A stretch of DNA of 64,000 bases, taken from positions 434,001-498,000 of the forward strand of contig NZ_JAABOQ010000005.1 in NCBI RefSeq assembly GCF_010671565.1. The letters are read 5' to 3'. Numbering within the stretch: position 1 is the first letter of the stretch; the number at the start of each line of letters is the position of its first letter. Source of the DNA: Spongiivirga citrea (GTDB taxonomy: Bacteria; Bacteroidota; Bacteroidia; Flavobacteriales; Flavobacteriaceae). The translations under genes and the position numbers were made by a program. Below, in pieces: positions 1 to 64,000 of the stretch. The notes under the pieces were generated by a model. The model ran no database searches, had not been told where the DNA came from, and was given only the letters and a program-made list of their open reading frames with translations.

Positions 1-268
1 CTTCTCCATCACTTGGGCGGGCCTCTCTTTTAAAGAAACCTCCAGGATAACGACCTGCAGCAGCAAATTTCTCACGATAGTCTACCGTAAGTGGTAAAAA
101 ATCAACATCTGCTTGTTTGTAATTTGATACAACCGTACACAAAAGCATACATTTTCCTGATTGCACCACAACAGATCCATGTGCCTGTTTTGCTAGTTTT
201 CCGGTTTCGATAGAAATTTCTCTACCGTCTCCAAGGTCAATGACCTCTTTATAAGTTTGTGGAATCAT
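1..268 (-). CDS. pnp: Polyribonucleotide nucleotidyltransferase (PNPase), N-terminal part, cut by window edge
   Basis: The first 89 codons of PNPase run leftward out of the window. The start is the ATG at 266-268. The reading frame gives the typical opening of the first RNase PH-like domain, with motifs such as [32 protein letters not shown] and [11 protein letters not shown]. PNPase is the phosphorolytic 3'-5' exoribonuclease of mRNA decay and works in the cytoplasm. It lies directly downstream of rpsO, the classical rpsO-pnp order. A 203-base leader with two hairpins and a partial terminator separates the genes, so expression is probably tuned after transcription. The KH and S1 domains are outside the window. 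Identification is secure; completeness cannot be judged. Confidence 0.95.
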
Positions 269-280
269 AAATAATTAATT

Positions 281-376
281 ACAGTCCATAACAAGACTGT
301 GTTAAACTTTGGTCTCCGCCTTTCCTGGACGGGCAGGGTTGTGTTGTAGTTGTGTGCGAACTCGTCGCGAGACCAA
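281..376 (-). promoter_or_regulatory. Structured 5' leader of pnp (two inverted repeats)
   Basis: Two inverted repeats lie between rpsO and pnp. The outer one pairs 308-319 with 366-376 (TTGGTCTC against GAGACCAA, extended by a CGC/GCG step with one bulged base) and encloses about 46 bases. The inner one pairs ACAGTC at 281-286 with GACTGT at 295-300, ending 12 bases before the pnp start codon. E. coli pnp is known to be autoregulated through a leader hairpin; a similar role here is inference from position and structure. Confidence 0.45.
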
Positions 377-442
377 TGAAAAACTCGAAAAAAGCTTTTT
401 CCTTAAAAATACCTAACCTAAGTTGGGCAACTATATAAAATA

Positions 443-470
443 AAAAAAGAGGCAGCGAGGCCTCTTTTTT
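443..470 (-). terminator. Terminator directly after rpsO
   Basis: An 11-base stem (443-453 with 460-470) around a 6-base loop, rich in A on one side and T on the other, starts one base after the rpsO stop codon. It should reduce but perhaps not abolish read-through into pnp. Confidence 0.75.
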
Positions 471-471
471 C

Positions 472-741
472 TTATTTTCTTAATCCTAATTCTTTCACTA
501 TGGCACGATATCTCATGATATCTTTCTTTGCCAAGTAATCTAGCAATGAGCGACGCTTACCTACTAGCTTTACTAACGAACGCTCAGTATTAAAATCTTT
601 ATGATTTTTTTTCAAGTGTCCAGTTAAGTGATTAATTCTGTGCGTAAATAACGCAATTTGACCTTCTGCCGAACCGGTGTCACTTCCTGACTTTCCGTGC
701 TTTGCGAAAATCTCTTCTTTTACTTCTTTTGTTAAGTACAT
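472..741 (-). CDS. rpsO: 30S ribosomal protein S15
   Basis: This 89-residue protein matches the length and sequence pattern of bacterial S15: an N-terminal region with HGKSGSDTGSAEGQIALFT, then HRINHLTGHLKKNHKD and the conserved VGKRRSLLDYLAKKD near the C-terminus. S15 binds 16S rRNA helices h20-h22 early in assembly of the small-subunit platform. The gene starts at an ATG at 739-741 and is followed by a terminator and then pnp. A TATCTTTG -7 box about 55 bases upstream of the start, on the same strand, is the likely promoter. Nothing unusual is seen. Confidence 0.98.
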   Translation of the reverse strand: MYLTKEVKEEIFAKHGKSGSDTGSAEGQIALFTHRINHLTGHLKKNHKDFNTERSLVKLVGKRRSLLDYLAKKDIMRYRAIVKELGLRK

Positions 742-796
742 GCTAATATTTATGTAAATGATTATTATGTATTGATACGTTTTTCGTACCAGCGTG

Positions 797-804
797 CAAA
801 GATA
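797..804 (-). promoter_or_regulatory. -7 promoter box for rpsO
   Basis: Read on the minus strand this is TATCTTTG, an exact match to the Bacteroidota -7 consensus TAnnTTTG, placed 55-62 bases upstream of the rpsO start codon. The -33 region is simply T-rich. Confidence 0.6.
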
Positions 805-844
805 TCATTATAAATAAGAATTAAAAAATAAGAATTAAAAAAAA

Positions 845-1000
845 TGATTTGGGTGCTTCCCTCCTTGGCTTTTCGTTGCACTTTAAGCTCCAGAGGGTCG
901 GGCTTTAAGTTCATACTTCTCGGTCTTGCTTATGGTAACCCCTGTGGGGTAACCACTGCAATCCCTAACGCGAAAATAGTCATTGCAACAATTGGCAAAG
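845..1000. other. Non-coding element with a perfect 9-bp hairpin, between rpsO and a lipoprotein gene
   Basis: This stretch is clearly richer in G and C than its AT-rich flanks and has no convincing reading frame (a 64-codon frame on the minus strand has no family resemblance). Its core is a perfect inverted repeat, GGTAACCCC at 934-942 and GGGGTAACC at 946-954, with a 3-base loop. On the minus strand it is preceded by GTTAGGGATTGCAGTGG. This suggests a structured intergenic repeat or small RNA; its identity is not known to me. Confidence 0.35.
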
Positions 1001-1057
1001 CACCTTAATAAAAGCATCAAGTTTGTAACTAAATTCATTTTTTTTAACACAATATTA

Positions 1058-1080
1058 AACCTTTTTATTTCTGTCAAGTC
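1058..1080 (+). promoter_or_regulatory. Candidate ECF sigma-factor promoter
   Basis: AAC at 1058-1060 and GTC at 1078-1080 are separated by 17 bases, with T-rich sequence after AACC. This resembles the AAC-N16/17-GTC layout of ECF sigma promoters. The start codon of the lipoprotein gene is about 30 bases downstream. A partial repeat of the -35 region (ATTAAACCTTTT) lies at 1095-1106, just before the ATG. Confidence 0.4.
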
Positions 1081-1110
1081 ATAGTAGCATTAACATTAAA
1101 CCTTTTAATT

Positions 1111-1974
1111 ATGAGATCAAATCTAAAAATGCATGCTTACTTATGGGTCATAGGAAGTATGCTATTGGTTACAAGTTGTAACAAAGACGAAACAGTTACC
1201 GATGAATTATCGGTTGAAAAACTAACCATTGAAGAAGTAAGTCTTAGTGACGAAGCAGATGCCATGTCGGAAGATGTCTTAAATGTAGTAGACGATGTGT
1301 ATGCTTCTGATGAGGCCGCAGCTACAGGAAAAGGCTATATTTCGGATTTTTTACCTGATTGTGTAACTGTAACAACGGTTGAAACCAGCACAAGCATTGA
1401 AAAAACCATCGATTTTGGTGATGGTTGTGAACTTCGTGGAGGAAACGTACTAGCCGGTATTATTAATCTTAGTTATTCAAAAGACCTGACAGCCGCATCG
1501 AAGACAATGAGTGTTGCATTTGAAAATTTCACTTTTAATGATGTTGCGATTGAGGGAAGTAAAGTAGTAACTAGGGTTAGAAGTAACGAAAATGGAAATC
1601 CGCAAGGAAATGTAACCAGAGATATTACTGCGACTTGGCCAGATGGAACATCGGCAGTTTTAGGCGGATCGAAAACTCGTGAATGGATAGAAGGATTTGG
1701 AACCGGATTTTGGGGTGATAATGTGTTCTTAATTACGGGTAATTGGACCTTTACCAATCGCAACGGGTTTACATATGAAAAAGAAGTACTTACGCCTTTG
1801 CGAAGAGAATGGGCTTGCCGATTTATTGTAAGTGGGGTATTGCAAATTACGCGTCAGGATCAATCAGCTAATTTAGATTTTGGAGACGGCACTTGCGATG
1901 CTTTTGGAACACTTACATATCCTGACGGTACTAGCGAAGAAGTAAGATTAAGACGATTTAACCTCGGGAATTAA
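1111..1974 (+). CDS. Lipoprotein of unknown function
   Basis: The 287-residue product starts with a signal peptide ending in a lipobox (LLVTSC, lipidated Cys23), so it should be a membrane-anchored lipoprotein. An acidic segment follows (about residues 25-70). The rest looks beta-rich, with repeated phrases such as DFGDGCEL, WPDGTSAV, DFGDGTCDAF and YPDGTSEEV, suggesting a beta-sandwich or jelly-roll. I do not recognise a named family. A possible ECF-type promoter sits about 30 bases upstream, which would fit an envelope-stress target, but that is inference. It stands alone between divergent or convergent neighbours and is followed by a strong terminator at 2107-2135. An internal ATG at 1129 is an alternative start but would weaken the signal peptide. 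Confidence 0.85.
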   Translation: MRSNLKMHAYLWVIGSMLLVTSCNKDETVTDELSVEKLTIEEVSLSDEADAMSEDVLNVVDDVYASDEAAATGKGYISDFLPDCVTVTTVETSTSIEKTIDFGDGCELRGGNVLAGIINLSYSKDLTAASKTMSVAFENFTFNDVAIEGSKVVTRVRSNENGNPQGNVTRDITATWPDGTSAVLGGSKTREWIEGFGTGFWGDNVFLITGNWTFTNRNGFTYEKEVLTPLRREWACRFIVSGVLQITRQDQSANLDFGDGTCDAFGTLTYPDGTSEEVRLRRFNLGN

Positions 1975-2106
1975 GAAGGGTGATTGTTCGTATCATTTTT
2001 AAGTTGACTTTATGAATGGTATTATAAACCGAGGCAAGTCCGCTCTTTGTTAGTCAAAAGGCATTGCTGCAATTGTGGTTATGCCTTTGCTGACATTGAG
2101 AATAAA

Positions 2107-2135
2107 AAAGTCCACCTTGACCTAAGGTGGACTTT
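2107..2135 (+). terminator. Terminator downstream of the lipoprotein gene
   Basis: A 12-base perfect stem (AAAGTCCACCTT at 2107-2118, AAGGTGGACTTT at 2124-2135) with a 5-base loop. The rest of the 388-base gap to accD is AT-rich, with no gene seen. Confidence 0.7.
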
Positions 2136-2309
2136 CTACTAAACAACATGACTATAGCAACAAGCTATAATGCGTCTTCATATCAAATTAATTTGTGTTT
2201 CGGGTTAGCTATTTTGATAACGCTAAAATATATAATTAATTCGATTAATAGATAAAAAGTATTAAATAATCGATAAAAAACATAAAAATTAACATTAGGA
2301 TATAATGCG

Positions 2310-2340
2310 AAAAACCTCAACTTATACAGTTGAGGTTTTT
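2310..2340 (-). terminator. Terminator downstream of accD
   Basis: A 13-base stem (2310-2322 with 2328-2340) with loop TATAC. The A-run becomes a U-tract when read from accD on the minus strand. It lies 22 bases beyond the accD stop and could act in both directions. Confidence 0.75.
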
Positions 2341-2362
2341 TCTATAAAGTCAGAATTATAAC

Positions 2363-3220
2363 TTACTCACGAAGAGGTAGATTTCCGATTAAGTCAATAT
2401 ACTGATTGATCTTATTTTTTAATTCCTTTCTATGTGATATGAAATCTAAGAAGCCATGTTCTAACAAAAACTCCGATGTTTGAAATCCGTCTGGTAGGTC
2501 TTGACCTGTAGTGTCTTTTACTACACGAGGTCCTGCAAAACCAATTAATGCTCCAGGCTCAGCAATATTAATATCACCTAACATCGCAAATGAAGCTGTT
2601 GTACCGCCTGTAGTAGGATCAGTACACAACGAGATATAAGGAATTTTAGCATCTGCTAATTGTGCTAACTTGGCCGAAGTTTTTGCCAACTGCATTAAAG
2701 ACAATGCCGCTTCCATCATTCGGGCACCTCCAGATTTTGATATAATAATTAACGGAATGTTATTTTTTAATGAGTGATCTGCAGCACGAGCAATCTTTTC
2801 TCCAACTACCGATCCCATCGATCCACCAATAAATGCAAAATCCATACAAGCGATGACAACATCCCGCCCTTTTGATTTTCCTACAGCGCAACGAACCGCA
2901 TCATTTAAGTTGGTTTTGTCTTTTGCTGCTTTTAAACGATCTGTATATTTTTTAGTGTCGGTAAACTTCAACGGATCTTTGGAATACAGTTTCTCATCTA
3001 ACTCTTTAAACTTATTGTCGTCAAATAAGATTTCAAAATACTCTTTACTACCAATGCGAACATGGTAACCATCTTCAGGACTAACATAAAAATTCTTTGC
3101 CAGCTCTTCTGAATCGACTACCTTACCTGTTGGCGATTTGTACCACAGACCTTCAGGGACATCTTTTTTGTCCTCGGTCGCTGTTTGTATACCTTTTTCT
3201 TTTCGTTTAAACCAAGCCAT
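2363..3220 (-). CDS. accD: Acetyl-CoA carboxylase carboxyltransferase subunit beta, lacking zinc-ribbon cysteines
   Basis: This is the beta half of the carboxyltransferase that moves CO2 from carboxybiotin to acetyl-CoA, the first step of fatty acid synthesis; its partner is AccA. The crotonase-like core is well conserved: [48 protein letters not shown] and [14 protein letters not shown]. The N-terminal segment that in most bacteria holds a Cys4 zinc ribbon (about residues 25-55) is present and alignable ([18 protein letters not shown]), but all four cysteines are replaced, including in the two CxxC pairs. The length, 285 residues, is normal. It is followed by its own terminator and sits 55 bases downstream of fbaA, probably in the same transcript. 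Identification is firm; loss of zinc binding is read directly from the sequence. Confidence 0.96.
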
Positions 3221-3275
3221 ATAAAAAAAATTAAAGCTGACGTTGTTTAAAACATCAGCTTTTAATAGTATTACT

Positions 3276-4343
3276 TTATAATGTATTCACGTTATTAAGG
3301 TCTTCAAATGCCTTTTTTAAACGCTCTACAAATGTCTTTTCTCCTTCACGTAGCCAAACGCGCGGATCGTAATATTTCTTGTTCGGCACATCGTCCCCAT
3401 CAGGATTGCCAATTTGCTTTGTTAAGTAGTCCGCTTTGCTGCCCATATAATCTCTTACACCCGACATAAATGCGTACTGCATATCAGTATCAATATTCAT
3501 TTTGATTACACCGTAACCAATAGCTTCTCTAATTTCTTCAACTGTAGAACCGGACCCACCGTGAAAAACGAAATCTATAGAGTTATGTGGTACACCATAC
3601 TTTTCTGAAATAAATTCTTGAGAATTCTTTAAAATCTTCGGAGTCAATTTTACATTCCCTGGCTTATAAACACCATGAACGTTTCCAAAAGCAGCAGCAA
3701 TAGTAAATTTAGGACTAACCTTCATTAGCTCCTCATATGCGTATGCTACCTCTTCTGGTTGTGTGTATAGTTTTGAGTCATCAACATCGGTATTATCTAC
3801 ACCATCTTCTTCGCCTCCAGTAATACCTAACTCGATTTCTAATGTCATATCCATTTTGCTCATACGCTCTAAATAGCGCTTGCAAATTTCAATATTCTCT
3901 TCTAATGGCTCTTCCGAAAGGTCGATCATGTGAGAACTATATAAAGGAATTCCGTTTTGCTTGTAAAACGCCTCACTTGCATCTAACAAACCATCAATCC
4001 AAGGCAATAATTTTTTTGCGCAGTGGTCTGTATGCAAAATAACAGGAACGCCATATTCTTTGGCTAACAAGTGAACATGGTGCGCGCCAGCTACGGATCC
4101 AGCAATAGCCGCTTTCTGATCTTCGTTTGATAAGCCTTTACCTGCGTTAAATTGAGCACCTCCGTTAGAGAATTGAATAATTACGGGAGAATTTAAAGCT
4201 GCTGCAGTTTCTAAAACACCATTGATAGTGTCTGAACCAATAACATTGACTGCTGGTAATGCGAATTGTTTTTCTTTGGCAAGTTTGAAAATTTCTTGAA
4301 CCTGATCTCCGGTTGCTACTCCGGGTTTAATGTTGTGCCCCAT
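3276..4343 (-). CDS. fbaA: Class II fructose-bisphosphate aldolase
   Basis: This is a zinc-dependent aldolase cleaving fructose 1,6-bisphosphate to DHAP and glyceraldehyde 3-phosphate, in glycolysis and gluconeogenesis. The 355-residue length is normal for the FbaA subgroup. HTDHC at residues 104-108 supplies the catalytic Asp106 and zinc ligand His107. Further family landmarks are the [13 protein letters not shown] segment, [10 protein letters not shown] and the phosphate-binding VFHGGSGS loop. The start ATG at 4341-4343 is preceded by a TACATTTG -7 box. accD follows on the same strand. Confidence 0.97.
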
Positions 4344-4373
4344 TTAAAGTTTTTTGTGGTTGTTATAAGAGGA

Positions 4374-4381
4374 CAAATGTA
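4374..4381 (-). promoter_or_regulatory. -7 promoter box for fbaA
   Basis: On the minus strand this reads TACATTTG, matching TAnnTTTG, 31-38 bases before the fbaA start codon, in the short gap after tamL. Confidence 0.55.
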
Positions 4382-4393
4382 ATAATAATCACC

Positions 4394-6979
4394 CTAAAAT
4401 GGATAGTTAATACCAATATTATATACCGCATTGCTAAAATTGAAGTTGCGAAACCAGCGGTCGTTTTCTGGCAGCGCTGGGTCGTAAGTTTTAAAGCCGG
4501 TATCTAATCGCAGTACTAAAAACCCAAAATCATAACGTATCCCAAATCCGCTACCCAAGGCGAGGTCTTTAAGAGATGAGAAGCCGTTAAATTGTGCAGC
4601 TTCATCAGGAGTATCGTCAAAAACATTCCAGATGTTTCCGGCATCCGCAAAAAATGCACCATTCACTTTTCCAAATAGTTTAAAACGATATTCTAAGTTA
4701 GCAGCGAGTTTTAAGTTTGCTTCGTTAAACTCATTCGGGCTACCAGAACTACCTGGTCCTAGTGAGTAGGCCTGCCACGCACGATTATCATTTGAACCAC
4801 CACCAAAATAACTTCTAGCGAATGGGATGTTAGACGAATTTCCGTATGGAATTGCTACACCAGCAAAAGTTCTAAAAGCTAATGCATCATTTGCTGATAA
4901 TTGCCAATATTTTATATAATCTATTTCTGTTTTTGCATATTGGGTGAAAGCAACATCAAATACCTTTGCTTGGTCGCCATCTTTTTCAAAATTGAAGGCC
5001 CCTGAAACTGCAGAGAGTAAGTTTCCAGCGAACTCTATCTTCGTTCTAAACTGAGAAAAGTTATTGTCTAAAAATCCTTGTCGATTGTTTTTGGTGAAGG
5101 TGTAGCTCGAGGCGAAAATCAAGTTGTTTTGCGTAAGACGCTCTTTACGCTCTAAGATGTTTCGTACATCATTTTCTTCTGCCACTGAAAGTGCAGTACT
5201 GCCATTAACAACATCATCAATAAAACTATCGGTACCCGATGGGATGATCAAATTACCATCAGTATTTAATTGATCTGGATTTACCAAGCCAATATTATCC
5301 TGCGCAATGCCATTTAGCTCATTATATGAATTTCGATATACTTCAAAATAATTATTAATATTCTTGTTATTTACAAACTGAATATTAATAAGGTCGAGCG
5401 CGTGTGATTTTATGGTCGAGGCCTCCCAGTTATACCTTAATATACCTGTAAAATTTTGTCGGTCTAGCCCAATATTCTCTTGCAAACTAACACCCAGAGA
5501 TATTTGTGTAGTTGGCAACATATATTTAGGGATGATCTTTTCGGTATTAAAGGGAAAAAAGAATCTCGGAAAATCTAATTTCAAGTCACCACCAACTTCC
5601 GATATATTAAAAAACCGATTGTCATTGTTTGCAGGATCATTAGTCGATCCTAAGGTTCCGCTTAGCGATAATTGGAGTGTTTCTGCCCCTCGAAAAACAT
5701 TTCGTGCCGTAAAATCGAGTCCGGCCGAAATACCAAAATCCTGAATGTCAGAATGCGAAAATTCAATTTTAGGTCTTATAGAAAATCGTTTTCTAGGAAT
5801 AAGAAAAATATTTGCCTCAAGATCGGTGTCAGAATCACCTATATATTCATACTCAATATTAGGATAGCGAAAGGTCTGTAATTTATTAAACGATCTGTTA
5901 GTTTGTACCCTAGCCTTATCACTATAAATATCATTAGGTATAATAAAGGTAGCGTCAGTAAGTGCTTTGGGTCTAAATTTTAATTCGCCTGAAGAATATA
6001 CATGATAATTACTGTTGACAATGCTGTCACTTGCTGTTTCTCGTTCGCTTATCGATTTATTGTCGGTAAAAATATTCACTCGCCTTATAGTGTGTACTTT
6101 GTAAGGCCTTGTTTCTCCATCTGCGGCATCCCTAACCGAGCCATCAGAAATATATAATTCTGTTGGCATTAAATAATCATCGTGTTCAGGTATGGTATCA
6201 CGTTCAGGGTAAAAGTGGATAGAGTTTTTCTGAAAAGTAAAAAAACCACTATTTCTAAAAAGCTCATTCAATCGGGATTGCTCTCTAACAAAATCACTGT
6301 TTTTATATTGTTTGCCTTGTTGTACAAAGGCTTTGTCTTTGTGTAATTGATAAACGGAATCAAGCTGCTGCGATTCAATAGTAACTGTGATAGAATCTAT
6401 AAAATATGGGTTTCCAGTAGTTATACTATAAAAGATTTCAGCACGCTGCGGTTTCTTTCCTTTTATTAAAGAGTCGGTCACTACATTATTAAAGTAGCCA
6501 TTACTATCATAGTAAGATTTTATCTTTTTTCTTGTTTTCTCTGTTTTTGATTCGTCTATAATAGCAGGCGCTTCTCCGGTTTCTCGCAGCCAGCGATTAA
6601 ACCCCATTGCATAATTGCCAATTTCATTAATCTGTTTTTTAGAGTAACGTCTAAACAATCTTTTTTTGCGCTTTTCGTTACTGTTAACCCAAGCTTTGAA
6701 AATAGAATCACGATTGTCACGCGCTAGATTAAAAATGTGAAGTCGAACAGGTGTACCAAGTAATTTACTATTTGGTGTTTGGTAGAAAAGACTTTCAATG
6801 GCATCGTCTTTTATTTTTTTACCATTTTCTATAATGGTATTATCAGTAAGGAGTAGTTCTTCCTCACCAACTTTTTTAATGGTATTACAAGAAAAGAATA
6901 GGATACTAATTACAATTAATACTCCTATTTTTGTGATGCCTAGCTTCAATATTTTACGTAAAAGAAATAACCCGTTCAA
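4394..6979 (-). CDS. tamL: Outer-membrane BamA/TamA-family lipoprotein (TamL-like)
   Basis: An 861-residue Omp85-family protein. The N-terminus is a lipoprotein signal (LFFSC, lipidated Cys31), which sets the Bacteroidota TamL type apart from ordinary TamA. POTRA-like repeats occupy roughly residues 40-400, and a 16-strand beta-barrel domain fills the C-terminal half, with the FGGGSNDNRAW, GSGFGIRYDFGF and RLDTGFK patterns typical of the bacterial surface antigen family. It is expected to work with an inner-membrane TamB in outer-membrane assembly or lipid transport. The start is a TTG at 6977-6979; no in-frame ATG exists before the lipobox and the frame is closed upstream. Only 15 bases separate it from the divergent methyltransferase gene, so the two promoters must overlap the opposing coding starts. 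Confidence 0.9.
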   Translation of the reverse strand: MNGLFLLRKILKLGITKIGVLIVISILFFSCNTIKKVGEEELLLTDNTIIENGKKIKDDAIESLFYQTPNSKLLGTPVRLHIFNLARDNRDSIFKAWVNSNEKRKKRLFRRYSKKQINEIGNYAMGFNRWLRETGEAPAIIDESKTEKTRKKIKSYYDSNGYFNNVVTDSLIKGKKPQRAEIFYSITTGNPYFIDSITVTIESQQLDSVYQLHKDKAFVQQGKQYKNSDFVREQSRLNELFRNSGFFTFQKNSIHFYPERDTIPEHDDYLMPTELYISDGSVRDAADGETRPYKVHTIRRVNIFTDNKSISERETASDSIVNSNYHVYSSGELKFRPKALTDATFIIPNDIYSDKARVQTNRSFNKLQTFRYPNIEYEYIGDSDTDLEANIFLIPRKRFSIRPKIEFSHSDIQDFGISAGLDFTARNVFRGAETLQLSLSGTLGSTNDPANNDNRFFNISEVGGDLKLDFPRFFFPFNTEKIIPKYMLPTTQISLGVSLQENIGLDRQNFTGILRYNWEASTIKSHALDLINIQFVNNKNINNYFEVYRNSYNELNGIAQDNIGLVNPDQLNTDGNLIIPSGTDSFIDDVVNGSTALSVAEENDVRNILERKERLTQNNLIFASSYTFTKNNRQGFLDNNFSQFRTKIEFAGNLLSAVSGAFNFEKDGDQAKVFDVAFTQYAKTEIDYIKYWQLSANDALAFRTFAGVAIPYGNSSNIPFARSYFGGGSNDNRAWQAYSLGPGSSGSPNEFNEANLKLAANLEYRFKLFGKVNGAFFADAGNIWNVFDDTPDEAAQFNGFSSLKDLALGSGFGIRYDFGFLVLRLDTGFKTYDPALPENDRWFRNFNFSNAVYNIGINYPF

Positions 6980-6994
6980 AAATACACTATTTGT

Positions 6995-7720
6995 ATGTTA
7001 CCCAAAAGCCGGTATAAGTTAATAGCGAGTTTACAGCAAAAAAAGTACCGAACTAAAAATGGGCTTTTCGTAGCCGAGGGTTTAAAGGTAATTAATGAGT
7101 TGATACGATCGCGATATAAGCTCTCTTATATATGTACTACAGTTGTTGATGATTTAGATTTTAATGCTGATGAAATTTTTGAAATCACCGATGCTGAGTT
7201 GCGAAAAATAAGCTTTTTGAAAACTCCAAATAAGGCACTGGCTGTTTTTGAAATTCCCCAGGAAGCTAAAATCGATACGAAAGGACTTACGTTAGTGCTT
7301 GACGATGTGCGGGATCCAGGTAATTTAGGAACAATTATTCGCCTTTGCGACTGGTTTGGTATTAAGCAACTTGTTTGCAGTGATAATACTGTTGATTGTT
7401 ACAACCCGAAAGTAGTACAAGCAACTATGGGTTCGATTGCTAGAGTAGATGTCATATATACGAATCTTCCTCAGTTTTTAGAAGCAGAAAGTCGACCCAT
7501 ATATGCATCTGTAATGAACGGAGAGTCTATTTATAAAGGCGATTTGCCAGAAGACGCAATTCTAATAATGGGCAATGAAGCGAATGGAATTTCCTCTGAA
7601 ATTCAACAAAAATCAACGCACCTAGTCACCATACCACGCTTTGGAAAATTACAGCAAACCGAAAGTTTAAATGTAGCAATGGCGACATCTATTTTGTTGA
7701 ATGAATTTAGACGTCCATAG
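6995..7720 (+). CDS. TrmH/SpoU-family RNA 2'-O-methyltransferase
   Basis: A 241-residue SPOUT-class methyltransferase using S-adenosylmethionine on rRNA or tRNA ribose. It has the N-terminal substrate-binding segment (residues 1-85) and the knotted catalytic domain with motif 1 (LDDVRDPGNLGTIIRL, Asn and Arg conserved), motif 2 (ILIMGNEANGIS) and motif 3 (IPRFGKLQQTESLNVAMAT). The length and architecture match the 23S rRNA methyltransferase RlmB/TsnR-like group, but the exact target base cannot be decided from sequence. It is divergent from tamL with starts 15 bases apart. Confidence 0.92.
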   Translation: MLPKSRYKLIASLQQKKYRTKNGLFVAEGLKVINELIRSRYKLSYICTTVVDDLDFNADEIFEITDAELRKISFLKTPNKALAVFEIPQEAKIDTKGLTLVLDDVRDPGNLGTIIRLCDWFGIKQLVCSDNTVDCYNPKVVQATMGSIARVDVIYTNLPQFLEAESRPIYASVMNGESIYKGDLPEDAILIMGNEANGISSEIQQKSTHLVTIPRFGKLQQTESLNVAMATSILLNEFRRP

Positions 7721-7855
7721 TTGAATTCGTTTTGAATAAATGAAAGCTTTTGACAACTAACTTTTTGTCCTTTTGCCGAATAGTCGGGCAGCATAGATCT
7801 GGCCCGAACTTATCCCTTAAAGGAGATTTTCGAATTTATAAAAAGAGTAAGAAAA

Positions 7856-7890
7856 GTCTCCTCTTGAGGGGAGATTTAGAGGGGTGTTCA
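7856..7890. repeat. REP-like imperfect palindrome, copy A
   Basis: TCTCCTCTTGAGGGGAGA at 7857-7874 is followed by a GAGGGGTGTTCA tail. It belongs to a family of short palindromes with G-rich tails that recurs at 7943-7979, 21833-21868 and 51429-51462. The 485-base gap between the methyltransferase and pdhA contains only these repeats and the pdhA promoter. Confidence 0.5.
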
Positions 7891-7942
7891 CCATGAATTG
7901 AATTTAACCTACTTAAATAGCGAGGTTTTAGGTCTAGATCGG

Positions 7943-7979
7943 ACACCCATCCCCAACCCTTCCCTCTAGGGAAGGGAGC
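7943..7979. repeat. REP-like palindrome, copy B (inverted relative to A)
   Basis: A perfect 8-base stem (CCCTTCCC at 7957-7964, GGGAAGGG at 7969-7976) with a 4-base loop, preceded by ACACCCATCCCCAA. The tail is the reverse orientation of copy A, so A and B form a head-to-head pair similar to a BIME. A degenerate third piece (GAAGAGGGATTTAGGGAGC) lies near 8013-8031. Confidence 0.5.
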
Positions 7980-8129
7980 AAGCTGCTATTTTTTGGAAAA
8001 CAGTCTTTTGAAGAGGGATTTAGGGAGCTATTCTTAATTAAACAGAACTCACCCTATTCGAATTCTCATTGAGAAATATGAAATTAAAACGACCTTTTTT
8101 ATCAATCTAACAAAACCGAACTACCCTTT

Positions 8130-8158
8130 TTTGGTTAATCAATTATATAGTATTTTTG
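8130..8158 (+). promoter_or_regulatory. Promoter of pdhA-pdhC
   Basis: TTTG at 8130-8133 and TATTTTTG at 8151-8158 match the Bacteroidota -33 and -7 elements with 17 bases between. The predicted transcription start is about 40 bases upstream of the pdhA ATG. Confidence 0.6.
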
Positions 8159-8205
8159 TTATTCGCACTTTTCACAAATTGACAAGTACAAAATCGATCA
8201 ACTGA

Positions 8206-9204
8206 ATGAAAAAAATTACGAAACAAACATATCTGAAATGGTACGAGGATATGTTGTTATGGAGGAAATTTGAAGACAAGCTAGCAGCAGTTTATATACA
8301 ACAAAAAGTACGCGGATTTCTGCATTTATATAATGGTCAGGAAGCAGTTCTTGCAGGGGCTTTACATGCAATGGAATTGGGTAAAGATCGTATGATTACA
8401 GCCTACCGTAATCACGTTCAGCCAATTGGTATGGGGGTCGATCCTCGTCGAGTAATGGCTGAGTTATATGGCAAGGCAACAGGTACTTCTCATGGTCTTG
8501 GTGGGTCGATGCATATTTTTTCAAAAGAAAAACGTTTTCACGGTGGTCACGGTATCGTTGGTGGACAAATTCCGTTAGGTGCTGGTATGGCATTTGGTGA
8601 TAAGTATAATAATAGTGATGCGGTTACCTTGTGTTATTTTGGTGACGGTGCGGCAAGACAAGGTTCATTACATGAGTCGTTCAACTTGGCGATGTTATGG
8701 AACTTGCCTGTAGTATTTATTTGTGAAAACAATGGTTATGCCATGGGTACTTCTGTTGCTCGTACTGCAAACCATGAAGATATTTGGAAGCTAGGTCTTG
8801 GATATGAAATGCCTAGCGAACCTTGTGATGGAATGGATCCTGTTGCGGTTGCCAAAGCAATGGATAAAGCCATTTCGAGAGCACGAAAAGGTGGTGGGCC
8901 AACTTTCCTAGAAATGAAAACCTATAGATATAGAGGGCACTCAATGTCCGATGCGCAAAAGTATCGTACAAAAGATGAGGTTGAAGAATACAAGAAAATA
9001 GATCCGATCACTCAAGTTTTAGATGTGATTAAATCAAAAAAATATGCAACTCAAAAGCAGATTGATGAAATTGATGCTAGAGTAAAGGCTTTGGTAAAAG
9101 AATGCGAGCAATTTGCTGAAGATTCACCATTCCCAGAAAAGGAGTTGATGTACGATGCAGTATACGAACAAAAAGATTATCCATTTATACCTCATAAACT
9201 CTAA
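8206..9204 (+). CDS. pdhA: Pyruvate dehydrogenase E1 component, alpha subunit
   Basis: This is the thiamine-diphosphate-binding alpha subunit of heterotetrameric E1, which decarboxylates pyruvate for the pyruvate dehydrogenase complex in the cytoplasm. The 332-residue length is normal. Key sites are the N-terminal MLLWRKFEDK and GFLHLYNGQEA segments and the ThDP/Mg motif beginning GDGAARQG at residue 146 and ending near ENNGYAMGTS. TYRYRGHSMSD is the conserved phosphorylation-loop region of the family. The E2 gene follows after 4 bases, clearly one operon; the E1 beta gene is not in the window, so the complex is split across loci, as is common in flavobacteria. Confidence 0.96.
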   Translation: MKKITKQTYLKWYEDMLLWRKFEDKLAAVYIQQKVRGFLHLYNGQEAVLAGALHAMELGKDRMITAYRNHVQPIGMGVDPRRVMAELYGKATGTSHGLGGSMHIFSKEKRFHGGHGIVGGQIPLGAGMAFGDKYNNSDAVTLCYFGDGAARQGSLHESFNLAMLWNLPVVFICENNGYAMGTSVARTANHEDIWKLGLGYEMPSEPCDGMDPVAVAKAMDKAISRARKGGGPTFLEMKTYRYRGHSMSDAQKYRTKDEVEEYKKIDPITQVLDVIKSKKYATQKQIDEIDARVKALVKECEQFAEDSPFPEKELMYDAVYEQKDYPFIPHKL

Positions 9205-9208
9205 TTAA

Positions 9209-10864
9209 ATGGCACAGATAGTAAATATGCCCAGACTAAGTGACACCATGGAAGAAGGTGTTGTTGCTAAGTGGTTAAAAAAAGTCGGAGATAAGGTTGA
9301 AGAAGGAGACATCCTTGCGGAAATTGAAACTGACAAGGCGACGATGGAGTTCGAATCTTTTAATGAAGGTGTGTTATTGCACATTGGCGTTCAAGAGGGA
9401 GAAACGGCACCCGTAGATACACTGTTGGCCATTTTGGGAGATAAGGGAGAAGATATTTCGGCATTGCTAAGCGGCGGTGCTGCAAACGGAAAAGCAGAAG
9501 CTGCTCCAGCTAAAGAAGCTCCAAAACAAGAAACTAAAGAAGAAACTGCTCCAGTAGCAAGTTCTGGTTCTTCGGAATTACCCGAAGGTGTAAAAGTGAT
9601 CACAATGCCTCGACTTTCTGATACTATGGAAGAAGGTACTGTGGCCACTTGGTTAAAAAAAGTTGGAGATAAGGTTGAAGAAGGAGATATCCTTGCCGAA
9701 ATAGAGACCGATAAAGCGACAATGGAATTTGAGTCCTTTAATGAAGGTACTTTATTATTCGTTGGATTAAAGGAGGGTGAGACTGCACCAGTTGATAGCG
9801 TTTTAGCAATAATTGGTCCTGCAGGCACTGATGTTTCTGGAATAGCAGCTAATTTTTCTAAAGGAGGTCATGGAGTTTCAAACGGAAAAGAAGCAGAAGC
9901 ACCAAAAGCAGGAGCTGCTCCAGTTGTAGAAACTACACCAGCAAAAACAGAAGAAAAAAGATCAGCACCAGTTGCAACAGTCTCTTCAAACGGACGCATT
10001 TTTGCATCGCCATTAGCTAAGAAATTAGCCGAAGAAAAAGGCATTAATCTTGCTGAAGTTCAAGGTACAGGGGATCATGGACGAATTATAAAGGCAGATA
10101 TAGAGAACTTCACACCCTCAAGTGCTGCTCCGGTTTCATCTGGAAGCGCTTCAGGTATAGGCACATTTGTTCCAGCAGGCGAGGAGTCTTTCGAAGAGGT
10201 GAAAAATTCACAAATGCGCAAGGCTATTGCAAAAAGCTTATCCGCATCAAAATTCACTGCGCCAGAGTATTATTTGACGGTAGAGTTAGATATGACCAAT
10301 GCAATGGCCTCTAGAAAGCAAATGAATGCATTGCCGGATACTAAAATATCATTCAATGATATGGTGGTTAAAGCATGCGCAATGGCATTAAGAAAACACC
10401 CGCAAGTAAATACAGTATGGGCTGATGATGCTACCAAATATGCTAAGCATATTAGTATAGGTGTTGCAGTAGCAGTACCCGACGGATTAGTTGTTCCAGT
10501 AGTGAAGTTTACTGATCACCTTACATTAAGTCAAATTGGTGCACAAGTAAAAGATCTAGCGGGAAAAGCAAGAGATAAGAAGTTGTCACTTGAAGAAATG
10601 CAAGGCAGTACTTTTACGGTTTCTAATCTTGGTATGTTTGGTATTACAGAATTTACTTCAATTATCAATCAGCCAAACTCGGCGATTTTATCGGTAGGTA
10701 CGATCGTACAAAAGCCAGTTGTAAAAGACGGCGAAATTGTAGTTGGAAATACAATGAAAGTTACACTTGCTTGCGACCATCGAACTGTTGATGGTGCAAC
10801 AGGAGCACAGTTCTTACAAACATTAAAGTCGTATATTGAGAATCCGGTGACGATGTTGGTGTAA
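9209..10864 (+). CDS. pdhC: Dihydrolipoamide acetyltransferase (E2) of pyruvate dehydrogenase, two lipoyl domains
   Basis: This is the core acetyltransferase passing the acetyl group from lipoamide to CoA. There are two lipoyl domains (about residues 3-78 and 130-205), each with the lipoylation motif IETDKATMEFES (Lys43 and Lys169). Ala/Pro/Glu-rich linkers follow, then a peripheral subunit-binding domain (about 262-300, ASPLAKKLAEEKG) and the catalytic domain ending in HRTVDG (His524, Asp528). The two lipoyl domains are nearly identical in places, which suggests recent duplication or gene conversion. It is translated 4 bases after pdhA and followed by a strong terminator. 551 residues is normal for the two-lipoyl type. 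Confidence 0.96.
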   Translation: MAQIVNMPRLSDTMEEGVVAKWLKKVGDKVEEGDILAEIETDKATMEFESFNEGVLLHIGVQEGETAPVDTLLAILGDKGEDISALLSGGAANGKAEAAPAKEAPKQETKEETAPVASSGSSELPEGVKVITMPRLSDTMEEGTVATWLKKVGDKVEEGDILAEIETDKATMEFESFNEGTLLFVGLKEGETAPVDSVLAIIGPAGTDVSGIAANFSKGGHGVSNGKEAEAPKAGAAPVVETTPAKTEEKRSAPVATVSSNGRIFASPLAKKLAEEKGINLAEVQGTGDHGRIIKADIENFTPSSAAPVSSGSASGIGTFVPAGEESFEEVKNSQMRKAIAKSLSASKFTAPEYYLTVELDMTNAMASRKQMNALPDTKISFNDMVVKACAMALRKHPQVNTVWADDATKYAKHISIGVAVAVPDGLVVPVVKFTDHLTLSQIGAQVKDLAGKARDKKLSLEEMQGSTFTVSNLGMFGITEFTSIINQPNSAILSVGTIVQKPVVKDGEIVVGNTMKVTLACDHRTVDGATGAQFLQTLKSYIENPVTMLV

Positions 10865-10907
10865 TTTCTGGCTTATAAAAAAATATAAACCTTCTCTTAG
10901 GTTTTAT

Positions 10908-10940
10908 AAACCCCAAGTTGATGCTTGGGGTTTCTTTTTC
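10908..10940 (+). terminator. Terminator of the pdhA-pdhC operon
   Basis: A 10-base perfect stem (AAACCCCAAG at 10908-10917, CTTGGGGTTT at 10924-10933) followed by a T-rich run. Confidence 0.85.
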
Positions 10941-10953
10941 CCCAGTAAAATAC

Positions 10954-10970
10954 CTACATGATCTATGTAG
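10954..10970. promoter_or_regulatory. Palindromic operator 1 (CTACAT-N5-ATGTAG), upstream of the histidine kinase
   Basis: The arms CTACAT (10954-10959) and ATGTAG (10965-10970) flank GATCT, and the symmetry extends to 9 bases per arm (10951-10973). A near -7 box, TCTTTTTG, lies at 10985-10992, 15 bases further on. The same 6-N5-6 palindrome occurs before the response-regulator gene and before the giant surface-protein gene, so it is probably the binding site of the LuxR-type regulator. Confidence 0.65.
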
Positions 10971-11018
10971 GTAGTGGTTTTATGTCTTTTTGTATATTCC
11001 AACTCATATTGTTTGCCG

Positions 11019-13865
11019 TTGAGACATTTAATTTATCCTTTTCTTTTTTCCTTTTTTATAGTGTTTTCCCAGGAAAAGGGAATCCATTATACTACAGCTG
11101 ATGGTTTACCTCATGATATCACGTATGGTATTTATCAGGATACGGAAGGATATTTATGGATCGGTACAGACAATGGTTTAGCCAAGTTTGATGGGCAGAA
11201 ATTCAAGGTATTTACAACCAATGAAGGACTCCGAACGAACTATGTTATTGACATAGCGCAGAACGAAAACGGTACTCTGGGCATAGCTTCCTGGGGAGGT
11301 GGAGTACATTTAATAAAAAACGACTCGGTTTTACTTCCCAAAATACCAAATGATTCTTTAGAGAAGATAAACAATATTGATTTTCATAAGGAAATGATTC
11401 TGGTGGAAAATTCAAGTGGTAATTATGTTTATCATAAAACAAATGGAGGTTATCACCGTGAAACTTTAATCGCAAAAATGGCCAATGATGGTAAATATAT
11501 ACTCGAAAGACCAGAAGATTTTGAAAGACCAAATGGTAAAATCGGGACCTTAGACGGAAAGATGGTATTGTTTAATGGTTCTTATTTTGTTGAGTTTAAT
11601 GACGAAAAATTATATGGCATATACAGCGTGGATGTTGACAGAAAAACCACAGAATTATTTCCTTTTTTAAATGATAAAATTATTCATTCAGTTTCAAAAG
11701 TAGGACTAAATGAGTTCGTGGCCAGTCAACGCGATACAGTATACTTTTTTAATAGAGAGTCCATAGAGCATACAGAAGTAATTCCGACCGGTGGTAGGAT
11801 TATTAAAAAAATCATTAAAACTAGAGACAATGAATACCTTTTGCTTACAAAAGGAGGGAATGGTTTTAAAAGGGCATTTCATTACAATTTGGTGAAAGAT
11901 ACTACGGTTGATTTGTCCATAGGCCTTTCCATAAGTGCTCCAATTTCTGATATTCTTAAGGACCACGAAGGAAATGTTTGGTTAACGACGCATGGTGATG
12001 GGGTCTACTGTGTTATTAACCAAGATGTAGACTTCACTTATTTAGATGATTCCCATTTACGGGATGCCACTAATATCAAAGGAATTGTTGAGTTAAATGG
12101 AGAAATCTTTGTTTTAACCGCCAACCACCTTTTCTCATTTAGAAATTTTGAAAAAGAAAGTGAGATCAATTTAAAAGGAATGGGTAAACATCTGCTTAAA
12201 CTAGATGGCGACAAAATATCCATTAATTTCTTAGGTAAAGGAAGTAATTCAGGACACCCATTTTTGATAGAAAATCAGAGTTATAAATCATTTATGGTCG
12301 ATTCCCTTGATTATATAATACAGGCCGATAGTCTTAAAATCCCTTCTCTTAAAACAAAGGCAATTTATGAGAATAGGATATTGTTTGATGCTGTGTTTTT
12401 TAGAGATACACTTTGGTTCGCAACAAGTACTGGACCTAGTTACTATGATTATAAAACCAATAGCTTAATTAACAAGACTATCAATGGAAAAACATTGTCA
12501 AGTAAACAAATAAAAAAGTTTTTGAAGCAAAATGATAGCCTGTGGATTGCGACAACAAAAGGACTTGATTTGCTATTTGAAAATAGATTAAAATCCTTTA
12601 CCACAAAAAACGGATTGATCGATAATCAAGTAAATACTTTATTAATTGATCATAGAAAAGATCTTTGGATTGGTACACAAAAAGGAATTTCCATACTTAA
12701 AGAAAACAAGTGTGTTAATATTACTGAAGCCACCGGACTACTATCGCCATATGTAGAAACCTTGCTTGAAGATTCAGATCACAATATCTGGATAGGGGGT
12801 AATAAGGGAGTTACAATAATTAACAATAAAACTAGACTAAAGTTGCAATCACCTCCACGACTAATCATTGAGCAAATGAAGAATTCGTTTAGTTACAATG
12901 TGATTTCTTATAACAGATCAAATTCATTAGTTACTGAGTATCAAATAGACAATGAGACATGGACTAGGGTCTTAGAGAAAAAGGGAGTACTCGATTTTAG
13001 CAAACTTGGTACAGGGGATCATTCATTTAAATTGCGAGCAAAGAAACAAGACGGGGCTTGGAAGTATTCTAAAAGCTATACGTTTTCGGTTACCCTTCCG
13101 TGGCAGAAAGATTGGCGATATATCTTACTGCTTACTAGTATCGTATTCATTGGTGTAATTACCATTGTTAGCAAACAGCTTCAAAAAACTAAACAACGCA
13201 ATAAGTCTCTTCAATTGACTATTGAACGCAAGGAAGAATTAGAAAAAGAACTGAGTAATGTTCGCGAAAACGTGGCAAGAGATTTTCATGATGATCTTGG
13301 TAATCGATTAGCACGTATTTCTATTTTTTCAAATCTACTTTCAGCCAATAATAATGATATAGATGAAGGTGATCAAGAATTAATTGGTCAGATTAATACC
13401 GATGCTGATTATTTATACAAGGGCACCCGTGATTTTATTTTCTCCTTAAAATCAGAAAGTGATTATTTAGAAGAAGTCATTACTTATCTATCAGATTTTG
13501 GCGAAGATTATTTTAGACAGTTTAATATCGACTTTGTTGTTAACAAACGCATCGCTAAAAACACCAAACTTCCCTACTATTGGAGTAAGCAGTTGATCTT
13601 TATTTTTAAGGAAGCAATGACCAACGTTGCTAAGCATGCGAAGTGCTCTAAAATTGAATTAAGTTTTAGCTTTAAATCGGATAGATTGATTATAAAGTGC
13701 GAGGACAATGGTATTGGTATTCACGAAGAATTATTAGGTTCAAGTCGCGGAATAAATAATATGAAACGGAGAGCAAATAAAATTGGAGGGGAGTTATTGA
13801 TTCACTCTCTAAAAGAAAAAGGAACCTCAGTAACCTTTAATGGAAAAACTACACTAGTAGTGTAG
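11019..13865 (+). CDS. Propeller-type sensor histidine kinase (two-component regulator propeller, HisKA_3)
   Basis: A hybrid-free sensor kinase with a large periplasmic sensor. Repeated two-component-regulator propeller blades occur in the N-terminal 650 residues (patterns such as DTEGYLWIGTDNGLAKFDG, GNVWLTTHGDGVY and KDLWIGTQKGISIL). A Y_Y_Y-like beta-sandwich, a single membrane helix (YILLLTSIVFIGVITIV), a coiled coil and a cytoplasmic HisKA_3/HATPase_c kinase follow. The phospho-accepting His is in VARDFHDDLGNRLARI. ATP-binding boxes EAMTNVAKHAKC and EDNGIGI are present. I chose the TTG at 11019 because it yields a clean signal peptide (RHLIYPFLFSFFIVFSQ) and lies after the predicted promoter; a GTG at 10974 opens the same frame but sits before the -7 box. 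It is followed 45 bases later by its likely partner regulator. An operator palindrome overlaps its stop codon. Confidence 0.92.
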   Translation: MRHLIYPFLFSFFIVFSQEKGIHYTTADGLPHDITYGIYQDTEGYLWIGTDNGLAKFDGQKFKVFTTNEGLRTNYVIDIAQNENGTLGIASWGGGVHLIKNDSVLLPKIPNDSLEKINNIDFHKEMILVENSSGNYVYHKTNGGYHRETLIAKMANDGKYILERPEDFERPNGKIGTLDGKMVLFNGSYFVEFNDEKLYGIYSVDVDRKTTELFPFLNDKIIHSVSKVGLNEFVASQRDTVYFFNRESIEHTEVIPTGGRIIKKIIKTRDNEYLLLTKGGNGFKRAFHYNLVKDTTVDLSIGLSISAPISDILKDHEGNVWLTTHGDGVYCVINQDVDFTYLDDSHLRDATNIKGIVELNGEIFVLTANHLFSFRNFEKESEINLKGMGKHLLKLDGDKISINFLGKGSNSGHPFLIENQSYKSFMVDSLDYIIQADSLKIPSLKTKAIYENRILFDAVFFRDTLWFATSTGPSYYDYKTNSLINKTINGKTLSSKQIKKFLKQNDSLWIATTKGLDLLFENRLKSFTTKNGLIDNQVNTLLIDHRKDLWIGTQKGISILKENKCVNITEATGLLSPYVETLLEDSDHNIWIGGNKGVTIINNKTRLKLQSPPRLIIEQMKNSFSYNVISYNRSNSLVTEYQIDNETWTRVLEKKGVLDFSKLGTGDHSFKLRAKKQDGAWKYSKSYTFSVTLPWQKDWRYILLLTSIVFIGVITIVSKQLQKTKQRNKSLQLTIERKEELEKELSNVRENVARDFHDDLGNRLARISIFSNLLSANNNDIDEGDQELIGQINTDADYLYKGTRDFIFSLKSESDYLEEVITYLSDFGEDYFRQFNIDFVVNKRIAKNTKLPYYWSKQLIFIFKEAMTNVAKHAKCSKIELSFSFKSDRLIIKCEDNGIGIHEELLGSSRGINNMKRRANKIGGELLIHSLKEKGTSVTFNGKTTLVV
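13849..13865. promoter_or_regulatory. Palindromic operator 2 (CTACAC-N5-GTGTAG), overlapping the kinase stop codon
   Basis: CTACACTA and TAGTGTAG form a perfect 8-base-arm palindrome around a single G; written as 6-N5-6 it is CTACAC-N5-GTGTAG. Its last three bases are the TAG stop of the kinase gene. An exact -7 box, TATTTTTG, follows at 13888-13895, 22 bases downstream, just before the response-regulator gene. Confidence 0.6.
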
Positions 13866-13887
13866 TACAACTAATTGTGGTAACAAT

Positions 13888-13895
13888 TATTTTTG
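13888..13895 (+). promoter_or_regulatory. -7 promoter box for the response regulator
   Basis: TATTTTTG matches TAnnTTTG, 15 bases before the regulator's ATG. No TTTG -33 element is seen at the right distance; instead operator 2 lies upstream, with a second small palindrome AATTGT-N4-ACAATT (13873-13888) in between. This suggests activator-dependent transcription. Confidence 0.45.
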
Positions 13896-13910
13896 GCATA
13901 ACCAAAACTC

Positions 13911-14531
13911 ATGATGCACCGAATTATAATAGTAGAAGATAATGTGCCACTTAGCAAGGGTTTTAAAAAGCATATTGATAAAACAGACGATTATGAGGTG
14001 GTAAACATCTATGATAACTGTGAAGATGCTTTGTTAAACCTAAAAGTAGACAAACCAGTAATTGTTTTAATGGATATTGAATTGCCTGGAATGAATGGAG
14101 TTGAAGGAACAAAAAAGATCAAGGCAAAATATCCAAATATCAACATTCTTATTGTTACGGTTTATGAAAATTCAGAAACCGTTTTTAATGCGCTTTGCGC
14201 TGGAGCTTCTGGTTACTTAACTAAAAATGCAACTCCACAACAAATTACCAATGCTTTAGATGAGGTTATGAAGGGGGGAGCACCCATGAGTATACATATA
14301 GCAAAAATGGTGGTACAATCATTTCGAAAAGCACCTGAAAGTATTTTGTCCGATCGTGAAACTGAAGTACTTAGTTTATTGGCATCTGGAAAGAGCTATA
14401 AGAGTGTTGCAGACACCATGTTTATTAGCGTTAATACTATTCGCTTTCATGTAAAAAACATTTACGATAAGTTGCAGGTTTGTAGTCGTGAAGATGCCAT
14501 TAAAAAGGCAAATGATCAAAGGCTTATTTAA
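13911..14531 (+). CDS. LuxR/NarL-family response regulator
   Basis: A 206-residue two-domain regulator. The receiver domain (residues 1-125) has acidic pocket residues Glu9 and Asp10, phospho-accepting Asp55 in LMDIELPG, and the conserved Lys in GYLTKNA. The C-terminal LuxR-type helix-turn-helix (about 142-200) has LSDRETEVLSLLASGKSYKS, followed by ISVNTIRFHVKNIYDKL. It lies 45 bases after the propeller kinase, its probable phosphodonor. Two adjacent ATGs (13911 and 13914) are possible starts. The three CTACAY-N5-RTGTAG palindromes around it are the best candidates for its targets, which would make the system autoregulated and link it to the surface-protein gene downstream. The pairing and targets are inference. 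Confidence 0.95.
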   Translation: MMHRIIIVEDNVPLSKGFKKHIDKTDDYEVVNIYDNCEDALLNLKVDKPVIVLMDIELPGMNGVEGTKKIKAKYPNINILIVTVYENSETVFNALCAGASGYLTKNATPQQITNALDEVMKGGAPMSIHIAKMVVQSFRKAPESILSDRETEVLSLLASGKSYKSVADTMFISVNTIRFHVKNIYDKLQVCSREDAIKKANDQRLI

Positions 14532-14604
14532 CTGTTAACTTCTTCCTCTGGAATTAGCTATTGCTAGTATCTCAACTACAACATCTAATAGTATTCTTTA
14601 AAAT

Positions 14605-14621
14605 CTACATCATTCATGTAG
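14605..14621. promoter_or_regulatory. Palindromic operator 3 (CTACAT-N5-ATGTAG), upstream of the giant surface-protein gene
   Basis: The arms CTACAT (14605-14610) and ATGTAG (14616-14621) are identical to operator 1. The centre is about 45 bases upstream of the predicted transcription start set by the TACATTTG box at 14645-14652, the usual position for LuxR-type activators that contact RNA polymerase. Confidence 0.65.
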
Positions 14622-14644
14622 TCCAACTAACATAGTGGCATAAT

Positions 14645-14652
14645 TACATTTG
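14645..14652 (+). promoter_or_regulatory. -7 promoter box for the giant surface-protein gene
   Basis: TACATTTG matches TAnnTTTG exactly. There is no TTTG -33 element at the expected spacing; operator 3 occupies the region instead. Confidence 0.5.
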
Positions 14653-14677
14653 GCTTGAACATTTAACCAAATAAATT

Positions 14678-17600
14678 ATGAAACGACTTTTAATTGCGTT
14701 TATACTGCTATGCAGTTCTTATGGCTATTCCCAAATCATTAATTTTCCGGATGCTAATTTTAAGGCAAGATTAATTGCTTTAGGGGTGGATACCAATACT
14801 GATGGCGAAATACAGCAAAGCGAAGCGCTGGTACCTACCGCATTGGATTTAAGTAATCAAAACATTGCCGATGCCACAGGAATCGAATTCTTTACATCGC
14901 TAACTACGCTTAGATTTAATGGAAACAACCTAACTAGTATTGATGTTTCATCCAATACAGCTTTGAGGCTTCTTGCAGTAACCGCAAACCCCATTACTAC
15001 TTTAAATGTCTTTGACAATACGGCTTTGGAGAGTCTTTTCTTTGCAGATTGCACTAATTTATCATCAGTAACTCTTCCCTCTTCAGGATCTAATTTGATA
15101 AGTATATCTGGAAGAGATAATACATTACTTACGAGTATTAATCTTACGCCTTATACAAATTTGATTGCTTTTAGTTTGACTGGAGGAGGATTAACAAGTC
15201 TGGATGTTTCTTCAAATACGGCATTAACAGCTTTAGTTTGTACCAGTAATGCGCTAACAAGCCTAGATGTATCATCAAATGCAGCACTACAGGTGCTTCA
15301 ATGCGGAGATAATAACTTAACAAATTTGAGTTTTGCAGTTAATTCCAATCTACAGAATCTCGCATGCGGTGGAAATGCACTCACATCTTTAGATATTTCT
15401 TCACTTTCCTTGCTTTCCAGCCTAGATTGTATGGATAATGATTTGTTTAGTTTAAACATAAAGAATGGGAACAATTCAAACTTTAATGCAATGTTTGCCT
15501 CTAACAACCCGAATTTAGTTTGTATTCAGGTGGATGACGCAGCCGCAGCCGCAGCCAATACAAATTTTACAAAAGATGCTTTTACAACCTATTCGGACAC
15601 CAACCCATGTAGCCCTTTTATAAATTTTCCAGATGCCAATATGAAAGCGGCTGTAATTATTAATCCAGGGATAGATATAAACGGTGACGGAGAAGTACAA
15701 TTTAATGAAGCTGCAAGAGTAACCTCATTAGGTTTGCTTAATGCAAATATTAGTGACGCTACTGGTATCGAAAATTTTACGTCGCTAAGAAATTTAACCA
15801 TAAAGGACAACCCTGCATTGAATACGTTAGATGTATCTGCACTTTCTTTATTAGAGGTTTTAGATGCGAGTAATAATAGCTTAACAAGTTCAAATTTAAT
15901 ATTACCATCTAGTTCAACGTTAAGAGTACTAAACGTAAGCGACAATAGCTTAACATCTCTTGATGTATCTGGGTTTACCAACTTAGAAGATTTGGACTGT
16001 ACCAATAATACTATTACCAGTCTTAATATCACTTCTTCTTCAATAATTGATGTATTTGCAAATGCTAACCCCTTAACCAGTTTTGATGTTCCAGCAACAA
16101 ATACCCTTACGAGATTATATTTGGGTGGTTTTCGGTTAACTAGCTTAGATACTTCTTTGTATACAGGCTTGCAAGAATTAGATTTAGACTTTTCTAGGGT
16201 TACCAGTTTAGATGTATCATCAAATACTAATTTAACGTATTTAAGTGTTGGGAATGGCAACTTAGCAGAGTTAAATCTTTCTAATTTAACCAATTCTACA
16301 ACTATAAATACTTCTGGGAATACAAATTTATCCTGTATTATAGTCAGTGATGTTGCAGTGGCTAATGCCAATACCAATTGGACTAAAGATGCTACAGCAA
16401 ATTATGCACTTTCATGCGGACCTTCTATTGCTATAAATAACGCACCTGCATCAACTTCTGGTCCATTTACAGTAACGTTTAATATTGATAGAGACGTAAC
16501 CGGTTTTACTGCTAGTGACGTAGTGTTAACCAATGCCAGTATAAGTGGTTTTACGGCTATTAGTGGTCCTGATGAGTATGAAGCTTTAATTACACCTGTT
16601 TCTATTTGCGGTACGAACATTACCATAGATGTGCCAGCTAATGTAATGATAGATGGTTCTAACGCTCCAAACTCAGCGGCAACCCAAGTGACTATTGCAA
16701 CTGTAGATGATGTTGATCCTATAGCTCTTAGTCAGGATATTACGGTACAATTAGGAGGACGCGGGAATGACATAGCTATAATTACAGGGGCTGACATAGA
16801 TAATGGGAGTACTGACAACTGTGGGATTGCAAATGTAACAGTAGACAAAACAACTTTTAATTGCACTGAAATTGGAACCAACACGGTAATATTGACAGTT
16901 ACGGATACCTCTGGAAATATAAATACTACTACAGCTATAGTGACTGTGGAAGATGATAACGACCCAATAGCTATTGCGCAAGATATCACTATACAGTTAG
17001 GGGCTAACGGCCAAGCAACAATCACTGCACAAGATATCAATAATGGTAGTTCAGATAATTGTAGTGTGGCCTTATCATTAAGCCAATCGACCTTTGATTG
17101 TTCTAATTTGGGAGCTAATACAGTTACTTTAACAGCAACTGACCCCAGTGGTAATACTGATACGGCCACAGCGATTGTGACCATAGAAGATAATCAGCCA
17201 TTAACCGCGGTTGCTCAAAACATTACTGTACAATTGGATGCTAATGGTCAAGCGACCATTGCACCACAAGATGTCGACAATGGCTCAGGAAGTGGATGCG
17301 GTAATATCACTTTAAGTCTGGATACAACAAATTTTGATTGTTCAAACATTGGCCAGAATACGGTAACACTAACAGTCACAGAAGGCCCAAATACAGAAAC
17401 AGCTACTGCTATTGTAACGGTCGAAGACAGTTTAAATCCCACAGTAGTCACTCAAGATATAGCTATTCAATTAGACACCAACGGTCAGGCCAGTATTACA
17501 GCAGCCGATATTGATAATGGTAGCAGTGATAATTGTGGTATAGCCACCCAAACATTAGATATCACCAGTTTTGATTGTTCAAATATAGGAGCCAATACTG

Positions 17601-18961
17601 TTACACTAACAGTTACAGATACCGAAGGCAATGTAGGTGCAGCAACTGCTATAGTAACGGTTTCAGAAACAGTTGCTCCAACAGCACTCGCTCAAGATAT
17701 AACGGTTCAACTAGACGGAATGGGTAATGCTAGCATTACAGCTGCTCAAATAGATAATGGATCAACAGATAATTGCTCAGTTACAAATAGAAGTCTCGAT
17801 ACGACAACATTTAGTTGTACAGATCTTGGAGCGAACACCGTAACCTTAACAGTGGAAGATGCTAGCGGAAATACAGATACAGCCACCGCCACGGTAACAG
17901 TGGAGGACAACAGTACCCCAACTGCTATTGCTCAAAATATAACGGTGCAGTTGGATACAAACGGACAGGTTACCATACAGGGCTCAGATCTTGATAATGG
18001 AAGTACTGATAATTGTACATTGACTTTTACAGTCGATACCAGCACTTTTGACTGTTCTGCTTTAGGAGCTAACACAGTGACTCTTACTGCGACCGATGAC
18101 TCTGGTAATTCAAGCATCGCCACTGCTACGGTAACAGTCGAAGACACCCTAGCTCCAACAGTGACCACTCAAGATATTACGGTGACTTTAGATGCCAATG
18201 GTGATGGGAGCATTGCTCCATCTGATATAAATAACGGTTCTACAGATAATTGTACAGCCGATGCTGATTTGATCTATGCATTAGATACGACCACTTTTGA
18301 TTGTTCTAATCTAGGAGCCAATACGGTAACACTAACGGTCGCGGATGCAGAAGGAAACACATCAACAGGAACAGCTACTGTAACGGTAACAGAAGACGTA
18401 GCCCCAACGGTAGTGACTCAAGACATCACTGTTTCATTAGATACAAATGGACAAGCCAGTATCACTGCAGCCGATATTGATAATGGTTCTACAGATGATT
18501 GTAGTGGTATTGCATCAACAAGTTTGGATATTACTGATTTTGATTGTCCCGGTTTAGGTGATGTAACAGTGACCCTAACAGTCACCGATAATGAAGGTAA
18601 CACAGCCACAGGAACAGCCACTGTAACCATTACTGCAACAGATGAAGATAACAATGGTGTTGCAGATGATTGTGAGAGTAAAGAGATAGTGACTCCACAA
18701 GGTTTTTCTCCTAATGGAGATACCATCAACGATACTTGGGTGATCGAGAATATCGATGACTTTCCAAATAGCAAGGTGACAGTTTACAACCGCTGGGGTC
18801 AAAAGGTGTTTGAGGCTAATAATTATCAGAATGATTGGGATGGTACTTCTACAGAAGCAGGAAGTGGTAACCGCTTACCAGCGGGTAGTTATCTATATGT
18901 AATAGAACTAAACGATCCTGACTTCCCACCTAAACAAGGGTGGATATACATTAACTATTAA
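14678..18961 (+). CDS. Giant surface protein: two LRR/EF-hand-like modules, eight HYR-like repeats, type B T9SS sorting domain
   Basis: This 1427-residue secreted protein starts with a signal peptide (LIAFILLCSSYGYSQ). Two related modules follow (about residues 20-305 and 312-560), each opening with NFPDAN, a calcium-loop-like DxNxDGExQxxEA and then leucine-rich repeats (LTSLDVSSN type). A bacterial Ig-like segment (about 585-670) precedes eight tandem repeats of about 80 residues (about 677-1325). Each repeat has a QDITVQLD-like first strand, DNGSTDNC, and DCSxxGANTVTLTVTD, as in HYR-type beta-sandwiches. The last 90 residues (QGFSPNGDTINDTWVIENI, YNRWGQKVFE, LPAGSYLYVIEL) are the gliding-motility-associated CHU_C / type B T9SS sorting domain. 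It should be exported by the type IX system and held at the surface or released. porP/sprF follows after 142 bases with no terminator seen. It is under a predicted regulated promoter. Confidence 0.93.
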   Translation: MKRLLIAFILLCSSYGYSQIINFPDANFKARLIALGVDTNTDGEIQQSEALVPTALDLSNQNIADATGIEFFTSLTTLRFNGNNLTSIDVSSNTALRLLAVTANPITTLNVFDNTALESLFFADCTNLSSVTLPSSGSNLISISGRDNTLLTSINLTPYTNLIAFSLTGGGLTSLDVSSNTALTALVCTSNALTSLDVSSNAALQVLQCGDNNLTNLSFAVNSNLQNLACGGNALTSLDISSLSLLSSLDCMDNDLFSLNIKNGNNSNFNAMFASNNPNLVCIQVDDAAAAAANTNFTKDAFTTYSDTNPCSPFINFPDANMKAAVIINPGIDINGDGEVQFNEAARVTSLGLLNANISDATGIENFTSLRNLTIKDNPALNTLDVSALSLLEVLDASNNSLTSSNLILPSSSTLRVLNVSDNSLTSLDVSGFTNLEDLDCTNNTITSLNITSSSIIDVFANANPLTSFDVPATNTLTRLYLGGFRLTSLDTSLYTGLQELDLDFSRVTSLDVSSNTNLTYLSVGNGNLAELNLSNLTNSTTINTSGNTNLSCIIVSDVAVANANTNWTKDATANYALSCGPSIAINNAPASTSGPFTVTFNIDRDVTGFTASDVVLTNASISGFTAISGPDEYEALITPVSICGTNITIDVPANVMIDGSNAPNSAATQVTIATVDDVDPIALSQDITVQLGGRGNDIAIITGADIDNGSTDNCGIANVTVDKTTFNCTEIGTNTVILTVTDTSGNINTTTAIVTVEDDNDPIAIAQDITIQLGANGQATITAQDINNGSSDNCSVALSLSQSTFDCSNLGANTVTLTATDPSGNTDTATAIVTIEDNQPLTAVAQNITVQLDANGQATIAPQDVDNGSGSGCGNITLSLDTTNFDCSNIGQNTVTLTVTEGPNTETATAIVTVEDSLNPTVVTQDIAIQLDTNGQASITAADIDNGSSDNCGIATQTLDITSFDCSNIGANTVTLTVTDTEGNVGAATAIVTVSETVAPTALAQDITVQLDGMGNASITAAQIDNGSTDNCSVTNRSLDTTTFSCTDLGANTVTLTVEDASGNTDTATATVTVEDNSTPTAIAQNITVQLDTNGQVTIQGSDLDNGSTDNCTLTFTVDTSTFDCSALGANTVTLTATDDSGNSSIATATVTVEDTLAPTVTTQDITVTLDANGDGSIAPSDINNGSTDNCTADADLIYALDTTTFDCSNLGANTVTLTVADAEGNTSTGTATVTVTEDVAPTVVTQDITVSLDTNGQASITAADIDNGSTDDCSGIASTSLDITDFDCPGLGDVTVTLTVTDNEGNTATGTATVTITATDEDNNGVADDCESKEIVTPQGFSPNGDTINDTWVIENIDDFPNSKVTVYNRWGQKVFEANNYQNDWDGTSTEAGSGNRLPAGSYLYVIELNDPDFPPKQGWIYINY

Positions 18962-19103
18962 TCAATCCCCATACAAAGAAGGCGCAGCTGGGTAAATGGT
19001 TTTTTCTCTAAAGAGAAACATCATGGTTGTAAGGGCTTGGCTGTGTCTTATGCTTGAATCAAAAAATATCAACTAAAAAACAAATCGATAAGAAAAGATA
19101 AAG

Positions 19104-19985
19104 ATGAAAGAATTACGATATATCAGCCTATTAGTATTGCTATTGGTAGGACTACCCGGAACAACAATAGCCCAACAAGACCCTAGTTATACCTTGTATA
19201 ATTACAATATGAATGTGATCAATCCGGCTTTTGCAGGGAGCACAGAACAAACTCAACTCAATGTAAACTTTCGGAGTCAATGGGTGGGCTTACAAGGCGC
19301 CCCAGAGACCCAAAGCCTATCCTTAGGCATTCCGATTAATAATAAGATAGGTATAGGAGCATCGGTAGTAAACGACCGAGTGTTTGTCCTGAATGAGACT
19401 GATGCGTATATCGACTTCTCCTACAAGCTACAATTAACAGACAACACCAAGCTATACTTAGGACTAAAAGCGGGAGGCTCTTTTGTAGACATTGACTTAA
19501 ACTCGCTACAAATCACAAACGATCCATTATTCACAGAAAACGTGAGTACGTTTAATCCCAATATCGGTATCGGAGCCTTACTAAGAACAAACAATTATTA
19601 CATTACACTTTCTGCTCCACAGCTCTTAAAGAGCGACAGATATGAAAAGGAAGCAGGTATTGCAACCGAGGCGACGGATGAGTTACACTTCTTTGCAGGT
19701 GGTGGTTATCACATAAGCCTGAATGACAATCTACAGTTCACACCATCGACCATGGTGAGAATGGTATCAGGCAGTCCGACTACAATCGATCTAACAGGGA
19801 CTTTTGATATCTACAACAGAATAGAATTAGGACTGAACTACCGATTGAATGAATCAGTGAGTGGACTAGCCTTTGTAAAGATGGCTGATTGGATGGCCTT
19901 TGGCTATGCTTATGACAGAGCAACCACCAACATAGGTGACTATAGCAGAGGATCTCATGAGGTACTGCTTCGATTTAACTTATAA
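19104..19985 (+). CDS. PorP/SprF-family type IX secretion membrane protein
   Basis: A 293-residue outer-membrane beta-barrel protein with a signal peptide (LLVLLLVGLPGTTIAQQ). Family features are QDPSYTLYNYNMNVINPAFAGS near the N-terminus, NFRSQWVGLQGAPETQSLS, and alternating barrel strands to the C-terminus. SprF of Flavobacterium johnsoniae is needed for export of the adhesin SprB. Paralogues typically sit beside the type B cargo they serve, exactly as here, so this protein most likely serves the 1427-residue protein upstream. The stop codon overlaps the start of the next small gene (TAATG). Confidence 0.93.
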   Translation: MKELRYISLLVLLLVGLPGTTIAQQDPSYTLYNYNMNVINPAFAGSTEQTQLNVNFRSQWVGLQGAPETQSLSLGIPINNKIGIGASVVNDRVFVLNETDAYIDFSYKLQLTDNTKLYLGLKAGGSFVDIDLNSLQITNDPLFTENVSTFNPNIGIGALLRTNNYYITLSAPQLLKSDRYEKEAGIATEATDELHFFAGGGYHISLNDNLQFTPSTMVRMVSGSPTTIDLTGTFDIYNRIELGLNYRLNESVSGLAFVKMADWMAFGYAYDRATTNIGDYSRGSHEVLLRFNL

Positions 19986-20113
19986 TGGAATCAAGAATTA
20001 AAAAAGATAAGATTATTCATGCCGTTTTCGATCTGATGTCGATCATAACGGCCATGGCATTAGTCTTTTGGCTATGCTATATTATGTATGTATTTGGCAA
20101 TGCAATCTTCTAG
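19985..20113 (+). CDS. Small single-helix membrane protein (42 aa)
   Basis: The ATG overlaps the porP/sprF stop codon (TAATG), strongly suggesting translational coupling. The 42-residue product has a basic/polar N-terminus (MESRIKKDKIIHAVFD) and one hydrophobic helix (about residues 17-42), so it should be an inner-membrane protein with its N-terminus inside. No family is recognised. It is the first of three tiny membrane-protein frames after the T9SS pair. Overlap and start placement favour a real gene; function is unknown. Confidence 0.6.
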   Translation: MESRIKKDKIIHAVFDLMSIITAMALVFWLCYIMYVFGNAIF

Positions 20114-20222
20114 AAACAAATATTACATGCCTTTATTAGTATTACTTCTTTGTTTGGTGCTATTTGGGATGGTAATTATTTTATTAGAAACAGGAATAAT
20201 TAGTTTTCTAGGTGGGCCTTAA
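20100..20222 (+). CDS. Small single-helix membrane protein (40 aa)
   Basis: It overlaps the previous small gene by 14 bases in another frame. The 40-residue product has a polar start (MQSSRNKYY) and a hydrophobic helix (LLVLLLCLVLFGMVIILL) followed by a short tail ending GGP. A terminator lies about 60 bases downstream. No family is recognised; the coupled layout with the preceding frame is the main support. Confidence 0.5.
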   Translation: MQSSRNKYYMPLLVLLLCLVLFGMVIILLETGIISFLGGP

Positions 20223-20283
20223 GTTCTTGCGTAGCAAAGTAATTTGGTGTTTATTGATTGAGTTTTTAGATTAGTAGTCAAAG

Positions 20284-20315
20284 GCAGCATATGGGATTAT
20301 ATGCTGCTTTTTTAT
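20284..20315 (+). terminator. Terminator of the surface-protein operon
   Basis: A 9-base stem (GCAGCATAT at 20284-20292, ATATGCTGC at 20299-20307) followed by a T-run. It ends the transcript that would carry the giant protein, PorP/SprF and two small proteins. Confidence 0.75.
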
Positions 20316-20455
20316 TTTTTAACATCTTAAGCAGGCAACGATTTCGTATTTCCTACATCTAGTTTTAGAAAAAGTTAAATAGTATTAATTCAATGTTAAT
20401 GATATACTTTTTTTCACTTAACCACGATTTTAAATAAACGGGCAAAACAGTAAAT

Positions 20456-20581
20456 ATGAAAAATGTAACAAACAACAGTAATTATTCTGCGCAAGAATTT
20501 GTGAGAGTACTATTCTTGTTAGCAGGTTTGATTGGCGTAGTATTCATTATGTATAAAGTGCTACTATTGTTTAATCAGTAG
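20456..20581 (+). CDS. Small single-helix membrane protein (41 aa)
   Basis: A separate small frame between two terminators. Its 41-residue product begins MKNVTNNSNYSAQEFVR and has a hydrophobic helix (LFLLAGLIGVVFIMYKVLLL). An own terminator at 20626-20658 supports a real transcription unit. No family is recognised. It resembles the two preceding mini-proteins in size and topology, not in sequence. Confidence 0.5.
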   Translation: MKNVTNNSNYSAQEFVRVLFLLAGLIGVVFIMYKVLLLFNQ

Positions 20582-20625
20582 CAACTAAGAAGTATTTAGA
20601 CTTATTATATAGGTTTAGCATAGGC

Positions 20626-20665
20626 AACCAGCATTCTTTTATTTAAAGAATGCTGGTTTTTTATT
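20626..20665 (+). terminator. Terminator after the third mini-protein
   Basis: A 14-base stem (20626-20639 with 20645-20658) followed by TTTTTATTT. Confidence 0.8.
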
Positions 20666-20737
20666 TCATAAGGTATGTATGCTTTTTTTACCTTAGTATT
20701 TTATAACCAGAATTTGAAAATTCAACTATTTCAAAAC

Positions 20738-21814
20738 ATGATACAAAGAATTTACCTAGTAGTAGCATTGGCATTTTTAATGGCTTCTTGCGGATCAACT
20801 CAAGTAGTCAGCACTAACGAAGAGGCAGCCAAAAAAGCGTCACAACAAGAACCGACGGTTACGGTAGTCGATATTGACAGATCTAACAACAACGGGACCA
20901 ATGGTAATTCAGAAAATACCACTTTTACCAAAACCCCTGAAAAAATAGTATCCGCTTACTTTGCTAAAGAAGCGGATGTGAAAAAGACGATCACTTATTT
21001 GGCGTCTGATGAACTTCAAGGTCGCGAAGCCGGCTCTCCGGGAATTGAAAAAGCCGCTCAATACATCGAAGGCATATTCAAATCAAACGGAATTGTACCC
21101 TATTTCTCATCCTATCGCGATGACCTATCTAATTTTAACGGAGCATTTAATATGGTAGGGATGTTACCGGGAACCGATGCAAAATTGAAAAATGAATACA
21201 TCCTAATCGGTGCACATTACGATCATATTGGAAAGGGAAAATCAGTCAATGGGGATACTGTTGCCAATGGTGCTAATGATAATGCCGCGGGAACGACTGC
21301 AGTATTAGAACTAGTCCGATATTTCTCACAGGTAAAAAACAACAAACGCAGTATCATTTTCGCACTGTTTTCTGCTGAAGAAAAAGGCCTTCTAGGCTCA
21401 GTACATTTAGCTAAGAGACTAAAGCAACAGAATATCAATCTGTACACCATGGTCAATTTTGAAATGATCGGAGTACCGATGAAAGGAAAGGATTATCTAG
21501 CCTATATCACTGGATATAAAAAGAGCAATATGGCCGATGCTATGAATGCTTATGCGGGTAAAAAATTAATTGGATATTTACCTACAGCAGCAGGTTATAA
21601 TTTGTTTCAGCGGTCGGACAATTATCCATTCTACAATCAATTTAAAGTGCCGTCGCATACGGTTTGTACTTTCGACTTTACCAATTTCGACTACTACCAC
21701 CATGTAGATGACGAAGTATCACAAATGGATATTCCTCATATGACCAAAGTAGTCAATGAGATGATCCCAGTACTTGCAACGATGTTTAATACACCGACTA
21801 AAGAAATAAAATAA
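20738..21814 (+). CDS. M28-family zinc peptidase, lipoprotein
   Basis: An exported di-zinc aminopeptidase-like enzyme. I start it at the ATG at 20738 because it gives a lipoprotein signal (FLMASC); an in-frame ATG at 20675 would add 21 unlikely residues. The catalytic domain has metal-binding signatures GAHYDHIGKG, ANGANDNAAGTTAVLE and FALFSAEEKGLLGS, and the C-terminal His in FDYYHHVDDE. It probably releases amino acids from peptides in the periplasm or at the outer membrane. Substrate preference cannot be told. It is followed by a REP-like palindrome and an SDR gene. Confidence 0.92.
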   Translation: MIQRIYLVVALAFLMASCGSTQVVSTNEEAAKKASQQEPTVTVVDIDRSNNNGTNGNSENTTFTKTPEKIVSAYFAKEADVKKTITYLASDELQGREAGSPGIEKAAQYIEGIFKSNGIVPYFSSYRDDLSNFNGAFNMVGMLPGTDAKLKNEYILIGAHYDHIGKGKSVNGDTVANGANDNAAGTTAVLELVRYFSQVKNNKRSIIFALFSAEEKGLLGSVHLAKRLKQQNINLYTMVNFEMIGVPMKGKDYLAYITGYKKSNMADAMNAYAGKKLIGYLPTAAGYNLFQRSDNYPFYNQFKVPSHTVCTFDFTNFDYYHHVDDEVSQMDIPHMTKVVNEMIPVLATMFNTPTKEIK

Positions 21815-21832
21815 ATTAAAAATACTCCAATT

Positions 21833-21868
21833 CCCCTCTCCTGAGGGAGAGGGGCCGGGGGTGAGGGC
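21833..21868. repeat. REP-like palindrome, copy C
   Basis: CCCCTCTCC (21833-21841) and GGAGAGGGG (21846-21854) form a perfect 9-base stem with a TGAG loop, followed by CCGGGGGTGAGGG. The tail ends 4 bases before the SDR start codon. It is the best-preserved copy of the family also seen at 7856, 7943 and 51429. Confidence 0.6.
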
Positions 21869-21872
21869 AACT

Positions 21873-22553
21873 ATGAACATAATCATCACAGGAACCAGCC
21901 GAGGTATAGGCTTCGAAACCGCACAAATTTTTGCGGAAAAAGGACATAAAGTACTAGCACTGTCTCGTAATAGCAAACCAGTAGAAAACCTTAACAACGA
22001 GCAAATCACTGCTTTTCCTTTTGATATTTGTGATGAAGCAGATCTCGATCGAGTTACCGATTTTGTTGCTGCGGAATGGGATGGAAAAGTCCATATCCTA
22101 ATCAATAATGCTGGCGCTTTATTGAATAAACCATTTGCCGATACTACCATAGCCGACTTTGAACATATCTACAAGGTTAATGTGTTTGGTGTTGCTGAAA
22201 TGACACGTCGTATACTTCCTTTTATGCCTAAAAACGGTCATGTAGTGACCATAAGTAGTATGGGCGGAGTGCAGGGAAGTATGAAATTCCCAGGACTTGC
22301 AGCCTATAGCTCTAGCAAAGGCGCTGTCATCACATTGACGGAATTGTTAGCGGAAGAATACAAAGAAAGCGGACCTTCTTTTAACACCCTTGCATTAGGT
22401 GCCGTGCAAACCGAAATGTTAGAAGAAGCCTTCCCTGGTTTTCAAGCTCCGTTAAGTCCTAAAGAAATGGCAGACTACATATTTAATTTTGCTACAACCG
22501 GAAATAAATATTATAACGGTAAAATGCTACAGGTATCTTCTTCCACGCCTTAG
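21873..22553 (+). CDS. Short-chain dehydrogenase/reductase
   Basis: A 226-residue Rossmann-fold oxidoreductase of the classical SDR family. The cofactor loop TGTSRGIGFE, the NNAG motif and the active-site YSSSK (Tyr and Lys, with a Ser in ISSMGG) are all present. I start at ATG 21873; a GTG 12 bases upstream lies inside the REP-like repeat. The substrate is unknown. It is shorter than many SDRs, lacking a long C-terminal substrate loop. Confidence 0.92.
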   Translation: MNIIITGTSRGIGFETAQIFAEKGHKVLALSRNSKPVENLNNEQITAFPFDICDEADLDRVTDFVAAEWDGKVHILINNAGALLNKPFADTTIADFEHIYKVNVFGVAEMTRRILPFMPKNGHVVTISSMGGVQGSMKFPGLAAYSSSKGAVITLTELLAEEYKESGPSFNTLALGAVQTEMLEEAFPGFQAPLSPKEMADYIFNFATTGNKYYNGKMLQVSSSTP

Positions 22554-22590
22554 AAGAATCAGGAGGAATCCTTTTTAACTTGTATTTAAA

Positions 22591-23385
22591 ATGATCGATA
22601 AAAAAAATGGATTCATTCAGTTTGACAAAATAGTCATTCCTCCGGGTTGTTCGCTAAATTCGGTAACGGCCCTTAAGTTCGGGAGCGCCTATCATATTGA
22701 TGATATGGAGACGGGATGGAAATGGCTTAGGCTAGCATACATAAAAATTAGGGATTATCATTTTCGGTTTTCTTTTGGGTTTTTTAAAGATCAATTAGAG
22801 CTCGTTTCTTTCGTATTTCGATCAACACTAGCCGATGAAAATGAAGGCTGGGATAATTTTAATGAAGAAGGCGAAAAACAAAAAGCAATAACATTTAATA
22901 ATTGGCTTACAGACCAACTAGGTACGCAACGTGATTTTTTATGGGGAACCATCGAAGCAAGTTATGATCCACGAAGCGCTTCTAGCGGAATCAATATTAA
23001 ATACAATAAAACCCATGAGCAATTTGGCAGCGTAGAGGCTTATGAAATAGAGATAAGTGATGTAAGTCCGCAATTAGAATCCTATATAACTAATCTTTTA
23101 AAAGAACATGCGCTCATCGTGAAATGGACATTTGCTGAGTATGGCGCCTTCAATTTTTATCGGGATGATGTGTTGTTAGACGAGAAGGCATTTTCAAATG
23201 AATTGAGTGGAGAATTGTATGATCACATCTCAAGAAAATTGGAGATTTCCAGACATTCCGATGAAATTAGTAAAGGTGAAGGAAGTGTTTTAGTAAAGGA
23301 TGTCCTTATATTCTTTAAATACCAAATGACGCTAGAGAGCGATCTCGGGATTAAAAGGAAGTCGGATACGATTAAACTGTCTTGA
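22591..23385 (+). CDS. Conserved-looking protein of unknown function (264 aa)
   Basis: A soluble 264-residue protein without signal peptide or membrane helix. The N-terminal 130 residues mix strands and aromatic residues (GWKWLRLAYIKI, FRFSFGFFKDQLELVSF). The middle contains LTDQLGTQRDFLWGTIEASYDPRS, a pattern seen in proteins that read small fixed domains in Bacteroidota, but I cannot name a family. It is 37 bases after the SDR and may be co-transcribed. Coding evidence is the long uninterrupted frame with normal codon use. Confidence 0.8.
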   Translation: MIDKKNGFIQFDKIVIPPGCSLNSVTALKFGSAYHIDDMETGWKWLRLAYIKIRDYHFRFSFGFFKDQLELVSFVFRSTLADENEGWDNFNEEGEKQKAITFNNWLTDQLGTQRDFLWGTIEASYDPRSASSGINIKYNKTHEQFGSVEAYEIEISDVSPQLESYITNLLKEHALIVKWTFAEYGAFNFYRDDVLLDEKAFSNELSGELYDHISRKLEISRHSDEISKGEGSVLVKDVLIFFKYQMTLESDLGIKRKSDTIKLS

Positions 23386-23452
23386 GAAATCAAGACTTTC
23401 TGACCAAGCAATTTGTTTTTAGTACTTTAGAGTTCAATCAAAAGGCTAATCA

Positions 23453-24790
23453 ATGGCTATTAAAGCGCTTCGACCAGTAGGCAAGCTACTTTTGTTGCTT
23501 GCTGCTGTTATTTTTAGTTTACAAAGCTGTAAAAAAACGGAATCAATTCCCCAAGAAATTGTATCACAAGACATTGCTAATTTTTGGGAAGCGTATGACA
23601 AAATACAGGCTACAAAGGACAGCGCTACCCAACGAAAACACCTGGATGAGTTATTTATTAATAAAGCCTCTAGAGGTCAAAAGGCCCTTTTTGAAAACCG
23701 ACGCTACCAGCCAGAAGAATATATAGAAGCGATTACTAACTATCCTAAATTTTGGAATTCCATACGAGAAAACACCTTAAATACGGCCGATTTTAATGAC
23801 GAAATGAAAGAAGGTGTCAACAAGCTACGAGCTGTTTATCCAGATTTGACCCAGTCGACCATTTATTATACGATGGGCGTATTTAGAACACCGGGGACTG
23901 GTTTCGATGATCTGGTGTTAATAGGCAGTGAATTTGCTTTAGGTGATGTAAACACCAACAGCTCAGAGTTTCCTGAACGTTACAATCATATCAAAACCTA
24001 TTACAAGACCAACCCGACGGAGAATATCCAATTCTTGAATGTTCATGAGTATGTACATACCCAGCAAAAAGAGATTGTAAACAACATTTTATCAGAAGTG
24101 TTATTTGAAGGCATCGCTGATTTCGCGGCGACTAAAGCAACAGGTAAAGAAAGTCCTTTTGCCTATGTAAATTATGTAAAGAATAATGAGCCGAAAGTGA
24201 AAGCCTTATTTGAAAAACAGGTTTTTAATTTTAGAAAAGGCCGGGAATGGCGTTGGAATAGTGCCGACAACCAATTTGGGGTGAGTGATGTTGGTTATCA
24301 AGTGGGCTATAATATCGCACAGGCACATTACGATAAGGCGGATGATAAAACGCTAGCCATAAAAGAATTGATCGAATTGGATTATAACAACGAAGATCAG
24401 GTCGAGGCACTTATTGATGGCACGAACTATTTATCCGGCTCTGTTGACGAAATTTTTGAACGCTACCAAGCGGGTAGACCGAAAGTGGTGGCGATTAAAG
24501 AATTTGAAAATGGTAGCCAAACGGTGAGTCCTAAACTAACTACAATCACCGCGGTCTTTTCCATGAAAATGAATACAGGAATACGGTCAACCGGTTTTGG
24601 TGAATTGGGAAAAGATTATTTCCCGAAAGTAGAAAGTATCGACTTTGCTGAGGATGCGATGTCGGTTACCTACAAGGTGAAGTTAGAGCCCAACAAGCGT
24701 TATCAAATCATGCTAGAAAATGGCTACCGTACCGATAATGACGATATGTTGCATTCCTATGTTATCGACTTTAAAACGGCTGCAAAATAA
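23453..24790 (+). CDS. Zincin-type metalloprotease lipoprotein
   Basis: A 445-residue lipoprotein (signal ending SLQSC). The HExxH motif HEYVH (His198, Glu199, His202) is followed by FEGIADFAATKATG, whose Glu is a plausible third zinc ligand, as in gluzincins. The family resembles predicted Zn-dependent proteases of Bacteroidota. The C-terminal 110 residues look like a separate beta-sandwich (about 340-445). It should act in the periplasm or at the surface. The substrate is unknown. It has a close functional parallel, not a recognisable homologue, at 28765-30255. Confidence 0.82.
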   Translation: MAIKALRPVGKLLLLLAAVIFSLQSCKKTESIPQEIVSQDIANFWEAYDKIQATKDSATQRKHLDELFINKASRGQKALFENRRYQPEEYIEAITNYPKFWNSIRENTLNTADFNDEMKEGVNKLRAVYPDLTQSTIYYTMGVFRTPGTGFDDLVLIGSEFALGDVNTNSSEFPERYNHIKTYYKTNPTENIQFLNVHEYVHTQQKEIVNNILSEVLFEGIADFAATKATGKESPFAYVNYVKNNEPKVKALFEKQVFNFRKGREWRWNSADNQFGVSDVGYQVGYNIAQAHYDKADDKTLAIKELIELDYNNEDQVEALIDGTNYLSGSVDEIFERYQAGRPKVVAIKEFENGSQTVSPKLTTITAVFSMKMNTGIRSTGFGELGKDYFPKVESIDFAEDAMSVTYKVKLEPNKRYQIMLENGYRTDNDDMLHSYVIDFKTAAK

Positions 24791-24865
24791 GATTGTTAGT
24801 TCAATCTTTTTGTAAAACAAGACGCAGCCAAAATGAAATTCTTGCATCATACGAAAAAGATAATT

Positions 24866-25249
24866 ATGAAACATTTGAAATTTGTGGCGATCGTACTCTT
24901 AAGCCTTGTATGCTTTTCTTGTAATGATGATGATGAATTAACTCAGGAACAAGAAGCCCAAAACCTACTTCTAATGTTTACTGAAATAGAAGGTTTGGTA
25001 GCTAGCGTAGATTGTACTGATGCATCAGAATGGACTTTTACAGACTATGGAAGCAAAGCTTGCGGAGGTCCTAGTGGTTATATAGCATATCCAACAACCA
25101 TTGATACCGCTCTTTTTCTTGAAAAAATAGCAGCGCATAAAACCGCACAACGACAATTTAACGAAAAGTGGGGAGTCATCAGTGACTGTTCAATTCTTCC
25201 TCAACCTTCAACTGTATCATGTGTCGATGGGAAGCCCGTTTTAGAATAG
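24866..25249 (+). CDS. Small cysteine-rich lipoprotein of unknown function
   Basis: A 127-residue lipoprotein (signal with VCFSC; start taken as ATG 24866 rather than the upstream in-frame ATG 24833). After an acidic DDDE linker the mature part has several cysteines in conserved-looking surroundings: VDCTDASEW, SKACGGPSGYIAYP, SDCSILPQP and VSCVDGKP. These may form two disulphides. Similar short secreted proteins with a KACGGP motif are familiar in Flavobacteriaceae, but no function is known to me. It is 75 bases after the zincin gene. Confidence 0.75.
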   Translation: MKHLKFVAIVLLSLVCFSCNDDDELTQEQEAQNLLLMFTEIEGLVASVDCTDASEWTFTDYGSKACGGPSGYIAYPTTIDTALFLEKIAAHKTAQRQFNEKWGVISDCSILPQPSTVSCVDGKPVLE

Positions 25250-25381
25250 CAATTAAAAATCCTGCAGCTATTTGATGCGTTTTTTCCTTAGTTTATGGTA
25301 ATTGGATTACCGAGTATTTTTTTAGTAGTATTGGTAGTTTTAGAATTAGGGAGAAGTAGTAATCTAAATAGGAACGCATAA

Positions 25382-25507
25382 ATGGGAAACTTAAAGCAAA
25401 GAAAATATCGCAAGATTGCAATTATTGCCTTAATTATAATAGTGTTATTTCTAATATGGGCTGAATTGAGTGTAGGTATTTTCGGGACACCTTTTGCTGG
25501 CAATTAA
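25382..25507 (+). CDS. Small membrane protein, WAELxVGIFGTPFAG type (41 aa)
   Basis: A 41-residue frame with a basic N-terminus (MGNLKQRKYRK), one hydrophobic helix (IAIIALIIIVLFLIW) and the tail WAELSVGIFGTPFAGN. I have the impression that this tail is a recurring short sequence in flavobacteria, but this cannot be verified here. The topology suggests N-in, with a short periplasmic tail. Function unknown. Confidence 0.65.
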   Translation: MGNLKQRKYRKIAIIALIIIVLFLIWAELSVGIFGTPFAGN

Positions 25508-25565
25508 ACCAAATTTATTTTTTTGCCATCACCCATCACCCATCACCCTTTACTCATCTTCTCAC

Positions 25566-25672
25566 TACAACGAATAAATACTACAACTGTCGGATTCTAC
25601 AATATAGTATTCTTGTTATCTGTATTTTACAAAGGAATAAAGGTGCTGTTATTCTGGATTATTTTTCGTGAT
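25566..25672 (+). repeat. Diverged direct repeat, copy 1
   Basis: About 105 bases, from CTACAACGAATAAATAC to GGATTATTTTTCG, align with 28577-28684 in the same orientation. The longest shared block is TAGTATTCTTGTTATC. It is preceded by a short CATCACC tandem repeat (about 25530-25549). The two copies bracket the AT-rich accessory stretch 25.7-28.6 kb. Confidence 0.5.
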
Positions 25673-25698
25673 AACAGAACTTTTAGTGTTGATATAAC

Positions 25699-25937
25699 AT
25701 GTTACAAAAATTAACCTTAAAGATTAAAATATCACTTTTAAATTAGAAATAGATTCTCTTGTTTTTGAACATTCCCCAAATGATATTGATTTAATCAAAC
25801 ATTGGAGAGAAGCGAGTGAAATATTCAAATCATACAAATTTGATTATCAAGACTCTACTTATACTGTAAACTCTGATTTCAGCGACATTTTTACGAAAGC
25901 AGAAAATAAAGGTTCATTTTGGGGAGGAATCATCGAA
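25699..25937 (+). pseudogene. Probable 5' coding part of the HEPN gene, split by a one-base deletion
   Basis: The frame of the HEPN gene stays open upstream of its first ATG back to a stop at 25725-25727 and reads like protein (FKLEIDSLVFEHSP, DLIKHWREASEIFKSY). An ATG at 25699 opens a different frame (MLQKLTLKI). The two would join in-frame if the A-run at 25726-25729 had five A instead of four. Without that base the short frame ends at 25744. This suggests a frameshift mutation, a sequencing error or slippage. Confidence 0.45.
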
Positions 25938-26672
25938 ATGAAAATTTCTTGCAACAATTCCAATAGCACTAAAAACATAGAAAATTTCATCATTTTAGGC
26001 TATATTGACGTTTTATTTTTATGCATGAATTTTGCATATCCTGGCTCGATGAATATTCGCTCTTCAATTGAGTTAAATGATAGATCTATAGAAGAAATTA
26101 ATCTTACTGGTGTTTATTTTGAGTGTGCAACCACAGTTTCTCACAAGTTTGGTGGCTGGCCTGAAATTAGAATAATTCCAATAAAATATGTTGTCGAATG
26201 GTATGATTCACTAAAAGTTGGTTTGAAAATCAAAGCAGAAAATAATATGGAGAGAGCATTATTTTCAGCCCTATATTTTTGCCATGACACATATTCTGGA
26301 TATAATCCAACATTAATAGTATGGATTATTCAGGCATTAGAATCTTTCTATGGCATTTCATCCAATGATTCGATTATTAAAGCTTTAAAAAATAGAATTT
26401 TTCTGCATTTAGGACAAACATCGCAACCAAAAAAAGTAAACAAGAAGATTAATGAATTTTACGATTACAGGAGCAAGTTCGTCCATGGAGATATGGAAAT
26501 CATGCGACTTGGTGGTGATAAGTTCCTGAGAGAAGATTATATTGACGATTATAACTTGAAACTAATTGACTTATGTGACTTTGGAGCCACCTTAATAATT
26601 TCAAGTATTCAAAAAATGATAATTGCTGGCGCTAAATCAGTGGGATTTAATGAAACAATAAATTATAAATAA
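25938..26672 (+). CDS. HEPN-domain protein (ApeA-like HEPN), probably N-terminally incomplete
   Basis: The 244-residue frame ends in a helical domain with the RxxxxH motif RSKFVH (Arg178, His183) in the context FYDYRSKFVHG, the hallmark of HEPN RNase-type domains of the Apea-like class. The segment before it (ALESFYGISSNDSIIKALK) fits the preceding helices. HEPN proteins often act in anti-phage or toxin systems as RNases; no antitoxin or partner gene is seen nearby. Coding potential continues upstream of this ATG, so the native protein was probably about 325 residues. Low GC and flanking diverged repeats suggest acquisition by transfer. Confidence 0.65.
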   Translation: MKISCNNSNSTKNIENFIILGYIDVLFLCMNFAYPGSMNIRSSIELNDRSIEEINLTGVYFECATTVSHKFGGWPEIRIIPIKYVVEWYDSLKVGLKIKAENNMERALFSALYFCHDTYSGYNPTLIVWIIQALESFYGISSNDSIIKALKNRIFLHLGQTSQPKKVNKKINEFYDYRSKFVHGDMEIMRLGGDKFLREDYIDDYNLKLIDLCDFGATLIISSIQKMIIAGAKSVGFNETINYK

Positions 26673-26866
26673 CTTTTCCTAACAACACCTATAAACGATT
26701 ACAACTGAATCAGTAAAAATCAAAACTTTTCTTACTTTTAAACTAATTAACAAGCTAGAAACTTTGCGTTTCCGGGCGGGTAGTTTTCTTATCTGTTTTC
26801 TAAATGCTTACCAATGGCAAAGGTTAAGTGGAAAAACCAAGTGAACACGATCCGTCTCAAAAAGCG

Positions 26867-26891
26867 CAACGGTTCATAGCCAATCCCGTTG
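26867..26891. repeat. Inverted repeat CAACGG-N13-CCGTTG
   Basis: A 6-base perfect inverted repeat with a 13-base spacer lies in the 520-base gap between the HEPN gene and the next lipoprotein. Its flanks (GCGCAACGG and CCGTTGTAAAAC) look like part of an intergenic repeat or a recombination site; no integrase is present in the window. The rest of the gap holds only a doubtful 57-codon frame. Confidence 0.3.
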
Positions 26892-26992
26892 TAAAACATT
26901 TGTACCGAACATTAAGAATTCGAGTTATAGTACTGATATAGTAAATTTTGCTTTCGGACAAAAAGTTAAGATTGAGGGAAATTTTGTAGAAT

Positions 26993-27166
26993 ATGAAATT
27001 CAAAATCAAGTACAAGGAGTTACTGATTGAATTAACCGAATGGTATCCTGCTTGGGTGAATGAAGAAGAAGTTAAATTACAAATTCCTATAGTTAATTGC
27101 TCTACTATAAAAAAAGATAAAAGTTCTTTGACATAGTGGTAAGCAAAAAAAGTTTTGTAACTTGAA
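26993..27166 (+). CDS. Doubtful small frame (57 aa)
   Basis: The predicted peptide begins MKFKIKYKELLIELTEWYP and has protein-like composition (WYPAWVNEEEVKLQIPI), but there is no recognised family and no clear promoter. It could be a gene fragment left from a larger protein. Included as a low-confidence candidate only. Confidence 0.25.
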
Positions 27167-27190
27167 CGTAATAACCTAAAAATCAAAACA

Positions 27191-28225
27191 ATGAAAAGAT
27201 TATTATTTGTTTTTATAGTACCCATACTTTATTTAGGCTGTTCGGATATTGATGAATCTTTTGGGGATGGAACAAACTCCACTGAGCTAAATTATCTAAG
27301 ATTATCTACAGTAGAGGAAGCGGGTAAAAAGATTGACGAAATTCTAGCCTTAAAAGAAAAGTATAATCAAATTGCTACTGTGGAATTCTTTTCTAAAGAG
27401 AAACTAAATGATCAAATTAACTTTAGATCATTACAAGTTATTGATACTGCCGAGGCTGTAAAAGCTAGTGTAACAGAGTTTCATAAAGAATTATTGACTA
27501 GTGTTTATGAATTGAGAAGCGCATTAGGTTTTACGAGTATTCAAAGCATTGCGGATGAAATAAATAGTTTAGAGCTTATTGATCCGAAAAAGGCAAGTAG
27601 TTTGACTAATATGTATCAAGAATATCTGACAAAGTCGAGTTTTGGTGTACATACTATTTTTGAAGAGCCTATGGCTGAATTAATTAGTTCTAAAGGAGAG
27701 TTGGAAATTGATGGCAAATTAGTTGATGTAAATGAATACACAACAGATAGTCCTAATTATGAAGAAGCATTTAATCAATTCACTTCAAGAAATAGTAATC
27801 CTACATATCCGAGGAGTGTTATAAGAATAATAGGTTACAGGTATAATTTCTTTTTGGTATCATATGATGCTGGAAGAGCAAGAAATCGCTCTAATTGGTG
27901 GTGGAGGTATGATTATTTTAGTCGATTCATTACTTGGGCAAGAGTTGGAAACAGGTTTTACCCATACCCTGTTACTAGATATGATTTAATTAGCTCAATT
28001 AGTAATTATACTGAATTTAGAAAAGTCGGTCAAAGTACATGGATTCGCGCTCATGTGCCATCAGGTGGTGGTGGAAGATATTCATTTGTTGGAAGGCATA
28101 GAAGAAGTAGTGCTTCTTTTAGAGTCTATGAAGGTCGTATATCATCTGGAAATTTTAATTTTAATATACGAGGTTGGTCTTTTACATTTCGAGTTCCTAC
28201 AAATGGAATAAATCAAATTTTCTAG
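27191..28225 (+). CDS. Orphan lipoprotein with an Arg/aromatic-rich C-terminal domain
   Basis: A 344-residue lipoprotein (signal with LYLGC). The first 190 residues are helical and acidic, with ordinary composition. The last 130 residues change sharply: they are rich in Arg, Tyr, Phe, Trp and Ser (NWWWRYDYFSRFITWARVG, GGGGRYSFVGRHRRSSASF) and look like a basic beta-sheet domain that could bind glycans or nucleic acids. No family is recognised. It is followed by a good terminator. The AT-rich setting and lack of relatives nearby suggest an accessory gene. Confidence 0.75.
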   Translation: MKRLLFVFIVPILYLGCSDIDESFGDGTNSTELNYLRLSTVEEAGKKIDEILALKEKYNQIATVEFFSKEKLNDQINFRSLQVIDTAEAVKASVTEFHKELLTSVYELRSALGFTSIQSIADEINSLELIDPKKASSLTNMYQEYLTKSSFGVHTIFEEPMAELISSKGELEIDGKLVDVNEYTTDSPNYEEAFNQFTSRNSNPTYPRSVIRIIGYRYNFFLVSYDAGRARNRSNWWWRYDYFSRFITWARVGNRFYPYPVTRYDLISSISNYTEFRKVGQSTWIRAHVPSGGGGRYSFVGRHRRSSASFRVYEGRISSGNFNFNIRGWSFTFRVPTNGINQIF

Positions 28226-28251
28226 AAAAATTAGATTATGTACTTACCACC

Positions 28252-28279
28252 AAGCACCTTAATCGAGGTGCTTTTTTAT
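28252..28279 (+). terminator. Terminator after the Arg-rich lipoprotein gene
   Basis: An 8-base stem (AAGCACCT at 28252-28259, AGGTGCTT at 28266-28273) followed by TTTTTT. Confidence 0.8.
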
Positions 28280-28376
28280 TATCTAGGATTTTGTTTAAGC
28301 TAACAGCTATGCTGTCAAAATATCTGTAGTAATTGGAACTGAATAAAAAGCGTTTTACAACAATGACTCCCTTGCT

Positions 28377-28407
28377 CTTCGAAGTTTATAACTTCGAAGC
28401 TTTTTTT
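28377..28407 (+). terminator. Strong terminator-like hairpin within an intergenic repeat
   Basis: CTTCGAAGTT (28377-28386) pairs perfectly with AACTTCGAAG (28390-28399), a 10-base stem with a 3-base loop, then C and seven T. No gene ends here, so it may belong to a repeat; a degenerate relative occurs at 30281-30310. Confidence 0.55.
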
Positions 28408-28486
28408 GGTACAAACTACAAAAGGGATAAATTTTCCAGCTCTTCTAAGCTTTTTGTTAATACAAAGTACAAACAGTATAAATTTA
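28392..28486 (+). repeat. Two-copy tandem repeat, unit about 50 bases
   Basis: Unit 1 (28392-28437) and unit 2 (28442-28486) share the order CTTC-AAGCTTTTT, then TACAAA-TACAAA and GATAAATTT/TATAAATTT. It lies in the 539-base gap between two lipoprotein genes, which otherwise contains the terminators and the second copy of the long direct repeat. Confidence 0.45.
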
Positions 28487-28576
28487 GCCGCCAACATAGT
28501 ATAACATCCATTGCGACTTGTTTAATCTAAGTCAATAGTGAGATTTTCCAGCTAACAACTATCAACTGACAACTAC

Positions 28577-28684
28577 ATCACTACACCGATTAAATACCGC
28601 ACCTATCGAATTCTCGTTGGTAGTATTCTTGTTATCGGTATTTTAGAACATAAAAAAAATGCTGCTATCTCGGATTATTTTTGG
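28577..28684 (+). repeat. Diverged direct repeat, copy 2
   Basis: It aligns along about 105 bases with 25566-25672. Conserved blocks include GTAGTATTCTTGTTATC, GGTATTTTA and CTCGGATTATTTTT. It is just upstream of the zincin gene at 28765. Confidence 0.5.
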
Positions 28685-28764
28685 GCTTAATGAAGTTTAG
28701 TTCTTGATACAAACTTGTTGAGGGTAATTATAACCAAATAGAAAAAATTATTAAACTTACAATA

Positions 28765-30255
28765 ATGTCACACAAATCAAGCCATTCTTTTATTTATTAC
28801 GCTTGTTTAGTTTTTATTTCATTAATTATTTCTTGTAATGAAGAATCTTTTGATGAAGTATCAGCAGAAGAGGTGCCAACTGATGAAGTACCAACTGATG
28901 AAGCGCCAATTGATGAGGGGTCAACTAATGAAGAATCAACGGCTGATGAACTCCTGAAATCCTTTATTAATGAAAATGGAGGCGAAAGCGCATTTTCATC
29001 TAATCAGCTAATGGCTTTGGAAACATTATTACTGAGTCAAGAGGATATAGAAGCAGGAAGGTTAGAAGAAGCTCAAGAAAAGATTGATAGCATTTTTACT
29101 CAAATGCCGTTTTCTGATTCTAATTGGGAGGATATTTCTTCGAATTCTCACTGTTCCAGTTGTTCATTTAATTTTGGTAGTCCTACGGCTTATTATGGGC
29201 TTAGAATGTTAGAACAAATTGTTGCACTGGGCGACCCTGAAGGTTCTGAATCGCTTACAATGACAGCTGTAATAGCACCGTGTGCAGAAGTAAATCGTCC
29301 TACGTTACCAAATTACACTCCTGAGACGGTTAATTTAAATATCGCACCAGAAATTACAGAAAATAATGGGCAACTTTTACATGTTTCTACTGCTTTGTTT
29401 CGAAGATGGGTTCAAGCTATCACAGGTGGGGTAAAAGTAAACTTGAGAGTTCATATCTTAAACCAATGTACTACTGTAGATTACACAGATTATGGAGACG
29501 TAATCGTAAGCTATCCAGATGCTCAGTCTATGATCGATGCTGTACCCAATGATATTGCAAAAGATACTGACTTCTGGTGGGTAATTGCTCCTTCGGGAGT
29601 GCCTGGTAACGGAGCAGGTTATGATAGATTTTTTATTACCGGTGGTATGGGCGGCTATGGTGCAGGTTTACCTTTATTTTTATCAGATGATGCTTGGTTT
29701 ATTCGTAAGCCTGAACACCTAGGTATTGGTACATATCATGAAGTTGAAATAAGAGCTTATCAACCCCAATGGTTTCAACATGAATTTATGCACCATTTAT
29801 ATAGGAAATGGAATGAATTTGGCCTGGAAGATGCTGGACATCAATGGTTTGATCGGTCAACTTGGCCATCAGATTTTATTGGAAAATGGGAATCTGACTA
29901 CTACATCGAATCTATAAATAAAAGGTTACTTACCGCATCTCCCACACTTGCAGCGGGATTAAAGGCGAGCAATCAAGGAGATTTTGAAATTACAGACCCA
30001 TCTATCGTCGTTGGCCAATATGAACGACGGCCAATACAAAACCAATGGCATGAAGTTGAAATAGTGCTTAATAATGATCTATTACGTTGGCAAAATGATG
30101 CGGGAGTTAGTTGGTCTCTTACAATAATTGATGGGGAACTCTGGACTGGAGCAGACTGTCCTTACGGGGAACAGAAATTAGCCATTTTATTAGACTCGAA
30201 TCAACAAATTACATCAGTTTATTTTAACGGTGAGGCTTATGAAAAGATAAACTAA
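28765..30255 (+). CDS. Putative zincin lipoprotein with an acidic PTDE-repeat linker
   Basis: A 496-residue lipoprotein (signal with LIISC). Residues about 35-65 are a low-complexity linker of tandem VPTDE-like units. HEFMH (His339, Glu340, His343) in QWFQHEFMHHLYRKW is a convincing zincin motif; a downstream Glu or His (EDAGHQWFDRS or ESDYYIES) could be the third ligand. The C-terminal 100 residues look like a separate beta domain (LLRWQNDAGVSWSLTII). No named family is recognised. It is predicted to be anchored to a membrane by lipid and to hold its protease domain away on the flexible linker. Confidence 0.75.
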   Translation: MSHKSSHSFIYYACLVFISLIISCNEESFDEVSAEEVPTDEVPTDEAPIDEGSTNEESTADELLKSFINENGGESAFSSNQLMALETLLLSQEDIEAGRLEEAQEKIDSIFTQMPFSDSNWEDISSNSHCSSCSFNFGSPTAYYGLRMLEQIVALGDPEGSESLTMTAVIAPCAEVNRPTLPNYTPETVNLNIAPEITENNGQLLHVSTALFRRWVQAITGGVKVNLRVHILNQCTTVDYTDYGDVIVSYPDAQSMIDAVPNDIAKDTDFWWVIAPSGVPGNGAGYDRFFITGGMGGYGAGLPLFLSDDAWFIRKPEHLGIGTYHEVEIRAYQPQWFQHEFMHHLYRKWNEFGLEDAGHQWFDRSTWPSDFIGKWESDYYIESINKRLLTASPTLAAGLKASNQGDFEITDPSIVVGQYERRPIQNQWHEVEIVLNNDLLRWQNDAGVSWSLTIIDGELWTGADCPYGEQKLAILLDSNQQITSVYFNGEAYEKIN

Positions 30256-30446
30256 ATATTAATTTCATGCCCAGCTTTTCTAAGTTTGCAACTTCGAACT
30301 TATTTGTTTCTAAAAGAATTCTAGTATTTCCTTATCTTCGGTTAATACGAAAAGGTCCTTGTGGAAGGTTCTGAAAATAAATCATTTAAGATACTGTTGG
30401 TAGTAATTCCACCCGATATAGAGTAAAAGCTGAAATTCACCAAAGA

Positions 30447-31124
30447 ATGAAATACATTTTATTATTCAGTTTTCTAATAGCTATAAGTTGTTCAAATACG
30501 AACAAGTCAAAAGAAACATTGACGACCACCCAAAGCTCTGAAAACCTCATTGCAGTTCTTGATACCGTTTGGGAAACGGAACAAAGGCCAATTACATTAA
30601 GAGATTCGCTTATGAAACTATACGGTGCGGAAGCCGAATTAGTGAAGGAACAGCAAGCAATCTACAAGAAAAACCATATCGTCAATGAAAAGAAAGTAAA
30701 AAACATTTTAGACAAATATGGGTGGCCAACTAAAGAGATGATTGGAGAACAAGGCAATTTAACGATTTGCAATGTTATACAACATTCAGATAATGAAACG
30801 CGAATACAATATCTTCCTTTAATGAGACAAGCTGTAAAAGAGAAAAAATTGGAGCCTCGATTTTTAGTAAGAGCAGAAGATAGAATTGCCACTGAAAAAG
30901 GAGAACCACAAATTTATGGTGGACAAATGAAGTATTATCCTGAAACAAAAAGTTTTAATGTATGGCCAGTATTTGACCCTGTAAATGTTGACAAAAGAAG
31001 AGCTGAAATCGGACTTGGGCCAATTGCCGAATTTCTTAAAAATAGATTTGATTTTGAGTGGAATCTCGAAGAGCAAATAAAGCGAACGGAGGAATTTGAA
31101 AGGAAACGAAATAAGCAAAAATAG
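30447..31124 (+). CDS. DUF6624-type lipoprotein
   Basis: A 225-residue lipoprotein (signal with IAISC). The conserved part (about residues 65-210) contains LDKYGWPTKEMIGEQG, IQHSDNETRIQYLPLM, EDRIATEKGEPQIYGGQ and RRAEIGLGPI, the pattern of the DUF6624 family found widely in Bacteroidota. The function of the family is unknown. It stands alone, with about 190 bases of unremarkable AT-rich sequence upstream that includes a degenerate copy of the 28.4-kb repeat. Confidence 0.8.
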   Translation: MKYILLFSFLIAISCSNTNKSKETLTTTQSSENLIAVLDTVWETEQRPITLRDSLMKLYGAEAELVKEQQAIYKKNHIVNEKKVKNILDKYGWPTKEMIGEQGNLTICNVIQHSDNETRIQYLPLMRQAVKEKKLEPRFLVRAEDRIATEKGEPQIYGGQMKYYPETKSFNVWPVFDPVNVDKRRAEIGLGPIAEFLKNRFDFEWNLEEQIKRTEEFERKRNKQK

Positions 31125-31259
31125 AAGTTACCAAAGACAGTAAACTGTTAGTCACAATTGCTAGTACCAGTTTTAACCCAATAAGTAAGAACATTAATCT
31201 CCAAACTGGCTTTTACAGCCAATTAGTTACCTTGAACAGTAATTATAAACTAACAATCA

Positions 31260-32840
31260 ATGTTTAGACTATCGAAACAGAATAGTATACGTTTACAAAT
31301 TCTAATTATATCAATTTTAGTTGCTTCCTGTGCTCCTAAAAATGATTATTCTGTAGTCGATATATATCAAACTTCACAATCTGGAGACAATCTCAAACTG
31401 ATTTCCATAAGCTCAACTGAACTATCGGCAGTCAAAAGTAAAAAACTTAGGTTGCAGCTAAATCCTGACCAAAAATTCCAAGAGTATGTCGGTTTTGGGG
31501 CTTCTTTTACCGAGTCCTCTGCATGGAACTTAGCGACTATTCCAGAACCATTGCGTAAGGAAGTACTAACACAGCTTTTCAGCCCAACCGAAGGTGCAGG
31601 ATTTTCCCTTATGAGAACGCATATCAATAGCAGTGATTATTCGAATGGTCATTATACCTATGTTGAATCAGGAGATGAGAGTCTTTCCAGCTTCAGTATA
31701 CAGGAAGACATGAAAGGTTTTACTGGAGACGAAAATGATCAGGTAAGGGGAGTTGAATTGCTAACACCTGGCTATGACATCATCCCAATGATACAAGAAG
31801 CCTATAGTATTCCTGGAGCAGATTTTAATATCATTGCCTCACCTTGGAGTCCGCCTTCCTGGATGAAAACGGGAGAAACTTCAGAAATGACCAATGGTAC
31901 TTTACTCCCTCAATACTATGGTGTTTGGGCAAAATATCTTTCAAAATACGTAAGCGCCTATGCTTATCAAGGTATAGATCTTTGGGGAATTACACCACAA
32001 AATGAACCGCTACATGCACATGATGCTCGTTGGGATAGCAATGGGTTTACTCCTGATCAGGGGCGTGACTTTTTAAGAGATCATTTAGGGCCTCAACTTG
32101 TCGAAGATGGTCACCTGAATCTTGATGATTTAAACGCTGGCTTGCGCGTGTTAATCTATGACCATAATAAGTCTACAATGAACGACTACGTCAAGGCTAC
32201 ATATAACGATCCTGAGGCTGCCAAATATACATGGGGTACAGCTTTTCATTGGTACGCTAGCTCTGGACTTGAAGAAAACAATTGGTATGCTGAAGCGCTG
32301 GATACCTTGAAAACAACTTGGCCCGGAAAAGGAATGATTCATACTGAATCGAGTATTGATATTGATGCTGACGATCCGATAGGTCAATATTGGAGGGAAA
32401 GTACGGATTATGCAGGCGTTTTTGTTCCTTTCGACACTTACGCCTATGATATAATCACAGATATGAACCACGGAGCCCAAGGTTACATTGAGTGGTGTAT
32501 GACCCTTAGTAATAAAGGGCAACCAAATCCGTACGACAATTTTAATAGCGCACCGGTACTTATTAACCCAGTTACTGACGAAGTGACTTATACCCCTCTT
32601 TATTATCTTTTAAGCCACTTTAGTAAGTTTATACGACCTGGAGCAAACAGAATAGGAGTTGAGGGTGATGAACTGGAGGGTGTAACCTACACGGCTGCAA
32701 TGAACACAGATGGGTCTATTACTGCAGTTGTTTTTAATAGCACTGTAGATCCCCTGGAACTGCAACTAACTTTAAAATCTAAAACCCATAATATAGAAAT
32801 TGCGCCAAGGGCACTTCAAACAATTAATTTTCGGAAGTAA
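31260..32840 (+). CDS. Glycoside hydrolase family 30 enzyme, lipoprotein
   Basis: A 526-residue retaining beta-glycosidase. A lipoprotein signal (ILVASC, Cys24) places it on a membrane. The (beta/alpha)8 barrel has GFGASFTESSAWNL near the start, acid/base Glu249 in TPQNEPLHA and nucleophile Glu363 in IHTESS. A small beta-sandwich at the C-terminus follows, as usual for GH30. GH30 members act on beta-1,6-glucan, glucosylceramide, xylan or related chains; the glucosylceramidase-like layout here favours a beta-glucan or glucoside substrate. It is followed by an AraC regulator, a serine hydrolase and a GH3 beta-glucosidase, consistent with a small beta-glucan utilisation locus. Confidence 0.93.
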   Translation: MFRLSKQNSIRLQILIISILVASCAPKNDYSVVDIYQTSQSGDNLKLISISSTELSAVKSKKLRLQLNPDQKFQEYVGFGASFTESSAWNLATIPEPLRKEVLTQLFSPTEGAGFSLMRTHINSSDYSNGHYTYVESGDESLSSFSIQEDMKGFTGDENDQVRGVELLTPGYDIIPMIQEAYSIPGADFNIIASPWSPPSWMKTGETSEMTNGTLLPQYYGVWAKYLSKYVSAYAYQGIDLWGITPQNEPLHAHDARWDSNGFTPDQGRDFLRDHLGPQLVEDGHLNLDDLNAGLRVLIYDHNKSTMNDYVKATYNDPEAAKYTWGTAFHWYASSGLEENNWYAEALDTLKTTWPGKGMIHTESSIDIDADDPIGQYWRESTDYAGVFVPFDTYAYDIITDMNHGAQGYIEWCMTLSNKGQPNPYDNFNSAPVLINPVTDEVTYTPLYYLLSHFSKFIRPGANRIGVEGDELEGVTYTAAMNTDGSITAVVFNSTVDPLELQLTLKSKTHNIEIAPRALQTINFRK

Positions 32841-32979
32841 ATAACTCTTCGAAATACCTTGGCTTACTTAACTTTTTAGAATATCTTTTAAAAAACTTTA
32901 ATATTGAAAGGCTTTCAAATAGGATTAGTTGATTTTTCATAGCTAAATATTCTAGAGCAATACACAATCATACTAAAAG

Positions 32980-33792
32980 ATGAAGATCTTATCTCGAGGA
33001 GAGTATTACGGAAATCAAAATTCAGAAAACGCTTTCAATGGTGTCTTGCTATCGCAGTACACCTACACCGCAGAGAGAACGGATTGGCATTATCATGAAA
33101 ACCCATATTTTATGTATGTCTTGCAGGGCAATATGAAGGACTGCAATACGAAAGTTGAAACACTGTGTCCGTCAGGTAGCTTGATGTTTAATAATTGGCA
33201 AGAGCCACATTACGGGTCTAAACATTCAGAAAACGCTAGCGGCTTCCATTTAGAATTTGAAAAAAAATGGCTTAAAGAAAAGGGAATCTCCTTGAATTTA
33301 TGGGAAGGGAGTCAGCTTATTCATAATCCCCAATTACATGTTCTTTTTGCAAATTTGTATCGCGAATTTGTACTTTCTGATAGTTTTAGCACGCTGTCAG
33401 TCGAGCTTTTATTACTTCAAATATGTGACACTCTAAGCGATGTAAAGAAGATAGGTTCACTTGACTATCCTATTTGGGTTGATCATTTAAAAGAACTACT
33501 ACATTACGATACAGCTACTTTAAGTTTAGAGTATTTATCTAAAGAGCTGAATGTACATCCGGTTCATATATCTAGGGCCGCGCCAAAATACCTCTCGATG
33601 AGTCTTGGTAATTATATTAGAAAACAGAAACTCAAAAACGTTCTTCCCCTATTATTAGATTCATCAATTTCGCTAACTGAAATTGGCTATCAAGTCGGAT
33701 TTTCTGACCAAAGCCATTTTAATCGGGTTTTTAAATCTCATTTTAATATCAATCCTAGTCAGTATCGAAAAATGATTAATAAGAACGCTTAA
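32980..33792 (+). CDS. AraC-family transcriptional regulator
   Basis: A 270-residue activator: an N-terminal cupin-like sensor (about 1-150, with ERTDWHYHENPYFMYVLQG and EPHYGSKHSENASGFHLEF) and a C-terminal double helix-turn-helix (about 170-268, YLSKELNVHPVHISR and EIGYQVGFSDQSHFNRVFKSHF). It lies between the GH30 and serine hydrolase genes and probably controls this locus, perhaps in response to a sugar bound in the cupin. 139 bases upstream hold no obvious operator. Confidence 0.93.
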   Translation: MKILSRGEYYGNQNSENAFNGVLLSQYTYTAERTDWHYHENPYFMYVLQGNMKDCNTKVETLCPSGSLMFNNWQEPHYGSKHSENASGFHLEFEKKWLKEKGISLNLWEGSQLIHNPQLHVLFANLYREFVLSDSFSTLSVELLLLQICDTLSDVKKIGSLDYPIWVDHLKELLHYDTATLSLEYLSKELNVHPVHISRAAPKYLSMSLGNYIRKQKLKNVLPLLLDSSISLTEIGYQVGFSDQSHFNRVFKSHFNINPSQYRKMINKNA

Positions 33793-33829
33793 TGTTAATC
33801 TCATACAATTTTTGATGCTATTGACCTGA

Positions 33830-33837
33830 TATCTTTG
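33830..33837 (+). promoter_or_regulatory. -7 promoter box for the serine hydrolase
   Basis: TATCTTTG matches TAnnTTTG, 19 bases before the ATG; a TTTG lies 15 bases upstream (33811-33814), slightly close for a -33 element. Confidence 0.5.
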
Positions 33838-33856
33838 CTTCTAAATCTTATAAATA

Positions 33857-35581
33857 ATGCATAAATACCTCGTAATTCTACTATTAATCACTATCAATAC
33901 ATTTACAAGTTGTGCACAACGTAACAAGCAAGATTATTCAGGGGAATGGATAGGCTTTTTACCCAATAAAAACAGTTTCAACTTTGGAGTTTCAATAGAA
34001 AAATTAGAATCGAATACATATCATCTTACCATTGCCAATGATAAAGTAGTTATTGATGAGCAATTGGCATCTTCGAGCGATGAAGGCATTGTTTTTAGTG
34101 TTGATGAACAGTTGTTTTTCAATTTGAAATATGATGCTAATAAACAGCTAATTAGCGGATTTATTAAAACTGGAAAATTGATATACCATGTTAACTTTCC
34201 TAAAACAGCTGATGGTGCGTTTGTTGGCGTATGGAATCCGTTTATGGTAGATAATGGTTTGCAATCTGACGATATTAATCTGTATGTAGAGCATACTGAT
34301 GATGGCGGGATGGTGGCCTATCCCTTTTTTGGCGATCAACGATTTAGAGGAATGTGGACTGGTGAATTTAAAAAAGAAGGAGAAACATTGTTGTTTCGGG
34401 ATAGCATGACCGGACTTAATTTTCGCGCTGCATTATTAGATAGTAGTATAGAACTCGAGATGTTCTTGTCTGATGTTTTAATTGCAAAAACAAGCTTAAC
34501 ACATACTGATAATGGATGGGAATACAATCAAAATCCCATAAAACAGCAACAAAACACAAGCACACCAAAGGAATTAAATGATGGCTGGACAACAGCCAAT
34601 ATTGATGAATTGGGAATTAATGAAAAAGGACTAAACAAATTAATAGATAGTGTTAAAGCCAACAAATTGGTCAATACACACAGTGTACTTATTGCCAAAG
34701 AGAATAAGTTGGTTTTTGAGGCGTACTTTGATGGGCATAACGCCAAAATTCCCCACGATTTACGTTCGGCTTCCAAAAGTATTTCATCAGCTATGATTGG
34801 TATTGCAATCGATGATAAAATAATTAAGGATGTTGATGAGAAGTTATATGATTTTATACCTGCTGCCTATCAATATACTAAAGACGAAAAAAAGGCGAAT
34901 ATCAAGCTTAAAGATTTACTGACTATGAGCTCCGGGCTTGACGTTAACAATTTAGCTTCTGAGGACTATTATCAAAACCCTAATACAAACAAGGGTAAAA
35001 AATGGCTTCAAAGTGTGCTAGAAGCCCCAATGATACAAACTCCAGGAACCTATGCCGATTATGGCTCTGCAAATCCCTTTTTATTGGGTGTATATTTAAA
35101 CGAACGCTTAAACATACCGCTCGAACAGTATATGCACGAAAAACTCTTTGCTCCTTTGGGTATTACCAATTATATCAATCAGACAGACGATTCTGAAACC
35201 ACACCTTATTTTGGTGGCGGTATGTTGTTAACCTCTCGGGATCTACTCAAATTCGGGCAGTTGTTTTTAAATAAAGGCAATTGGAAGGGTAACCAGGTTA
35301 TTTCTGAAAAATGGGTAGAAGAGTCCTTTCAAAAACACATGCAGTTACAAGATGTAAGAGATAAAAATCAATATGGCTATTTGTGGTGGCACGACACCTA
35401 TGAGGTGAATGGAAAATCGATTGAGACTATTGAAGCTAGGGGCGCTGGTGGGCAGTTTATTTTCATAATTCCGGAGTTAGAATCAGTAGTTGTTATTACA
35501 TCCGGAAACTTTAGAAATAGAAAAGGTAACCAACCTAGAGATATTTTGCAGGCGTTTATTTTGCCAGCTATGTTGAATTAA
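33857..35581 (+). CDS. Exported serine hydrolase, beta-lactamase class C fold, with N-terminal beta domain
   Basis: A 574-residue protein with a signal peptide that may be lipidated (FTSCAQ). Residues 25-230 form a beta-rich domain (YSGEWIGFLPN, GVWNPFMVDN). The class C beta-lactamase/penicillin-binding-like domain follows, with SxxK SASK (Ser304, Lys307), a Tyr-motif region ADYGSANPF and a GAGGQFIFIIPE segment in place of the usual KTG-like strand. Family members are often esterases or peptidases, not antibiotic resistance enzymes. The place between AraC and GH3 suggests it de-esterifies or trims a glycan, which is inference. Confidence 0.88.
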   Translation: MHKYLVILLLITINTFTSCAQRNKQDYSGEWIGFLPNKNSFNFGVSIEKLESNTYHLTIANDKVVIDEQLASSSDEGIVFSVDEQLFFNLKYDANKQLISGFIKTGKLIYHVNFPKTADGAFVGVWNPFMVDNGLQSDDINLYVEHTDDGGMVAYPFFGDQRFRGMWTGEFKKEGETLLFRDSMTGLNFRAALLDSSIELEMFLSDVLIAKTSLTHTDNGWEYNQNPIKQQQNTSTPKELNDGWTTANIDELGINEKGLNKLIDSVKANKLVNTHSVLIAKENKLVFEAYFDGHNAKIPHDLRSASKSISSAMIGIAIDDKIIKDVDEKLYDFIPAAYQYTKDEKKANIKLKDLLTMSSGLDVNNLASEDYYQNPNTNKGKKWLQSVLEAPMIQTPGTYADYGSANPFLLGVYLNERLNIPLEQYMHEKLFAPLGITNYINQTDDSETTPYFGGGMLLTSRDLLKFGQLFLNKGNWKGNQVISEKWVEESFQKHMQLQDVRDKNQYGYLWWHDTYEVNGKSIETIEARGAGGQFIFIIPELESVVVITSGNFRNRKGNQPRDILQAFILPAMLN

Positions 35582-35743
35582 AACATACCCTAGAGCCAAT
35601 TCTTATTTTCTAGAGAAGTATTTTTTTCAGTTGCAGTAGTCATTCATAACCCGTTTATGGCTCTTCCATCTATAACCTAGGCTAACAATTGATTGCTCAT
35701 TATCGTATATTTATGATAACTAGCCACTCTAATGTTAGAATAG

Positions 35744-38158
35744 ATGAAAAAAGCAGTTCGAGTATCCTTAAAAGCAATCGGTATCCTTATTCTTTTATTA
35801 ATACTATTAGCCCTAGTAGGCTGGTGGTATGTCAATTCGACCTTCCTAAATTTTGAAAAGGATTATGCAGAAAAAACTGTGTTCAACGAATTAACCATCG
35901 ACGGTCATACCTTTTTAGATAGAAACGGAAATGAGAAATTGGATATTTATGAAGATAACCGAAAGTCCACAGATGAAAGGGTAGCTGATGCACTATCGCA
36001 AATGACCTTAGAAGAAAAAATACACCTTCTTAAAGGTTCGGGAATTAACTCCGCTCTAGGTAGAGGCGACACTGCTGTGCCAGGTGCGGTAGGAACAATT
36101 GTTCCAACACCGCGTTTGGGCTTACCAACGATTTATTTATCCGATGGTCCGGCAGGATTGCGAATTGCTCCTAAGCGCGAAGGAGAAGAGCGTACCTATT
36201 ATTGCACGGCTTTTCCAATAGGCACTTTATTATCTTCTACTTGGAATACTGATTTAGTCAACCAAGTAGGGACTGCTATGGGTACAGAGGCTAAAGAATA
36301 TGGAATAGATGTGATTTTGGGTCCGGGTGCAAACATCCATCGCCATCCATTATGTGGCCGAAATTTTGAATACTATTCTGAAGACCCAGTACTAACGGGC
36401 TTTATTGGTGCTGCAATGATTAACGGTATTGAGTCTCAGGGCATCGGTACTGCAGTAAAACATTTTGTGGCGAACAATCAGGAAACTGATCGCAATTTTA
36501 ATAATGCCATTGTTTCTGACAGAGCCATGCGCGAGATTTATTTGAAAGGCTTTGAGATTATCGTAAATAAATCGCAACCCTGGACCATCATGTCCTCTTA
36601 CAACAAGATAAATGGGACTTATGTACCCGAAAGTAAAGATCTTTTAACCGATATTCTCCGAGATAATTGGAAATTTGAAGGCCTTGTAATGACTGATTGG
36701 TTTGGTGGCGATGATGCGGCTGCAATGATTGCAGCAGGAAATGACTTGTTAGAACCAGGTACAAAAAAGCAATGGAAAGCTTTGGAAGAAGCTGCTGAAG
36801 AGGGAACACTTTCTGAAACGGCAATTAATACCGCAACTAGACGCATTCTGAAGTTGGTGATGCAATCTAAAAAGATGCAGAACTATAAATATGTTAACAA
36901 TCCCGATTTAGATGCGCATGCGAAGATTACACGTCAGTCTGCCGCAGAAGGAATGGTACTGTTAAAAAATGAGCAGGTATTACCAATTGCGAATGCCGAA
37001 AATATCGCATTATTGGGGGTAACCTCATACGACTTTATTGCCGGCGGTACGGGTTCGGGCGATGTGAATGAAGCATACACGATCTCATTAGAACAAGGAC
37101 TTGAAAATGCTGGTTACACTATCAATAAAAAAGCAAAAGATCTCTTTGAATCACATAAAGCAACTAACGAAGAAGCGTTTGTCAAACCGGAAGGCTTAGA
37201 TGCGATGACCAATCCATACTTTCCGCCAAGAATGGCCTATTCTAAGGAAGATTTAGCTGATATTGTCAAAAGCGCTGATGTGGGTATAATCACTATTGGA
37301 AGAAATAGTGGAGAGGGTGGCGACCGTGTAGAAAAAGATGATTTTCTATTATCAGATACCGAGCAAAAAATGATAAGCGATGTATGCTCGGCATTTAGAG
37401 AAGCTGGTAAAAAAGTAGTGGTGGTTATGAATGTAGGCGGTGTCATTGAAACAGCTTCTTGGAAAGCTCAGCCCAATGCCATTTTATTGGCTTGGCAAGG
37501 GGGACAGGAAGGCGGTAACTCCGTTGCTGATATTTTGAGTGGTAAAGTCAACCCAAGCGGGAAATTACCAATGACTTTTCCTGTAAATTTAAATGATCAT
37601 GCTTCTAATGCGAACTTTCCACTAGATGGGGAACCAATCGACTTTATTAAAATGCTTACAGCTAGCAAGGAAGAAAAGCCGGAAGATGAACAAATAAAAA
37701 ACAAGGATTATACAAATTATGAAGAAGGTATTTATGTGGGATATCGCCATTTTGATAAGGCAGAATTAAAAGTGTCTTATCCCTTTGGTTATGGTTTGTC
37801 ATATACTAACTTCAATTATAGTGATTTGAATGTTCAGATAGAAAATGATACGATTTCTATATCAGTTAATATTACAAACTCGGGTGATCTCGCAGGGAAA
37901 GAGGTGGTGCAAGTCTATACTTCTAAACCAAATGCAACTATCGATCGCCCTGTAAAAGAATTGCGGACATTCACTAAAACTAAAAACCTTAATGCTGGTG
38001 AATCAATTAATTTGAATTTTCAGATTCCTGTTTTGGAACTGAGTTATTGGTCAGAGACTACATCAAAATGGGAATTGGAGAAAGGAATATATCGTATACA
38101 AGTGGGTACTTCATCAAGAGCAATAAAACTTTCTGAAGACGTCGAGATAATTATATAA
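35744..38158 (+). CDS. Glycoside hydrolase family 3 beta-glucosidase, membrane-anchored
   Basis: An 804-residue retaining exo-glycosidase. An N-terminal hydrophobic helix (IGILILLLILLALVGWWYV) acts as an uncleaved anchor or signal. The sequence FLDRNGNEKLDIYED right after it is an EF-hand-like loop often seen at the start of GH3 enzymes in this phylum. The TIM-like domain has the catalytic nucleophile Asp318 in GLVMTDWFGG and the KHFVANNQE motif. The alpha/beta sandwich domain and a fibronectin III-like domain (about 700-804, NITNSGDLAGKEVVQVYTS) complete the usual architecture. It most likely finishes the breakdown of oligosaccharides released by the GH30 enzyme. Confidence 0.93.
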   Translation: MKKAVRVSLKAIGILILLLILLALVGWWYVNSTFLNFEKDYAEKTVFNELTIDGHTFLDRNGNEKLDIYEDNRKSTDERVADALSQMTLEEKIHLLKGSGINSALGRGDTAVPGAVGTIVPTPRLGLPTIYLSDGPAGLRIAPKREGEERTYYCTAFPIGTLLSSTWNTDLVNQVGTAMGTEAKEYGIDVILGPGANIHRHPLCGRNFEYYSEDPVLTGFIGAAMINGIESQGIGTAVKHFVANNQETDRNFNNAIVSDRAMREIYLKGFEIIVNKSQPWTIMSSYNKINGTYVPESKDLLTDILRDNWKFEGLVMTDWFGGDDAAAMIAAGNDLLEPGTKKQWKALEEAAEEGTLSETAINTATRRILKLVMQSKKMQNYKYVNNPDLDAHAKITRQSAAEGMVLLKNEQVLPIANAENIALLGVTSYDFIAGGTGSGDVNEAYTISLEQGLENAGYTINKKAKDLFESHKATNEEAFVKPEGLDAMTNPYFPPRMAYSKEDLADIVKSADVGIITIGRNSGEGGDRVEKDDFLLSDTEQKMISDVCSAFREAGKKVVVVMNVGGVIETASWKAQPNAILLAWQGGQEGGNSVADILSGKVNPSGKLPMTFPVNLNDHASNANFPLDGEPIDFIKMLTASKEEKPEDEQIKNKDYTNYEEGIYVGYRHFDKAELKVSYPFGYGLSYTNFNYSDLNVQIENDTISISVNITNSGDLAGKEVVQVYTSKPNATIDRPVKELRTFTKTKNLNAGESINLNFQIPVLELSYWSETTSKWELEKGIYRIQVGTSSRAIKLSEDVEIII

Positions 38159-38262
38159 AGGGGTTTAGGTGCAATTTAATGTTAAAGATTAGAACGAGTT
38201 TTTTTAAGACGCAACGTATTTAAAATGCACACATCTTAAAATCGGATAATATCTTAGAACTC

Positions 38263-38898
38263 ATGAAAAATTCGCTACTGATTTTGCTTTTTACATGCCT
38301 GTTTTTAAACTCAAAAATACTTCGGGCACAGGATGCTGACCCAAGCAAAATTAGGATTGGAATATCCGCAAGTTTAGAAAGTAATTTGAGTTCAGAAATG
38401 ATCTTTTTTAGCGATGTTACTGGATTCTCTGCTGATTATGATAAGTTTAATTATAGGATTGGCGCTGATTTAGAGTATTTTTTGAATAGCAACTTTACAA
38501 TTAATACTGCAATTAACTATTCCAATAAAGACTTTACAGGTACATACTTTTGCTTCGTATGTGATTTTATCCAACCACCAAACCCAGAAACTTCAGACTT
38601 TAGATATATTGAAGTTCCCATGACAATGAAGTACTATTTCCTTCCAAATAAAACTCGATTATTTGGTGAAGCCGGACTTAACAGCCTGTTCGCCTTGAAT
38701 AATCTTGAACTTGATGCAAGAGTAAATAACTACGTACTCGGATTAAAACTTGGAGCTGGAGTTGAATATAATTTTAGTCAGCGACTAGCTCTGCAACTTA
38801 AAGTTGATCACAATAGAAGCATTTCAAAAGTCTTAAAGGATTCCGATTTTGGATTTCGGACTTTAAATGTTGGATTTGGAATATTGAAGAGGCTATAA
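38263..38898 (+). CDS. Outer-membrane beta-barrel protein (PorT/OmpW-like size)
   Basis: A 211-residue exported protein (signal LLILLFTCLFLNSKILRAQ) with the alternating strand pattern and glycine turns of small outer-membrane barrels (IRIGISASLES, RIGADLEYFLNSNF, KLGAGVEYNFSQRLALQLKVD, NVGFGILKRL). It fits the general outer membrane beta-barrel families of Bacteroidota. Function is unknown. It is not clearly linked to its neighbours. Confidence 0.8.
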   Translation: MKNSLLILLFTCLFLNSKILRAQDADPSKIRIGISASLESNLSSEMIFFSDVTGFSADYDKFNYRIGADLEYFLNSNFTINTAINYSNKDFTGTYFCFVCDFIQPPNPETSDFRYIEVPMTMKYYFLPNKTRLFGEAGLNSLFALNNLELDARVNNYVLGLKLGAGVEYNFSQRLALQLKVDHNRSISKVLKDSDFGFRTLNVGFGILKRL

Positions 38899-38993
38899 AT
38901 AGACTTGTTTATTAGTGTCCATAACTAAATTCTGCTCATTTTATTTCCGCAATAAATACTTAACTTAACAACTTTCAATTTTCGTTGTAAGTA

Positions 38994-39536
38994 GTGAATT
39001 CCAAAATAACAATCCATATGGTATCCAGTCTTGATGGCTTTATAGCCAAAAAAGACAGGAGTGTTTCTTGGATGCAATCCAATGATACCTATGCAGCTGG
39101 TAAAGCTCTTACCCAAGAATATATCGCTGAATTTTTAAAATCGATTGATTGTTATGTTATGGGCGCACGTACCTATGAACATGCCCTAGAACTGGGTTGG
39201 CCTTATGGAGATAAACCTGTTGTAGTGCTAAGTCATAAAGCACATAAAAAAGATAAAGAAACTGTCAATTTTTATTCAGGAGATCTTACTGAGTTGGTAA
39301 ACGGACAATTAAAATCCAATTACAAAAATATCTGGATGGTGGGAGGATCGAAGACCACCAAAGAATTCCTTCGATTAAATCTTGCTGATGAAATCGTGCA
39401 ATCAATCATACCCATTATTCTGGGTGATGGAATATTGTTTTTTGATTATGTTGGTAAAGAATTGCCTTTGCATTTAAAGGATATCACCGCCTTTAAAGAT
39501 GGGATGGTGGAGTTGAGTTATGAAATAAAGAAATAA
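38994..39536 (+). CDS. Dihydrofolate-reductase-like (RibD C-terminal) protein
   Basis: A 180-residue cytoplasmic protein of the RibD C-terminal/dihydrofolate reductase-like superfamily: VSSLDGFIAKKDRSVSWM, YVMGARTYE, WPYGDKPVVVLS, IWMVGGSKTTKEFLR and QSIIPIILGDGILFF. It likely binds NADPH and reduces a small molecule; family members are often of unknown substrate. I keep the GTG start at 38994 because it supplies the first strand (KITIHMVSSLDG); the ATG at 39018 would remove it. Confidence 0.87.
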   Translation: MNSKITIHMVSSLDGFIAKKDRSVSWMQSNDTYAAGKALTQEYIAEFLKSIDCYVMGARTYEHALELGWPYGDKPVVVLSHKAHKKDKETVNFYSGDLTELVNGQLKSNYKNIWMVGGSKTTKEFLRLNLADEIVQSIIPIILGDGILFFDYVGKELPLHLKDITAFKDGMVELSYEIKK

Positions 39537-39550
39537 ATGAATTTTTCCAT

Positions 39551-40138
39551 TTGAAACCAAAACCGCCATACCTTAAAGGAAAATCAGTTTTCATAGTCTC
39601 CATTCTTGTAATCGTTACGACTTCATTGACTGTTTATTTTACTGGAATAGAATCACATCGTTCGATTACTGCTAACTTTTATTGGTCTCTGTCAATCATT
39701 GGATCGTTACTTTTTTTGTTTATGACCTATGGGTTATACGTTGGCTTAGGATTGCAAGATGACTATCCGAAGTTTAAGTTGTTCAAGAGGGGTGATCTAC
39801 TACCAGATATTTTTACCCCAGATAGCACAAATATTGATATTACAACAGATGTGGGAGATGGCTGCGAAGGAGTTGTTATTTCTGTTTTATTGTGGATAGG
39901 AATGACGATTCTTTTTTTCTTGTTGTTTCTACTACTTGAAGCCCTATTTTGGATTTCAATTTTTATTCTACTTGCTACTTTGTACTGGGTTTTCTTTCGT
40001 GCATTAAAATTGGTTTTTAGCAAGTCAAAGGAAACAGCTGGAGATATTGGTGTTTCAGCGATGTATGCGCTGAGCTATACCATCTTATATATGGGTTGGA
40101 TTTTTGGAATTGTATATCTAGTTGAAATAGTTAGGTAA
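39551..40138 (+). CDS. Multi-pass membrane protein of unknown function
   Basis: A 195-residue protein with about four hydrophobic segments (VFIVSILVIVTTSLTVYF; SLSIIGSLLFLFMTYGLYVG; a long run from VVISVLLWIGMTILFF through ILLATLYWVFF; and ALSYTILYMGWIFGIVYL). A Cys-containing soluble loop between helices 2 and 3 has DITTDVGDGCEG. The frame has no ATG at its start; TTG 39551 is the likely initiator, 14 bases after the previous stop, so it may be co-transcribed. No family is recognised. Confidence 0.7.
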   Translation: MKPKPPYLKGKSVFIVSILVIVTTSLTVYFTGIESHRSITANFYWSLSIIGSLLFLFMTYGLYVGLGLQDDYPKFKLFKRGDLLPDIFTPDSTNIDITTDVGDGCEGVVISVLLWIGMTILFFLLFLLLEALFWISIFILLATLYWVFFRALKLVFSKSKETAGDIGVSAMYALSYTILYMGWIFGIVYLVEIVR

Positions 40139-40272
40139 CATAGCTTTTAAATTAAAGCATCTTGAAAAACACCTACTTCTAGTAAAACTACTATTACTCA
40201 ATTTTACATTTAAATCATTGTCACAGTGGGTTATTTATGACGTCTTTAATAAAACACTATAATTTTTATTCA

Positions 40273-40965
40273 ATGAAATCATTTCTTTATTTACTTGCAT
40301 TCCTTCCAATTGTATGTAGCGCGCAAAAGACCTATTATAAAATGCCTGACAACCAAATTTTTTCGAAACAGGTGTTCGATATATTTGATAAAAAATTCAA
40401 AAACGAAGGTGTCTTTGAAATGAAAATCAAAGAGAGAATCGTAAAAAAAGATTCAATCATCAATATTGTAGAAATATTAGAATTAAAAAAAGGAAAAGCT
40501 AAATTAACTAGTACATCCACCAAAAAATCTTCTTTTGATCCTTTTACTAAGCATAAGGAAAAGATAGGTGAACATTTTGATATTAGTATGTTCAAAAAAC
40601 CGAATGGAAGCTTCTATGACAAGACTGATATCGCTGGAAAACCAACCTTTATTAATATGTGGTTTATTAAATGCCCTCCGTGTATAAAAGAAATACCTCT
40701 ATTTAATGAGGTAAAAAAAGCATATGGAGATCAGGTGAATTTTCTGGCAATCACTTTTGATACCCAGGAAAAGGTTAAACAATTTTTAAAAATCAAAGAT
40801 TTCGATTTTACTCATATTACTGATGCACGAACTCAATTAGATGAAATGCAAGTTAATGCCTACCCAATGAACATCATATTAGATAAAGATGGCGTCATTC
40901 AATTTGTTAGCGGGAATGTATCAGCAAAGCGACAAATAACCGACCTACTTGATAAATTACTTTAG
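40273..40965 (+). CDS. TlpA-like thiol-disulfide oxidoreductase
   Basis: A 230-residue exported thioredoxin-fold protein. I start at ATG 40273 (signal FLYLLAFLPIVCSAQ); an in-frame ATG 36 bases upstream would spoil the signal. The redox centre is CPPC (Cys134, Cys137) in WFIKCPPCIKEIPLF, and the cis-Pro loop is NAYPMNIILD. The first 100 residues are a separate domain with unclear role. It probably reduces or oxidises periplasmic thiols. The family is AhpC/TSA-TlpA. Confidence 0.88.
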   Translation: MKSFLYLLAFLPIVCSAQKTYYKMPDNQIFSKQVFDIFDKKFKNEGVFEMKIKERIVKKDSIINIVEILELKKGKAKLTSTSTKKSSFDPFTKHKEKIGEHFDISMFKKPNGSFYDKTDIAGKPTFINMWFIKCPPCIKEIPLFNEVKKAYGDQVNFLAITFDTQEKVKQFLKIKDFDFTHITDARTQLDEMQVNAYPMNIILDKDGVIQFVSGNVSAKRQITDLLDKLL

Positions 40966-40977
40966 TTTTCTAAACCG

Positions 40978-41532
40978 TTATCCAGCTCGTTTCTGAATCA
41001 GGCGAATTTGCCCCATATGATTCGCTTGATGCTCCATCACATGATACCATGCCCAGTGATAGTTCATTCTGCTAGCTTTGGTGTTTAACCAAGCATCATC
41101 CTTAGTCTTAAGCATCTTTTTAGTGTCAGCACGCACGTCATCCCATATGTCTAGATAGTACTTAATTGGTTTTCCTTTTAATAATTTAGAATCTCTACCG
41201 CTTTCACCTAAGCCTAAAGCCAGGCCCCAGGTTTTTTGCTCTTCTGCATTAAACTGTCTTCCTTCAAAAGTGTATAACTGATAATATTTTTCAGTCGCCG
41301 CTAAATGATAAATCATTGCGCCAATTCGGTTGGCATTGTCATCTAATAGAAAATCAGTTTGCTCCTGATTAAGATCTCTAACCGATGAAGTGACACGTTC
41401 CTTCAGGTCATCTAACATTGTAATAAGTACTCCAATATTTGGTGAGTATCCTTCAATCGATTTGATTTCATATTGGGCTTGCGAAATAAATGAAATCAGT
41501 AAAAAACTGATCGCTAAAGCTGCTTTTTTCAT
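40978..41532 (-). CDS. Exported DinB-family protein
   Basis: A 184-residue protein with a signal peptide (ALAISFLLISFISQAQ), unusual for the mostly cytoplasmic DinB superfamily of four-helix metal-binding proteins. Likely metal ligands are His in GAMIYHLAATEKYY and the two His in VMEHQANHMGQIRLI. The family includes thiol-transferases and enzymes of unknown function. It converges on the TlpA-like gene with a 12-base gap. Confidence 0.82.
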   Translation of the reverse strand: MKKAALAISFLLISFISQAQYEIKSIEGYSPNIGVLITMLDDLKERVTSSVRDLNQEQTDFLLDDNANRIGAMIYHLAATEKYYQLYTFEGRQFNAEEQKTWGLALGLGESGRDSKLLKGKPIKYYLDIWDDVRADTKKMLKTKDDAWLNTKASRMNYHWAWYHVMEHQANHMGQIRLIQKRAG

Positions 41533-41635
41533 GGTTGTCGTATTAGTTATTTCTTAAACATATAAAACAATAGCGTGCCTTGCAACTATTAGAAATGTCT
41601 TAACTTGAATTTATAATTATGTTGTTTCCCTTTTT

Positions 41636-42784
41636 ATGATTGAAGAAATTAAAACTTTACGCAAAGAACTTCATCAACATCCAGAACTATCTGGTTTTGA
41701 AAATCAAACTTCAACAAGAATTAAAGACTTCATAACTAAACATCATGAACCCACTTTCATAATCGATAAATTGGGAGGAAATGGTGGACTTGCAGCCGTA
41801 TATGATTTTTCAGATAAAGGACCTACAATAGTTATACGATGCGAGCTGGATGCATTACCTATTCGAGAAACTAATACGATTGATTATCGATCCAACATTG
41901 ACGGTGTTTCGCACAAATGCGGACATGATGGTCATATGGCAATCGTCGCAGGGCTTATTTTTTGGATTAAAGAGCAGAATTTTGACAGAGGTAAGATTGT
42001 ACTGCTTTTTCAACCAGCCGAAGAAACTGGAAAAGGGGCTTATGCCGTTTTACAGGACAAACGTTTTCAATCATTAAATCCTGACTATGTATTTGCCTTA
42101 CATAATATTCCCGGGGAGCCAATGCATGAAATTATTGTCATGGATTCTAATTTTTCAGCAGAAGTTCAAAGCTTGTCAATTCACTTAAAAGGAAAGGAAG
42201 CCCATGCAGCAGAGCCTGAAAATGCCATAAACCCTGCCAAAGCCATTTCGGAATTATTGTCAGCTTTAACACAAATGAATAATAATAATCCGAATGATAA
42301 TGATTTTGCTGTTCTGACTCCTGTTCATCTTACGATGGGCGAGAAAGCTTATGGTATTTCTCCTGCAGAAGGAGAACTTCATTATACCATTCGAACTTGG
42401 AATACAGCGATGATGGATGGTTTAAAAGCTGAAATTATCAAGACTGTCAAAACAATAGCAAGTGCGCATCAGCTTGAATACAAAATCAATTGGTTTGAGC
42501 ACTTCCCCGCTTCAAAAAATGATGCCGATTGTGTAAATCAAATCAAAAAGGCTGCTGAACAAAGCGGTTTCAATATCCAACATCGACCATATCCATTTAA
42601 ATTTGGTGAAGATTTTGGCTGGTTTACAAAAGACTATAAAACCGGAATGTTCGGATTAGGTTCTGGCTTAAATACCCCGGCTTTACATCATGCGGATTAC
42701 GATTTTCCAGAGGAAATTCTAGAAACCGGAATGAGAATTTTTCAAGCTCTAATTGGTAATTTGATAAAGGGCAATAGAGATTGA
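41636..42784 (+). CDS. M20-family amidohydrolase/peptidase
   Basis: A 382-residue cytoplasmic metallo-amidohydrolase of the IAA-amino-acid hydrolase/HipO subgroup: LRKELHQHPELSGFE at the N-terminus, RCELDALPIRE and HKCGHDGHMA with metal ligands, FQPAEETGKGAYAVL, and a dimerisation domain (about 180-290). It hydrolyses N-acyl amino acids or similar amides. The C-terminal His of the metal centre is in ALHHADYDF. The start ATG at 41636 gives the normal family N-terminus. Confidence 0.93.
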   Translation: MIEEIKTLRKELHQHPELSGFENQTSTRIKDFITKHHEPTFIIDKLGGNGGLAAVYDFSDKGPTIVIRCELDALPIRETNTIDYRSNIDGVSHKCGHDGHMAIVAGLIFWIKEQNFDRGKIVLLFQPAEETGKGAYAVLQDKRFQSLNPDYVFALHNIPGEPMHEIIVMDSNFSAEVQSLSIHLKGKEAHAAEPENAINPAKAISELLSALTQMNNNNPNDNDFAVLTPVHLTMGEKAYGISPAEGELHYTIRTWNTAMMDGLKAEIIKTVKTIASAHQLEYKINWFEHFPASKNDADCVNQIKKAAEQSGFNIQHRPYPFKFGEDFGWFTKDYKTGMFGLGSGLNTPALHHADYDFPEEILETGMRIFQALIGNLIKGNRD

Positions 42785-42819
42785 GAATCAACCACTAACC
42801 TTTACCCTTAACCCAAGAT

Positions 42820-43914
42820 TCAAACCCGAATAACTTTCCCTTTCTTGTACAACCAATAAGCAAACAGCCAAACCAACATTGTAATGCTCAATGCAAATAA
42901 AAGACTGCCTAATTTATCGCCAATAGGTTGAAATACCTTTTGATACAAAAGCGCATATCCGTTACTCTCTTCGATTTTTATAATGCGCATCAATATTTTT
43001 ACAACAACTATAGATAGTACATAACTAATCAGCGGATTCCTGCCGAATACTTTGAAAACAAAAGCCCATTTGTCAAGTTTCATAATATCGATGACCCAAA
43101 TTAAGAGCGCCCAGACTAAAGTGATGATTCCTGAGGTAAAAAAGACATAAGAGCCAGTCCATAGAGGCTTGTTTATTGGATAGATTATGTTCCATAGTAA
43201 TCCCAGACCGATAGCAGTAATTCCGAAAAACAGTAGATTTCGTGTTTTACCGTTTACCAAAGCATTCGATTCCATAAAATATCGACAGACTAAGTAGCCC
43301 AATAAAACCTGCCCCGCTGATGATAAGGTTCCTAGCAATCCTTCTGGGTCAAATGGGATTCCGAAACCGCCATACACATGTTTTTCGCCGACTAATATAA
43401 TATCTAAAGGACCGCTAATATTTCCATCTAGCGCAAAAGGATCAGCTCCAACCGGAAAGAAATACAGTATTCCCCAATGAGCAAGAAGTAATACGACAAA
43501 TGCGATTATAATATGATTTCTCTTTTTAATAAAACTCAAAATAAAACCTGCCAACAAAAATGCTAGAGCGATGCGCTGCAGCACACCAAAAATTCTTAAA
43601 TCAACAATATTCTGATGATAAAAAGGAAACCAGTTTAAAGCGAGTCCAATTAAAAGAATGAGTAGCCCTCGTTTTAATACTTTACCAAAGAGTAATTTAT
43701 TACTTGAACTCGCCTTTTTGAAAGAGATAAACATTGACATACCAACGATAAATAAGAAGCTAGGAAAAACCAGATCAGTTGGAGTAGTGCCATGCCATTT
43801 AGCGTGTAAAAGGGGTGCATATACATGGGACCATGACCCTGGTGTATTGACCACGATCATTAAAAAGATGGTAAGGCCTCTTAAAATATCGATCGATTGA
43901 ATTCGATTTTTCAT
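42820..43914 (-). CDS. Heparan-alpha-glucosaminide acetyltransferase-like membrane protein (DUF5009/NagX type)
   Basis: A 364-residue protein with about ten membrane helices. The start, SIDILRGLTIFLMIVVNTPGSWSHVYAPL, and the following HAKWHGTTPTDLVFPSFLFIVG match the DUF5009/HGSNAT-like acyltransferase family (the His in HAKWHG is a conserved candidate active-site residue). Members may acetylate amino sugars across the membrane, a role proposed in glucosamine use by NagX-type proteins. It stands alone on the minus strand. Confidence 0.9.
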   Translation of the reverse strand: MKNRIQSIDILRGLTIFLMIVVNTPGSWSHVYAPLLHAKWHGTTPTDLVFPSFLFIVGMSMFISFKKASSSNKLLFGKVLKRGLLILLIGLALNWFPFYHQNIVDLRIFGVLQRIALAFLLAGFILSFIKKRNHIIIAFVVLLLAHWGILYFFPVGADPFALDGNISGPLDIILVGEKHVYGGFGIPFDPEGLLGTLSSAGQVLLGYLVCRYFMESNALVNGKTRNLLFFGITAIGLGLLWNIIYPINKPLWTGSYVFFTSGIITLVWALLIWVIDIMKLDKWAFVFKVFGRNPLISYVLSIVVVKILMRIIKIEESNGYALLYQKVFQPIGDKLGSLLFALSITMLVWLFAYWLYKKGKVIRV

Positions 43915-43992
43915 TAGTCTGTTGGTTTAGTTGGAGAAGTGAAGTTACAATTTTCGTTTTTTGTTGAATAAACTGTAATAAAAAGGGAGAGG

Positions 43993-44631
43993 ATGAGGCA
44001 CTTCTTATTTGGTAAATCCATTATTTTTGAAACAGTGAAGGATATCTTAGCACAATACATTCCTGAAAGGGCAATTGAACCAGTTTTTGAGTTGATAAAG
44101 TTGAACGAAATTCACCTTAAAATTGTTCGCGAGCGCGTTACACGACATGGTGACTATCGGAGAATGCCAAATGGGCAACATCAAATTACCGTAAATGCCA
44201 GTTTGAATAAATATCGGTTTTTAATTACCCTGATTCATGAGATAGCGCACTTATTAGCTTTTGAAAAATTTGGTAGAAGAATTAAGCCTCATGGTATCGA
44301 GTGGAAAATGACCTTTCAGAAGTTGATGGTTCCATTTATAAATCCCACTATTTTTCCATCAAATTTATTGCCGATAATTGCCAAGCATTTTCGAAACCCA
44401 AAAGCCAGTAGTGATACTGACGCACACTTATCGGTAGCACTCAAAAAATATGACCCAGAAAATGATAAAAACTATGTTTTTGAAATTAGAGATGGTCAAT
44501 TATTTAGAATACACAACGGTCGCATTTTTAAAAAAGGAAATAAAAGAGTAAAACGGTACGAATGCGTTGAGGTGAAAACAGGAAAAATATACCTTTTTAA
44601 TCCCAATGTGGAGGTGGAGTTGTTGAGTTAG
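43993..44631 (+). CDS. SprT-like zinc metalloprotein
   Basis: A 212-residue cytoplasmic SprT-like protein. The zincin motif is HEIAH (His82, Glu83, His86), with a third His in KPHGIEWK. The C-terminal 70 residues (about 140-212) form the usual Zn-ribbon-like segment in many relatives, but here only one cysteine is seen (YECVEVKTGK), so a ribbon is unlikely. SprT-like proteins are probable proteases or adaptors; the substrate is unknown. Confidence 0.87.
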   Translation: MRHFLFGKSIIFETVKDILAQYIPERAIEPVFELIKLNEIHLKIVRERVTRHGDYRRMPNGQHQITVNASLNKYRFLITLIHEIAHLLAFEKFGRRIKPHGIEWKMTFQKLMVPFINPTIFPSNLLPIIAKHFRNPKASSDTDAHLSVALKKYDPENDKNYVFEIRDGQLFRIHNGRIFKKGNKRVKRYECVEVKTGKIYLFNPNVEVELLS

Positions 44632-44636
44632 CCCAA

Positions 44637-44804
44637 AATGTCAGGTCGAGTGATTTTTTTGAGGCACGAAGAAAAAATAGTATCGAGACCCCACTTTACA
44701 AAAGTGGTCGTATTAAGTATACTGTCATATTAATAGTGAGGTAAAGGTTCTCGATACAATTCTATGTTCCCTTAGGGTTACATACAATCACTCGAACTGA
44801 CATT
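44637..44804. repeat. Long imperfect inverted repeat (about 168 bases), MITE/REP-like
   Basis: The 19-base outer arms 44637-44655 (AATGTCAGGTCGAGTGATT) and 44786-44804 are inverted copies with one mismatch. Inside, TATCGAGACC and TTCTCGATAC continue the symmetry. It fills most of the gap between the SprT and manC genes. A related half-element, ATGTCAGTCTGAGCGCAGTC, lies at 54446-54465. Confidence 0.6.
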
Positions 44805-44826
44805 CGATTAAATAAAAATTTAAAAA

Positions 44827-45906
44827 ATGAATAAAAACTATTACGCCATACTAATGGCAGGAGGAGTAGGATCGCGTTTTTGGCCAGTAAGTACAAGTAG
44901 CTTCCCGAAACAGTTTCACGATATGTTAGGGACAGGGGAGACCCTGATTCAAAAAACCTTTAGCCGACTTTCGAAGATTGTTCCAGCTAAAAATATTTTC
45001 ATTCTAACGAATGAGCGATACAATGACCTTGTTTTCGAACAATTAGGCGGTATTACACAACGACAAGTAGTGTTAGAACCGGCCATGCGAAACACGGCAC
45101 CTTGTATTTTATATGCAGCTCTAAAAATTCAGAAAGAGAATCCCGATGCTGTGATGGTCGTAGCACCAAGCGATCATTGGATTGAGGATGAACAAGCGTT
45201 TACCAACAATATCCAAACAGCTTTTGATACTTGTGAAGGCGAAGATGTTTTAATGACTCTGGGTATAAAACCGAGTTTTCCAAATACAGGTTATGGCTAT
45301 ATTCAATATGAAAAAGGAACGAAAAGTGATGTAAAAATGGTAGCACAATTCACTGAAAAACCAGATTACGAAACAGCCAAATCGTTTTTAGATCAAGGAA
45401 ATTACTTGTGGAACGCGGGCATTTTTATTTGGTCTGTAAATAGCATTGTAAAAGCGTTTCAAAATTTATCACCTGCTATGTTCGATCTTTTTGATAAAGG
45501 AATGGACAGCTACAACACAAGTGAAGAATCAGCTTTTATCCTGGAAAATTATCCAAAGGCAGAGAATGTTTCTATTGATTACGGAATCATGGAAAAGTCG
45601 ACCAATGTTAAGGTGTTGCCAGCAACTTTCGACTGGAATGACCTAGGTACTTGGGGGTCGCTTTATGATAAGTTGGATAAGGATGTATCTGATAATGCGA
45701 TAGTTAACGGAAAAACCTTGCTGTTAAACGCTGAAAATAATATGATTAGAACTTCCAAAGGAAAACTGGTGGTTGTTGATGGACTAAATGATTATATTGT
45801 AGTTGACAAAGAGGAAGTTTTATTAATATATCCTAAAAAGAAAGAGCAGGATATTAAAAAAGTACTGAATCAAGTTAAAGACACTTTTGGAGAACATTAC
45901 GGATAA
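44827..45906 (+). CDS. manC: Mannose-1-phosphate guanylyltransferase
   Basis: A 359-residue nucleotidyltransferase making GDP-mannose from mannose 1-phosphate and GTP, for polysaccharide and glycan synthesis. The family signature MAGGVGSRFWPVSTSSFPKQF binds the nucleotide. PSDHWIEDE, FTEKPD and WNAGIFIW are further conserved blocks, and the C-terminal short left-handed helix is present. It lacks the phosphomannose isomerase domain, so it is monofunctional. The next gene starts 3 bases after its stop, so they are co-transcribed. Confidence 0.94.
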   Translation: MNKNYYAILMAGGVGSRFWPVSTSSFPKQFHDMLGTGETLIQKTFSRLSKIVPAKNIFILTNERYNDLVFEQLGGITQRQVVLEPAMRNTAPCILYAALKIQKENPDAVMVVAPSDHWIEDEQAFTNNIQTAFDTCEGEDVLMTLGIKPSFPNTGYGYIQYEKGTKSDVKMVAQFTEKPDYETAKSFLDQGNYLWNAGIFIWSVNSIVKAFQNLSPAMFDLFDKGMDSYNTSEESAFILENYPKAENVSIDYGIMEKSTNVKVLPATFDWNDLGTWGSLYDKLDKDVSDNAIVNGKTLLLNAENNMIRTSKGKLVVVDGLNDYIVVDKEEVLLIYPKKKEQDIKKVLNQVKDTFGEHYG

Positions 45907-45909
45907 TTT

Positions 45910-47367
45910 ATGGAGAACACCACACCTAACCAAAACGAAGACCTAAACGAAGAAGTTTCAAAAGACGAAGTAAAAAAAGAGTTTGGCGATGCCTGGGGGA
46001 GTTTAAAAAAATTCTTGCGCGAGTTACTGGATATTCGGAGTAACACAGACCAAAAAGCAACTATTGAAGCTATTGTGGCGGACATCCCGTTTAAAGGGCA
46101 TACTTCTTGGATTCTAGTCTGTTCCATTTTTATTGCATCTGTTGGTTTAAATGCCAATAGTACGGCAGTGGTAATTGGGGCGATGTTAATTTCACCATTA
46201 ATGGGTCCCATTTTAGGAATGGGTATGTCTTTGGCTATTAATGATATTGATACCTTACGAAGATCCGTTAAGAACTTCTTGGTGATGGTAGTGTTAAGTA
46301 TACTTACTGCCTTTTTGTTTTTTTATGTATTTCCGGTAATTGGTGATAATCCTTCTGAACTTCTGGCAAGAACGAAACCGGATATTCGTGATGTTTTGAT
46401 TGCTTTTTTTGGGGGACTTGCTTTGGTAATTGCTCGTGCTAAAAAAGGAACCATTGCTTCAGTTATTTTTGGTGTGGCGATTGCTACAGCTTTAATGCCA
46501 CCTTTGTGTACTGTGGGGTTTGGTTTGGCAATCGGTCGTTTTGACTTCGCCATTGGAGCAATGTATTTATTTCTAATCAATACTATTTTTATCGGATTGG
46601 CTACTTTTTTGGTTCTCAAATTACTTCGTTTCCCGATGGTTCGTTATGCAAACTCTGCGAAAAGAAGATTTATTGCTAGAGTAGCATCTTTAGTCGGTTT
46701 GGTCATGATGATTCCAGCTGGATATATTTTTTATAACGCATTACAAGAATCTAGATTTGATAGTGCCTTGAATACGTTTATTAATGATTACGTAAAAACC
46801 TATAAATTTTCCAAAGGTGGCCGCTATGTTGATGATTTAAGCGAAAAAGATTACAATGGAGGTGAACCAATAATAGAACTTGTGTTTGTTGGAAATGAAG
46901 GTATTCCTGAAACTGTCGAAGATACATGGAAGTCGCAAATAGCGCAGTCAAGTAATGGTGCATTGTCCAAAGCAAAATTAACAATTTTTCAAGGCGGTAG
47001 AGATGATAATCAAGAGAGGCTTGAATATATAACTGAATTATATCAGGACAAAAAAGCACAGCTTTCCTCAAAAGAAGCGCAAATCCAATTACTGGAAGAT
47101 GAGGTTGCAGAGTTGAGTAAATTGAAAGATGAGGTCGACTTTGAAGCAGTTATATCAGAGGCAAAGATCAATTATGAAGACCTAAAAGAAATGGGTTATG
47201 CTCGCTTAGTAAAATCTAATTTTAGTAAAATGGACACTACGTTGCTATTTACAGTAAAATGGAAAGATTCTATGGATATTTCAAAATCTTTTGCAGAGCA
47301 ACGTAAACTAAAAAAATGGCTCGAAACCCGTTTGAAAAAAGATAGTATTGTAATTCAAAGAGATTAG
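45910..47367 (+). CDS. DUF389 (TIGR00341-type) membrane protein
   Basis: A 485-residue protein. The core (about residues 75-280) is the DUF389 membrane domain with SVGLNANSTAVVIGAMLISPLMGPILGMG, and further helices rich in Gly and Ala (ATALMPPLCTVGFGLAIGRFDFAIGA). The C-terminal 200 residues are soluble and include a coiled coil (about 375-410, SSKEAQIQLLEDEVAELSK). The N-terminus is acidic. The family is of unknown function, presumed transport. It is 3 bases after manC. Confidence 0.9.
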   Translation: MENTTPNQNEDLNEEVSKDEVKKEFGDAWGSLKKFLRELLDIRSNTDQKATIEAIVADIPFKGHTSWILVCSIFIASVGLNANSTAVVIGAMLISPLMGPILGMGMSLAINDIDTLRRSVKNFLVMVVLSILTAFLFFYVFPVIGDNPSELLARTKPDIRDVLIAFFGGLALVIARAKKGTIASVIFGVAIATALMPPLCTVGFGLAIGRFDFAIGAMYLFLINTIFIGLATFLVLKLLRFPMVRYANSAKRRFIARVASLVGLVMMIPAGYIFYNALQESRFDSALNTFINDYVKTYKFSKGGRYVDDLSEKDYNGGEPIIELVFVGNEGIPETVEDTWKSQIAQSSNGALSKAKLTIFQGGRDDNQERLEYITELYQDKKAQLSSKEAQIQLLEDEVAELSKLKDEVDFEAVISEAKINYEDLKEMGYARLVKSNFSKMDTTLLFTVKWKDSMDISKSFAEQRKLKKWLETRLKKDSIVIQRD

Positions 47368-47372
47368 AATAG

Positions 47373-47738
47373 ATGAAGCATGACATCAAATCCATAAGAG
47401 CCTTTATCGGGGCTAAGAATTTTGACCTTTCAAGAGGCTTCTATAAGGATCTCGGTTTTGAAGAAGTAAGACTTGGTAAAATGTCGTATTTCGGAAATGA
47501 TGGCTTCGGCTTTTACCTTCAGGATTATTACACAAAAGACTGGGTTGATAATACTATGGTATTTGTAGAGGTTGATGATGTCGATCGTTATCATAAAGAA
47601 TTATCCGAGTTACAGCTGGATCAAAAATACGATGGAGTTAGGCTAACACATATTCATAATAATGATTGGGGACGAGAGTGTTTCTTGTATGATCCAAGCG
47701 GAATTTTATGGCATTTTGGAGAGTTCGCTAAAGGATAA
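47373..47738 (+). CDS. VOC-family (glyoxalase/bleomycin-resistance-like) protein
   Basis: A 121-residue single-domain VOC protein (one pair of beta-alpha-beta-beta-beta modules): FIGAKNFDLSRGFYKDLGFEEV at the N-terminus, FVEVDDVDRYHKEL and ECFLYDPSGILWHFGEF at the end. A typical metal-binding pattern is only partly visible. It may bind or modify a small hydrophobic compound. It is 5 bases after the DUF389 gene, closing the three-gene run. Confidence 0.88.
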   Translation: MKHDIKSIRAFIGAKNFDLSRGFYKDLGFEEVRLGKMSYFGNDGFGFYLQDYYTKDWVDNTMVFVEVDDVDRYHKELSELQLDQKYDGVRLTHIHNNDWGRECFLYDPSGILWHFGEFAKG

Positions 47739-47769
47739 ATTGAAGCTTGAAAAGGAAAATGTGATTTCC

Positions 47770-48072
47770 TTAAATCCAAATACGAGCAGCTACTTCTTGA
47801 TCAATTGAAATACCTTCCTTTTTTCGGATTTCTGCTTTTAGCGGAAGCAGATAGACATTGGATTTTGAATCAAACCAAATTGCCGTTTTCCATTCTGTTT
47901 TTCCAATTTGTGCTGTAGCTTTTAATCGTCCCCATCCTTCCTCTTCATTTTTGAACATTGTTCTTATTTCATTTGAAATTTCTTTCGGGATGCTTACAAA
48001 AAACCAACCCCCAGGAGCATCATGTTGCCAAGTGTTTGTCGTAAAATGATATTGGACTCCTTTTAAAGGCAT
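47770..48072 (-). CDS. DUF1905-type protein
   Basis: A 100-residue soluble protein with the DUF1905 pattern: GGWFFVSIPKEISNEIR, GWGRLKATAQIGKTEWKTAIWF and YLLPLKAEIRKKEGIS. I start at ATG 48070-48072; a TTG at 48100-48102 would add ten residues and lie 3 bases after the ABC ATPase stop. The function is unknown. It probably shares a transcript with the upstream transporter genes. Confidence 0.8.
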   Translation of the reverse strand: MPLKGVQYHFTTNTWQHDAPGGWFFVSIPKEISNEIRTMFKNEEEGWGRLKATAQIGKTEWKTAIWFDSKSNVYLLPLKAEIRKKEGISIDQEVAARIWI

Positions 48073-48105
48073 TTCGAATTCTTCAGAAAAACTTAAATCC
48101 AATAA

Positions 48106-48870
48106 TCAATTCTCGTCTATATAGGCCTGTCTTACTTTTTTGAATAGATTGGATGAGTATACAAAATCAGTGACTGCCTCATTATCGGTTTTAAAGATCT
48201 CTTTGTTGGTGCCTTCCCAAGCCTTTATTCCATCTTTTAAAAACACGATCTTTTCGCCAATTTCCATTACCGAATTCATGTCATGCGAATTAATTACCGT
48301 AATGATTTGATATTCGTCAGTAATTTCCTGTATTAAATTGTCAATTAAAATGGCCGTTTTAGGGTCTAGACCACTATTAGGTTCATCACAAAACAAATAT
48401 TTAGGGTTCATAACAATTGCTCTAGCAATGGCAACCCTTTTTTGCATTCCTCCAGATATTTCCGATGGATAACGCTTTTCCGCATCTAACAAGTTCACAC
48501 GCTTTAATACAAAGTCAACCCGATCTGCCATCTCGCTTTTACTTTGATTGGAAAACATTTTTAGCGGGAACATTACATTCTCTTCAACCGTCATACTATC
48601 AAATAACGCACTACCCTGAAATACCATTCCTAGCTCTGTACGTAATTCTCTTTTTTCATTCTCCTCTAATTCAGAATATATCTTTCCATCAAATGAGATA
48701 GTTCCTTCATCTGGTTCGAAAATACCGAGTAAAGACTTTAGAAAAACCGTTTTTCCCGAGCCACTTTGACCAATTATCAAGTTTGTTTTTCCTTTTTCAA
48801 AAGTGGTAGAGATTCCTTTTAAAACATGATTATCGCCAAACGATTTATGTAAATTATTGACCTCTATCAT
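48106..48870 (-). CDS. ABC transporter ATP-binding protein, MlaF-type
   Basis: A 254-residue ATPase with Walker A GQSGSGKT, the signature SGGMQKRVAIARAI and Walker B YLFCDEPNSGLD, plus the H-loop region ITVINSHDM. The sequence is of the MlaF/Ttg2A type that energises retrograde phospholipid transport between outer and inner membranes. Its start codon overlaps the permease stop (TAATG), so it is translationally coupled. The substrate-binding MCE protein is not in the window. Confidence 0.93.
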   Translation of the reverse strand: MIEVNNLHKSFGDNHVLKGISTTFEKGKTNLIIGQSGSGKTVFLKSLLGIFEPDEGTISFDGKIYSELEENEKRELRTELGMVFQGSALFDSMTVEENVMFPLKMFSNQSKSEMADRVDFVLKRVNLLDAEKRYPSEISGGMQKRVAIARAIVMNPKYLFCDEPNSGLDPKTAILIDNLIQEITDEYQIITVINSHDMNSVMEIGEKIVFLKDGIKAWEGTNKEIFKTDNEAVTDFVYSSNLFKKVRQAYIDEN

Positions 48871-49607
48871 TAACCAAGTATTAATTGTGTTAGTATAAAA
48901 TTAAGCACGATGATTACGATACTTGTCCAAACAAAAGCGGTTGTACTTGCGCGGCCTACTTCTAAGGCGCCACCTTTCATATAATAGCCATAAAAAGCAG
49001 GAACTGTGGCTAGTACAAATGAGAAAACTACTGTTTTAATAAAAGCATATGCTATATGATAGGTCTTGAAGTCCATTTGCAGTCCAGTCGTAAAAGCCTC
49101 GCTAGAAGTTAATCCACCGACAACGCCTGCTGTCCAACCTCCTAAAATGCCTAAAAACATTCCTATTGCTATTAAAAAGGGATACAAAGACATAGCGACT
49201 ATCTTAGGAAAAACAAGATAGTTTAGTGAATTTACACCCATTACGTCTAGTGCATCTATTTGTTCCGTAACTCGCATTGTGCCTATACTCGATGTGATAA
49301 ACGAGCCAACTTTTCCTGCCATGATGATGGATACAAAAGTGGGTGCAAACTCTAATATGATAGACTGCCTTGTTGCAAAACCTATAAGATATTTAGGAAT
49401 GAACGGGTTGTCAATATTTAGTGCCGTTTGTATAGTGACTACACCACCAACGAAAAAAGAAATAAATGCAACAATACCTAAGGAGTTATTGATAAGATCA
49501 TTCATTTCTTTGAGGATAAGATCCTTTAAAATTAACCACTTTACAGGCTTGCTGAAAACTTTTCGGAGCATAGCAAAATAGCGGCCTAGATTTTCAATAT
49601 AAATCAT
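48870..49607 (-). CDS. MlaE-type ABC transporter permease
   Basis: A 245-residue permease with five or six membrane helices and the MlaE family landmarks (FISFFVGGVVTIQTALNI, LEFAPTFVSIIMAGKVGS, MRVTEQIDALDVMGVNS, FLGILGGWTAGVVGG). I start at ATG 49605-49607 (IYIENLGRYFAML) because this gives the usual length; an upstream in-frame ATG at 49688 adds a hydrophobic stretch not seen in the family. It pairs with the MlaF-type ATPase downstream. Together they probably move phospholipids to maintain outer-membrane asymmetry. Confidence 0.93.
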   Translation of the reverse strand: MIYIENLGRYFAMLRKVFSKPVKWLILKDLILKEMNDLINNSLGIVAFISFFVGGVVTIQTALNIDNPFIPKYLIGFATRQSIILEFAPTFVSIIMAGKVGSFITSSIGTMRVTEQIDALDVMGVNSLNYLVFPKIVAMSLYPFLIAIGMFLGILGGWTAGVVGGLTSSEAFTTGLQMDFKTYHIAYAFIKTVVFSFVLATVPAFYGYYMKGGALEVGRASTTAFVWTSIVIIVLNFILTQLILG

Positions 49608-49706
49608 AGGATAAAAATAGGGTTTATCATCTAGAAATTGAATAGACAAAAGCAAAATGATAACAATCACTTTAATTATAATCATCACCCGTCAACCAAA
49701 ATGCAT

Positions 49707-49714
49707 TATTTTTG
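49707..49714 (+). promoter_or_regulatory. -7 promoter box for the PafA-like phosphatase
   Basis: TATTTTTG matches TAnnTTTG, 25 bases before the chosen ATG at 49739. This position rules out an earlier in-frame ATG at 49712. Confidence 0.6.
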
Positions 49715-49738
49715 AAATACAAAATTATATCAGACATC

Positions 49739-51376
49739 ATGGTTAAGAATTTGTTGGCAGTATTGTTGGTTTTTGGAAGTATATCTATTAAGGGTCAATC
49801 AGAAAAAGCTCCTTTTGAAAACCCTAAATTGGTAGTAGGAATTGTAGTTGACCAAATGCGGTATGATTACCTAACTCGCTTTTGGGATCGTTACGGAGAT
49901 GGTGGATTTAAACGTATGGTCAACGAGGGATTCAATTGTAAAAACAATCACTTTAACTATGTGCCTACCTATACTGGTCCTGGACATGCATCGGTGCATA
50001 CAGGTACTACACCAAGTGTTCACGGGGTGATTAGCAATAACTTTTATGATAAGCGTAATGATAAAATGGTTTATTGTGCAGGAGATGATCGTTATAATAG
50101 TGTTGGTTCTAAAACTGATGCAGGTAAAATGAGCCCGCACCGAATGCTTACCACTACGGTGGCAGATCAAAATAGACTTCATACCCAGATGCGTGGCAAA
50201 ACAATTGGGGTTGCAATTAAAGACCGGGGCTCGATATTGCCTGCGGGACATTCTGCTAATGCGGCCTATTGGTTTACTGGTGGGGATGAAGGCAATTGGA
50301 TTACTAGTACGTATTATATGCAAGAGTTGCCAGATTGGGTGAAGAAATTTAACAAAAAACACAGTTTAGAAAAATACCTTGATACTTGGGAGACCTTATA
50401 TGATTTGAAAACCTATACCGCTAGTGGTGCTGACAAAAATAATTTTGAAGGCGGTTTTAAAGGAAAAGAGAGTGCTACGTTTCCTTACAATCTTAAAAAG
50501 TTAAGTAAGGAAAATGGGAATTATGGTATTTTAAGGGCTACACCTTTTGGTAATAGTCTAACGACTGACTTTGCTCTTGAAGCATTAGATAAAGAAGAAT
50601 TGGGTATGGATAGTGAAACCGATTTTTTGGTAGTGAGTTATTCTAGTACTGACTATGTAGGACATAATTTTGGGGTGAATTCCGTTGAAATAGAGGATAC
50701 CTATTTACGCTTGGATAAGGATTTAGAACGTATCTTTAAAGAGCTAGACAAAAAAGTGGGCAAAGGAAAATACACAGTATTTTTAACTGCGGATCATGGT
50801 GCTGTACATGTACCTTCTTATTTGCAGTCGCTAAAAATACCAGCTGGGTATTATAATAACACCGATTTTCGAAATAGGATCAAAGAGTTTTTAAAAACTA
50901 AGTTCGGTTCAGAAAAACTACTCATCAATATGTCGAACAATCAGTTGTTTTTAGATCATGATCTGGTGGATGAAATGGGACTTGATGAGGAAAAAATTCA
51001 AGAAGCTTTAGTACGTCATATTTTGCAGTATGATTTTATTCATAATGCCTATAGTGCTGAAAATTTAATGGAAGGAGACTTTACCGAAGGGTTAGAAGTA
51101 TCACTTAAGAATGGATATAATCAAATGCGATCCGGAGATGTTATTTATGTGATGAATCCTGCAGTAATTTTATATTCGCGAACGGGTTCAACCCATGGGA
51201 CTGGTATGACTTATGACACCCATGTACCACTATTATTTTTTGGGCAAGGTATTAATCAAGGAAGCACCACACATAAAACAAGTATTACCGATATAGCGCC
51301 AACAATTTCAAGTTTGTTAGGAATTGCATTTCCCAATGGTGCCACTGGTCAGCCTATTACTAAGGTGATTGATTGA
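49739..51376 (+). CDS. pafA: Alkaline phosphatase, PafA-type
   Basis: A 545-residue exported phosphatase of the alkaline phosphatase superfamily. The signal peptide is VKNLLAVLLVFGSISIKGQ. The N-terminal metal site DQMRYDYL and nucleophile Thr79 in PTYTGPGHAS match the PafA type, which uses Thr instead of Ser. The other metal sites are in FLTADHGAVHVP and the final STHGTGMTYDTHVP. PafA releases phosphate from phosphomonoesters in the periplasm without phosphate repression in Flavobacteria. The symbol is assigned by motif, not by search. Confidence 0.85.
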   Translation: MVKNLLAVLLVFGSISIKGQSEKAPFENPKLVVGIVVDQMRYDYLTRFWDRYGDGGFKRMVNEGFNCKNNHFNYVPTYTGPGHASVHTGTTPSVHGVISNNFYDKRNDKMVYCAGDDRYNSVGSKTDAGKMSPHRMLTTTVADQNRLHTQMRGKTIGVAIKDRGSILPAGHSANAAYWFTGGDEGNWITSTYYMQELPDWVKKFNKKHSLEKYLDTWETLYDLKTYTASGADKNNFEGGFKGKESATFPYNLKKLSKENGNYGILRATPFGNSLTTDFALEALDKEELGMDSETDFLVVSYSSTDYVGHNFGVNSVEIEDTYLRLDKDLERIFKELDKKVGKGKYTVFLTADHGAVHVPSYLQSLKIPAGYYNNTDFRNRIKEFLKTKFGSEKLLINMSNNQLFLDHDLVDEMGLDEEKIQEALVRHILQYDFIHNAYSAENLMEGDFTEGLEVSLKNGYNQMRSGDVIYVMNPAVILYSRTGSTHGTGMTYDTHVPLLFFGQGINQGSTTHKTSITDIAPTISSLLGIAFPNGATGQPITKVID

Positions 51377-51428
51377 TATTTTAGAAGCAAGAATGCAGAA
51401 ATAGATTTTTTCCACTTTTTAAGGTAAG

Positions 51429-51462
51429 GCTCTTCTTCTTGAGGAGAGGCGGGGGTGAGGTG
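51429..51462. repeat. REP-like palindrome, copy D
   Basis: CTCTTCTTCTTGAGGAGAG is followed by CGGGGGTGAGGTG. The stem is imperfect, but the G-rich tail matches copy C at 21855-21868. It is in the 140-base gap between pafA and a convergent lipoprotein gene. Confidence 0.5.
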
Positions 51463-51516
51463 TTTCTCAGTTTAATCCAATTTAAATACAGTTTTATTAG
51501 CATTGAGCCCAATAGG

Positions 51517-52197
51517 CTAATTCATAATCACTTCCACATTGGTAAAATACAATTGCAATTCACGATCGGGAGAATAGTGACTTGTGGATAGTGTAATGCC
51601 ATTAAAGTCCTCATTCTTTTCCCAGGTGGTTATCATACTTGGTTCTGATGCATTTCCTTTTCTAAAAACCCATTCCTTTATTAAATAATCCTGATCATAA
51701 TAAAGATCATATGCATCTCCTGGTGTATATCCTCCTTCAGCAGGGTAGGTAATGGTCAATTTTCCTAGTAGTTCTCCGCCAATAGGAGATTGAATACTGT
51801 CCTTAGTGGTTATGTTGGCCGTGCTATCCCAGATTAACTGAAAGGGTGCAAGTAGCCAATATTTATCATTTATAAAGCGTTGATCAGAAACTTGATCTCC
51901 CTCAGCTAAATTTTTGGTGTTAAAACTAACATCTCCCTCTTCAGTTTGCACAGTAACATCAGAAGTTTTTGGTTTCCATGACCACGCGCGTTCATAATGA
52001 TTGTCAGGTCTATCAACATTAAATGTAAACCGAATCTCTTCAACCTTATGCCAGTTTTTTATTCCGTAGGCATCGGCAATTTTTTCCTGAACACTTCGCT
52101 CGTCAATGGCAGTTTCAGGATTTGCTTCGTCTTTTTTATTTGATTTACAAGCGACAAATAAACTAATACTTAAGAGGATAACAGCTATTTTTTTCAT
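51517..52197 (-). CDS. Lipoprotein of unknown function (226 aa)
   Basis: A 226-residue lipoprotein (signal with LFVACKSNKKDE). The mature part opens with a helix, SVQEKIADAYGIKNWHKVEEI, and then is beta-rich (IRFTFNVDRPDNHYERAW, GKLTITYPAEGGYTPGDAYDLYYD, LYFTNVEVIMN). The overall pattern resembles LolA-like lipid-binding folds in Bacteroidota, but I am not confident of this. It is transcribed toward pafA. Confidence 0.75.
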   Translation of the reverse strand: MKKIAVILLSISLFVACKSNKKDEANPETAIDERSVQEKIADAYGIKNWHKVEEIRFTFNVDRPDNHYERAWSWKPKTSDVTVQTEEGDVSFNTKNLAEGDQVSDQRFINDKYWLLAPFQLIWDSTANITTKDSIQSPIGGELLGKLTITYPAEGGYTPGDAYDLYYDQDYLIKEWVFRKGNASEPSMITTWEKNEDFNGITLSTSHYSPDRELQLYFTNVEVIMN

Positions 52198-52309
52198 TGT
52201 AATGCTTTCTTACTTGAGACAATAAAAATAAGAATTTACCAATGCATGTGCTAATAGTGTAGTAGTTGAATATTGCTTATTTTTATACAGTAAAATACGA
52301 TTGATACTA

Positions 52310-52858
52310 ATGAAAGAAAAAAAGAATAAAATACAGGATCTTATTGACTTAAAAATGCTGGAAGAACGCAAGGTATTTTTATGGGGAATGGTAGATGATA
52401 AATCTGCAAAACATGTGGTAGAGCGTTTGATGTATTTGGATAGTGTGAGTAATGAGGAAATTCAATTATACATTAATAGTCCAGGTGGATATGTTACTTC
52501 TGGTTTTGCAATGTATGATACTGTTAAAAGCTTGAAAAGTCCAGTGTCTACCATTTGTACAGGTTTGGCCGCTTCTATGGGCTCAATAATGTTGTCTGTT
52601 GGAAAAAAAGGGAGACGTTTTATTCAACCTCATGCCAAAGTAATGATTCACCAACCTAGCGGTGGTGCACAAGGGCAAGCATCTAACATCGAGATTCAGG
52701 CAAAAGAGATTATCAAAACCAAAGAGCTTAGTGCTCGAATATTAGCGGATAATTGCGGACAGTCTTTCGAAAAAGTTATGAAAGACTTTAATCGTGATTA
52801 CTGGATGGATGCTCAAGAATCTGTTGAATACGGTATTGTTGATGGTATTCTGGAATAA
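52310..52858 (+). CDS. ClpP-family serine protease (short form)
   Basis: A 182-residue ClpP-fold protease. The catalytic triad is complete: Ser89 in LAASMGSIM, His114 in MIHQPSGG and Asp162 in FNRDYWMD. YINSPGGYV forms the oxyanion strand. It begins with a charged helix, MKEKKNKIQDLIDLKMLEER, and lacks the usual propeptide, so it is shorter than the typical Bacteroidota ClpP. I start at ATG 52310; a TTG 9 bases upstream opens the same frame. The standard clpP-clpX locus is not here, so this may be a paralogue. It would need a Clp ATPase for unfolding. A terminator follows. Confidence 0.87.
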   Translation: MKEKKNKIQDLIDLKMLEERKVFLWGMVDDKSAKHVVERLMYLDSVSNEEIQLYINSPGGYVTSGFAMYDTVKSLKSPVSTICTGLAASMGSIMLSVGKKGRRFIQPHAKVMIHQPSGGAQGQASNIEIQAKEIIKTKELSARILADNCGQSFEKVMKDFNRDYWMDAQESVEYGIVDGILE

Positions 52859-52875
52859 ATCAAGAAAAGATATAG

Positions 52876-52908
52876 AAAGGCTTCCAATTCGGGAGCCTTT
52901 CTTTTTTA
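52876..52908 (+). terminator. Terminator after the ClpP-like gene
   Basis: A 10-base stem (AAAGGCTTCC at 52876-52885 with GGGAGCCTTT at 52891-52900, one G-T pair) followed by CTTTTTTAA. It ends 11 bases before the next start codon. Confidence 0.8.
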
Positions 52909-52919
52909 ATACAATTAAT

Positions 52920-54443
52920 ATGATACGAGTTATAATTTCCATTTGTTGTCTGCTTGTTTTATCTGGAGTTCAGGCACAAAAGGTTAATCTCAAAAAGTTA
53001 GATAAATACATTGAAAACGCTGTTGAGGAATGGGGTGTTCCTGGGCTTAGCGTTGCCATTGTGAAAGATGGTGAAATCGTTTTTGAAAAGGGATATGGAG
53101 TGAAGGAACTCGGGGAACCTGAGAAGAATGATGAACATACCTTGTATGCAATAGCAAGCAATACAAAGGCATTTACTAGTGCTATGGTGGCACAGTTAGT
53201 AGAGGAAGGAAAGCTAAAATGGGATGATCCCGTACAAAAGTATATTTCATATTTTGAAGTGTATGATCCGACAGTTTCAGGTATGGTGACCATTAGGGAT
53301 CTGCTGAGTCATCGAGTTGGTTTAGGCACTTTTTATGGTGATGTAACATGGTATCGAAGTGATTTCACTTCAGAGGAAATCATCAAAAACATTAAGCATG
53401 TTCGACAAACCTATCCATTTAGAAGTGGTTACGGCTATTCTAATTTAATGTTCATTACGGCTGGAAAAGTGATTGAAGAGGTTACGGGAAAAAGCTGGGA
53501 GGAAAATGTTCAAGAACGCTTATTAGACCGAGTTGGAATGACCAGAACAATTGCCAGTGTTGCAAAGCTAGATTCGAAAGGTAATTATGCCAATCCACAT
53601 AAATGGGATAATGGTAAGCACCGACCGACGCCCTGGGTTTCTTGGGATAATGTACAAGCAACTGGAGGGCTGCTGTCAAGTGTTCATGACATGGGACTTT
53701 GGATTGCGGCAAACCTAAATCATGGTGTGATTAAGAACGATACACTTTTTAGTAAAGCAAGTCGTAATCAAATGTGGAAGCCACATACCACAATGACAAG
53801 AAATCATGTTGGCAAGAATGATTTTGGAAATCGTTGGGCCGGATATGGCCTCGGTTGGTTTTTGGGAGATTACCAAGGTAAATATATGGTGCGCCATGGT
53901 GGCGGTTATGACGGGATGATATCGACAGTAAATCTATTGCCCGATCTTGATTTGGGAGTAGTGGTGCTTACTAATGGCGTGAAGGTTCCTACTAGTGCAA
54001 TTGCGTATTATGTTTTTGATCGGTATTTGGGTAGAGCTGAAAAAGATTGGTCTTCTTTCTTTAAAGTCGGGAGCGATAGATTTTATAACGGAGATACCAG
54101 AATAGCAGACCTAAAGGCAAAAAGAGTACCCGACACAGAAGCTTCATTTACCAAGAATGATATTTCGGGGACTTACATAGCAGACGGTTATGGGGAGATT
54201 AAAGTATCTGAGGAAAATGGGAAATTAGTACTTGATTTTACAAGATCACCAGATTTAAAAGCGACACTTTCTCATTGGCATTATGATACTTATCAAATAC
54301 ATTGGGAAAAAGATCAGCCATGGTTTTCGTTTGGTACTGTTCAATTTACGGCCGATAATAACCATAAAGTAAAAGGTATTGAGTTTGAAGTACCCAATGA
54401 CGATTTCTTTTTTGAGGAGTTGAATGCGGTTAAACAATATTAA
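52920..54443 (+). CDS. Exported serine hydrolase, beta-lactamase class C fold, with C-terminal DUF3471-like domain
   Basis: A 507-residue exported enzyme (signal ISICCLLVLSGVQAQ). The frame is open upstream to 52794, but that part overlaps the ClpP gene and the terminator, so ATG 52920 is preferred. Catalytic motifs are SNTK (Ser80, Lys83), YGYSN and HGGGYDG. The last 95 residues (ISGTYIADGYGEIKV, LKATLSHWHYDTYQ) form a DUF3471-like beta domain. It may be an esterase, peptidase or peptide-hydrolase; the substrate is unknown. It is similar in class to the serine hydrolase at 33857, without the same N-terminal domain. Confidence 0.88.
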   Translation: MIRVIISICCLLVLSGVQAQKVNLKKLDKYIENAVEEWGVPGLSVAIVKDGEIVFEKGYGVKELGEPEKNDEHTLYAIASNTKAFTSAMVAQLVEEGKLKWDDPVQKYISYFEVYDPTVSGMVTIRDLLSHRVGLGTFYGDVTWYRSDFTSEEIIKNIKHVRQTYPFRSGYGYSNLMFITAGKVIEEVTGKSWEENVQERLLDRVGMTRTIASVAKLDSKGNYANPHKWDNGKHRPTPWVSWDNVQATGGLLSSVHDMGLWIAANLNHGVIKNDTLFSKASRNQMWKPHTTMTRNHVGKNDFGNRWAGYGLGWFLGDYQGKYMVRHGGGYDGMISTVNLLPDLDLGVVVLTNGVKVPTSAIAYYVFDRYLGRAEKDWSSFFKVGSDRFYNGDTRIADLKAKRVPDTEASFTKNDISGTYIADGYGEIKVSEENGKLVLDFTRSPDLKATLSHWHYDTYQIHWEKDQPWFSFGTVQFTADNNHKVKGIEFEVPNDDFFFEELNAVKQY

Positions 54444-54445
54444 AA

Positions 54446-54472
54446 TGTCAGTCTGAGCGCAGTCGAAGACCA
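54446..54472. repeat. Half-element related to the 44.6-kb inverted repeat
   Basis: ATGTCAGTCTGAGCGCAGTC followed by GAAGACC resembles one arm of the 44637-44804 repeat (ATGTCAGKTCGAG). No matching inverted arm lies nearby. Confidence 0.4.
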
Positions 54473-54480
54473 CTTTCAGC

Positions 54481-54508
54481 AAAAAAAGGCCTCCATTTCT
54501 GGAGGCCT
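54481..54508 (-). terminator. Terminator for the cupredoxin-like gene
   Basis: An 8-base stem (AGGCCTCC at 54487-54494, GGAGGCCT at 54501-54508) followed by seven U when read on the minus strand. It lies 22 bases beyond the stop. Confidence 0.8.
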
Positions 54509-54529
54509 CGGCTTACCCATAGGTTCGAC

Positions 54530-54922
54530 TTACTTGACAATAAGAGTATTGTCTGTCGAGGTAGGGTTCAGGGGGCAAAAGTATACGTATTCTCCTTTTT
54601 CTAAGGAAACAACATTTGACTTTTGCGAGGTGCCTGTTGCAACCGCTTGGGTTACATAGGCTGTTTTAATATGATTTTCGGGTTTTGATATATCCTGCCC
54701 TTTTTTTACTAAAACAAAACCTACATTGTGTCCTACGGCATTGTTTGAGATCTCAAAAATGTAGGAACCAGGCGCTACAGTAATTTGTTTTTGAGTGAAC
54801 TCACCTTTTGTTTGTTCTAATGCAATGGTTTTAGTAGCAGCGTCTTTCATCATTTTCTCTTGAGCGTTTGTTGAAAATGCTACTGCGAATACTAATACGA
54901 ATACTGAGATTACTTTTTTCAT
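54530..54922 (-). CDS. Cupredoxin-like exported protein with an incomplete copper site
   Basis: A 130-residue protein with a signal peptide (VISVFVLVFAVAFSTNAQ) and the plastocyanin-like fold: strand IALEQTKGEFTQKQITVAPG, then NNAVGHNVGFVLV with the first copper ligand His, and GEYVYFCPLNPT with the ligand Cys. The usual downstream His and Met of the loop (CxxxHxxxxM) are absent (CPLNPTSTDNT). A type 1 copper site is therefore doubtful. It may bind another metal or none. The gene is alone with its own terminator. The AhpD-like gene is upstream on the same strand. Confidence 0.8.
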   Translation of the reverse strand: MKKVISVFVLVFAVAFSTNAQEKMMKDAATKTIALEQTKGEFTQKQITVAPGSYIFEISNNAVGHNVGFVLVKKGQDISKPENHIKTAYVTQAVATGTSQKSNVVSLEKGEYVYFCPLNPTSTDNTLIVK

Positions 54923-54983
54923 AATTTGAATTTTTGCTTCCGCTTAGACGGATACTTGTTTAATGTTAATTACTATTTATTGA

Positions 54984-55532
54984 TTAAATTTCTACTGTTT
55001 CTAAAGCCAATGCAGCTGGAAAATCTACTGGGACTTGAGTTGTTCGATGCAAGTAGTTTGAGATTGTTTTATCGCCTACAAGAACGATTGTATCTACCAA
55101 ATTCTCTTTAGTATATCCAGCTTTGAAGAAATTGTTAACTACAGTTTCATCAGTCTCACCTCTATTTTCAGTAATGTTCTTGGCCAATGCTGCTAGGGCA
55201 TTCAGCTTAGTGTCGAATGTTGCCGCACCAGATCTTATTTCTAGGATTTGTTCGTCATTGAATCCATTCATTTTTCCTATTGCAGTATGTGCGGCTAAAC
55301 AATATGCACAATTGTTAACTTGACTTACAGCAAGGTTGACTACTTCTTTTTCTTTAGCGCTTAGTGACGTCTTTGCTCCTGAAAGTGTTAGATAATTTCC
55401 TAGTGCATTTTCTGAATGCGCATAGGTTGCAAATAAATTAGGTACAAAACCAAGTTGGTTTTTAAGTTTGTCAAAAATAGCTTGATTGTTACTGCTAACT
55501 TCTTCTCTGTTTGGTACGTTAAATGTGCTCAT
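54984..55532 (-). CDS. AhpD/carboxymuconolactone decarboxylase-family protein
   Basis: A 182-residue all-helical protein. The redox-active pair is CxxC in VNNCAYCLAAHTAIGKMNG, followed by the conserved His. The N-terminal LKNQLGFVPNLFATYAHS and LSAKEKEVVNLAVSQ fit the peroxidase-related subgroup. It may reduce peroxides with a thiol partner. The upstream region carries a copy of a direct repeat that also precedes the M23 gene on the other strand. Confidence 0.9.
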   Translation of the reverse strand: MSTFNVPNREEVSSNNQAIFDKLKNQLGFVPNLFATYAHSENALGNYLTLSGAKTSLSAKEKEVVNLAVSQVNNCAYCLAAHTAIGKMNGFNDEQILEIRSGAATFDTKLNALAALAKNITENRGETDETVVNNFFKAGYTKENLVDTIVLVGDKTISNYLHRTTQVPVDFPAALALETVEI

Positions 55533-55630
55533 AATTTTAATTTTTATTTTCCGTTAATATGGAGGTTTGTGTGATTTATAAATTCTTATGCAAATGTCGG
55601 ATGTGCTTTCGTGCAATACGATGAACAATC

Positions 55631-55670
55631 TTCCTTAGTGCATGTCAATTTTTCCTAAATGATATTTTCT
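55631..55670. promoter_or_regulatory. Direct repeat, copy 1, upstream of the AhpD-like gene
   Basis: Its first 25 bases (55631-55655, including CCTTAGTGCATGTC and a T5CC run) are identical to 55908-55932, and the next 15 are similar. The 440-base intergenic region between the two divergent genes contains both copies, no gene and no terminator. Confidence 0.5.
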
Positions 55671-55907
55671 TTGGTGATAAATGGTTTTTCAGCATCACAA
55701 TAGAAATCATGATGACCTTTTTGTGAACAATGCGATTTTGGAGAAATCGTATTCAAAATTTTTCTATTTCCTCTTCTAAAGATGTCTATTAAATTAAATA
55801 TGGACTTGTTCATAATTTCCTTTTTTTGTTCAAATTGAAAAAATCAACTTGATGATTAATAACAGTGCAAAGATGCGTTTGAAATAGACCTTAGAGAATG
55901 GTTGTAT

Positions 55908-55947
55908 TTCCTTAGTGCATGTCAATTTTTCCCTAATGATACTTTTT
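55908..55947. promoter_or_regulatory. Direct repeat, copy 2, upstream of the M23 gene
   Basis: Same orientation as copy 1, 277 bases apart. It ends about 25 bases before the M23 start codon and therefore overlaps the likely promoter. It could be a regulator binding site or a duplicated promoter segment. Confidence 0.5.
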
Positions 55948-55972
55948 TATGAATTTGTATCTTTAAGATCGA

Positions 55973-56554
55973 ATGATTACACGCACTACAGAACGATTTT
56001 TAGTTTGGCTTTTTGGCTGGATGGGTCGACTCTTTAGAGACAGAAGAACCCGAAAGTATACTTTAGTACCGCTAGTTATAATAATTATAGGCTTTCTGCT
56101 TCCACAAAAAATGATTATTCCTGTAAAGGGGGCAACTACAGCCGATTGGGATGATAATTCGTTTTGGGCCTATCCATGGGGGAGTTCTATTACTCATAAG
56201 GGAGTTGATATTTTTAAGGAAAAAGGGACTGATGTTATAGCATCAACGCACGGAATTGTCATTTATACCTATGAAGGCGGAAAAGGAGGAAAGAGTGTAA
56301 TGGTTCTCGGTCCGAAATGGCGTTTTCATTATTATGCGCATCTAAACGAAATTGATGCTTTTCCCTTGCAACCAGTCAAGGCTGGCACCAAATTAGGGAC
56401 TGTCGGAAATACAGGGAATGCCATTAATACACCATCACATTTACATTATGCTATTATCACTCCATTTCCTTATTGGTGGTTACGGGATCCGGAAGCCATT
56501 CAAGGATATAGAAAAATGTTTTATTTAGATCCAGATACCTGGCTGCGTAAATGA
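55973..56554 (+). CDS. M23-family (LytM) metallopeptidase, membrane-anchored
   Basis: A 193-residue protein with a cytoplasmic basic N-terminus, one membrane helix (YTLVPLVIIIIGFLLP) and a periplasmic LytM domain. The zinc ligands are intact: His75 and Asp79 in HKGVDIF, and the HLH motif (His156, His158) in SHLHYAI. It probably cleaves peptidoglycan cross-bridges or regulates amidases. The gene is downstream of direct-repeat copy 2. The next gene starts 30 bases after its stop. Confidence 0.9.
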   Translation: MITRTTERFLVWLFGWMGRLFRDRRTRKYTLVPLVIIIIGFLLPQKMIIPVKGATTADWDDNSFWAYPWGSSITHKGVDIFKEKGTDVIASTHGIVIYTYEGGKGGKSVMVLGPKWRFHYYAHLNEIDAFPLQPVKAGTKLGTVGNTGNAINTPSHLHYAIITPFPYWWLRDPEAIQGYRKMFYLDPDTWLRK

Positions 56555-56584
56555 GGATTTTATCAATCAATTAAACAATAGAAA

Positions 56585-57043
56585 ATGAAAAGAATAACAG
56601 TTTTAGTAATTATCTTATTTGGTGTCAATTTTTCCAAGGCACAAACAACAACTGATCCTGATATCAAGGCAGTACAGCAATTAGTGCAAGATGTATTTGA
56701 TGATGTTTGGTCTGACTATAAAAAAGAAACACTTAATAAGTATCATACCAAAGATTTTATCATATTAGAACATGGCGAGGTGTGGACGAATGATACAATT
56801 GCCGACTGGTGTGTGCGTGCGGCCAAACGAGATCAAGGCGTTGAGCGAATTAATAGTTTTGATTTTTTTAAAACAGAAAAAACGGCCGATCGCATCTGGA
56901 TGGCATACCACAACTATGCGACATTTAAAGGTAGTCAAGGCGAATCTAAAATGCAGTGGTTAGAAAGTGTCATCGCAATAAAAACGGATAGTGGTTGGAA
57001 ATTGCAAATGATGCATTCTACAAGATTACCAAGAAAAAACTAG
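56585..57043 (+). CDS. Exported NTF2-like protein (DUF4440/SnoaL type)
   Basis: A 152-residue protein with a signal peptide (VLVIILFGVNFSKAQ) and a cone-shaped NTF2-like domain: VQDVFDDVWSDYKKETLNKYHTKDF, ILEHGEVWTND and ESVIAIKTDSGWKLQMMHSTR. The family binds or modifies small molecules in a pocket. No catalytic residue can be assigned. It may be in the same transcript as the M23 gene. Confidence 0.85.
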   Translation: MKRITVLVIILFGVNFSKAQTTTDPDIKAVQQLVQDVFDDVWSDYKKETLNKYHTKDFIILEHGEVWTNDTIADWCVRAAKRDQGVERINSFDFFKTEKTADRIWMAYHNYATFKGSQGESKMQWLESVIAIKTDSGWKLQMMHSTRLPRKN

Positions 57044-57123
57044 CGTAGTAAGATAAACGCAAGAACATTCTTTAAAAGAAGATTCTTGCATTTGTAGTAT
57101 CGAATAAAGATTGATAAGGCTCG

Positions 57124-57963
57124 CTATAATTCCGCTATTAGCTTTTTACTGAATCTGATGAAATCGTCGTTTTTTGCCTTCTCTGAAAGCTCAAGAGATC
57201 GTTTGGCAGCTGTAAGTGCTTCATTCTTTCTTCCCAGGTCTTTTAGAATTAATGCTTCTCTATACACCATAAAAAACTGGGCATTTTTACTTTTAGTAGC
57301 ATTTTGAATATACGTTAATGCCTTAGGTAATTCAATCTTATTTTCGTGTAAATACAGGGCCGCATTGAAATTTTCAAAAATGCTTGGGCCAGCCATTGCG
57401 TGATCTATGTTTTTAAGAACTTGAGCTTTTGTGTCTATTTGTATTGGAATTTGAATGCTGGTTCGATTCCAACTTATTTCCAAATCTGCACCATCCATCG
57501 TGACATTTTGAATTGCATATTCTAATGATTCTATTGGTGCATTTAGTTGTTGAATAGAAATATCTAAGATAGCAATTGGATCTTTTTCAACATAAGAAGA
57601 CCAATTGGTACTATCGTATTTGTAAATAAATACCTCCCAAGAAGTGCTACTAGGTTTAGTTAAAATCGTGTAATCACCTTTAGGCAAATTTGCCTCACCA
57701 AATGAAAGATCGCTGGTAAAACTAATTTTTGTTGCTGCATTCGCCCCGGTACGCCAAAACTTTCCATAGGGTACAATGCCATCTTTACCGAAAATCGTTC
57801 TTCCTTTTACCGCTGGACGCGAATAAGTAATTTCAATATCGGTCAAACCAACTGTTTGTTTTACCGTCGATCCGGGGCTTAGTGCAGGTGTTCTTAATTG
57901 TGCTTGTACAGAAAGTGATCCTATGAAAAGAGCAAGCACTAGTGCATATAGTTTTAATTTCAT
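57124..57963 (-). CDS. DUF2911-family exported protein
   Basis: A 279-residue protein with a signal peptide (LVLALFIGSLSVQAQ). Residues about 22-170 are the DUF2911 domain: ITYSRPAVKGRTIFG, IVPYGKFWRTGANAATKI and GDYTILTKPSSTSWEVFIYK. The last 90 residues are helical and resemble TPR units (AALYLHENKIELPKALTYI, EALILKDLGRKNEALTAAKRS). Function is unknown. Its start overlaps the stop of the AraC-type regulator by four bases (ATGA), so the two are translationally coupled. Confidence 0.88.
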   Translation of the reverse strand: MKLKLYALVLALFIGSLSVQAQLRTPALSPGSTVKQTVGLTDIEITYSRPAVKGRTIFGKDGIVPYGKFWRTGANAATKISFTSDLSFGEANLPKGDYTILTKPSSTSWEVFIYKYDSTNWSSYVEKDPIAILDISIQQLNAPIESLEYAIQNVTMDGADLEISWNRTSIQIPIQIDTKAQVLKNIDHAMAGPSIFENFNAALYLHENKIELPKALTYIQNATKSKNAQFFMVYREALILKDLGRKNEALTAAKRSLELSEKAKNDDFIRFSKKLIAEL

Positions 57964-59075
57964 GATGTTATATTTTGATTATTAAAATATTCTGAGGGCG
58001 AGACACCCATCAGTTTTTTAAATGATTTATTAAATGTGGTTTTTGAATTGAAACCTGCTTCTTGAGCAAGACCATAAAAAGTGAGATTTTGGGCTTTTTC
58101 TGTTCGGGCTAGTGCTACGAATTCCTTAATCCGATAATAGTTTACATATTCAAAAAAGTTCATGCCAATATTCTCGTTTAACAATCGTGCTAATTCAGGA
58201 TTACTGGTGCCGAGCATTTCGGCAAGTTCAGCCTTAAGCAGTTTGTTATTCAAATATGGTTTCTTCTCTTCCATTAGCTGATCGAGTTGTTTTTTCATTA
58301 AATCAAGATCCGTTGTTGAAAGTTTAGATTGAGCATATTTTTGGATAATTTCTAATTGTGTAATCCGGTAGACTTCAGGAGAAATCATACCATAATAGGT
58401 TATAAACAAGACTATAAACGCCATTGCCATCCAAATTGATGGCCGCGCATCACGTTCGATCATATCATAGCCAAATAAACTAATCATATATAAGGTGAGC
58501 CACACTAAAAAACCTAACCCCATAATAATATGAAGGTATTTGAAGAAATTAGTTTTTAAAGTATATGAAAGCTCGTTTTTGATTTGCTTTTTGAAATCGG
58601 TTAAGACTTTCAAGCTCATTCCCCAATAAGTTATATTAACTATTAAACCCAGCGCATGACAGGCCCAAACTACTCGTTTGAGTTCACCCGTTTGAATACG
58701 ATTTGTCACCACTGTATCACTAGCTAGGACAAAATAGATAAGTATAAAAGTCATATATCCTATACTCGGTATATAATGCAATAGATCTTGAGTGTTCAGT
58801 TTTCTGTTTTGTAAAGATGACCTAGTTAATAAATACAACGTAGTACCAAAAAGCATTGCTGCCCATTCCGATACAGAATTTAAGCGCCAGTTTCCTCCAA
58901 AAACTCCGGCGGCATATAATACCCTTCCACTCAACCCTAGGAATAATGCTATAACTAAAATAGCTAGAAATGCATTGATGTTTCGTCTATTCTTTTTTGA
59001 GAATAAGAAGACACCCAATAGCAAAAGGCATTGGAAAAATGCAAAATATACTAGTTGATTGAATAAGGTTTGCAT
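57960..59075 (-). CDS. AraC-family regulator with an N-terminal multi-helix membrane domain
   Basis: A 371-residue protein. Residues 1-235 have about seven hydrophobic helices (AFFQCLLLLGVFLF, AFLAILVIALFLGLSG, ILIYFVLAS, LIVNITYWGM, IIMGLGFLVWLTLYMISL and others). The C-terminal 110 residues carry the AraC helix-turn-helix (LLKAELAEMLGTSNPELARLL and FYGLAQEAGFNSKTTFNKSFKKLMGVSP). Membrane-bound AraC proteins of this layout are frequent in Bacteroidota and may sense the envelope or lipids. It is the first gene of a two-gene unit with DUF2911. Confidence 0.9.
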   Translation of the reverse strand: MQTLFNQLVYFAFFQCLLLLGVFLFSKKNRRNINAFLAILVIALFLGLSGRVLYAAGVFGGNWRLNSVSEWAAMLFGTTLYLLTRSSLQNRKLNTQDLLHYIPSIGYMTFILIYFVLASDTVVTNRIQTGELKRVVWACHALGLIVNITYWGMSLKVLTDFKKQIKNELSYTLKTNFFKYLHIIMGLGFLVWLTLYMISLFGYDMIERDARPSIWMAMAFIVLFITYYGMISPEVYRITQLEIIQKYAQSKLSTTDLDLMKKQLDQLMEEKKPYLNNKLLKAELAEMLGTSNPELARLLNENIGMNFFEYVNYYRIKEFVALARTEKAQNLTFYGLAQEAGFNSKTTFNKSFKKLMGVSPSEYFNNQNITS

Positions 59076-59100
59076 AGAATTGTTTAAACGGTCAAATTAG

Positions 59101-59799
59101 CTAATTCAAGACGAATTGATGGGTGTTTTTTATACTCTTTAACAACGATTTCTCAGTTTTTTTCTGGTATCTTTCAAATGCCTTTTGACTTTCCCATTGT
59201 GTAATGATGGTAACTGTAGGATCGTACTCATATCCTTCTGGGGTTTTTCCGTTTTGCAGAACTAAAATTAGTTTTCCGCCATAATTAGCGATGTTCGATT
59301 TTTGATTTTTTAGAAACTGCTTTTCCTTTTTGCTCTTGCTCCAATAGGAAGTCACAACATTATACTTATTACGATCTATTGTGAATGTTGTATTGGCGGG
59401 CATTTCGTGATATGCAAGCACAAAATATTTGAAAATTGCTTTACGCTGTTCATGAAAATCTGGAACAGCTGGAACAATAGCATCTAAAAAGGCTTCTCTT
59501 TTTTCAAGAGAGTTCCATTTACCAAATACAAAAGTATTGGCTTCGTTATTTCCCTTAGTGGTATTTTTAATTCTAAAACCAGGCATTGGTTGATAAGAAT
59601 ATTTTGAAGCTACAGGAAAGGCAGTCTTCTTGTATCTGTCAAATAAAGTGTTGATATCAGGGTTGTTTGATAGTAATAAAATATCAAGCACTTCTCCCTT
59701 TTTAAAACTTAGCGTATGTAGTTTGTTTTGGGCTGTAACCTGAAACATTGCCGCAAAAAGAAAAAGTAAGCCTACTGTAGTTCTTAAATTGATCTTCAT
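59101..59799 (-). CDS. Exported protein of unknown function with paired ferredoxin-like (ABM-type) domains
   Basis: A 232-residue protein with a signal peptide (TVGLLFLFAAMFQVTAQ). Two related segments (about 25-120 and 135-230) each have a strand-helix pattern ending in WNSLEKREAFLDAI and WESQKAFERYQKKTE, similar to dimeric alpha-beta barrel (DUF1330/ABM) proteins. Function unknown. It lies 25 bases upstream of the membrane AraC gene on the same strand and may be part of that unit, preceding it. Confidence 0.72.
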   Translation of the reverse strand: MKINLRTTVGLLFLFAAMFQVTAQNKLHTLSFKKGEVLDILLLSNNPDINTLFDRYKKTAFPVASKYSYQPMPGFRIKNTTKGNNEANTFVFGKWNSLEKREAFLDAIVPAVPDFHEQRKAIFKYFVLAYHEMPANTTFTIDRNKYNVVTSYWSKSKKEKQFLKNQKSNIANYGGKLILVLQNGKTPEGYEYDPTVTIITQWESQKAFERYQKKTEKSLLKSIKNTHQFVLN

Positions 59800-59952
59800 T
59801 ATTAAATATGATTTATTGATTATTGACTGCGAATGTATACCGGAGTCTTCATCCTATGAAGAAAATTAGTGGGAGATGGGTTCGCATACGGTATGTGTAC
59901 GTAGGGATACTGTATTTAATACCTAAACTGATGGTTTTATTAAATAAATTTG

Positions 59953-59970
59953 TGTAACCGAATGATTACA
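59953..59970. promoter_or_regulatory. ArsR-type operator, upstream copy
   Basis: TGTAAC-CGAATG-ATTACA, a 6-N6-6 palindrome with one mismatch, 43 bases upstream of the regulator start. Confidence 0.6.
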
Positions 59971-59978
59971 CATATATT

Positions 59979-59996
59979 TGTAACCGATTAGTTACA
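59979..59996. promoter_or_regulatory. ArsR-type operator, downstream copy overlapping the start codon
   Basis: TGTAAC-CGATTA-GTTACA, a perfect 6-N6-6 palindrome. Its last base is the A of the ATG at 59996. Centre to centre the two operators are 26 bases apart. They suggest autorepression by the winged-helix protein. Confidence 0.65.
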
Positions 59997-60322
59997 TGAT
60001 TATGAGAAGAGATGTTTTTCAGGCCATTGCCGATCCGGTTAGGAGAGATATCATTGAGTTGTTGAGTAAAGAGGATATGACTGTAAATGAGGTGGCAGAG
60101 AATTTTGAAATAAGTCGACCAGCTATTTCGAAGCACCTTAAGATCTTAAATGAATGTGAGGTGATTCATATTAAAAAGGATGGGCGGGCACGAATTTGTA
60201 CGATTGTGCCCAAGCAATTAATGACGGTGGCTGACTGGCTAGAGAAGTATAGAAAATTATGGGATAATAAACTGGATAATTTCGAGAATTATCTAGAAGA
60301 ACTTAAACGTAAAAATCAATAA
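59996..60322 (+). CDS. ArsR-family winged-helix repressor
   Basis: A 108-residue winged-helix repressor: VFQAIADPVRRDIIELLSKE, MTVNEVAENFEISRPAISKHLKILNE (recognition helix) and the wing VIHIKKDGRARICTIVP. No cysteine pair for metal binding is seen, so it belongs to the non-metal ArsR subgroup often paired with SRPBCC genes, as here (3 bases to the next start). Two operator palindromes overlap its promoter and start. A second in-frame ATG (60002) is an alternative start. Confidence 0.92.
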   Translation: MIMRRDVFQAIADPVRRDIIELLSKEDMTVNEVAENFEISRPAISKHLKILNECEVIHIKKDGRARICTIVPKQLMTVADWLEKYRKLWDNKLDNFENYLEELKRKNQ

Positions 60323-60325
60323 ATT

Positions 60326-60787
60326 ATGGATTATAAAAATGCACCTGCTAATTGTGTGCTAACAATTGAGAGAGCCTTTGATGCACCTCTAGATCTAGTT
60401 TGGGAAGCTTGGACGAAGCCGGAACATATAGCCAACTGGTGGTCACCTGGACCAATGACTATGGACATTAAAAAGTTTGATTTTGAAGTAGAAGGTGACT
60501 GGGAATATAGTATGATGATGGATAATGGAAATGAATTTATCGCCAAAGGTAGATATGTTGAAATCAGTCCTAAAAATCGAATCGTTACAACAGCAAGTTT
60601 TTTGCCTATGACCGATGGAGTGACTTTGGTTGCCGACTTTATGGAAGCGGGTGATAAAACTGAATTTACATTTAAAGTTGTTCACCCTACACCCGAATAT
60701 GCAAAGCAACAACTTGATATGGGCGCCATGAACGGTTGGGGCGGTGTATTTGAAGGTTTGAGTAAATACCTGACTCAAATCGCTTAA
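60326..60787 (+). CDS. SRPBCC/AHSA1-domain protein
   Basis: A 153-residue START-like helix-grip protein: LTIERAFDAPLDLVWEAWT, HIANWWSPGPMTMDIKKFD, GRYVEISPKNRIVTTASF and the final helix AMNGWGGVFEGLSKYL. The family binds hydrophobic ligands in a cavity. It is translated 3 bases after the ArsR-type repressor, which probably responds to the same ligand. Confidence 0.93.
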   Translation: MDYKNAPANCVLTIERAFDAPLDLVWEAWTKPEHIANWWSPGPMTMDIKKFDFEVEGDWEYSMMMDNGNEFIAKGRYVEISPKNRIVTTASFLPMTDGVTLVADFMEAGDKTEFTFKVVHPTPEYAKQQLDMGAMNGWGGVFEGLSKYLTQIA

Positions 60788-60800
60788 AACCAGTAACGAG

Positions 60801-61688
60801 TTATTTAAATTGAGGAGGTTTCGGGAGCGGTACATAAGTTTCGTCTCCCTTAACTTTCGGCCAATTTCTATTTTCCCAATTTGTCTTAGCCTCTTCTATT
60901 TTTTCCTTGGAATGGGATACGAAATTCCAAAATATATGGCGTTCTTCCGGAAATGGCTCACCGCCAAAAAGCAATAAATGGGTATCGGGTTGAATGAGTA
61001 TGTCGCAAATGTCTTCGGTTTTACTAATAAGCATATTACCTTCCTTGATGCTTTCATCACACGCTTTTATACCTCCGGAAACAATACATATTCCAATTTC
61101 ACCTTGAAGTTTTCCTTTTGCTGAAAAACGATAGGCTTCTTTAGTTTTAATCTCTACCATAAAAAGAGGTGAGTGAACGGGTACAGGGGATTCTTTGCCA
61201 AACCCTTTTCCAGCAATTAATTTAAAACTGGTGCTTCCATCGCTCCAGTTGGGTAATTGGTTTGCTTTTATATGATGAAATTCAGGATCGATATCTTCTA
61301 GTTGTTTGGGAAGTGCAATCCAAATTTGATAACCATGTAATTTGTGATTCCCATTTTCACGAAGTGCTTCTGGAGTTCGCTCCGTATGCGAGCAACCTTT
61401 TCCAGCGACCATCCAGTTTACAGATTCGGGTGTAATAATTTGCGAAGTGCCAATACTGTCATTATGATGAATTTGCCCTTCTAACAAATAAGTTAATGTA
61501 GCTAATCCGATATGTGGATGTTGATCTACATCTAAGAATTTTCCATTTCCTATTTCGGAAGGACCCATATGATCAATAAATGCGAATGGACCAACCATTC
61601 GTTTTTTTCGAAATGGGATTAATCTTCCTACTAAGAAATCACCAATATCGCGACTTCGTTCTTCAATTATTAATTTGTTATATGACAC
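60801..61688 (-). CDS. Pirin-family protein
   Basis: A 295-residue double-cupin protein. The N-terminal cupin has the metal-binding pattern DQHPHIGLATLTYLLEGQIHH and the HT pair in MVAGKGCSHTERTP. The C-terminal cupin (about 170-290) ends with LLLFGGEPFPEERHIFWNFV. Some bacterial pirins act as quercetinases; the role here is unknown. It lies after the AraC gene on the same strand, 57 bases apart, with a possible TATCTTTA -7 box between. Confidence 0.92.
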   Translation of the reverse strand: MSYNKLIIEERSRDIGDFLVGRLIPFRKKRMVGPFAFIDHMGPSEIGNGKFLDVDQHPHIGLATLTYLLEGQIHHNDSIGTSQIITPESVNWMVAGKGCSHTERTPEALRENGNHKLHGYQIWIALPKQLEDIDPEFHHIKANQLPNWSDGSTSFKLIAGKGFGKESPVPVHSPLFMVEIKTKEAYRFSAKGKLQGEIGICIVSGGIKACDESIKEGNMLISKTEDICDILIQPDTHLLLFGGEPFPEERHIFWNFVSHSKEKIEEAKTNWENRNWPKVKGDETYVPLPKPPQFK

Positions 61689-61745
61689 TTCAGCTTTATT
61701 TGTAGCTTAAAGATACAACATACTGAAATTGAAAAAGTAATTGCG

Positions 61746-62567
61746 CTACTTACTTCCTCTAATTGTCGATGGGCTTTGTCCAGTATGTTTTTTAAACAAT
61801 CTACTTAAATGCGAGGGGTCTTCAAAACCAAGGTCGAAAGCTATTTGTTTAGCGCTTTTATCAGTATAATGTAATAGGCGTTTTGCCTCTAAAACAATTC
61901 GATCATGTATGATCTGTAGTGGAGATCGATCATATTTAGCAAAACTATTAGATAGCGTTTTTGGAGACTTAAAGAGCTTGTCAGCATAAAACTTTACAGA
62001 ATGCTCGTTTCTAAAATGATCTTCTACTAGAACATTAAAATGCCTTAAAAGATCGATTTTTTCTGTCTCAGGTAATTGATTGCCTTGTTTGTAAAGCCGA
62101 GTCGTTTTAATGATAAAGCGAGTCATTAACATTCGCAACATTTCTGCTTGAATAGTATCTTCAGTTTCCATTTCATCTAAAAAAATATCATGTAAGACAT
62201 TAAATTTTTTCAGTTCAGTTTTATTTAGTTCAATAATTGGTTTTTGGTGATGGCCATAAAACAAAACCCCTACACAGCTCACTTCTTTATCATGGTCCTT
62301 TATGCAGTAGAACTCCCTATTGAATTGATATATAATGACGTTGCGTAAGTCGACAACTTTAATAAAATGATTAGGAGTTAATGACAAAATACTATTGGGT
62401 GGGATAGTGGTAATAACGTCATCAATATAGAGCGAAGCTTGCTTTTCTTTTGTACGTATAAATGTAAAGAGTGGAAGTTTTTGACTTTTTTTAAAACTTT
62501 GTAGCAAGGTTTCATCTCCTAATTTAAAAATAGCATCAGTGGTAAATTGGTTAAATTCTTTCGTCAT
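61746..62567 (-). CDS. AraC-family transcriptional regulator
   Basis: A 273-residue protein: an N-terminal cupin-like sensor (about 1-150) and a C-terminal AraC DNA-binding domain (SVKFYADKLFKSPKTLSNSF; QIAFDLGFEDPSHLSRLFKKH). The DNA-binding part is clear. It probably controls the pirin gene downstream, or other genes nearby. Confidence 0.92.
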   Translation of the reverse strand: MTKEFNQFTTDAIFKLGDETLLQSFKKSQKLPLFTFIRTKEKQASLYIDDVITTIPPNSILSLTPNHFIKVVDLRNVIIYQFNREFYCIKDHDKEVSCVGVLFYGHHQKPIIELNKTELKKFNVLHDIFLDEMETEDTIQAEMLRMLMTRFIIKTTRLYKQGNQLPETEKIDLLRHFNVLVEDHFRNEHSVKFYADKLFKSPKTLSNSFAKYDRSPLQIIHDRIVLEAKRLLHYTDKSAKQIAFDLGFEDPSHLSRLFKKHTGQSPSTIRGSK

Positions 62568-62765
62568 GAAAGATTGGTCTTTTTTTTAATGAGTCCTTAC
62601 AAATTAGTGATATTCCTATAAAGAAATAAAAAAGCCCCTTACTAGAGCAAGAGGCCGGTGAGAATATATAGACGCATATAGCGGATTGGATACCTTATAT
62701 ACGTTTAGACGAACTACTTTGGATTTTATTACAATGTAGGCGCTGTTAAAGTTGTCTTAAAACAA

Positions 62766-62790
62766 AAAACCCGCTTTTCGAGCGGGTTTT
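62766..62790 (-). terminator. Terminator of the Nif3-like/CdsZ-like unit
   Basis: A 10-base stem (AAAACCCGCT with AGCGGGTTTT) and a U-run on the minus strand, 22 bases after the CdsZ-like stop. The remaining 245-base gap to the AraC start shows no gene. Confidence 0.8.
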
Positions 62791-62812
62791 GATATGAACT
62801 ATTTTGATAAGA

Positions 62813-63589
62813 TTAAATCTTACTAAATATTTTTGCCATTTTTTCACGTTCTTCGTTCGCAAGGTTAGGATCTACTAGAATACGGCCACTATGTTCATCA
62901 GTGATAATCTTTTTTCTTGCAGCAATTTCCATTTGTACTTGAGGCGGAATAGTAAAGTAAGAACCACCACTTGCACCACGTTCGATTGGTACTACTGCTA
63001 GTCCGTTTTTCACACTACCACGAATACGCTTATATGCATTTACTAAACGTTCTTCAATTTGTTTTTCAAATTCCTCAGACTTTGCGATCAAAGCTTGCTC
63101 TTCTTTCTCAGTTTCCTTTAAAATATCGTCAAGCTCAGATTTTTTATGCTTTAAGTGCGTCTGGCGCTCAGTTAACTTCTCTTTTGTTTCGCTAATTACT
63201 TCTTTCTTCTGCTCGATTTGCGCTTTAAATTCTTTTATGTGCTTTTCAGCTAATTGAATTTCTAGCTCTTGGAATTCTACTTCTTTAGATAGTGAATTGA
63301 ATTCACGATTATTTCGAACATTTTTTTGCTGATCGTTGTATTTTTTGATCAAGGTCTTTGCCTCTTCGATCAAAATCTTTTTCCCTTTGATATTATCATC
63401 AATTTGAGAAAGATCATCGTTCAACTTTTCCATTCTAGTATTTAGTCCTGCAACTTCATCTTCTAGATCTTCAACTTCTAAAGGAAGTTCACCACGAACA
63501 TTTTTAATTTCATCAACACGAGAATCAATGAGCTGTAAATCAAACAGTGCACGTAATTTCTCTTCAACAGTAACTTCTTTTTTTGCCAT
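62813..63589 (-). CDS. CdsZ/CT398-like coiled-coil protein with degenerate zinc ribbon
   Basis: A 258-residue soluble protein. Residues 10-185 are a long antiparallel coiled coil (for example LNTRMEKLNDDLSQID, EFQELEIQLAEKHIKEFKAQI and TERQTHLKHKKSELDDIL). The C-terminal part has the outline of the C4 zinc ribbon of the CT398/CdsZ family (GASGGSYFTIPPQVQMEI, IITDEHSGRILVDP), but the expected CxxC pairs are gone and there is no cysteine in the protein. The family is proposed to act in secretion or transcription control, but the role is unclear. It is 3 bases after the Nif3-like gene, the usual pairing in this phylum. Confidence 0.9.
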   Translation of the reverse strand: MAKKEVTVEEKLRALFDLQLIDSRVDEIKNVRGELPLEVEDLEDEVAGLNTRMEKLNDDLSQIDDNIKGKKILIEEAKTLIKKYNDQQKNVRNNREFNSLSKEVEFQELEIQLAEKHIKEFKAQIEQKKEVISETKEKLTERQTHLKHKKSELDDILKETEKEEQALIAKSEEFEKQIEERLVNAYKRIRGSVKNGLAVVPIERGASGGSYFTIPPQVQMEIAARKKIITDEHSGRILVDPNLANEEREKMAKIFSKI

Positions 63590-63592
63590 ACT

Positions 63593-64000
63593 CTAAAAAT
63601 ACTTGACCGGATTGGTGTTTTGCTTTGAAATAATAATCTTGCCTTCCGCTAAGGCAGGTGCAAAATTAGCAATTTTTTTGGTAAGATGCTCAGCTAAAAT
63701 CGTTTTTGTAAATTGTTCACTTTCATAATGGCCTACATCAACTAAAAGAATATCATTTTCAGCTTGATAAAAATCGTGATATTTTAAGTCGGCAGTAATA
63801 AATGCTTGTGCACCAGAACGTTTTGCATTGGCTATTGCAAAACTACCTGATCCTCCTAAAACAGCGACTTTTTTAATCGCTTTGTTTAGCAAAGCGCTGT
63901 GTCGAATACATCCTGTGGGAAGGCATTTTTTTACATGGCTTAAAAAGGTGCTTTCATCCATTTCTACGTCAAGTAAACCTGTCATGCCCATACCAATATG
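63593..64000 (-). CDS. Nif3-like dinuclear metal-centre protein, C-terminal part, cut by window edge
   Basis: The frame runs from the window end to a stop at 63593. It shows the C-terminal landmarks of the Nif3/YbgI family: GMGMTGLLDVEMDES, KKVAVLGGSGSFAIANAKRSG, AQAFITADLKYHDF and DVGHYESEQFT, with metal-ligand His and Glu in the last. Codons continue beyond 63991 to the edge (HIG before the first visible Met), so the visible ATG is internal. Members form hexamers with two metal ions; proposed roles include GTP cyclohydrolase-like or NAD-related activity, not settled. It is co-transcribed with the CdsZ-like gene. Confidence 0.93.
   Translation of the reverse strand, partial: HIGMGMTGLLDVEMDESTFLSHVKKCLPTGCIRHSALLNKAIKKVAVLGGSGSFAIANAKRSGAQAFITADLKYHDFYQAENDILLVDVGHYESEQFTKTILAEHLTKKIANFAPALAEGKIIISKQNTNPVKYF

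Follow-up and report, generated by a model that had tools for sequence, protein, structure and literature searches.

Predicted operators of a NarL/FixJ-type regulator at three promoters of a surface-protein cluster in Spongiivirga citrea

Three exact copies of the palindrome CTACAY-N5-RTGTAG are present in the window (the whole 64,000-nucleotide stretch of DNA analyzed here), upstream of the genes for a sensor histidine kinase, a response regulator and a surface protein secreted by the type IX secretion system (T9SS). They are very probably the own operators of the NarL/FixJ-type regulator encoded in the cluster, which would form a class II activator circuit that regulates itself, is dedicated to its cluster and controls the surface protein. 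The sites, their conservation, their register with downstream −7 boxes, their confinement to the cluster and their change jointly with the regulator are read directly from the DNA. In the proposed circuit, the propeller-type histidine kinase, on sensing a signal, would phosphorylate the regulator, a dimer of which would bind CTACAY-N5-RTGTAG, centered near −43 ahead of three housekeeping-type promoters whose −33 element is weak or absent, and we infer that it activates rather than represses them from this class II position. The regulator is predicted to target its own gene, that of the kinase and that of the T9SS-secreted leucine-rich repeat (LRR) surface protein together with a PorP/SprF partner; the outcome would be positive feedback on the sensor–regulator pair and direct control of the output. 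The combination of CTACAY and Arg178 (R178) would keep this circuit apart from a paralogous CTACCC circuit of the same genome.

The gene cluster and its promoters

All genes of the cluster lie on the plus strand. The sensor histidine kinase (11019..13865) contains a Reg_prop propeller, HisKA_3 and HATPase_c, and by eye its start resembles a signal peptide. The listed open reading frame begins at GTG 10974, which would fall inside the promoter, and TTG 11019 is the likelier start. The response regulator (13911..14531) is assigned to the NarL/FixJ type by its Response_reg (PF00072, 82.6 bits; cutoff 30.2) and GerE (PF00196, 63.8 bits; cutoff 23.5) domains, and its recognition helix, NTIRFH, includes R178. 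Asp55, the candidate phosphorylation site of the receiver, is invariant across 17 aligned regulators, and the HisKA_3 kinase gene adjoins the regulator gene. The surface protein of 1427 residues (14678..18961) carries leucine-rich repeats, Ig-like/HYR repeats and a CHU_C T9SS type B sorting domain (TIGR04131, 58.2 bits; cutoff 35), as expected of a type B cargo, and the gene for a PorP/SprF-type T9SS membrane protein (19104..19985; PF11751, 264 bits) is likely co-transcribed with the surface-protein gene as its partner.

Operator 1 (CTACAT-N5-ATGTAG, 10954..10970) lies in the kinase promoter, operator 2 (CTACAC-N5-GTGTAG, 13849..13865) in the regulator promoter, and operator 3 (CTACAT-N5-ATGTAG, 14605..14621) in the surface-protein promoter; none is assigned a strand. 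The preliminary description had reported these three palindromes and no further full copy in the window, and an exact search returned precisely this set; the overlap of the middle copy with the kinase stop codon is likewise borne out, its last bases being TAG (13863–13865). Exact copies are absent from 100 dinucleotide shuffles of the window. With up to two mismatches, nine copies are found versus a shuffle mean of 5.55, and at least nine occur in 8 of 100 shuffles; because this relaxed search is not clearly enriched, the signal is confined to the exact copies and degenerate copies are not counted as sites. An intrinsic-terminator-like hairpin with an 11-pair stem and a T-rich tail (10908..10933, plus strand) is located 3′ of pdhC and directly 5′ of operator 1.

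Perfect TAnnTTTG boxes on the plus strand begin 22 bases after operator 2 (TATTTTTG, 13888..13895) and 23 bases after operator 3 (TACATTTG, 14645..14652), at the distances previously described. The third box had been placed 14 bases after operator 1, and this part does not stand: that sequence (TCTTTTTG) has one mismatch and is off register. Operator 1 is followed at the usual 22-base distance by a weak candidate box (TATATTCC, 10993..11000, plus strand), which matches four of the six fixed positions. Of 45 site–gene pairs, 34 have a TAnnTTTG box that begins 22–23 bases beyond the site, whereas other pairs of offsets account for 1.3 on average and 7 at most. These 45 rows represent 42 distinct sites, hand-picked with kinship ignored, and the divergent sites of L025, L110 and L117 are counted once per direction. 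Excluded are degenerate, one-sided or unclear sites (L111 regulator, L034 12117, L112 kinase and the L029 sites), extra matches in L110, L113, L114, L030, L031 and L033, and C9:322788 of L185. The −7 box of F. psychrophilum spans −12 to −5 (PMC9723704), and an offset of 22 or 23 bases therefore puts the site center at −43/−44. This accords with the position of about −42 that the preliminary description had expected of an activator. Class II activators occupy sites at about −41/−43, beside the core promoter, and the promoters that they activate typically have a weak −33 element; judged from the −7-box register, the predicted operators lie in this position.

Conservation and related regulators

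G264, a genome from another genus, encodes a regulator 76% identical to that of the window, and three corresponding sites lie 5′ of its kinase, regulator and LRR surface-protein genes (locus L109). The counterparts of operators 1 (5322–5338) and 3 (8857–8873) are identical at all 12 arm positions, and that of operator 2 (8173–8189) reads CCACAT-N5-ATGTAG, with one mismatch. Between the two genomes, 33 of 36 arm positions are identical, versus 7 of 15 spacer positions and 136 of 360 flanking positions (38%). At the G264 kinase, no −7-box match of 5/6 is seen. The comparison with relatives proposed in the preliminary description thus finds the motif kept with the cluster at all three positions. 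Within the genus of G264, a match at E ≤ 1e-60 occurs in one of ten genomes, G264 itself, and 395 genomes drawn at the order level contributed one further match, a distant one.

Related regulators accompany CTACCC-N4/5-GGGTAG or TCACCC-N5-GGGTGA beside genes for a kinase and a type IX-secreted protein. In the same genome as the window, a paralogous cluster uses CTACCC and holds all three exact copies of CTACCC-N5-GGGTAG (the N5 form searched), and the operators of the two paralogues differ. In ten further genomes, all 15 symmetric sites with a spacer of 4–5 (10 CTACCC, 5 TCACCC) lie in clusters that also contain a relative of the regulator; three of these genomes have no symmetric CTACCC or TCACCC site. 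Two or more CTAC-type sites are present at 14 of 17 loci with an NT-[KR]-[FY]-H regulator versus 0 of 81 other loci, a count that uses the best regulator match per locus, ignores kinship and includes among the 81 some contigs of few kb. L032 is left out of this count and of the tree because it duplicates L113, the two having contigs of equal length and appearing to be one and the same record. The exceptions among the 17 are L038 (helix without a site), L117 (a mixed site) and L029 (one strict site), and L147 and L148, despite a KTH helix, each carry a single degenerate TCACCC site. A de novo palindrome search of 93 loci found CTAC families of three in the window locus, L025, L113, L030, L031 and L032, and one TTCA family of three in L080, which has another helix type; in 465 block-composition shuffles, families reach at most two. 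In a second shell of 22 loci (L124–L145; about 3.6 kb each, 38–48% identical), no CTACCC site was found, L136 has one CTAC...GTAG match of another kind, and L124 has one TCACCC. All 1650 matched records in a plasmid collection are below 60% identity. The CTACAY-type regulators still number two because the enlarged family sample returned the same loci.

The operator classes follow the regulator tree. Since, in addition, related regulators come with sister sites, the link between the sites and the regulator of the cluster is strengthened, and the earlier proposal that the regulator encoded between the sites is their ligand, probably controlling both itself and the surface protein, gains support. 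Among the 17 aligned regulators, R178 is found in two, precisely those with CTACAY, and the others have Lys. The CTACAY specificity would most simply derive from a CTACCC-type ancestor. The Lys-to-Arg change at residue 178 accompanies CTACAY and may contribute to specificity, a pairing that comprises two related sequences and appears to be one evolutionary event. Arg is also common at the aligned position of ET-x-R-TH helices, at loci without a site, and thus Arg alone is not the whole code.

That the sites are operators at which the regulator represses, or which another LuxR-type regulator uses, is improbable. The sign of regulation is not readable from sequence, and the genome has four more LuxR-type matches at E ≤ 1e-20; however, activator sites are typically centered near −43 and combined with a weak −33 element, the sites co-occur with this regulator family and vary in step with its tree and helix, and the nearest paralogue has CTACCC sites of its own.

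Distribution of the motif in the genome

The genome contains six exact copies of CTACAY-N5-RTGTAG versus four of a reversed control pattern, so that the genome-wide total alone looks like chance, unlike the grouping of three of the six inside 3.7 kb, each at the start of a gene. The remaining three fall within two tRNA genes and one reading frame, and none of them has a −7 box in register. The genome search that the preliminary description had called for thus shows a motif that is not scattered over unrelated promoters. In G264, both exact copies are inside the cluster. Copies with up to one mismatch number 35 versus 38 for the control (16 versus 28 in G264). Besides the six exact copies, these 35 include 29 one-mismatch copies, of which none has a perfect TAnnTTTG box at 21–23 bases on either side, seven have a 5-of-6 box at that distance on one side, and 22 sit in a stretch without stop codons that covers at least 390 of about 470 bases. 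The copy at C16:126835, among seven places inspected closely, lies 65 bases 5′ of a lipoprotein-like gene, has a 5-of-6 box and is the one copy that may be a weak additional target. This copy overlaps the 3′ end of a 950-residue gene that by eye is outer-membrane-receptor-like. Given the 5-of-6 boxes at some one-mismatch copies, the dedication of the motif to its own cluster is not absolute; no regulon wider than the cluster is proposed.

A role of the palindromes in RNA, whether as terminators or attenuators or as processing hairpins between genes, is very unlikely. Sites 1 and 2 are able to form stems of 8–10 bp, terminator-like structures are listed for site 1 (both strands) and site 2 (minus strand), and T runs follow some CTACCC sites of relatives. 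However, the predicted fold lacks the stem of site 3 (z +0.67), z-scores of −1.08 and −1.64 indicate nothing unusual in the folding around sites 1 and 2, and the arm letters, beyond mere pairing, are repeated at three promoters and across two genera. In addition, because its distance to the downstream −7 box is fixed, each site would lie upstream of the transcript that it precedes. An RNA hairpin was rejected as the main explanation. Chance recurrence of a short palindrome, with which the exact and one-mismatch totals relative to the control would agree, is exceedingly improbable for three copies inside 3.7 kb, each at a gene start, with none in the window shuffles and with recurrence at corresponding positions in another genus, the observation that had been set as its refutation.

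Relation to known systems and significance

The predicted operators resemble NarL/NarP sites in their inverted TAC...GTA half-sites, and the regulators share a receiver and a GerE helix-turn-helix (HTH). NarL sites have a 7-2-7 arrangement, whereas the TAC-to-GTA spacing is shorter in the window sites, and the apparent regulon here is a single cluster. R178, F179 and K182 of the window regulator align, in ranges of equal length, with NarL K188, V189 and K192, residues that contact bases. The NarL/NarP heptamer consensus of E. coli is TACYYMT (PMC4886647); the sister site CTACCC, which contains TACCC, fits TACYY, whereas the window half-site, TACAY, does not.

The window kinase has Reg_prop, HisKA_3 and HATPase_c in common with HisKA_3 kinases bearing a Reg_prop/Y_Y_Y propeller and with Bacteroides hybrids. 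In the hybrid two-component systems of Bacteroides, a single protein combines a kinase, a receiver and an AraC HTH, whereas the window kinase has no receiver or AraC match and its regulator is separate and GerE-type. PorXY–SigP, a two-component system linked with type IX secretion, regulates T9SS in Bacteroidota and, in the parts of the sources available, concerns the secretion machinery (PMC4800418, PMC5005315), whereas the predicted output of the window circuit is a cargo protein with its partner. The window regulator falls outside PorX, with 53 bits against a cutoff of 300 for the NCBIfam PorX model. VraR, DesR, ChrA and other regulators of solved structure, compared by sequence, have the same domain order; among those listed, none is a relative encoded in a cluster for T9SS cargo. 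Among the literature matches listed, which cover few subscription papers, none concerns this motif or LuxR-type regulators paired with T9SS cargo. To our knowledge, few regulators that act on individual T9SS cargo proteins have been described.

The proposed circuit would be a variant within known NarL/FixJ-type two-component regulation, in which the recognition sequence has changed jointly with the regulator. It is possible, although somewhat short of probable, that Flavobacteriaceae possess a family of self-contained cassettes (kinase, NarL-type regulator and T9SS cargo) with private, cluster-confined operators and a recognition code that insulates paralogues in the same genome. In the code proposed for the NT-helix family, Arg or Lys at residue 178 would correspond to CTACAY or CTACCC, Phe/Tyr or Thr at residue 179 to CTACCC or TCACCC, and L181/I186 to a spacer of 4 rather than 5. 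Because operator, regulator, register and target are read together, the targets of similar LuxR-family regulators beside secreted proteins may be predictable by pattern search. The matched paralogues within this genome (CTACAY with R178, CTACCC with Lys) would provide a natural experiment on the gain of DNA specificity by response regulators after duplication.

The palindrome and its gene cluster

The palindrome CTACAY-N5-RTGTAG has three exact copies in the whole window, starting at 10954, 13849 and 14605, and none appeared in 100 dinucleotide shuffles of the window. The copies precede genes for a sensor kinase with Reg_prop, HisKA_3 and HATPase_c matches (ORF 10974–13865), a NarL/FixJ-type response regulator with Response_reg and GerE matches (13911–14531), and a surface protein with leucine-rich and Ig/HYR repeats and a CHU_C type B sorting domain of the type IX secretion system (T9SS; 14678–18961), followed by a PorP/SprF gene. 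Upstream lies pdhC, closed by a terminator-like hairpin (10908–10933). The listed kinase start, GTG at 10974, is doubtful because it would lie inside the promoter; TTG at 11019 probably fits better and opens a plausible signal peptide.

Genome-wide (4.15 Mb, 17 contigs), six exact copies were found, against four for the reversed control pattern. The three outside the window lie inside a tRNA gene that belongs to an rRNA operon (C3), another tRNA gene (C11) and a long reading frame (C10), and their best match to the TAnnTTTG core promoter element (-7 box), checked on both sides at 21–23 bases, is at most 3/6. The preliminary description correctly counted three copies in the window. In the genome-wide search that it proposed, the palindrome is about as abundant as chance would give, but chance does not account for its grouping at three gene starts in a row.

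The window cluster follows pdh genes (8206–10864). In three other genomes, spacer-4 CTACCC clusters (L114, L115, L116) also lie after pdhC, though their regulators come from another clade; the slot after pdhC seems to attract such cassettes.

Conservation and linkage to the regulator

G264, a genome from another genus of the family, encodes a regulator 76% identical to that of the window, in a cluster (L109) with sites at all three positions: before the kinase (CTACATAAAATATGTAG), upstream of the regulator where the kinase gene ends (CCACATAATTAATGTAG, one mismatch) and before a leucine-rich repeat protein that carries a type A T9SS tail (CTACATGTTTTATGTAG). The conservation with the cluster that had been proposed as a check is therefore found. 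Aligned in register, the arms of the three sites are identical at 12/12, 9/12 and 12/12 positions, the spacers at 7/15 and the flanks (60 bases per side) at 136/360. The middle site translates differently in the two kinases, which end in TTLVV (window) and KPHN (L109), so conservation of this site is at the DNA level. G264 contains just two exact copies, both in this cluster; its one-mismatch matches are no commoner than those of a control (16 vs. 28). A 5′ leader like TTTAAACCAAATTTATTATGA is common to T9SS genes, where it lies immediately upstream of the start codon and at it (window 14655–14680, L109 8910–8932, L112 9335–9359).

The nearest own-genome paralogue of the regulator (61%) lies on C9, in a cluster (L025) that holds all three exact CTACCC-N5-GGGTAG copies of the genome; the fourth CTACYY match (CTACTT) is outside this cluster. 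The exact copies stand between the kinase and T9SS genes, which diverge, ahead of a 604-aa gene (L025 5908–7722, minus strand) and ahead of a 146-aa gene (L025 4855–5295, plus strand) with a lipoprotein-like start by eye, neither gene having a Pfam or NCBIfam match. Ahead of the regulator, where the kinase gene ends, there is a one-sided CTACCC copy.

In ten other genomes, YYACCC-N3-5-GGGTRR was found at 39 places, against 28 for a control. With spacer 4 or 5, all ten symmetric CTACCC sites (G264 2, G318 2, G206 3, G085 1, G239 2) and all five symmetric TCACCC sites (G464 3, G362 2) lie in clusters with a regulator relative. G207, G258 and G033 have no such site; the G207 cluster has CTACCT and half-and-half forms. 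The three TTACCC sites that are symmetric (G318, G464 and G362, one per genome) fall outside these clusters, as do the majority of matches that are asymmetric or have spacer 3. G362 C10:87432 and C38:7615 share an identical asymmetric site, CTACCCTTTTCGGGTGG, and one adjoins a regulator. A T9SS-tail gene stands beside a site in all 15 scanned loci (window, L025, L109–L118, L030, L033, L146). Among the scanned kinases, those of the window, L109 and L113 have a propeller (that of L025 is just under cutoff), the L110 kinase and the second L113 kinase have TPR repeats, and the L115 kinase has no recognised sensor domain.

Across 98 loci that encode a regulator relative (a single duplicate removed; counts uncorrected for relatedness), at least two CTAC-type sites occur in 14 of the 17 with the recognition helix NT-[IV]-[KR]-[FY]-H and in none of the 81 others, five of which have one. 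CTAC matches per locus are 2.82 vs. 0.06, and 0.29 vs. 0.17 for scrambled cores. The exceptions are L029 (one strict site plus more degenerate ones), L117 (mixed CTACCC/GGGTGG) and L038 (none). A motif-free search for recurrent palindromes recovered CTAC families with three members in six loci, of which two appear to be one record, and one unrelated family, TTCA, in L080.

Promoter register and predicted circuit

In a hand-picked sample of 45 site–gene pairs (42 distinct sites), a TAnnTTTG box matching at least 5/6 positions starts 22–23 bases beyond the site in 34 pairs; other offset pairs average 1.3 and reach at most 7, and the maximum in 2000 tail shuffles is also 7. Perfect boxes occur in 13/45 pairs at this distance and at most once per offset pair elsewhere. 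Of the -7 boxes of the preliminary description, those of the regulator and surface-protein genes are perfect; at this distance the kinase gene has only a weak box. For F. psychrophilum, PMC9723704 places the TAnnTTTG box at -12 to -5, and on that basis the dyad would be centred at about -43. Measured from the proximal half-site, the box distance is equal for spacers 4 and 5. About -43 is the class II activator position. In T9SS promoters of relatives, TACA or TCCA often follows the proximal half-site (A, C and A at positions 2–4 in 14, 13 and 14 of 19 rows), perhaps as an extended contact.

Among 29 one-mismatch genome copies, none has a perfect box in register, seven have a 5-of-6 box, and long stop-free stretches contain 22. 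The one possible extra target seen among them is C16:126835 (L186 3836–3852); this copy lies at the end of a receptor-like gene, precedes a lipoprotein-like gene by 65 bases and has TAAATTTT 22 bases downstream.

These sequence comparisons show the palindrome as a conserved, regulator-linked putative operator in fixed promoter register. The earlier reading, an operator of the regulator encoded between the sites in an autoregulated circuit directly controlling the surface protein, is very likely right in substance. A phosphorylated regulator dimer would bind the three sites near -43 and would activate the kinase, regulator and surface-protein promoters.

Correlated changes in recognition helix and putative operator

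In a regulator tree of 47 rows, a clade of eight (support 100/98) has only spacer-4 sites, and a clade of nine (97/93) comprises eight with spacer-5 sites and one, L038, without a site. The window and G264 regulators pair (100/97) inside the clade of nine. They also belong to a group of 17 rows (96/87) in which the remaining sites are CTACCC-type, so the simplest reading is that CTACAY derives from sites of that type. Among 17 aligned regulators, Arg178 of the window helix NTIRFH is found solely in this pair, the other 15 having Lys. Residue 179 is Phe or Tyr with CTAC sites and Thr in L118 and L146, whose sites are TCACCC. Leu181 and Ile186 occur in 6/6 spacer-4 rows; in the sister clade, 0/8 rows with CTAC sites of spacer 5 have them. 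By equal-length ranges, Arg178 aligns with chain position 187 of NarL 1a04, which would be residue 188 provided that the chain lacks the initial methionine; NarL residue 188 touches bases in NarL–DNA structures. Two observations speak against a simple code: Arg at the position equivalent to 178 is frequent in ET-x-R-TH helices from loci that lack such sites, and L147 and L148 carry KTH yet have only one degenerate TCACCC each. Because each change is one evolutionary event, a residue–operator recognition code is put forward only as a hypothesis.

The circuit shares its type with known NarL-type two-component circuits. It is of interest in that it looks cluster-dedicated, recurs with T9SS cargo in Flavobacteriaceae and displays a change in specificity for which a few residues may account.
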